Below the pieces are notes generated by a model. The model saw only the letters and a list, made by a program, of their open reading frames with translations, was not told the origin of the DNA and searched no databases. From the IMG/VR virus record IMGVR_UViG_3300043446_001134, positions 1 to 24,130 of that record: a stretch of 24,130 nt of DNA. One strand, given 5' to 3'. Below, in pieces: positions 1-24,130 of the stretch (its first letter is position 1; the number at the start of each line of letters is the position of its first letter). A program made the position numbers and the translations under genes. This DNA comes from a virus.

Positions 1-1722
1 CTTGTAGGGCACCAGTTCGGCCACGGTGTTGAAGTTGCCCAGAGTGCGGAATCGCCGCATCGTGTCCATCCATGATGCCGGATCAGCGATGGCAGATCGC
101 GCAGCCACTCCCGTGTCAAACTCGGCTTCCTGTTCGACCCACATCGGATCAATTGGTCCATCCACGAATGAAAAGATCAAAGCATTCGATGATCGCTCCC
201 ACAGCCAGCACCCTCCGCATCGCTTTGCGAAGAAGTCAAGAGCCTGCCCAATGGTCATCCCGGCGAAGTCAAGGTTGATGATGTCGCCATCATCAAGCAG
301 CGGCATCATCACATCGCTAGTCGAGCCCGCAAGGGATGCTTCAAGCAGCGTGGTGTCGAGGTAGACCGTTTCGCCCACGATGGCTTCAAGACAGTTCGCA
401 AACACTTGCAGAAGGTCATAGATGCCGAAAGGACGCTGAATGTAGGTCGGCGCCGTGGCAATGATGCTTTCGATCTTGGCGGTGCCGTTCAGAGTCGGCG
501 ACCTGTCAGCCTTTGGCGGATCAGGCAGCATCGAGATGGCGCGACGGCAGACCACCGTCTCTCGCACAGTACTAGCCTCAAACTGGATCGGGACATCGGC
601 CAGCATATTGAACGCCGATTGGGTGTACCCACCGAACACGCCCTCGAAGTCCGCGCCATCGGACTGGATCTTGCCGTCTGCCGTCGAATAGCCCGCCAGA
701 TTGCGATAGCCCACCGCGGGATCGAAGTTCATGCCAAGACGCCAGCGGCTATCGACCAGTTCCGCTACATACAGCGAGTCCTCCACGGGATCCGGGCTCG
801 GCCGTCCGGCATGGCCATCCATGACGGCGCGATATGGGTTCGCGGCCGACTGACGCAACTCACGCAGGCTCCGCACGCTCAAGTTCGACCAATGCAGGAA
901 CCGCGCAGGCCCATCGAATCCCAGAGGGGTAGTCCCGTTGAAATCGAGATCTGGCTGCGTCGGCGGATCGCCGGACGAGCCGCTGGGATCGCTAGGAGGC
1001 TCTGCGCTGGGGCCCGAGCCCGAGGGCATCGACGCCATCGACTGAACCTTGGAACGCAGCGTCGAGGCTCGTAGGGCCGCAGAGCCGCGCACTCGCGTTC
1101 GATCCTGACTAGACAGCACCGCTCCCGGTTTCGCCAACAGCCCGGCGTCGGTGTTATCGTGACTGGTGGGCTCCAGCACCGTGTCGGGCTGAGCGGTCCA
1201 CGCGCTAGGCACATCGACGGCCTGCAACTGCTGGCCGTTCAGCATCCCAACCCGACCGAAGGGACCGTTTGCGGGACCCGTGAGCGACAGCGGATCCATC
1301 GGAGTGATCACGCTTCCGGGCACATAACTCGGAAACACGACGGGCGCAGACAAGCGGCCCTTCAAGATGTTTTGAAAGGCTGCGCCCTCGACTGCTTGAT
1401 AGTCCGGCGTCTGCGAAATGCCTGCCGTTGGTTCGGCGAGCACCAGATCGTAGAGGAGCGTCACGCCTGCTTGATTCGGCTGCGTGGAGGAATCGCTGTA
1501 CAGCGATCCCTTGGCATTGTGCCGCATCAGCACGCGGATCACGGCGTAGTTCTCCGCACCCACCAGCGGAGTCTCAGCGCAGTTGATCGTGTCTGGATCG
1601 TAGCCGTTCATCCGAAGCATCTCGTCGATCTTCGGAGTGCGCCGAAGAATGTCGATGAACTGCGACGAGCCCGAGTCGCGCTTCTTCAGATAGCCATAGA
1701 CGCCGATTCCAAGTGCTGGCAT
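1..1722 (-). CDS. Large tail/baseplate-region protein, 3' end outside window (partial)
   Basis: The frame reads without a stop from ATG at 1722 to the window edge, giving 574 codons. The codon at 1735-1737 is an in-frame TGA, so 1722 is the only nearby start; the Shine-Dalgarno sequence is weak. The gene follows the 616-aa structural gene after 19 bases, so the two are probably co-transcribed. A low-complexity Pro/Ser/Gly linker lies near residues 230-265 and splits the protein into two lobes. Near the window edge (about 190-290) is a stretch reading FAGMTIGQALDFFAKRCGGC, which resembles the short STN/secretin N-terminal fold and carries a CxxC pair. No family is recognised with confidence. 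Its place after the tape-measure-like gene suggests a tail-tip, hub or baseplate role, which is inference only. Confidence 0.8.
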   Translation of the reverse strand, partial: MPALGIGVYGYLKKRDSGSSQFIDILRRTPKIDEMLRMNGYDPDTINCAETPLVGAENYAVIRVLMRHNAKGSLYSDSSTQPNQAGVTLLYDLVLAEPTAGISQTPDYQAVEGAAFQNILKGRLSAPVVFPSYVPGSVITPMDPLSLTGPANGPFGRVGMLNGQQLQAVDVPSAWTAQPDTVLEPTSHDNTDAGLLAKPGAVLSSQDRTRVRGSAALRASTLRSKVQSMASMPSGSGPSAEPPSDPSGSSGDPPTQPDLDFNGTTPLGFDGPARFLHWSNLSVRSLRELRQSAANPYRAVMDGHAGRPSPDPVEDSLYVAELVDSRWRLGMNFDPAVGYRNLAGYSTADGKIQSDGADFEGVFGGYTQSAFNMLADVPIQFEASTVRETVVCRRAISMLPDPPKADRSPTLNGTAKIESIIATAPTYIQRPFGIYDLLQVFANCLEAIVGETVYLDTTLLEASLAGSTSDVMMPLLDDGDIINLDFAGMTIGQALDFFAKRCGGCWLWERSSNALIFSFVDGPIDPMWVEQEAEFDTGVAARSAIADPASWMDTMRRFRTLGNFNTVAELVPYK

Positions 1723-1741
1723 GGCGTCAGCATATCACCCA

Positions 1742-3592
1742 TCAGGGCATCGGCGACATACCACCACCGCCGCTTCCACCGTTGAGCATCATGCCACTAG
1801 CGAAGCCCTGATTCTGGGCCGATCCGTTCACATTCGCTCGCAGATCGACGGACGCGAAGCCCGTGATGGGGTTGCGAGCAGAGTAGGAGCCGTTCGGGAA
1901 GTAGTTCACGATGCGCGTGGTTCGGCGATCATCAGGACCCTGCGCCGTACCAACCCATGCGTTCGTACTCATCGAGACATTCACTCGCAGCGTGCGGACG
2001 GCGTGAATGGCAAAGATCGGGTTTCCGCTGGCGTCCGGCGCGGCGTCATTGGTCGTGACATCCAGCCCGATCACCACATACTGATCATCCAGATACGGCC
2101 ACGGAATGGCCATCGACGGCGAGCGCGTCACCATGTCCACGGTCTGAACCACTACCGCCTGCGGAACCGCAAACTGGAAACCGCTCTGCACATCGCCTCC
2201 CATGGTGTCCATTAGGTCGATGTTGCTCATCACCTTCATCGACTGGTTCGCCTTGAAGTGCAGCAGATCCTTGGCCTGCTCTTGCATAAGCGAATCAGTA
2301 CCCTGCGACGGCTTGAAGGGAGTCGTATCAAATTGCCCTTCCGGGGCAATGTTGCCTCCCTGCGTTACTACGGTTCCAGTCTCACTTGCGGTGATCGCTT
2401 GCCATGTTCCGCCGAGTACGCACGAATCGTAGTTTTTGACTTGGGAAAACTGCGCTTTTGGGGAGTCCTGTCCGATGTCTCCATATGGGGTGACAGCGGA
2501 ACCGCCCCATAGACTAGCAGGGCGACTGAAGATGTACTTGTAGAGCCATTCATCCGTCGAGCCCAAATTGGGATCGCCAACCTGCGTCGCCGCTGGCATA
2601 CCCATTGCCACCACTTCAAACACGACAGCATTCCGCTTGAACAGACTGGGCTCAGTAATCTTGATCGACTGCACGAAGTCCTGTCGTGCTCCAGTGAAGC
2701 GAATGCGAGTGAGCGCGATGTTTACGCAGTTGACATAGATGTCCCTTTTCGACATCGTAGGACGCCCGACCAACTCCACGCGGAACCTCTTGGTTCCCAT
2801 GATGTTGCTTTCGCCGCCAGTTGGAAGAGAGCGTTCGTATTCAAACGATCCATCTCCGCTAAGTATGTCCAGCGGCAGCGGGTTGACCAACTGAGTGTCC
2901 TCAATGTCAAACACCAGCGTCTGTTGGTCCGGCTGAACATAGAACTCCTGCTTTGTTCTCTGGAAGCCGACGACCGGAAATCCAGCCACCACACCGCGCC
3001 AGAAGTCGATTTCGCCGGACACAGCCGAAGCGGCATAGTTGCCCACTACCGTAATTGGATGGGTTGTCAGCGGCGCTCGATTTGCGCTTTCGGTTGGCAC
3101 ACTAAATCCAGAACACGCCGCGCTGAGTCTCAGGAAACCCCGGCGCTGCACTCGCAGCAAGCCTTCCTCATTGATGCTATGCGTCTGCACCATCTCGCAA
3201 CGCTGGACGGCTTGTTCTCCGCACTCGAACCAGTTGAAGGTGAATCCGATCACGAACGCCTGTGGATTCGATCCGGTGATTTCGGTCACATTGACCGCGG
3301 GCATCGGGCCATTCTTCGCATCCTTGGAATCCGCTCCATCCCATCCGTCCGCAAGCGTGATGGCGGACTGCCCCTCAAATTGGATCGTAAGCCGCTTTCG
3401 TGGCTTGTTCAGATCATTCTTGATTGATGCAATCGTGGTGACGGGATTGCTGGTGAAGATGACACCCGTGCCCTCCATCGTGTGCTTCCGACCAGTCCGC
3501 ACGAATGACTCGCCCTCGAACTCATTCTCGACATTGAGTCGCGCGATCTTGCAGTTGCTGATCGAGACGCCGTTGTATGTGATCGTCGCCAT
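1742..3592 (-). CDS. Virion structural protein, probable distal tail/baseplate component
   Basis: 616 aa from an ATG preceded by a good Shine-Dalgarno (AGGAG, about 6-7 nt upstream). The N-terminus (MATITYNGVSISNCKIARLN) looks like the beta-rich opening of distal-tail or minor-tail proteins. The body is beta-rich and mostly lacks long charged helices, and the last 20 or so residues are Gly/Ser/Met-rich, a flexible tail. No catalytic motif is visible. It sits directly downstream of the tape-measure-like gene, where long-tailed phages usually carry tail-tip genes. The specific family is not recognised; the structural role is inferred from position and composition. It could be a distal tail protein, a hub or a fibre-anchoring protein. 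Confidence 0.8.
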   Translation of the reverse strand: MATITYNGVSISNCKIARLNVENEFEGESFVRTGRKHTMEGTGVIFTSNPVTTIASIKNDLNKPRKRLTIQFEGQSAITLADGWDGADSKDAKNGPMPAVNVTEITGSNPQAFVIGFTFNWFECGEQAVQRCEMVQTHSINEEGLLRVQRRGFLRLSAACSGFSVPTESANRAPLTTHPITVVGNYAASAVSGEIDFWRGVVAGFPVVGFQRTKQEFYVQPDQQTLVFDIEDTQLVNPLPLDILSGDGSFEYERSLPTGGESNIMGTKRFRVELVGRPTMSKRDIYVNCVNIALTRIRFTGARQDFVQSIKITEPSLFKRNAVVFEVVAMGMPAATQVGDPNLGSTDEWLYKYIFSRPASLWGGSAVTPYGDIGQDSPKAQFSQVKNYDSCVLGGTWQAITASETGTVVTQGGNIAPEGQFDTTPFKPSQGTDSLMQEQAKDLLHFKANQSMKVMSNIDLMDTMGGDVQSGFQFAVPQAVVVQTVDMVTRSPSMAIPWPYLDDQYVVIGLDVTTNDAAPDASGNPIFAIHAVRTLRVNVSMSTNAWVGTAQGPDDRRTTRIVNYFPNGSYSARNPITGFASVDLRANVNGSAQNQGFASGMMLNGGSGGGGMSPMP

Positions 3593-3616
3593 CTGTCGCT
3601 CCTGTTGCTCGCGCGG

Positions 3617-4543
3617 TCATTTCCAAAAGTCTTGCCCGCCCGGCTGGCCTTGTCGGTAGTACGGGTTAGAGCCTTGTGCGATCAAGCGCAGTTCATTCAC
3701 GATCCAGTCGGCGCCACGGAACTCTTCCTTCTTGCGGGTGTTGCTGTTGATCTGCTCCAGTTCCACCAGCACGCGCGTCAATTCATCCTGTAGTTTCTTA
3801 AACCCTTCGTATGCCGAAGACAACCAATCGACAACGCCCGCGCTTTTCTCACCAAGGCCTCCTTGCAGTTTCAGCCATTGACCCAATATGGTTGTCAAAG
3901 GATTTTGCGGCCCAACCGAGAGTAAGGCTCCAAACTGAGACATCAGTTGTGAAACCTGCAAATGTTCCCTGCCATAATCAACTGCCGCTTTTGTACTGTT
4001 CACCAAAAACTGCGTGATGGTCAGCGTGGCATCAACAACAGCATGAAACAACATTCGAATCAAAGGTGACAATGCCAGCACGGCTTGAAGAAGCGCGCCA
4101 GTCATAAATGTAAGCATCGCCTGAAAGTACATTTTCCATGGATTCAACAGTAGCATGAGTTCGCGATACCACTTCAACACCATGGCATACATGGGGCCGA
4201 GGATCTGCGCGGACTGGAACTGCTGCTGCACCGCGAGCAGGCGGTTGTTCGCAACTTCCACGATGGCGGTTGCAGACCACTTGCTAGCGTCTGTGATGCT
4301 CTGAACGCCGCTTTCGATCTTGTCCGCGACCCAGCGGATTCCGTTGATGATCGCCCGGATGCCCTCGATGATGCCAGCGACCACAGGCTGGATCTTCGTG
4401 ACGAGGCCGGATACCAACTTGCCATCGACCAGTCCCGCAAAGCCGACAGCGCCGACGCCTGCGCCCGCGGCCTTGGTCGGATCGGGACCGCCGCCGGATG
4501 GGCTGCCAATCGAAAGCCGGATTGTTCCTAGGTCTTCAGCCAT
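3617..4543 (-). CDS. Tape-measure-like tail protein (short)
   Basis: 308 aa, ATG start overlapping the upstream stop by 8 bases. A Gly/Ala-rich N-terminus is followed by long amphipathic and hydrophobic helices between about residues 35 and 215, then a charged coiled-coil (about 235-275) and a basic C-terminus. This helical, partly membrane-compatible composition, together with the position after the tail chaperones, fits a tape measure protein. Tape measures are usually much longer. At about 0.15 nm per residue this one would specify a tail near 45 nm, so a short tail is expected if the call is right. The middle of the gene (about 3960-4080) is near 45% GC against roughly 60% at its start, so it may be mosaic. 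An alternative is a pore-forming or baseplate membrane-contact protein. Confidence 0.7.
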   Translation of the reverse strand: MAEDLGTIRLSIGSPSGGGPDPTKAAGAGVGAVGFAGLVDGKLVSGLVTKIQPVVAGIIEGIRAIINGIRWVADKIESGVQSITDASKWSATAIVEVANNRLLAVQQQFQSAQILGPMYAMVLKWYRELMLLLNPWKMYFQAMLTFMTGALLQAVLALSPLIRMLFHAVVDATLTITQFLVNSTKAAVDYGREHLQVSQLMSQFGALLSVGPQNPLTTILGQWLKLQGGLGEKSAGVVDWLSSAYEGFKKLQDELTRVLVELEQINSNTRKKEEFRGADWIVNELRLIAQGSNPYYRQGQPGGQDFWK

Positions 4544-5033
4544 CTGCGAACAGGCGGATCATCGTGCGGAAATACGCCGATGCGCTTGTCAGTCCCTCCA
4601 CATCATTGTTTTCCCCGCGCTCCAGCCTCATGAACACCTGCACCTCGCTGGCGTCGTTCACCTTGTAGCCGATCAGTCGATCCGCAACGGCCGTCGCCAG
4701 CGTGAATGCGCCTCGCGCAACGGCGCCGCTTGGCGTGGGGCCAAGCCCCAGCATCGCTTGGTCGCTGCTCTTTCCGAAGTCTTGTTCAACCTTGACGATG
4801 GCATGGACGCGATATTCCAGCACCATGACATTCATGGCCGACTGCTCGCCAATCGAAACAAGGCTTACGGGTTCGATCTGGAGCGCCGGAACCGCCGTGT
4901 TTTGAAATCGCAGGGCATCGACCACGAAGATGTTGTTGCGAGCCGTCGCATCATTCGCGTGCAGCAGATGCGCCAGCCTGTTCTTCAGCGACCCAAAGAA
5001 AGCGTTCAGGTTGGTCGTGGCGGAAATAGTCAC
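4536..5033 (-). CDS. Tail-region protein of unknown family
   Basis: 165 aa from GTG at 5033, which overlaps the upstream stop as GTGA; the open frame upstream of this codon is Arg/His-rich shadow sequence, so I do not extend it. No clear Shine-Dalgarno is seen, and translation is probably coupled to the upstream gene. The protein is soluble, alternates beta strands and helices, and has no signal peptide, TM segment or catalytic motif. It lies between a large structural protein and the tape-measure-like protein. A tail terminator or tail-completion role is possible but unsupported by any motif. Confidence 0.72.
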   Translation of the reverse strand: MTISATTNLNAFFGSLKNRLAHLLHANDATARNNIFVVDALRFQNTAVPALQIEPVSLVSIGEQSAMNVMVLEYRVHAIVKVEQDFGKSSDQAMLGLGPTPSGAVARGAFTLATAVADRLIGYKVNDASEVQVFMRLERGENNDVEGLTSASAYFRTMIRLFADG

Positions 5034-6301
5034 GGGATAACGCTGTTGTCGATGGTGTTGGCGCCAGCCGTTGATGTCGGCAGTTCGATCCCATTGGCGA
5101 ACGGTGCAAAGAACCGCTCGGTGTAGTTCAGCACATTGCTGGCGTAGTCGTTGCTCACGGTGACGGTCAGATAGTCGCCGATGCGCCAGTCCGTGCTTCC
5201 GGCGATGATCTGCACAAACTGGCCGTTCACGCCCATCTGTGTGGGTGCAAACACGAAGGCGCCGTCCAAGGCGATCTGGACGCTTGGGCTGGTGGGTTCG
5301 CCCCATGTCACCGTGTAGGCCGCCGACTCCTTAGGCGCCAGCCAATCGTGCTGGAATGACGCCGTGAACCGCTGCCACGAAGTGGTCAGGCTGGCCGCCG
5401 AGATTGTGAGCGTGGCATACGACGAGCCGGAAGTGGTCTCAAGTTTGACCTCGATGTCCGTCGTGACCGTGCCGCTGATCTTCTTCGCATAGATGCCAAA
5501 GACGAGCCGCTTGCCGGGCCCCAGTACCACATTCGGCAATTCTTGCGTCAGGCTATCTACTGCGGTGTTGCTGGTCATCTTCAGCGCGCTGGGAGAACGG
5601 TAAGCGCCGCTTGTCAGTTGGCTAATGGTGCCAGAGTACGTCCAGTCATCCGGCGCTCCCGCCGTCCAGTTGTCAAAGGTGCCATTCACCAGCAGGTTTG
5701 GTGTTGCGGTGTAGTCGCTGCTCAACATCGTCGTGTTCAAGCCAGTGCCGCCCGGCCATCGGTAATCGCCCAGCGCGTTGTACGCCGCCGAGGAGGTCAT
5801 GGAAAACACCTCTGCTCCCGCCTGCGCTCCCGTGGTGGTATCGCTGATGCAGGTGAAGTACAGCGTTTCGCTTCGGCTCATCTGCGAAGGAATGCCGTGC
5901 AGCAGAACCGTACCGTTGCCGACATTGCTTCCACCAGCCGTGACCGATCCCTGCGTGATCGTGTTCTTTAGCAGGTACTTGCCGCTTGCCCGCATCTGGC
6001 GATTGAGTTCCCGCATGGCAGCCAGCGGTTCCTTGATGATGCTGGGGTTGTCCGCGTTGATCATCTCCGTCAGCGTCTTGCGAGCGCCGGACTGCGCGTT
6101 CGTGATCGTGGCATCGGTCGAGTTGTAGATGCTCAAGAACTGGTTCAGGACGGGCGTGTACATGAAGCGCGTGGCGCTGGTGTACTGACCGTCGAGGTTC
6201 GTGGCTCGCGTCAGGATCGCAGAGCGCGCATCAATCTGCGCCTTCGCGATTCCGAAATGCCCGCCCAAGCGGTTGTAGAGATCGGTCAGAGATACGGTCA
6301 T
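5030..6301 (-). CDS. Virion structural protein with carbohydrate-binding-like jelly-roll domain
   Basis: 423 aa, ATG overlapping the upstream stop as ATGA. Residues about 1-190 are mixed helix and strand and unfamiliar. From about residue 203 the sequence NLLVNGTFDNWTAGAPDDW opens a domain typical of galactose-binding-like or carbohydrate-binding jelly rolls, running to about residue 350 and ending in an aromatic-containing strand set. The C-terminus (about 350-423) is again beta-rich. Such domains occur in phage tail and capsid accessory proteins and may contact surface glycans. It lies directly after the tail chaperone genes, so it is probably part of the tail. The glycan-binding role is inferred from fold resemblance only. 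Confidence 0.75.
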   Translation of the reverse strand: MTVSLTDLYNRLGGHFGIAKAQIDARSAILTRATNLDGQYTSATRFMYTPVLNQFLSIYNSTDATITNAQSGARKTLTEMINADNPSIIKEPLAAMRELNRQMRASGKYLLKNTITQGSVTAGGSNVGNGTVLLHGIPSQMSRSETLYFTCISDTTTGAQAGAEVFSMTSSAAYNALGDYRWPGGTGLNTTMLSSDYTATPNLLVNGTFDNWTAGAPDDWTYSGTISQLTSGAYRSPSALKMTSNTAVDSLTQELPNVVLGPGKRLVFGIYAKKISGTVTTDIEVKLETTSGSSYATLTISAASLTTSWQRFTASFQHDWLAPKESAAYTVTWGEPTSPSVQIALDGAFVFAPTQMGVNGQFVQIIAGSTDWRIGDYLTVTVSNDYASNVLNYTERFFAPFANGIELPTSTAGANTIDNSVIP

Positions 6302-6543
6302 CGGTACTTGCCTTGCAGTTTGAGTTCTTCAATGATGTCGGCGGCTTCCATGCTCTCGGCCGCCATCATGTCTCCAGCCAATGAGGCTTTCCATTCCGAT
6401 GTCGCACTCTTGTTCCCGAGGGCGATGCTGATCGCCGTGACCAACGGAACCGCCTTCCACGCCTGCGCCATCCGCAGGTTCATCATGCAACCTAGCGCAA
6501 CATCGGCAGGCATGGCATATGGGCTGACGCCGTAAGTAGCCAT
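6298..6543 (-). CDS. Tail assembly chaperone C-terminal extension (T-like), expressed by -1 frameshift
   Basis: 81 codons from an ATG at 6543, but the frame stays open upstream to the slippery heptamer at 6567-6573 and lies in the -1 frame of the preceding small gene. A -1 shift on GGGAAAA would give a product of about 171 aa: 82 residues of the upstream protein, then TTRAVSIF, then these 81 residues. No good Shine-Dalgarno precedes the internal ATG, so frameshifting is the more likely route of expression. In long-tailed phages the equivalent G-T fusion binds the tape measure and tail tube during assembly. The extension is rich in Ala and Met with an acidic helix (EAADIIEELKL) near its end. 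The next gene overlaps as ATGA. Confidence 0.75.
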   Translation of the reverse strand: MATYGVSPYAMPADVALGCMMNLRMAQAWKAVPLVTAISIALGNKSATSEWKASLAGDMMAAESMEAADIIEELKLQGKYR

Positions 6544-6573
6544 GAAGATGCTTACGGCGCGAGTGGTTTTCCC
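6528..6573 (-). promoter_or_regulatory. Programmed -1 ribosomal frameshift signal
   Basis: On the minus strand the heptamer GGGAAAA (6573-6567) sits in the zero frame as G GGA AAA, the X XXY YYZ arrangement. A 7-nt spacer follows, then a perfect 9-bp stem (CGCCGTAAG at 6559-6551 pairing with CTTACGGCG at 6536-6528) around a 14-nt loop. The stem contains the zero-frame TAA at 6554-6552. The -1 frame is open through the whole signal and into the 81-codon extension. All parts were read directly from the sequence. Confidence 0.85.
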
Positions 6574-6812
6574 AACTGCTGGAGCCTCATGCCAACGCGG
6601 ATGTAGATGGCGAACACTTCCGCATCGGACAAGTTCCCGAGCAGTTCGAGCGGACGCACGCAGCGGCGCATGACCTCCATGATCTGCGCGTTGCTCGGCT
6701 CTTGCGCGCCCAGCAAGGCAAACTCGGCCATCACGACGCTGCCGTCAATGTTCACCTTCTTGTCGTTGACCGTAACGGTGAAATCAAAGTTCTCAGTAGC
6801 GGGGATGTTCAT
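6552..6812 (-). CDS. Tail assembly chaperone (G-like)
   Basis: 86 aa from ATG at 6812. A TTG at 6818 overlapping the tail-tube stop as TTGA is an alternative start, two codons longer. The protein is small, acidic and helical after a short N-terminal beta hairpin, with no signal peptide. It lies directly after the tail-tube-like gene, has a slippery GGGAAAA four codons before its stop, and is followed by an open -1 frame. Together these are the hallmarks of the first tail assembly chaperone of long-tailed phages, lambda G being the type example. Sequence similarity within this class is low, so the call rests on position, size and the frameshift signal. Confidence 0.8.
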   Translation of the reverse strand: MNIPATENFDFTVTVNDKKVNIDGSVVMAEFALLGAQEPSNAQIMEVMRRCVRPLELLGNLSDAEVFAIYIRVGMRLQQLGKPLAP

Positions 6813-6814
6813 GT

Positions 6815-7321
6815 TCAAGACACCGTGTAGATGTTCTCGGCGGTGGTCGCGCTGTAGCGGATCACCTCAAATCGGAAGCCGACACGCGTCGGCTTGTTAC
6901 CGATGTCCTTGATGTTATGCGAAATGAGCCGACAGTAGTCGATTTGGTAATTGGGGCCGGAACCGTCCGAATCGACCTTGAGCGACACCCAGTTGGTGCT
7001 GGCGCGCATCCCTTGCCCGATGACCGGGAACTGCGGACCTGATCCGGCACCAGTCTGGCCAGAGCAGACGGCGATCATTGCCGAGACCACCGAGGGATCG
7101 TAACTGACCAGCGTGAAGTTCACGAACGCCGAGGCGCCGGTCTGGATCGCTTCCGCCGGGTTCGAGCCGAACTCGTTCGTGAAGATGTCCATGTACTTGT
7201 ACTCCATCTCCACATTGAACAGATCGTCGTTATCCGTTCGGCCGAGCAGATTGGTAGGGCTGCCACCACCAGCGCCGTAGTAGATCTGATGCGGACCCGT
7301 GACATTCAAAATGACTGCCAT
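6815..7321 (-). CDS. Major tail (tube) protein-like
   Basis: 168 aa from ATG at 7321, with Shine-Dalgarno AAGGAG about 7 nt upstream. The protein is beta-rich and soluble, with no catalytic motif. The N-terminus (MAVILNVTGPHQIYYGAGGG) and a C-terminal strand reading RVGFRFEVIRY fit a tail-tube fold. It precedes the tail chaperone pair and follows the tail-completion protein, the canonical position of the major tail protein. No sheath gene is found beside it, so a non-contractile tail is more likely. The family assignment is by context; the fold is inferred. Confidence 0.75.
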   Translation of the reverse strand: MAVILNVTGPHQIYYGAGGGSPTNLLGRTDNDDLFNVEMEYKYMDIFTNEFGSNPAEAIQTGASAFVNFTLVSYDPSVVSAMIAVCSGQTGAGSGPQFPVIGQGMRASTNWVSLKVDSDGSGPNYQIDYCRLISHNIKDIGNKPTRVGFRFEVIRYSATTAENIYTVS

Positions 7322-7342
7322 GCGTTGCTCCTTTCCTTCAGT

Positions 7343-7915
7343 CTAACGCGCCTTCATGGCCCGAGCGATAGCCCGCGCCACCATGCGCCGTGCCGTTGTA
7401 GGCCATTTGAACAGCGGTCGAGCCGGAACCGTGACGCCCCGGGCCACCAGTAAACCGTCGGGGTTGCTGGTGGCAAACGAGCGTCGAGAACTAGACTTGC
7501 CGCCTTCAGACATTGTTGCGCGCTGCTTCATGGCGCGACGGGTGAACGGGATCCAGTTTGGACCCGTGGTCCTGAACCCCTTCGATTGCAGCAGGGCGAT
7601 CATGGAACCCTGCAAGACCAGCGCCGCGCCATCGGACAAGGGCTTCGTGACGCCCTTCAGGCTGTTGAACAGGTTGCCCGTGTCATACAGAGGGGTGCCG
7701 CCTGCCCGATAGTGCGAAATCACCTTCTTGATCGTCTTGCCGCGCTTCTGCTCAGTTACCTCGATTTGGGCTTGATTTGCCCACAGATCCGCGTATCCAC
7801 CAATATCGGATCCCCGGCTGGTGATGCGCTGCTTTGCAATGACGGACAGAATGTCCGCTACCCGCGTCGCTTGCAGCCGCCGGATCAAGAGCATCCGCAG
7901 TTCGCGGTTGTCCAT
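7343..7915 (-). CDS. Tail completion / virion morphogenesis protein (gpG/HK97 gp10-like)
   Basis: 190 aa, ATG overlapping the upstream stop as TGATG. It is very basic, especially at the C-terminus. Residues about 73-92 read GGTPLYDTGNLFNSLKG and residues about 163-172 read PARPLFKWP. These two blocks, about 80 residues apart, are typical of Mu gpG-like virion morphogenesis and HK97 gp10-like tail completion proteins, which close the head-proximal end of the tail or the neck. It sits between the DUF1320-like connector and the tail-tube gene, matching that role. Confidence 0.8.
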   Translation of the reverse strand: MDNRELRMLLIRRLQATRVADILSVIAKQRITSRGSDIGGYADLWANQAQIEVTEQKRGKTIKKVISHYRAGGTPLYDTGNLFNSLKGVTKPLSDGAALVLQGSMIALLQSKGFRTTGPNWIPFTRRAMKQRATMSEGGKSSSRRSFATSNPDGLLVARGVTVPARPLFKWPTTARRMVARAIARAMKAR

Positions 7916-8406
7916 CAGTACACCCAGCCGCGGCGATTGGGATAGAAGGTTGAATCCGACACCATGGTCATGCTGCCGCGGATGCTGGGCTCAATAACGC
8001 TGACCGTGGCGGTTCCCGCTCCACGATTCGTATCCACGGCAAAGACGCGCTTTCCATCTCTCAGGTCCGTCAGTCCGGACTGTGCTCGGTTTGCCTTGGC
8101 CTTGATGCTTTCAGGCACATCGCCGCCTCGGCGCTCGAACAAGTAGCACAGCGCCAAATCCGCGACCAATCCGCGCAACATGGCGTTACCATCCGTCGCC
8201 AGCGCCTCAAGTTCGGTGATCGTGTAGGAATTGGACCGGGTGGCCGCGCTAGCCACCTCCTCGCCAGCCCGGAGCAGGCTTTCGGTGATGATGCTGGACG
8301 AGGACACCGTTCCGTCCGTGTTGGCATCAGACGCCAATTCGGCCAGCAGACGAGCGTCCGCGTAGAGCGTGAAATCGGAGTTGGAGAGAAGTTGAGCCAT
8401 CGCCAT
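7915..8406 (-). CDS. Head-tail connector, DUF1320 (Mu gp36-like)
   Basis: 163 aa. The first ATG at 8406 has GGAGG 8-9 nt upstream; a second in-frame ATG follows two codons later. The start of the protein (SDFTLYADARLLAELASD), an alpha-helical middle around LVADLALCYLFERRG (about 84-98) and the absence of long loops match DUF1320 head-tail connectors, which form a ring under the portal. It is the first gene after the major capsid gene and its terminator, as in Mu-like head modules. Confidence 0.8.
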   Translation of the reverse strand: MAMAQLLSNSDFTLYADARLLAELASDANTDGTVSSSSIITESLLRAGEEVASAATRSNSYTITELEALATDGNAMLRGLVADLALCYLFERRGGDVPESIKAKANRAQSGLTDLRDGKRVFAVDTNRGAGTATVSVIEPSIRGSMTMVSDSTFYPNRRGWVY

Positions 8407-8419
8407 GCGTCAGTCCTCC

Positions 8420-8456
8420 AAGAAAGAGGGCCGCCCGGTGATTAGCCGAGCGGCCC
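8420..8456 (-). terminator. Intrinsic terminator after the major capsid gene
   Basis: On the minus strand a stem of GGGCCGC-T-CGG pairs with CCG-G-GCGGCCC (8456-8428) around a short AT-rich loop, with one mismatch. It is followed by the T-rich run CTCTTTCT (8427-8420). It lies between the capsid stop (8481) and the connector start (8406) and probably reduces read-through into the tail genes or stabilises the 3' end of the capsid mRNA. Confidence 0.75.
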
Positions 8457-8480
8457 GTGAGTTGCTGCCGTTAGGGCCGA

Positions 8481-9533
8481 TCAGGAGTTGGCGTCCGCGA
8501 TGTAGAGCGCCGACTGCGGAGCGGTCAGGATGGTGGCGCTGTTGTCGGTCACGCTGCCGCGCACGCGACGGTTCCACGGATCCTCCAGAGTCTCCACGGT
8601 CATGTCCTCGTAGGCGAAGATGGTAGCCGTGCTGAACGACGGCCCCTCATTGCCGACCAGACCACCGGGACGGCTCACGAACACCATGCCGGGAGCAGTC
8701 GCAGAGCCGTAGAAGAATCCGCGAGTCTCGCTAGAGGCTCCCTTGCGGCTGCTGACGCGCACGGTGTCATCGACCACCACGCCACCCAGACCGAACAGGG
8801 TCTGCGGGAGACCGTAGGCCGCGAAGGTGTCGTCGCCCTTCAGGAAGGACAGAGCGGCGGGGTAGTTCTTCACATAGTCACGCACGCCCGCGCTGGTCGC
8901 CATGATGCGAGCCGTGATGGGGTTGACCACCAGAATGATGTCCTTGGCAGACACCGCGCCAACGGTGTTCTGGACGATCTTCTCAATGGCTGCGCGGATG
9001 ATCTTCTGCACGCCATCGGGATCCGTGGTGATGTCCACGCCAGTGACCAGATCGGTAGCCGCAGCGAAGTAGTTCGATCCGGTGGTGTAGTTGCTCGAGG
9101 TGGTCAACTGCGTAGCCATACGCAGCGAACGGTGCGTCATCATCTTGGCGGCCGCGATGCGGGCATGGCTCGCCACGACATCCCACTGAGCCTGCCGTGC
9201 AGTCTCCTGAGGAATGTGGAACGAGGTCTGGAACCGCTGGCAAGTGAACTGGTTGAACTCAAAATCCGAGTTGATGCCAGTCGGGCGATCCTCACCAAGA
9301 GGCCACTGGAGGTCCTGCGTGTTGACCACGCGGGCAGTCTCCTGTTCGTCGATCTTGAGGAAGTAACCGCTCATCTGCTGCACCGGGACGATCTGCGCGT
9401 ACTGCGTGATCGGGAAGCGGTTCGCGGATCGCGTGAACTCGATCTGGATCTGACCAGTCGCAGCCGAGAAGGTGGGGATGAAGGCGTTATTGCCGCCACC
9501 CGGGGCCACCGCGTAAGACGAAACATTGGGCAT
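8481..9533 (-). CDS. Major capsid protein
   Basis: 350 aa from ATG at 9533, with a strong Shine-Dalgarno (AAGGAG, about 9 nt upstream), one of the best in the window and suited to high expression. Gene order (protease-scaffold, cement protein, this gene, then connector) and length fit a major capsid protein. The sequence mixes long helices (about 110-150 and 180-200) with strands and a late block PWNRRVRGSVTDNSATIL, consistent with an HK97-type fold in which a P-domain is followed by a return strand. No N-terminal delta domain is obvious, in keeping with a separate scaffold in the upstream gene. A terminator follows. Confidence 0.85.
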   Translation of the reverse strand: MPNVSSYAVAPGGGNNAFIPTFSAATGQIQIEFTRSANRFPITQYAQIVPVQQMSGYFLKIDEQETARVVNTQDLQWPLGEDRPTGINSDFEFNQFTCQRFQTSFHIPQETARQAQWDVVASHARIAAAKMMTHRSLRMATQLTTSSNYTTGSNYFAAATDLVTGVDITTDPDGVQKIIRAAIEKIVQNTVGAVSAKDIILVVNPITARIMATSAGVRDYVKNYPAALSFLKGDDTFAAYGLPQTLFGLGGVVVDDTVRVSSRKGASSETRGFFYGSATAPGMVFVSRPGGLVGNEGPSFSTATIFAYEDMTVETLEDPWNRRVRGSVTDNSATILTAPQSALYIADANS

Positions 9534-9566
9534 TGTTGTTGCTCCTTGTCGTTGGGGTGTTCAGGA

Positions 9567-9983
9567 TCAGTAGGTACGCATACCCGCAACGCGCTGGATG
9601 CGAATCAACTGGCCAGCCGCGCCATTCTGAAGCGCGACGAAACCGTGGTATCGAGTGCCCGTCGTGGTGGTCGCGGTCTGCGCCTTGCCGTCCGCATCCG
9701 ACTCCACGAACGCGCCGCGGGTGATGTTGCCGCTGCAAATCACCAGAATGGTGCCGTTCGCGCCACCCTGAAGGGTGATCGGATCGCCGGACGCGGCGTG
9801 AACCACGCTTGCGGTGCCGTTGCTGAAGGTCTTGGTGCTGCCGTCGGTCACGCCCAGAATCGGGGTGGTGGCCTCGGCGGCCTGAAGGCCCGTGTCATCG
9901 GCAGCGGTCGAGGGCTTGACGAAGCGGAAGGGGTAGATGTCGCCGCCCGCGATGAGTGCCGGAGTGTCGGAGAAAGATCCCAT
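9567..9983 (-). CDS. Capsid cement/decoration protein (DUF2190-like)
   Basis: 138 aa from ATG at 9983 with Shine-Dalgarno AAAGGAAA. It is Gly/Ala/Thr-rich and beta-rich throughout. The order of short blocks (GGDIYPFRFVK near residue 14, ILGVTDGS near 42, GDPITLQ near 66, GNITRGAFVESDADGKAQTA near 84-103, FVALQNGAAGQLIRI near 114-128) matches capsid cement proteins that bind between hexons and stabilise the shell. It lies immediately upstream of the major capsid gene, the usual place. Confidence 0.83.
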   Translation of the reverse strand: MGSFSDTPALIAGGDIYPFRFVKPSTAADDTGLQAAEATTPILGVTDGSTKTFSNGTASVVHAASGDPITLQGGANGTILVICSGNITRGAFVESDADGKAQTATTTTGTRYHGFVALQNGAAGQLIRIQRVAGMRTY

Positions 9984-10001
9984 GGTCCTGTTTCCTTTCG
10001 A

Positions 10002-11309
10002 TTAGGCCTTCTGGCCGGAGTACTTGGCGAACAGCGACTTGAACTTGGTCAGGTCGCCAGCGGCCTCATGCACCGCACGCGCGGTAGCGGCCTTGATGTC
10101 CATCGAGGGCTCGCCCTCGTCGGTCACGGTGTGCTGCGCCACGGTCGGCACATTGATCGGATTCTTGGCCATGGTGGCCTTCCAGAACGCGATCTTCGCG
10201 GCCGGGTTCGCGCAGTCAGACAGTTCCTCCACCATGCTGTTTCGGAACTTGGAGCAGCGGAATCCGTCGCGGATCATGCCGTCCACTTCCTTGCCGAACC
10301 GCTCCAACTTCAACTGGCGCTCCAGTTCCTGAACGCGCGCGAAGAGTGCCTTGGTGGACTTGTCGCCCTTGCTCATCTTGTGCTTGCCTCCGTACGCAGC
10401 CTCCGCTTCGGCTTCCATTTCGTCCTCGTCCTCTTCCTCTTCGCCGTGGTGCGAGCCGATGTCAACATGGACGCCCTCGGCCTCATGCTCGTCGTGCATC
10501 GGGCCGTAGAACTTGTCGGCATCGTCGTGATCGTCGTGCTCGGCGGCAGCGGCCTCGGCTTCCATTGCGGCAGCATCGGCAGCAGCCTCATGCTTCTCCT
10601 CATCCTCGTCGGCCTCGCACTCCATAGCGGCGTGCCGGGCAGCAGCCTCGGCAGCAGCCTCATGGCGCTTCTTGGCCTCTGCTTCCATCTTCTTCTTGTG
10701 CTTCGCGGGCATTGGCTTTCCTTTAGTCGTGGACGGGATGAAGGTGTTCAAACCACCGCCAACGCCGACCATTCCATCAAACTTTTCCTTGGAGTCAATG
10801 GTTACTGCCACCACTCCCATAGGACGCTCGAAGACCATCTTCGAGCCGTGCTTCGTGAATCGCGTATCCGGCAGCGGCCTGCGCGGCGTGTCGCGCCCAA
10901 GCAGAGCCACTTCCGAAAGGTGATCGTCCTTCCAAATCTCGGCGCTCCGACGCGGGTACGCGTTCGTCGCCAGCAGTTCATCGAACCTCGCCTTCGGCAT
11001 CTCGACATCGCCCACAACATAGGCCACGCCATTGCGCTCCTCGTAGCGGACGCTTGTGATGTCGCCCACGGCTTCCGGCGCGGTCGGCCTGCCGTCCTTC
11101 TCATGCTCGATGACGAGTTTAGGCCGCGAGCCGCGAGCAATGAACTTGCCCGTGCGCCGCACGATGTCCTTCACGCGGCCATTGTCATACGCCTGCATGG
11201 CCTCGTCATCGTCCGAGTCGATGGACGGATCGAAGCCCATGAACAGTTCAAGGTTCTTGATGCGAACCTTGCCTTCGGGCGTGTTCTCGACGGTGTGGGA
11301 CGCTGCCAC
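10002..11309 (-). CDS. Prohead protease-scaffold fusion (Mu I-like)
   Basis: 435 aa. I prefer the GTG at 11309 because AAGGAG (11323-11318) lies 8 nt upstream; a GTG at 11315 overlapping the previous stop as GTGA is only 2 nt from that site. Residues about 10-165 form the protease. VIEHEKDGR gives a candidate catalytic His69, and YPRRSAEIW followed by VALLGRDTP gives candidate Ser122, the pattern of phage serine proteases that mature the prohead. Residues about 200-310 are extremely Ala/Glu/His/Asp-rich and probably disordered or helical, followed by a coiled coil (about 318-340). These, with the helical C-terminus, are the scaffold part. Fusion of the two functions in one polypeptide is known in Mu-like and other phages. 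The long antisense frame opposite is a composition artefact. Confidence 0.82.
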   Translation of the reverse strand: MAASHTVENTPEGKVRIKNLELFMGFDPSIDSDDDEAMQAYDNGRVKDIVRRTGKFIARGSRPKLVIEHEKDGRPTAPEAVGDITSVRYEERNGVAYVVGDVEMPKARFDELLATNAYPRRSAEIWKDDHLSEVALLGRDTPRRPLPDTRFTKHGSKMVFERPMGVVAVTIDSKEKFDGMVGVGGGLNTFIPSTTKGKPMPAKHKKKMEAEAKKRHEAAAEAAARHAAMECEADEDEEKHEAAADAAAMEAEAAAAEHDDHDDADKFYGPMHDEHEAEGVHVDIGSHHGEEEEDEDEMEAEAEAAYGGKHKMSKGDKSTKALFARVQELERQLKLERFGKEVDGMIRDGFRCSKFRNSMVEELSDCANPAAKIAFWKATMAKNPINVPTVAQHTVTDEGEPSMDIKAATARAVHEAAGDLTKFKSLFAKYSGQKA

Positions 11310-11311
11310 GC

Positions 11312-11608
11312 TCACCGCTCCTTCCGGCCCTTGCCGAAGTAGAAGCGATCCTCGACGGCGAAGCGGGCGGGAGTGCCGGGGCGGGAGTTCACAGACTTGC
11401 CTCGCGTATCGCTCTCGACCGTGCCGCCGTAATGTGCAACCAATCCCTTTGCGTACTTCACCGCGTCCTCAAAAGTATTGAATGAAAGCGTGCGCGCCTG
11501 TGCATACACATTGTGATTCACGGTTCCATCCGGCTTCAGCGGCATCACGCGAAACTTGCCAGTCAAATGATCTGGAGACACATACACCTTTCCAAGTTCA
11601 CTTGCCAT
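11312..11608 (-). CDS. Small protein ending in RPGxPxRF and EDRFYFGK peptides
   Basis: 98 aa, ATG overlapping the upstream stop by 11 bases; its TGA abuts the protease gene. Residues 1-68 form one small alpha/beta domain with a helix TFEDAVKYAKGLVAHYGG. Residues 75-83 are SRPGTPARF and 86-93 are EDRFYFGK, followed by a basic end GRKER. Both peptides recur in the upstream gene, and the DNA encoding EDRFYFGK is repeated there with one mismatch over 23 bp. Much of the N-terminal coding part is near 50% GC, below the flanking head genes. The function is not recognised. The location between the F-like protein and the protease suggests a capsid interior or assembly role, which is inference. Confidence 0.72.
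   Translation of the reverse strand: MASELGKVYVSPDHLTGKFRVMPLKPDGTVNHNVYAQARTLSFNTFEDAVKYAKGLVAHYGGTVESDTRGKSVNSRPGTPARFAVEDRFYFGKGRKER
11331..11353. repeat. Direct repeat copy 1, encodes EDRFYFGK
   Basis: 23 bp matching 12421-12443 with one mismatch (G at 11345, C at 12435). In the 98-aa gene it encodes the near-terminal EDRFYFGK. The two copies have the same orientation and the same reading phase and bracket the two-gene unit. Confidence 0.85.
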
Positions 11609-12458
11609 TCTTCACCTCCACATTCCAGTAGCGTCCCGTCGTAGCGACGGGACTGGTTGCGCTGTAGCCCTTGCTCGCCACACGGCGACCGAAGTCGCGG
11701 GCGAGGTCGGCATCCTCGAACGAGATCACGAGCGTATCGCTACCGACCTGCACGGCCCGCCATCCGCCATCCGGCATCGCCTTCTCGGAGAGCAGTTTGC
11801 CGAGCATGGGCGACTTGCTCGCGTCGGCGAAGTTGCCACGATCGAGGCTAGATGCGTCGAACTTGTCGGGCTGGCCGGGGCGGGAATACATTCCGTATGC
11901 CTTTGCCTCTCGCACAACCTCCAAGAAGTACTTCTTTTCCTCTTCCGTCATTAGACCGCGACGCATCTTTGCTAGAAGTTCTTGAATCGCCACGCCCGCA
12001 ACATCGCGTCCGTCATAGACCGCATCTTCAGCCGAAGCAATTTCATCCATGATGCTGCTAAACCGCTCGGGCTGGCCGGGGCGGGAAGAACGGAGTTTTC
12101 CAAGTTCTGCAAGAGCCGCCCGCTTATGCGCCGCGTACTCTGCCATCGCATCATTCGCGGCCTTCTTCATTGCCGCCACAGATGCCTTGGACTTCATAAA
12201 CGCGGACAGCCCATTCAGAACCGAAATGGCATCTGCATAGCCCGTCTGAAACATTGCAGACCAAGCAGTTCGCAAAACGGCATCATCTGACTTTGCAGAA
12301 CGCGAATCGGGATTGTTCGCCGCTTCTCGAATCGCTTCCCCATAGGAGCGGAAAAAGCGATCTCGGAATGCGATCATCTTCATGTCGTGATCGCGCGCAA
12401 ACCGCTCGGGCTGGACGGGCTTGCCGAAGTAGAACCGATCCTCTGTCTTGTTGGTCAT
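11598..12458 (-). CDS. Multi-segment protein punctuated by RPGQPxxF peptides
   Basis: 286 aa, ATG overlapping the upstream stop as ATGA. It begins with EDRFYFGK (residues 6-13) and PVQPERF (14-20). A helical segment (21-124) then leads to SRPGQPERF (125-133), a second helical segment (134-191) leads to SRPGQPDKF (192-200), and the protein ends in an alpha/beta domain (about 228-283) whose helix SFEDADLARDFGRRVASKG resembles the one in the next gene. The RPGQP codons are carried on a 21-bp DNA repeat. The first two segments are clearly lower in GC than the last. No enzyme motif, TM segment or signal peptide is visible, and I do not recognise the family. The architecture suggests that separate small domains were joined at a shared linker. 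Confidence 0.72.
   Translation of the reverse strand: MTNKTEDRFYFGKPVQPERFARDHDMKMIAFRDRFFRSYGEAIREAANNPDSRSAKSDDAVLRTAWSAMFQTGYADAISVLNGLSAFMKSKASVAAMKKAANDAMAEYAAHKRAALAELGKLRSSRPGQPERFSSIMDEIASAEDAVYDGRDVAGVAIQELLAKMRRGLMTEEEKKYFLEVVREAKAYGMYSRPGQPDKFDASSLDRGNFADASKSPMLGKLLSEKAMPDGGWRAVQVGSDTLVISFEDADLARDFGRRVASKGYSATSPVATTGRYWNVEVKNGK
11866..11886. repeat. In-frame 21-bp repeat encoding RPGQP, copy A
   Basis: Identical over 21 bases to 12067-12087. On the minus strand it encodes the SRPGQPD part of SRPGQPDKF in the 286-aa protein. Diverged relatives lie at about 11361-11390 (RPGTPARF, in the 98-aa gene) and 12399-12420 (PVQPERF, at the start of the 286-aa gene). Confidence 0.8.
12067..12087. 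repeat. In-frame 21-bp repeat encoding RPGQP, copy B
   Basis: Identical to 11866-11886, in the same orientation and reading phase. It encodes the SRPGQPE part of SRPGQPERF. The bases just beyond it on the plus-strand left side (12061-12066) also match the diverged copy near 12400. Confidence 0.8.
12421..12443. repeat. Direct repeat copy 2, encodes EDRFYFGK
   Basis: Partner of 11331-11353, 23 bp with one mismatch and 1,090 bp apart. In the 286-aa gene it encodes EDRFYFGK at residues 6-13. Recombination between the copies would delete almost the whole two-gene unit and leave a short in-frame peptide. Confidence 0.85.
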
Positions 12459-13510
12459 CGTTTGAATCCGGGGTCGGGGTATAGGCCGCGATCTATGATC
12501 TGCTGCCTCTGCGCGTTATACCGCGCAAGCGCAGCCCGATCTAGACTTCCGTCCCGGCGGATTAGCCCCATGTCCTCCGCCTCGTCTCGCGTCACGGGCA
12601 TCAGCGAACCGCGGCAGTTGAAGCCATTCGGGGGTACTAGCCCCTGCCGCTTGAAGTCCGCAGCCGTGGCGATGTAGCCATCCATCTGCCAATGCGAGCC
12701 GGGGTTCCGGCTCTGGCCCTTGCCGCGATACACGCCGCCGGGTGCGCCTCGCGTCCGGCTGTCGTGAATCTCCACCAGCCGCAGCAGCGGAGCCCAACTG
12801 GCTACCGCCTTACTGTCCATGGTGTCGGCGGTGGCGTCGTTATACGCGCTCGCCATGTTCGTGCGGTAGACCGTTTCCAGCCGTGAAGCCGTCAAGCCCA
12901 AGATGCCTTCGGCTTGAGCCCTTCGGATGAAGTTCGACAGTCCGCCCGTCTTCAAACCCTTTGGTATCGCGCTCGTCTCGATGGCGTCAGCGATAAGGGC
13001 TTGCAGCCGCTTGGCCTGCGCCTTGGTCGCACCCTTTGCGCGAAACGATCCGTCTAGCGTCTGCTGGAGGGCCAAGAGGCGCTTGGACAGGTCGCGCACG
13101 GCGCTCTTGCTCTCGGCCTTGGCGATCCGCTCGGCCAGCCGCCGCATCTGCCGCCGGATTCGCCGCACCTCCCACCACGAACGAGGGATGCGCCGCCGGA
13201 AGCCCATCAACGCCTCCCAGAAGATGCCGGGTTCAAAGCCGCCGATTCCGACGGCTGCAAACCGATCCGGCATCTCATCCGGCCATTCCTGCGGCTTCCA
13301 TTCAGCGCCCTGCTGCTTCGTGGCTGCGTGGACGCGAGCCTTGCCCGCTAGGGCTGCAAGGGTCAAGACCTGCCCCAGAGCCTCGGCGTACTGCTCCCAC
13401 GCCTCTGAGGCGTCCTCCGGCTCTCCACGGACCTCAGATGCGATGGCGAGCCGATACCATCGCGCAACTTGCGCCAGTCCGCGCTTGTAGATGCGCTCAA
13501 ACTCGGTCAC
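12455..13510 (-). CDS. Minor head protein, Mu F-like head morphogenesis
   Basis: 351 aa from GTG at 13510, overlapping the portal stop as GTGA. Residues about 1-200 are helical and basic. ETVYRTNMASAYNDA (212-226) is the signature found in SPP1 gp7/Mu F-like minor head proteins. HWQMDG near residue 273 and PPNGFNCRGSL (293-303), with its invariant-looking Cys, complete the C-terminal fold. These proteins bind the portal and enter the procapsid, and some are ejected with the DNA. Position directly after the portal agrees with the family. Confidence 0.9.
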   Translation of the reverse strand: MTEFERIYKRGLAQVARWYRLAIASEVRGEPEDASEAWEQYAEALGQVLTLAALAGKARVHAATKQQGAEWKPQEWPDEMPDRFAAVGIGGFEPGIFWEALMGFRRRIPRSWWEVRRIRRQMRRLAERIAKAESKSAVRDLSKRLLALQQTLDGSFRAKGATKAQAKRLQALIADAIETSAIPKGLKTGGLSNFIRRAQAEGILGLTASRLETVYRTNMASAYNDATADTMDSKAVASWAPLLRLVEIHDSRTRGAPGGVYRGKGQSRNPGSHWQMDGYIATAADFKRQGLVPPNGFNCRGSLMPVTRDEAEDMGLIRRDGSLDRAALARYNAQRQQIIDRGLYPDPGFKR

Positions 13511-15480
13511 TTGCGGCGGCGCTTGCTGGCCTTAGTCTTACGGCCACGCTTGGCAGCAGTCACCTTACGGCCACGCTTCGCGTGCAGTTCGCCGCGCCGC
13601 TCCATGCTCTTCGCGATGGCCACGGCCTGATCGCGTGGGTAGCCCTCGCCGATCAGAACGCGGATCTTGTCCGACACAGGGTCCGGCTTGGCGGCCTGCT
13701 CATCCTTGCCCTCGGCGCGGTCCAGTTCCTTGGTCTTGCGGGCTGCCCAGCCCTTGCCTGAATCGCCACCCCACAGCAGCCACGCGATGTAACCCGCTGA
13801 ATCCTCGCCCCAGCCCTCGCCCTTCTTGTCCACCTCATGGCGAGCGAAGTAGGAGTGCATCCGGCGCACCGTGGACGGCGAGAGCGTCTTGCGGTTCGAC
13901 AGGTCGCGGGCACGAGCCACGCCCACCTCGGTGCCGCCTCGGCCATGCTTCTTCCGCAGTTCAAGGCCACGACGGGCCGCGCTAGCCATCTCCTCGGTTG
14001 GGGTCAGATCGACATCCGACAGCGCGAACTTGTCCTTGCCGAACGGGGTCGGCTCGTCGCCCTCCGGTTCGCTCTCCGGCCCCATCGGAGGCAGGTCCAG
14101 CCCCGGCATACCTCCCATGCCGCCCTCGGCTGGAGCCTGAAGCACCGATTCATCATCCTCCGGCTCGGCCAGTCCAAGCACCTTTCGCGCCTCGCGCTCG
14201 CTGACGCGGCCACCGAGTTTCGTGAAGGCTTCGATGGACTTCATGTACTCTTCGGGATTTGGCTTGCTGACGCTAAAGGCGAACTGTGGCGGCGTGGCAT
14301 CGTCCCCGAAGTTGTAGCGATACAACGGCGTCACGATCTCCCGCGTCATCGTTTCGGCCAGAGCGTTAGCGATGTAGGTAAGTTGACGGTTCAGCGTCTG
14401 CGCGTGCTGGTCGCCAATGCTTGAGCCCAGTCCACTTGTGACAGCCTGCGAAGTGCCAGTCTGACCAAGGATCACTTCCTTGATGTTCTCGGTCAGGTAC
14501 TCGACCATCTTGGCGAAGGCTTCGGCGTTGCCGCCGTTCGGCTCAAGGATCTTGAGGTCATAGCCCGCATCGGTGCCGTCGCCATTCTTTGGGATCAGCA
14601 CAGACACATCGCCTAGCAGGTTCTGCATGGCCGTTTCCATGTCGGCCTTGGCTGCATCGTTTCCCACCGGGTAGTTGCCCACGCGGATGCCCATGCTGTA
14701 CCGCTCGATGTAGGTGGCCCAGTTCTGCAGCGCCGCCTGCTTCAGTGACCAGTAGTACCAGACCAGATCCCGCATACCCCGGCCGAGATAGGCATTCTCG
14801 GCCTCGTATGGGTCATCGAAATCGACGCCCTGCGGCTGGTAGGTATGCAGCGCAATCGTGCTTCTCTGCTCGTCATCGAGCGGCAGAACGCGCGCATCCC
14901 AGCCGATGACCGTGCCGTTGATCTTGTCGGTGTCCGGGGCCGCTCCGCCGATGGTCTGCGTGTAGTAGCGCGGACCGACCTTGAGGCCAAGTTGGCCCAG
15001 TTCGGTCATGGTCAGGCTGTCGCCGTGAATGGGCATCCAGTCCCTGATGTAGATCGTCTCGCCGTGCTTGCCAAAGACCATGTTCACGGCGCTGCGCCCA
15101 TACCACAGAGCGTCCAGCAAGTGACGCATGAGATCCGTGAAGCGGGGCGTGTTCTTCAGCAACTTGTCGATGAACGCGGCCTGCTCGACAGCATCTTCGT
15201 CATCCTGCATATCTGCCGGGCATTGCACGGTCCACTCGCTGCACGCCACGGACAACTGCAACATGAGCAGCGGCCCCATGATGTCGGGGTCATAGCGCAT
15301 CTGCCGCTGGAGTTGCCGATCCTTGCGGAACGCCAGCGAACCTTGCCGCAGGATCTTGTTGACCGACAGGTAGTAGGAGCGTTGCATCTCCACCGGGGTG
15401 ACAAGCGCCTGAAACACAGGTGCGGCTCGCACCATGTCGGCGCCTTGGGTGGTTGTTGCCTCGCTCGTGTTCTCGTTCAT
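13507..15480 (-). CDS. Portal protein, DUF935 (Mu gp29-like) with fused C-terminal modules
   Basis: 657 aa from ATG at 15480, which overlaps the terminase stop as ATGA; an in-frame ATG at 15504 would add 8 residues. The core (about 20-430) carries the Mu gp29-like pattern: RQGSLAFRKDRQLQRQMRYD, then DPDIMGPLLMLQLSV, LWYGRSAVNMVFG and IRDWMPIHGDSL. It forms the dodecameric DNA channel at the capsid vertex. From about residue 495 the sequence changes to a separate phage module (HGRGGTEVGVARARDLSNR, HEVDKKGEGWGEDSAGYIAW). Another follows near 601-633 (DKIRVLIGEGYPRDQAVAIA), and then a Lys/Arg-rich tail with KRGRK twice, coded by a 15-bp direct repeat at 13537-13551 and 13564-13578. I know these two modules from other phage proteins; their job here is unknown. 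Confidence 0.9.
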   Translation of the reverse strand: MNENTSEATTTQGADMVRAAPVFQALVTPVEMQRSYYLSVNKILRQGSLAFRKDRQLQRQMRYDPDIMGPLLMLQLSVACSEWTVQCPADMQDDEDAVEQAAFIDKLLKNTPRFTDLMRHLLDALWYGRSAVNMVFGKHGETIYIRDWMPIHGDSLTMTELGQLGLKVGPRYYTQTIGGAAPDTDKINGTVIGWDARVLPLDDEQRSTIALHTYQPQGVDFDDPYEAENAYLGRGMRDLVWYYWSLKQAALQNWATYIERYSMGIRVGNYPVGNDAAKADMETAMQNLLGDVSVLIPKNGDGTDAGYDLKILEPNGGNAEAFAKMVEYLTENIKEVILGQTGTSQAVTSGLGSSIGDQHAQTLNRQLTYIANALAETMTREIVTPLYRYNFGDDATPPQFAFSVSKPNPEEYMKSIEAFTKLGGRVSEREARKVLGLAEPEDDESVLQAPAEGGMGGMPGLDLPPMGPESEPEGDEPTPFGKDKFALSDVDLTPTEEMASAARRGLELRKKHGRGGTEVGVARARDLSNRKTLSPSTVRRMHSYFARHEVDKKGEGWGEDSAGYIAWLLWGGDSGKGWAARKTKELDRAEGKDEQAAKPDPVSDKIRVLIGEGYPRDQAVAIAKSMERRGELHAKRGRKVTAAKRGRKTKASKRRRK

Positions 15481-16907
15481 GGGGTGTTTCCGTAGAGCCG
15501 CCACAACTTCGGCCGATTACTGGCGACCGTTGCTGGCTTGGCTTGTGGATCATAACGGCGCGTTCTGCCATGCTCTAGCAGATCCACCACCGCATCCACG
15601 GTGTCATCATGCTCCGCAGCAGGGAAAGCAACCATCTCGTCTCGGATTGGCTCCTGCGACGGTTCCAGCCTGCCGTCCGCTCGGCATCGCAGACGCAGCC
15701 GTCCTTGCTCAACCATGGGCTGCGCCTCGCTCGCTCGCACCACCTTGTCCTTCGTCCGGGCCAGCCGCAGGATGGGAATGCGAGTGGCAGTAGCGAGTTG
15801 CTGGCAGAGGCCCGCCTGAGGGCCATTGCCCTCCGCGAGGATCTGCGAAACCTGTAGGCGCTCGCAAGCGTCCACAGCACGGCGCATGAACTCCGGGAAG
15901 GTCGCCTGCACGCGCAGGCATTCCAGCACCCAGACATTGGCCTCTCGGTCGATCAGCGCGATGATGCACACGCTGTAATCGCCCTTCTCGCCGCGCTTCT
16001 CCGTGAAGGCCCAGTCAATCGCCGCGACGATGCGTCCGTTGTTGCGGGCGCTGTCGGGGGGATCCACATGGTAGTACCCGGCCTCTAGCCAGTCCGGTCG
16101 GAAGATCAGGGCATCGTCCGATACAGGAACCAGTTCGTAGGCGCGAGCAAATCCCAGCGGGCCCATCTCTCGGCGCTGGCTCTCCAGCACCTCCGGCGTG
16201 AACACCTCCGGCCATGGCGACACGGAGCCACGGCAAGGCCGCCAGAACAGGCTGCCATCCTGCTCGCCTGCCCGCTTCCAGTCTGAGGTCAGGTCATCGT
16301 TGTGGTATGGCGTGAACAGGCGCCAAGTACGCGGCCTGCCCGCGCTGAAGTCCCGCATGGGCAGCCAGTTGTTGCGCCACGCTTCCTTCACCTTCTCGCG
16401 CTCCGCTGGGATCAGCACCGAGTTGCGGAGGTCACACACATCGTCCCCACAGAGGAGGTCGGCACGGCCGCCTGCGCGTCCGAAGATGTTGGCGGCCTGC
16501 ATCGTGGCATCGCGGTGCAGGGATTGCGACTTCACGACGATCTCGCTGCTGCCGTCTGTCGAGGCGTCGGGTTTCAGCATCTTCACCTCGGGGAAGACGG
16601 CGCGGTAGACATCGGAGCGCATGATCTGCACCACCATGCGGATCTGCTCCTGCGCCTTGATGACCGTCTGTCCGATGTGCTTGATGCGGATGGCGGGGTT
16701 GCGTCCAATCTCCCATGCCTGCCGGATGCCGAGTTGGACGCTCTTGCCGTGGCCTCGGGGCACGCCTACGGCAGCGTCTCCATGCTTGGAAAGGTGCGCT
16801 TGTAGATCGGAGTGCAGGCCGGATTGGTTGAAGCCAAGCAATTCGGCGAACACATCCGGGCACTCCCGTGCTGCCGCAATTACGGCATCGGTTTCATCCG
16901 GCATCAT
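15477..16907 (-). CDS. terL: Terminase large subunit
   Basis: 476 aa, ATG overlapping the small-terminase stop by 14 bases; a second ATG follows immediately. The ATPase domain has Walker A VPRGHGKS (49-56) and a Walker B-like LLCGDD (151-156), in which the usual Asp-Glu is Asp-Asp. The RNase H-like nuclease domain has AIDWAF (Asp298), AEGNG (359-363) and HDDTVDA (433-439), giving the expected acidic metal ligands. The length is normal. The protein docks on the portal and pumps and cuts concatemeric DNA. It sits between the putative small terminase and the portal in the usual order. Confidence 0.93.
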   Translation of the reverse strand: MMPDETDAVIAAARECPDVFAELLGFNQSGLHSDLQAHLSKHGDAAVGVPRGHGKSVQLGIRQAWEIGRNPAIRIKHIGQTVIKAQEQIRMVVQIMRSDVYRAVFPEVKMLKPDASTDGSSEIVVKSQSLHRDATMQAANIFGRAGGRADLLCGDDVCDLRNSVLIPAEREKVKEAWRNNWLPMRDFSAGRPRTWRLFTPYHNDDLTSDWKRAGEQDGSLFWRPCRGSVSPWPEVFTPEVLESQRREMGPLGFARAYELVPVSDDALIFRPDWLEAGYYHVDPPDSARNNGRIVAAIDWAFTEKRGEKGDYSVCIIALIDREANVWVLECLRVQATFPEFMRRAVDACERLQVSQILAEGNGPQAGLCQQLATATRIPILRLARTKDKVVRASEAQPMVEQGRLRLRCRADGRLEPSQEPIRDEMVAFPAAEHDDTVDAVVDLLEHGRTRRYDPQAKPATVASNRPKLWRLYGNTP

Positions 16908-17316
16908 CGGGCTTCGGTCCCAGCCGTCGGGCGATGATTTCGCGGGCGCGGGCTTGGATCTCGGGGCTGATCACCACACGCTCGGTGGCCTCGCCATCGT
17001 CCAACCGCTCCATCTTGTCGAGGGCGATGGCGGCGTTCACCTTGTCGCGTGCCATGGCCGCCAGCACCTCAGCGGCCCGCAGGCGGTCGCGGGCGGTCGC
17101 GCCCTCATTGGCAAGGATGCGAGCGCAGATACCCGGCGCAGCCCGCCATACGGCTTCCGGGATCTCCCACCCCTGCGTCACGGCCCGCTGTAGGAGCCGC
17201 AGCGCGGCCCGCTGGCGGTTCGGAGGCTCGTCTAGTACCGGAACGGCCTCCGGCGGCGTGGTCGGCTCCACGGGGGCTATGGCGGGCGGCTTGGACTGGA
17301 TTCGCTTCCTAGCCAC
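16894..17316 (-). CDS. Putative terminase small subunit
   Basis: 140 aa from GTG at 17316, overlapping the methyltransferase stop by 8 bases; no ATG is available upstream in this frame. A Pro-rich basic N-terminus (1-32) is followed by helices rich in Ala and Arg (about 33-120) and a basic C-terminal helix EIQARAREIIARRLGPK. No clear helix-turn-helix can be assigned by eye. Small terminases are poorly conserved, so the call rests on size, helical composition and overlap with the large terminase gene. Confidence 0.65.
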   Translation of the reverse strand: MARKRIQSKPPAIAPVEPTTPPEAVPVLDEPPNRQRAALRLLQRAVTQGWEIPEAVWRAAPGICARILANEGATARDRLRAAEVLAAMARDKVNAAIALDKMERLDDGEATERVVISPEIQARAREIIARRLGPKPDDAG

Positions 17317-18433
17317 GCTGCGCTTTCTTGCCCGTCAGGGTTTCCCACCGCTTCACGATGACATCGCAATAGGCGGGGCTGATCTCCATGCCGTAGCACT
17401 TGCGGCCTAGTTGCTCGGCGGCGATGAGGGTCGTGCCGCTGCCGCAGAATGGTTCATGTATTGCGTGTCCTGTGTCGGTAAATGCCTCAATCAGCGTTGC
17501 ATACAACTTGACGGGCTTTGGGCAACTGTGCATTTCTCGCAGACTCTTGCCTTCAATCTCCACCCGATCCGTCATGCACTCAATCACATCGGTCGACAGT
17601 CTTGCGGCCGGAGGTTTGCCGACAATGAGAATCGGCTCCCAAACGGAGGCACCACCGACTCCATTTCCTGCGGCTGCGAACTTCTTGAACCACACTGCGA
17701 CCTTCGCCTTTCCAAATCGTTCAATGTCTCTCGCAAGGTTTGGCAATCCCGGCGTCCATATCTTGAACTGTGGGCCGTGCACAAAAGCGGCTTTTACTAG
17801 TTCGGCATTCGCGTCATTGTCTCCATCGTCGTGATCCGCGTATTCATATCCAATTCCATACGGCGGATCTGAAACTATGGCGTCGGCAACTTGCCCGTCC
17901 ATCAGCCGCGCGACATCCTCGGCCTTCGTGCTGTCACCGCACAACAGCCGATGCTCGCCGAGCAGCCACAGGTCGCCGGGTTTCGTGATCGGGTCGTCGG
18001 GAGGTTCCGGCACTTCGTCCTCCTGCACCTCGACCGTCGCGCCCTCCAACGCCTGAATCTCGGCATCCGTGAAGCCAGCAGCCTTCGCCAGTTCCTCGTC
18101 CTCGATCTGCAACGCGGCCAACTGCTGCGCCAACGCTTCCTCGTCCCACTCGGCCAGTTCCGCCGTTCGGTTGTCCGCGATGGCGTAGGCGGTCGCCTCG
18201 CTGCCCTCCAACTCCGTCCGCACGATGTTGATGTGATCCCACCCCAGCGCTTTCGCGGCTATCACCGTGCCGTTCCCGGCGATGATGATGCCCTTGGCGT
18301 TGACCAGCACGGGCCGCTGCTGGCCGAACCGCGTCAGGCTCGCCTTGATCGAATCGAGGTTCTTGGCGGGGTGCCTCCGGACATTGGCCGGGTCGAGCGT
18401 CAGGGTTTCGATCTTCACGCGCTGCGTCTGCAT
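17309..18433 (-). CDS. ParB-N domain / DNA methyltransferase fusion
   Basis: 374 aa from ATG at 18433. The upstream frame is open but has no coding character and includes a hairpin. Residues about 5-130 are a ParB/Srx-like N-terminal domain (LDPANVRRHPAKNLDSIKAS, then IIAGNGTVIAAKALGW). Residues about 150-374 are a SAM-dependent methyltransferase with DPPYGIGY (189-196) before FCGSGTT (329-335). This is the beta-class order expected for N6-adenine or N4-cytosine methylation. The architecture is common in phages beside terminase genes, where it may protect or mark DNA before packaging. The part between the two motifs is near 51% GC while the ParB half is near 66%, suggesting replacement of the target-recognition region. 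No cognate restriction gene is present. Confidence 0.88.
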   Translation of the reverse strand: MQTQRVKIETLTLDPANVRRHPAKNLDSIKASLTRFGQQRPVLVNAKGIIIAGNGTVIAAKALGWDHINIVRTELEGSEATAYAIADNRTAELAEWDEEALAQQLAALQIEDEELAKAAGFTDAEIQALEGATVEVQEDEVPEPPDDPITKPGDLWLLGEHRLLCGDSTKAEDVARLMDGQVADAIVSDPPYGIGYEYADHDDGDNDANAELVKAAFVHGPQFKIWTPGLPNLARDIERFGKAKVAVWFKKFAAAGNGVGGASVWEPILIVGKPPAARLSTDVIECMTDRVEIEGKSLREMHSCPKPVKLYATLIEAFTDTGHAIHEPFCGSGTTLIAAEQLGRKCYGMEISPAYCDVIVKRWETLTGKKAQRG

Positions 18434-18446
18434 GGCAGAAATGCTA

Positions 18447-18470
18447 CCGCCCCGACGGAAGCCGGGGCGG
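18447..18470 (-). promoter_or_regulatory. GC-rich hairpin just upstream of the methyltransferase start
   Basis: A perfect 8-bp stem (CCGCCCCG with CGGGGCGG) surrounds an 8-nt loop, ending 13 nt before the ATG at 18433. On the minus strand it is followed by TAGCATTTCT, too poor in T to be a convincing terminator. No free Shine-Dalgarno precedes the ATG, so the hairpin may limit initiation or mark an mRNA end between the lysis/accessory block and the packaging block. Confidence 0.5.
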
Positions 18471-18495
18471 CAACACCGAACAGGTCCGTTGCTCG

Positions 18496-18633
18496 TCAGT
18501 CCTTCTTGCCGGGGATCCATCCAGCAATCTTGGAGAGCGGGACAAGGTGTCCAGCAATGTAGCCCACCGCAAGGGCGGCCACGGCTCCCCAAACGCTACC
18601 CACCAGACTCTCGATGCTTGCCAGCGTCATCAT
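18496..18633 (-). CDS. 45-aa single-pass membrane protein
   Basis: The frame starts ATG ATG at 18633/18630 with GAAGGAG about 8 nt upstream and ends at TGA 18496-18498, giving 45 aa. It overlaps the lipoprotein gene stop. Residues about 13-31 (SVWGAVAALAVGYIAGHL) form one TM helix, followed by a short amphipathic stretch, GWIP (38-41) and a basic end. The strong ribosome site and tight coupling make it a real gene. The same TM-then-GWIP-then-basic arrangement appears in the upstream lipoprotein. A small holin-like or lysis regulatory role is possible; nothing proves it. Confidence 0.7.
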   Translation of the reverse strand: MMTLASIESLVGSVWGAVAALAVGYIAGHLVPLSKIAGWIPGKKD

Positions 18634-19169
18634 GCGTCGGTCTCCTTCTGCGGGGATTGTACAGCCGCCTGCGCCTTCCGAACAGCCTCATCGAACACCG
18701 GGTCGGCTGCGCGCCGAGCCGCGATGACCTCCCGCAGTCCCTCAGGCTTGGACTCGTCCAGCGCCGCGATGGCCAGTTCGGCCTCCTGCACCTTTCGGCG
18801 GGGGATCCAGCCGATGGCGATGCGAATGGCCGTGCCGACGCCCGTGGCATGGACGAGCCAGACCGCAGCAGCCCCCACGGCCGCGATGGCTAGCCACTTC
18901 AGCAGGTCAGCCCACCACGGCGTACGGTCGGTCACGCCCGGCAGGCTGGCGTGAATAGCCTGCGTGCCCTTGCCGATGGCGACGGCCTCCACGGCGATGC
19001 TGGCTGCGTCCGCGCAGACCTCGGGCTGATCAGATTGCTCCCCGATGCGGATCGCCAGCCGATGGATCTCGGCTGCCCGTTCGCCGATGCTGTTGGTCTC
19101 GACGGCGATTCGCTCGCTTGCGGAGCAGCCGACGAGGAGCAAGACGGCGCAACAGATCAGGCGTTCCAT
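18630..19169 (-). CDS. Lipoprotein with an additional TM segment (possible spanin-like lysis protein)
   Basis: 179 aa, ATG overlapping the SGNH gene stop by 13 bases. The N-terminus has a lipoprotein signal peptide, hydrophobic residues 4-14 and lipobox LVGC with Cys15. A helical periplasmic segment (about 16-85) is followed by a TM helix (about 90-112), GWIP (120-123) and a charged helical C-terminal region of about 55 residues. A lipidated N-terminus plus a TM segment in one protein is the plan of unimolecular spanins, which fuse inner and outer membranes at lysis. Those usually end soon after the TM helix, unlike here. A different membrane or superinfection role cannot be excluded. Confidence 0.7.
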   Translation of the reverse strand: MERLICCAVLLLVGCSASERIAVETNSIGERAAEIHRLAIRIGEQSDQPEVCADAASIAVEAVAIGKGTQAIHASLPGVTDRTPWWADLLKWLAIAAVGAAAVWLVHATGVGTAIRIAIGWIPRRKVQEAELAIAALDESKPEGLREVIAARRAADPVFDEAVRKAQAAVQSPQKETDA

Positions 19170-20536
19170 CGAAGCGCGTTCAAGATCCCTGCCGAAGTCA
19201 CCGTATAGCCGTCGCTGGTGGCCTTTGTTCCGCTTGGCGGACCACCCGATGAATAACCGCCGGAAAGGTGCTGAGTTGTCGCAGTACCACCACCCTGATA
19301 GTAGGTGGTTCCATTTCCGACTCCGGTGATAGCGATGGCGTAGTTCATGATCGACTTCACATCAATCACAGTCATGTCCGGGTTGGCCAGCGCCATCGCC
19401 TTGGCGGCATCGCGCACACCAACCAGATTTTCCGCCGCTCCCGACAGGCTGCTGTCGTCGCTGTTGCGCGGCACGCTCACCCACGACACGATTGCAAGAT
19501 CCCCGCCGGGATATCCAAGCGCAGACCACGCGGCCTTGTAGTAATTCCAAATGTCCTTGTGACAGGCGGTCCAATCCGCGGTCGTTTCGTTTCCGTTGAT
19601 GCCGCTGTGGACCATGAGCAGAACCCGACCAGTCCCGCCCGCCAAAATCTGACGCTCGCGGAGTTCTCGCAGATGGTTCTGCAACTGCGTGCTTCCGATG
19701 GAGGTGATCCGGCTGTCAATGGTCGCACTGGTAGATCCGCTGAAATAGCCGTGGCTCGTCACGGCCCAGCCCTTGCTTCGCTTGTAGATCGAGTGACTGT
19801 GAATCGCAACGGGACCAGTCGCCCCAAGCCCAGACCAAGACGAGTTCATGTAGATCCCGTTGGCCGTGAAGGAGTACTCATACGCATTGAATGCGTATGA
19901 AGCGTTGTTGGTGCTCTGAACCGATCCGCTTCCCAGCACGGTGCCGGAGGTGTACTCACGCGTTCGTCCTTGGAACTGTCCGCCGGAAGTGGTGAAGGTG
20001 CCATAGCGAACGCGGTGATAGAGCGTTGTCCCGTTCACATTCAACGGATGCGCGGCTTGCAGTTCGACGGCGTTGTAGTTGTCTGTGTACGAACCGCTTG
20101 CAACATAGGCCCACGAATCCTTGTCCGTCAGGTACCGCACCCAAGTGCTGCCGGGCGTCCAGTTCGTGTAGTAGGTCGTGCTCGTGGCCGAGTTGCCGTT
20201 CGTCAGGTTGCCCGTAGGAGCGGACAGATACGCGGAGGCCAGCCAGCCGCCGTATGCAGCGGTCGTGCCTCGATCCGTCATTGCCGGATAGACCGCCGTG
20301 CCGTAGCAGGTCCAGCCGAAGTCCTTCATGGCCTGAGACATCCCGCTGACATACCCCCAAGTGAATGAGGACGCCGACATGGTGTTGCTGTCGCCGATCA
20401 GCACGATGTCGAGACTGTCGGTTCCGGCGGCCAGATCGGAGATCATCTGCGAAGCGCGACGGCTTCCCCAGACGATGGGGCCGGATGCCACCGGGTTGTC
20501 GGTGTTGAAGAGTTGTCGGGTGCGAATGCTTCGCAT
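19157..20536 (-). CDS. SGNH/GDSL-type hydrolase
   Basis: 459 aa from ATG at 20536, two bases after the upstream stop. DIVLIGDSNT (43-52) is block I with nucleophile candidate Ser50, in the GDSN form. MVHSGINGNE (about 308-317) could be block III. The last block is ambiguous. QHLSGGY has His423 but Thr where the usual Asp stands, and DGYTVTSAG (442-450) has the Asp but Thr445 where His is expected. The middle is Gly/Ser/Thr/Tyr-rich and beta-rich. Family members remove acyl groups from polysaccharides or lipids, so a role on host surface glycan is plausible, on the virion or at lysis. No signal peptide is seen. The hydrolase fold is well supported; activity is less certain. Confidence 0.8.
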   Translation of the reverse strand: MRSIRTRQLFNTDNPVASGPIVWGSRRASQMISDLAAGTDSLDIVLIGDSNTMSASSFTWGYVSGMSQAMKDFGWTCYGTAVYPAMTDRGTTAAYGGWLASAYLSAPTGNLTNGNSATSTTYYTNWTPGSTWVRYLTDKDSWAYVASGSYTDNYNAVELQAAHPLNVNGTTLYHRVRYGTFTTSGGQFQGRTREYTSGTVLGSGSVQSTNNASYAFNAYEYSFTANGIYMNSSWSGLGATGPVAIHSHSIYKRSKGWAVTSHGYFSGSTSATIDSRITSIGSTQLQNHLRELRERQILAGGTGRVLLMVHSGINGNETTADWTACHKDIWNYYKAAWSALGYPGGDLAIVSWVSVPRNSDDSSLSGAAENLVGVRDAAKAMALANPDMTVIDVKSIMNYAIAITGVGNGTTYYQGGGTATTQHLSGGYSSGGPPSGTKATSDGYTVTSAGILNALRWNA

Positions 20537-20538
20537 GG

Positions 20539-21081
20539 TTAGATCGTGGACCAGTAGACGCCCACCTTGGGCGTGGTTCCCGTCGCCTTGAACTGGATCG
20601 TGAGGTACTGCATTCCCACCGCATCCACCAGCGCCGTAGCCACCTCGGTGTTCGATGCAAGCGCGGTTGCGGGGCTGTACAGGTTCACGGAAGGCACCCC
20701 AGCCGCTGCGGTGACGCTGCTGAAGTAGTACTCCGTGACGCCGTTGACCGACAGGCTGGGCACCGTTCCGCTGGTGTAGCCGAGCGTCAGATCAGCCAGC
20801 ACGGTCGGGATGTAGACCTTGGTCCCGCTCGTCTGGATGTACTCGCTCCAACCCACCACGCGCATCCCGACGGCGGTGAAGTTGTTGTTGCTCGCCATCG
20901 GCGTCAGACGCACAAGGCTGGGGTACGAGGAGGTCTTCCCGTACAGGAGCGCAACGCTGCCAGTCGTGGACGGCGCGGTGGTCGTTGGCGCGGCGGCCGC
21001 GTATCCGGCGGCGCTGGTGAGCGTGATCAGTCCGGTGGTCTGCACCGGAGGCTGTTCCGTGGCGATCATTGCGAGAGCCAT
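20539..21081 (-). CDS. Beta-rich Ala/Thr/Ser-rich protein, possible virion component
   Basis: 180 aa from ATG at 21081, which overlaps the upstream TAA. The Shine-Dalgarno AAAGGAAG about 7 nt upstream is among the best in the window and suggests abundant product. The composition (Ala, Thr, Ser, Val, Tyr; few charges) and alternating strands look like a structural protein, for example a fibre-associated or decoration protein. No catalytic motif or TM segment is evident. It directly precedes the SGNH hydrolase, which is similar in composition, so the two may act together. Family not recognised. Confidence 0.75.
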   Translation of the reverse strand: MALAMIATEQPPVQTTGLITLTSAAGYAAAAPTTTAPSTTGSVALLYGKTSSYPSLVRLTPMASNNNFTAVGMRVVGWSEYIQTSGTKVYIPTVLADLTLGYTSGTVPSLSVNGVTEYYFSSVTAAAGVPSVNLYSPATALASNTEVATALVDAVGMQYLTIQFKATGTTPKVGVYWSTI

Positions 21082-21365
21082 TAGGGCTTCCTTTCGAGTC
21101 GGTCGATGCGGGTCTGGATAGCGTCGATGCGAGCGCCGAACTCGCGGTCGGTCGCCGACAGGGTGCTGACGGTGCGGGCAAGGTCGGAAGTGATGGTGGC
21201 CAATTCGCGGATGCGGTCTCCCTGCGCGTCCAGCGTTGCGTCTCGTCGGCCGATGGTCAGGAACACGCCCGCGATGCTGCCGAGCAGCATGATGGTCTGC
21301 AGGCCGCTGAACAGCGTCTGGAGGCTGACTTGCTTGCCGATCTTCACTTCGGTTTCTTCGCTCAT
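21081..21365 (-). CDS. Single-TM coiled-coil membrane protein (holin-like candidate)
   Basis: 94 aa from ATG at 21365, overlapping the upstream stop as ATGA. A short charged N-terminus (1-12) precedes one TM helix (about 18-40, FSGLQTIMLLGSIAGVFLTI). A long heptad-patterned helix (about 43-94) ends in a basic tail. Small phage membrane proteins of this build sit in lysis or host-takeover regions and are sometimes called holins. The length and single TM are compatible with a class III-like holin or a lysis accessory, but no diagnostic motif exists. Confidence 0.75.
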   Translation of the reverse strand: MSEETEVKIGKQVSLQTLFSGLQTIMLLGSIAGVFLTIGRRDATLDAQGDRIRELATITSDLARTVSTLSATDREFGARIDAIQTRIDRLERKP

Positions 21366-21673
21366 GTCTTGGCCTTGTGCGGGGATGGTAGCGGCTTCCG
21401 GCGCCAGCCCAAAGAGAAAAGGGCACGGCCGATAGACGCGGCGGCGGCGGTCACGCTTTCCTCGCTCAAGGCCGGGACGGCAGCGTGAAGGACTTCGTGA
21501 GCGATGACTTCGGCAAGCCGCTGCTGCGTCAGGTTCCGGCGCACGCGAATCGTGGGGTGCGGGCCCGGTGGATGGTCGCAATCGCCGAGCGCGTCTCGTG
21601 GCATCTCGCTTGCCGGGACGAGGCGCACGCGCCACTTGCGGCCGTTGATCGTCAGCCGGGCCTCATGTCGCAC
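21362..21673 (-). CDS. Small HExxH metallopeptidase-like protein
   Basis: 103 aa from GTG at 21673, with GAGG about 6 nt upstream, overlapping the phosphoesterase stop by 11 bases. The N-terminal half is beta-rich with a strand TIRVRRNLT. A helix then carries HEVLH (59-63), the zinc-binding HExxH motif, with Glu71 or Glu72 as candidate third ligand. Minimal zincin-like proteins with this layout are frequent in phages, with mostly unknown targets. It is probably not a full endolysin, since no peptidoglycan-binding part is present. A degraded protein target or a structural zinc protein are alternatives. Confidence 0.75.
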   Translation of the reverse strand: MRHEARLTINGRKWRVRLVPASEMPRDALGDCDHPPGPHPTIRVRRNLTQQRLAEVIAHEVLHAAVPALSEESVTAAAASIGRALFSLGWRRKPLPSPHKAKT

Positions 21674-22640
21674 GGGTCACCTCGGCGGCAAGCCTGTAGT
21701 CCTTCTGCGTACCCGCGATGAACAGGCGCATCCAGACCGCGCCCAGCCCCTTGGGCGGCAGTCCCTTCTCGACGGACCAGCCGCCGTAGCCGTCGCCATG
21801 CTCATCCTTGTAGGTGCCGATGCGGACATGGGTCTGCTCGTCCACCACCACCTCGGCCTGCCCGAGGAACTGCCGAATGCGCTCCCGTGCGATGGGCACA
21901 ACCCAATGGTGGTGACTGTGCCCGGTGATCACCATGTCAGCGTCCGGGTAAAGGCTGGCGTGACGGCGTGTGTCGAGGACCCCATGGGTCATTACAGCCC
22001 CACCCCCGGCCCCATGGAAATAGCGGATTTTCCATGAGAACGATCCGCCGTGCTTGCTGATGAGCCGGAACAGCACCCAGCCGCCGTAGCCGCCTGAGTA
22101 GACGGGGCAGGGCCCGGCTGCGCTCAGGCCCGCGCAGAGTCGCTCCGTAAGGTCGGTCTCGTGCCGCTTCTGGATGGCCGTCTCGTGGTTGCCTCGGCCG
22201 ATCATGACGAAGCGGTCGGCGAAGGGCGCATAGAAGCGCGTGGCCTCGCGCACGAGGGCATCGAGGTAGTCGCCCGCTTGGTACTCGGGCCGCAACGCCG
22301 AGCGGTCGGCCCGCAAATCGAACCGCCCCTGCATAGCACAAAAGCCGTCGCCGCAGTCGAGGCAACCGCCCTTCCGGCGCTGCAGTTCCTCAAGGTGCTT
22401 GCGCTCGAGGTCTTGGTTTGTGTGCGCGTTGTCGTGGTGGCGGTCGCTGGACAGGAGGCCGTGCCACTCGAAGCCGTGCGGCGTATCGCAAAGCATCGTC
22501 ACGCGGTGGATGTTGCGGCTCAGTTTCTCGACGGTCCATGATGTGCCCGGCGTGATGCCCTCGCGCCAGTAGTGCCCGGCTAACTCGTCACGGACGCGAG
22601 CCTTGTCGGATCGACGGGCGGGCGGTGCCTTACGCGACAT
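21663..22640 (-). CDS. Calcineurin-like metallophosphoesterase
   Basis: 325 aa from ATG at 22640 with Shine-Dalgarno GGGAGG about 7 nt upstream, overlapping the resolvase stop by 11 bases. Metal-binding blocks appear in order: SDRHHDN (65-71), LDCGDGFCAMQG (94-105) with Asp98, GRGNHE (148-153), FHGAGGG (209-214 region) and GHSHHH (240-245). These are the five blocks of the dinuclear metallophosphoesterase fold. The second block is the phage form that continues CAMQG. The substrate (nucleic acid, nucleotide or phosphoprotein) cannot be told from sequence. Placement next to a Holliday junction resolvase favours DNA metabolism. Confidence 0.87.
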   Translation of the reverse strand: MSRKAPPARRSDKARVRDELAGHYWREGITPGTSWTVEKLSRNIHRVTMLCDTPHGFEWHGLLSSDRHHDNAHTNQDLERKHLEELQRRKGGCLDCGDGFCAMQGRFDLRADRSALRPEYQAGDYLDALVREATRFYAPFADRFVMIGRGNHETAIQKRHETDLTERLCAGLSAAGPCPVYSGGYGGWVLFRLISKHGGSFSWKIRYFHGAGGGAVMTHGVLDTRRHASLYPDADMVITGHSHHHWVVPIARERIRQFLGQAEVVVDEQTHVRIGTYKDEHGDGYGGWSVEKGLPPKGLGAVWMRLFIAGTQKDYRLAAEVTRAT

Positions 22641-23085
22641 CCTTGTCCTCCCACCGCTTCAGTTGGAGTTCCACACGGGGGTTGCGCGTATCGACGAGCA
22701 GCACCAGCGGAAGGTGCGTCAGGGCGGAATCGTCCTTCAGCAGCCCGGCGTCCACCAGCCCGTCGAAGGTCGGCTTCAGGCTGGATAGGCAGTTGTCCTT
22801 GTCGCGTCGGCGGTTGTCTCGTGCGAACCAATGCACTTGACAGGTCGCCTCCGTCCAGCCGCCCTTCTCGTTCGCCTCGTACATCGCAACCTGCGCGGCG
22901 GCCCATGCTTCCGTCCGTGCGCGCTTGTTGGCCTTGGCCTTGACCGCCCAATGGCATCTCGCGTTGGGCGAGAGCGTCCGAGCCGGGATCCCGACGGTGA
23001 CGGTTAGCACATCGGGCATGAGCGCATAATGCCATGCCCGCAGGAGTCGATCTAGGGATAGCGCCATCCGTGGCGGCGGGGTCAT
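22630..23085 (-). CDS. RusA-like Holliday junction resolvase
   Basis: 151 aa from ATG at 23085, with GAGGA 6 nt upstream and TGATG overlap with the previous stop; later in-frame ATGs at 23067 and 23019 lack a ribosome site. After an extension of about 22 residues, the RusA fold begins at VLTVTVGIPARTLSPNAR. RRDKDN (93-98) supplies two acidic ligands and LKDDS (116-120) supplies another, matching the catalytic Asp set of RusA endonucleases. The enzyme cuts four-way junctions and helps debranch phage DNA before packaging, which suits its place upstream of the terminase genes. Confidence 0.87.
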   Translation of the reverse strand: MTPPPRMALSLDRLLRAWHYALMPDVLTVTVGIPARTLSPNARCHWAVKAKANKRARTEAWAAAQVAMYEANEKGGWTEATCQVHWFARDNRRRDKDNCLSSLKPTFDGLVDAGLLKDDSALTHLPLVLLVDTRNPRVELQLKRWEDKDVA

Positions 23086-23339
23086 CACCCGTCCTCGTCA
23101 GGCGGCGGCCTGCGTCCTCGGCGCGGGATGGGCTCGACGGCCGCGAACACCTGCGCGGCCAGCCGCAGCCCGTGGATCGCCTCGTCCATATCGAACGGCG
23201 TCGGGTAGTGCTTCAGGAGCCGCCGTGCCTCGGCCCGCAGTTCGGAGGGCACGCCCGGCGTGCGCTTCGGGTCGAGCAGCGCGGAGAGGAAGTGCCGCGT
23301 CTTGATGACGGCTCGGAATCGTTCCTTCGGCAAGGTCAT
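23085..23339 (-). CDS. BPSL0761-family phage protein
   Basis: 84 aa from ATG at 23339. The pattern TLPKERFRAVIKTRHFLSAL, then LDPKRTPGVP and LLKHYPTPFDMD, is that of BPSL0761-like proteins common in phages of Gram-negative bacteria; the function is unknown. It is helical, with a short Pro/Arg-rich acidic C-terminus. The resolvase gene overlaps its stop. The 36-base gap on the upstream side holds no clear ribosome site or promoter. Confidence 0.8.
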   Translation of the reverse strand: MTLPKERFRAVIKTRHFLSALLDPKRTPGVPSELRAEARRLLKHYPTPFDMDEAIHGLRLAAQVFAAVEPIPRRGRRPPPDEDG

Positions 23340-23375
23340 GGCGCAGCGATCCCTAGTCCCTTACGCGGCTGCATC

Positions 23376-23867
23376 TTACCGCTTCCGAAGTGTGTTGATG
23401 TCGCGCCATGCGTGGCTGGGTGGGAAATAGCACTTGGGCGCATCCGGGCTCGCCCATTCTTCCCGCTTGGCTTCGCTTGCCTCCAGCCAGCCGATGATGG
23501 TGTAGGTGTCGATCTGCGTTGCCTTGCCAGTCACGGCGACGATCCGGAGCGTGTCCCGTGGTTTGACCTTCGGAAACGACGGTGAGAAACGGACATCGAC
23601 ATCCCAGCCGGGAATGTCCTCTCTGTCGCTTACATCGACGGATCCATCCCAGAATGCGCCAAGGTGCTTTGCCACGGCAAATTCGGCGCAGGCTCCGGCG
23701 ATGTGCCCGTACCAGAGTTGACCGGGGTACTTCTCGGGGAAGGCTGGCTTCGATCCCCGCAGGTCTGCAAACAGGGCGCGCCTGAATCCGACCTGTGCCG
23801 CTACTGCAACCTCAAACGATTCCAGTTTGACGGTGACGGCATTCGGCTCTTCCTGAATCTGAATCAT
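23376..23867 (-). CDS. Phage-conserved protein, possible nuclease-like fold
   Basis: 163 aa from ATG at 23867, overlapping the preceding stop as ATGA; the open frame further upstream is Arg-rich shadow sequence. Conserved-looking blocks are GACAEFAVAKHLGAFWDGSVD (about 56-76) and DIPGWDVDVRF (about 82-92), then a strand and a late IIGWLEASEAKREEW. I have seen this arrangement in many phage hypothetical proteins. The spacing of Glu and Asp would suit a PD-(D/E)XK-like nuclease fold, but this is inference without structural support. The C-terminus is Trp/Tyr-rich. Confidence 0.78.
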   Translation of the reverse strand: MIQIQEEPNAVTVKLESFEVAVAAQVGFRRALFADLRGSKPAFPEKYPGQLWYGHIAGACAEFAVAKHLGAFWDGSVDVSDREDIPGWDVDVRFSPSFPKVKPRDTLRIVAVTGKATQIDTYTIIGWLEASEAKREEWASPDAPKCYFPPSHAWRDINTLRKR

Positions 23868-24010
23868 CTGCGGTCCTTCGCCTCGTCGCCCTCGCACGCC
23901 TTGAGCGCCTCCCGCAGTCGCTTGATCTCCGCGGCGGCTTCGAGGGCTACGCCGTAGCCGTACGCCTGCCAGAGCCCTTCGAGCCGATCCACGATGTCGC
24001 GGTCCTTCAT
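23864..24010 (-). CDS. 48-aa helical protein
   Basis: 48 aa from ATG at 24010, which overlaps the stop of an upstream gene as ATGA and whose own TGA overlaps the next start as ATGA. The sequence is acidic and helical, with a heptad-like section ALEAAAEIKRLREALKA, so a small coiled coil is likely. Translational coupling at both ends supports it being real. An in-frame extension to 24103 exists but overlaps the upstream coding frame. Function unknown. Confidence 0.65.
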   Translation of the reverse strand: MKDRDIVDRLEGLWQAYGYGVALEAAAEIKRLREALKACEGDEAKDRR

Positions 24011-24130
24011 GGCTCGGATCGTACCTTGAAGCAGTCCCAGTTTTCTTTTTCTGCGATTGTTTGGGGCGTGCCTCCAAGGGCATCTGCCACCCAAATGCAC
24101 CACGATCGCCTCGCCTCGTCGCGCTCTGCT
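24007..24130 (-). CDS. 3' end of an upstream gene (partial)
   Basis: A frame entering from the right edge encodes 40 residues ending in ENWDCFKVRSEP and a TGA at 24009-24007 that overlaps the next ATG. The composition (Trp, Cys, charged residues) and the ATGA junction are those of real genes in this window. The segment is too short to name. Confidence 0.6.
   Translation of the reverse strand, partial: AERDEARRSWCIWVADALGGTPQTIAEKENWDCFKVRSEP

Follow-up and report, generated by a model that had tools for sequence, protein, structure and literature searches.

Exchangeable cassettes parted by a conserved linker in two head-module genes of a tailed phage: candidate recombining polyproteins of virion-packaged proteins

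The nearest known systems to the locus described here are the internal proteins of phage T4 and the polyvalent proteins. According to the available portions of two sources (PMC9026906; PMC12373910), T4 internal proteins are injected and block type IV restriction enzymes, and the latter source cites Repoila (1994) for the polymorphism of T-even genomes. IPI, IPII, IPIII and Alt are small, variable packaged proteins with a common leader (the capsid-targeting sequence) and a protease site, which the products considered here resemble in their variability and common leader and, by inference, in their packaging and protease site; the T4 prohead protease gp21 is the best structural match, on a weak model, of the protease found here. 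In T4, however, each gene yields one mature protein and the cut follows Glu (L/I-x-E), whereas here a single chain holds several proteins in a row, F, M or Y is expected as the P1 residue, and the linker both repeats between modules and is a recombination joint. Polyvalent proteins and effectors fused to MuF or portal proteins (Iyer et al., 2017; PMC5512222) are multi-domain effector chains that are likewise encoded with portal/MuF genes, with extensive domain rearrangement (H. pylori jhp1044), as far as the accessible text of that paper goes, and an ART-PolyVal domain is present in a relative of this locus. In contrast, the cassettes here are only 50-170 aa long and mostly without known relatives. 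A word search of PMC5512222 found no “linker”, “short repeat” or “maturation protease”.

Two further comparisons are less close. In the giant phages phiKZ and SPN3US a gp21-like protease recognises a short motif in many packaged proteins and processes some of them at more than one place, but those cuts remove propeptides at an A-x-E type motif, and exchangeable cassettes are not described for the substrates in the portions of the source that were available (PMC10052503). Domain mosaicism in phages (Smug et al., 2023; PMC10684548) shares with this locus the ongoing shuffling of fragments in host-interaction proteins; the words “linker”, “protease” and “cleavage” were not found in that paper. 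Within the accessible parts of the sources cited above, neither T4 internal proteins nor polyvalent proteins are described as a multi-unit chain whose repeated linker is both cleavage site and exchange point, and a literature search for the peptides themselves, which did not cover subscription literature, gave no match.

The window, meaning the whole stretch of DNA analysed, covers 24.1 kb of tailed-phage DNA and includes a head module of the Mu type, which lies on the minus strand. The head genes follow a Mu-like order and also include a cement-like protein and the major capsid protein:

15477-16907, minus strand: large terminase
13507-15504, minus strand: Mu-type portal (DUF935, PF06074) with a cassette-like C-terminal tail
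12455-13510, minus strand: MuF-like minor head protein (PF04233), which bears cassettes in clade 3 of the relatives
10002-11315, minus strand: protease-scaffold protein

Beside the terminase genes lies a ParB-N-like domain (a weak match) fused to an N6/N4 DNA methyltransferase (17309-18592, minus strand). The sole hint at a host is a contig binned as Nitrospiraceae bacterium AM_1312 that has the same locus (L083; OMJK01000020.1), and one such contig is too little to name a host. No isolated phage relatives of gene A or of the protease were found.

Genes A and B are laid out as follows (↓, predicted cut):

11598-12458, minus strand: gene A, 286 aa, composed of leader, family 43 cassette, linker, family 13 cassette, linker and conserved C-terminal domain (family 0)
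12399-12443, minus strand: gene A leader EDRFYF↓GK-PVQPERF↓A, conserved across alleles, a candidate targeting propeptide (targeting role inferred)
12420-12443, minus strand: EDRFYFGK in gene A
12399-12419, minus strand: PVQPERF in gene A
12087-12398, minus strand: gene A cassette 1 (family 43), 54% GC
12060-12086, minus strand: gene A linker SRPGQPERF (encoded as TCCCGCCCCGGCCAGCCCGAGCGGTTY), recombination joint at which cleavage is predicted, AlphaFold pLDDT <50 at aa 118-134
11886-12059, minus strand: gene A cassette 2 (family 13), 50% GC
11859-11885, minus strand: gene A linker SRPGQPDKF, AlphaFold pLDDT <50 at aa 191-214
11601-11858, minus strand: gene A conserved C-terminal domain (family 0), constant in most alleles, 64% GC
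11312-11608, minus strand: gene B, 98 aa, composed of family 88 cassette, linker SRPGTPARF and EDRFYFGKGRKER
11387-11608, minus strand: gene B cassette (family 88)
11360-11386, minus strand: gene B linker SRPGTPARF
11330-11353, minus strand: EDRFYFGK in gene B

A preliminary description of this DNA had reported these peptides as the punctuation of a two-gene unit, with segments between them that differ in GC content. All of the peptides were found, in frame on the minus strand and with every position exact, and the compositional contrast holds: gene A of the window has 74-78% GC in its linkers, 50-54% in its cassettes and 64% in its C-terminal domain, and over all alleles the mean is 52.4% for cassettes (n = 159) and 64.0% for the C-terminal domain (n = 34), with the window at 61.5%. 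In the AlphaFold model, the gene A protein is divided into discrete units of helical or mixed structure, and confidence is low for the leader and for both linkers. RPGxPx[RK]F occurs three times in the 7178-aa proteome of the window versus 0.0 times per shuffled proteome (2000 shuffles), which together with the linkage of the motif to head genes rules out a chance or low-complexity repeat.

That linkage comes from IMG/VR, where a search with gene A gave 16 loci and pattern scans gave 51 stretches with RPGQPERF and 46 with EDRFYFGK. Every EDRFYFGK contig of the collection carries the same head genes. RPGQPERF without head genes was limited to a handful of contigs (ten), each with one isolated hit and nothing else of the locus, and we estimate that about 14 would be expected by chance. 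The peptides are thus tied to head genes, and their occurrence in unrelated genomes, which would have spoken against a head-linked system, was not seen beyond roughly this chance number.

From these relatives, 45 gene A alleles and 39 gene B alleles were compared; they are related to one another, and the counts that follow are therefore not independent. The segments between the peptides fall into about 84 unrelated cassette families arranged in 79 different orders over the 84 alleles (44 architectures in the 45 gene A alleles, 35 in the 39 gene B alleles). Gene A consists of a leader, zero to five variable cassettes and then usually one constant C-terminal domain; the ED(R/K)FYFGK.GQPERF leader is conserved and the cassettes behind it vary. 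Gene B consists of cassettes with RPG[AE]K-D-x-M or KATF linkers, followed by EDRFYFGKGRKERF and often by more cassettes. Nine cassette families are common to both genes, among them family 43, the first cassette of gene A in the window and of gene B in one relative; family 13 recurs in gene A of three others. The linker types remain gene-specific (PERF in A, KDMM/KATF in B) while cassettes move between the genes. A short CWDGYEPVGTKQKDGRTVPNCVP module with a linker of its own (EQPEEF or EKPERF), assigned to gene A family 1, was seen in many alleles and also in the larger phage protein families phrog_28131, 9737 and 4359.

At the DNA level, SRPGQPERF is almost always encoded as TCCCGCCCCGGCCAGCCCGAGCGGTTY. 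The four-fold degenerate sites of the linker are 91% identical between genomes, independently of the divergence of the neighbouring conserved domain (37-94%), and linker DNA is thus conserved beyond what the protein requires. Homology between genomes ends at the linkers, with 91% of 174 distinct breakpoints lying within 6 nt of one versus 18% for random positions (89% versus 18% in a pairwise version of the mapping). Breakpoints and GC pattern together look like the trace expected from exchange at short shared sequences. By this comparison of sequences alone, each gene is a chain of exchangeable cassettes parted by a conserved linker, and cassettes have been swapped, gained, lost and moved between genes A and B with breakpoints at the linker. 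The 84 alleles, with their swapped cassettes and mapped breakpoints, directly support the proposal, made from the window only, of a domain-cassette system joined at a common linker.

The linker also has a counterpart outside genes A and B. A pattern, [P/K]-x-x-[F/M/Y]↓[A/G/D/S/T], is shared by the A/B linkers, the junction between portal core and tail, and the junction between protease and scaffold, the latter two being found in the window at:

14017-14040, minus strand: portal junction GKDKF↓ALS, where the exchangeable tail modules join the portal core
10776-10790, minus strand: KEKF↓D at the protease/scaffold boundary (aa 176-180), a predicted self-cleavage site

With a motif trained on gene A/B linkers only, KEKF↓D ranks 1 of about 430 positions in the window protein. 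Across relatives, the boundary between the protease domain and the acidic scaffold reads DSKEKF↓DEIG, DSPARF↓AEIG, DSPDQF↓AEIG or DSKAKF↓GEMG, and, out of about 420 positions, the A/B-linker matrix gives this junction the top rank in 25 of 31 alleles and a place among the top five in 30 of 31, compared with an average of 0.6 and a best of 21 for column-permuted motifs. Five alleles rank the junction fourth or fifth, and one (L025, KVRNA) lacks it. In the portal, PFGKDKF↓ALSD separates the core from a tail made of modules that vary among relatives, and the same matrix puts this junction first in all 35 portals.

The form of the linker differs between three clades. Clade 1 combines the linker SRPGQPERF with a protease junction of SKEKF, SPARF or SPDQF; clade 2 combines SRTGxKAKF↓A with LKSKF↓D; and clade 3 has KATY↓A or KYTF↓G linkers, a KYTY↓A portal site and a KSTY↓T or KSTF↓T protease junction. 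Where a cassette family is common to clades 1 and 2, its linker is that of the clade in which it sits. In no clade is Glu, the residue after which T4 sites are cut, predicted at P1; it is F, M or Y throughout. The linker pattern is thus shared with the protease/scaffold and portal junctions and changes form in step with the protease lineage, for which the simplest reason is recognition by the same enzyme. No cleavage has been observed, but the earlier suggestion of protease cleavage by analogy with T4 gains support at the level of sequence from the motif at both junctions and its covariation with the protease clade.

The portal tail is itself modular, both in the window (13507-14040, minus strand) and in eleven relatives. 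Its modules after KD(K/R)F↓ALSD include a GLELRRKHGRGGTEVG module and a GYPQDQAVAIA module, and some tails add KDRF↓DGANCGIG..GFQPGNKC plus a coiled coil or an ADP-ribosyltransferase-like end. The latter likeness, noticed by eye in two portals (L050 and L070), was not confirmed by Pfam and PDB searches. The scaffold part of the protein at 10002-11315 (minus strand) has more motif-like sites (KHKM↓S, KATM↓A) and could be cut into pieces.

Instead of being cut, the linkers could serve as capsid- or scaffold-binding tags, one per cassette, on chains that are packaged and injected whole, in the manner of uncleaved polyvalent proteins such as the N4 virion RNA polymerase. At nine residues the peptide is long, and its strong conservation exceeds the needs of a 4-5 residue protease site; polyvalent proteins can, according to the available text of PMC5512222, be injected uncleaved. 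We nevertheless hold uncut tags to be unlikely: beyond the A/B linkers, only P4, P1 and P1' recur at the portal, at the protease/scaffold junction and in the other clades, a self-cleavage boundary needs no binding tag, and the extra conservation extends to synonymous sites, which points to the DNA.

The candidate enzyme has an invariant His71 and Ser124 across alleles. In VIA-align, its structural model matched T4 gp21 best (Z 6.6) and, with lower scores, several assemblins of herpesviruses (VZV 4.3). The model is weak (pLDDT 55), and Z is below 8, where the tool warns that a hit may reflect no more than a shared arrangement. A Foldseek search with the same model gave nothing significant, with gp21, first only in VIA-align, at rank 15. 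No sequence match was found in Pfam or the PDB, nor to MP29 ORF33 or Mu gpI; for Mu gpI this rests on hhalign with a thin alignment (probability 0.2%, Neff 1.4).

Most cassette families match nothing known, and none of the polyvalent domains in Pfam was found among the 82 cassette representatives scanned. A few clade 1 families match whole small phage proteins. Nearly the full length of phrog_7884 is covered by family 45, which also matches the 65-aa protein phiPSA2_02; the gene for this protein, the second one annotated in the T7-like phage phiPSA2, lies between the left end and the gene for a T7-like RNA polymerase, upstream of the latter. Family 26 spans phrog_9437, which is 98 positions long, and has a match in Milano_093, from a run of small ORFs in phage Milano. 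The match of family 78 is a 50-aa ORF close to cro and dicA. As these matches are to whole stand-alone proteins, at least a few cassettes are complete small phage proteins strung together. Family 48 matches Variovorax phage V45v66. In clade 3 the MuF gene offers an equivalent slot: one relative (L135) has a single site (DKATY↓AKEDWP), which represents the empty version, and in four (L130, L132, L133 and L138) a cassette is inserted with a KxTY↓A site on either side of it. The insert of L132 holds, between its two sites, an ART-PolyVal domain (PF18760, E 1.1e-17), predicted to be an injected ADP-ribosyltransferase.

These contents bear on the idea that the chains are scaffold or core parts which are cut up and discarded at head maturation, their cassettes diversifying for assembly (head size, DNA interaction) without any injected function. 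The locus adjoins the scaffold gene, and cleavage breaks the T4 prohead core proteins into pieces, most of which exit the head, as stated in the accessible part of PMC9026906. Scaffold parts must fit a conserved capsid, however, whereas the cassettes show no sequence relationship to one another, are poor in GC and can be interchanged; the stand-alone phage proteins that some of them match lie outside head genes, one of them in a T7-like early region, and a predicted effector domain fills the equivalent slot in clade 3. Discarded core peptides thus seem quite improbable. Very unlikely, finally, is the idea that the peptides are mere flexible linkers without a role in the protein, retained as a GC-rich repeat that serves recombination. 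The conserved DNA, the mapped breakpoints and the predicted disorder of the linkers fit this, and DNA conservation alone could explain a conserved peptide. It would not explain why the residue pattern turns up again in the portal and the protease-scaffold protein, away from any SRPG linker and in a form that changes with the protease clade, nor why gene-specific types persist despite cassette movement.

All three alternatives are less likely than a cut polyprotein. We propose, with a probability of roughly 70%, that genes A and B encode recombining polyproteins, chains of host-takeover proteins that are packaged in the virion and separated by the prohead protease. That they are cut, packaged and injected is an inference, as no data on any of these steps exist for these phages. 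The chains would be expressed together with the other head genes and brought into the prohead by the EDRFYF leader, whose conservation fits capsid targeting. An assemblin-type prohead protease would then cut the linkers after an aromatic residue or Met, and the same enzyme may sever itself from the scaffold and trim the portal tail. The freed cassettes would stay in the head, be injected with the DNA and serve early in infection to take over the host or to counter its defences. The linker would thereby have a dual use, as protease site for the product and as homology joint for recombination between phages.

A broader reading, to which we lean only slightly, is one of combinatorial delivery, whereby the phages of this group have more than 80 small effector modules in common and trade them at a linker that is both a recombination joint and the site cut by the head protease of each lineage, such that any inserted module would automatically be packaged, released and injected. 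The open problem of how phages acquire and deliver unrelated injected proteins would become a readable grammar: with the linker marking the start and end of each packaged protein, candidate host-takeover or anti-defence proteins could be listed by pattern search. The finding also predicts an otherwise unknown cleavage specificity for a whole group of prohead proteases, and it may offer a natural plug-in format for protein delivery by phage.
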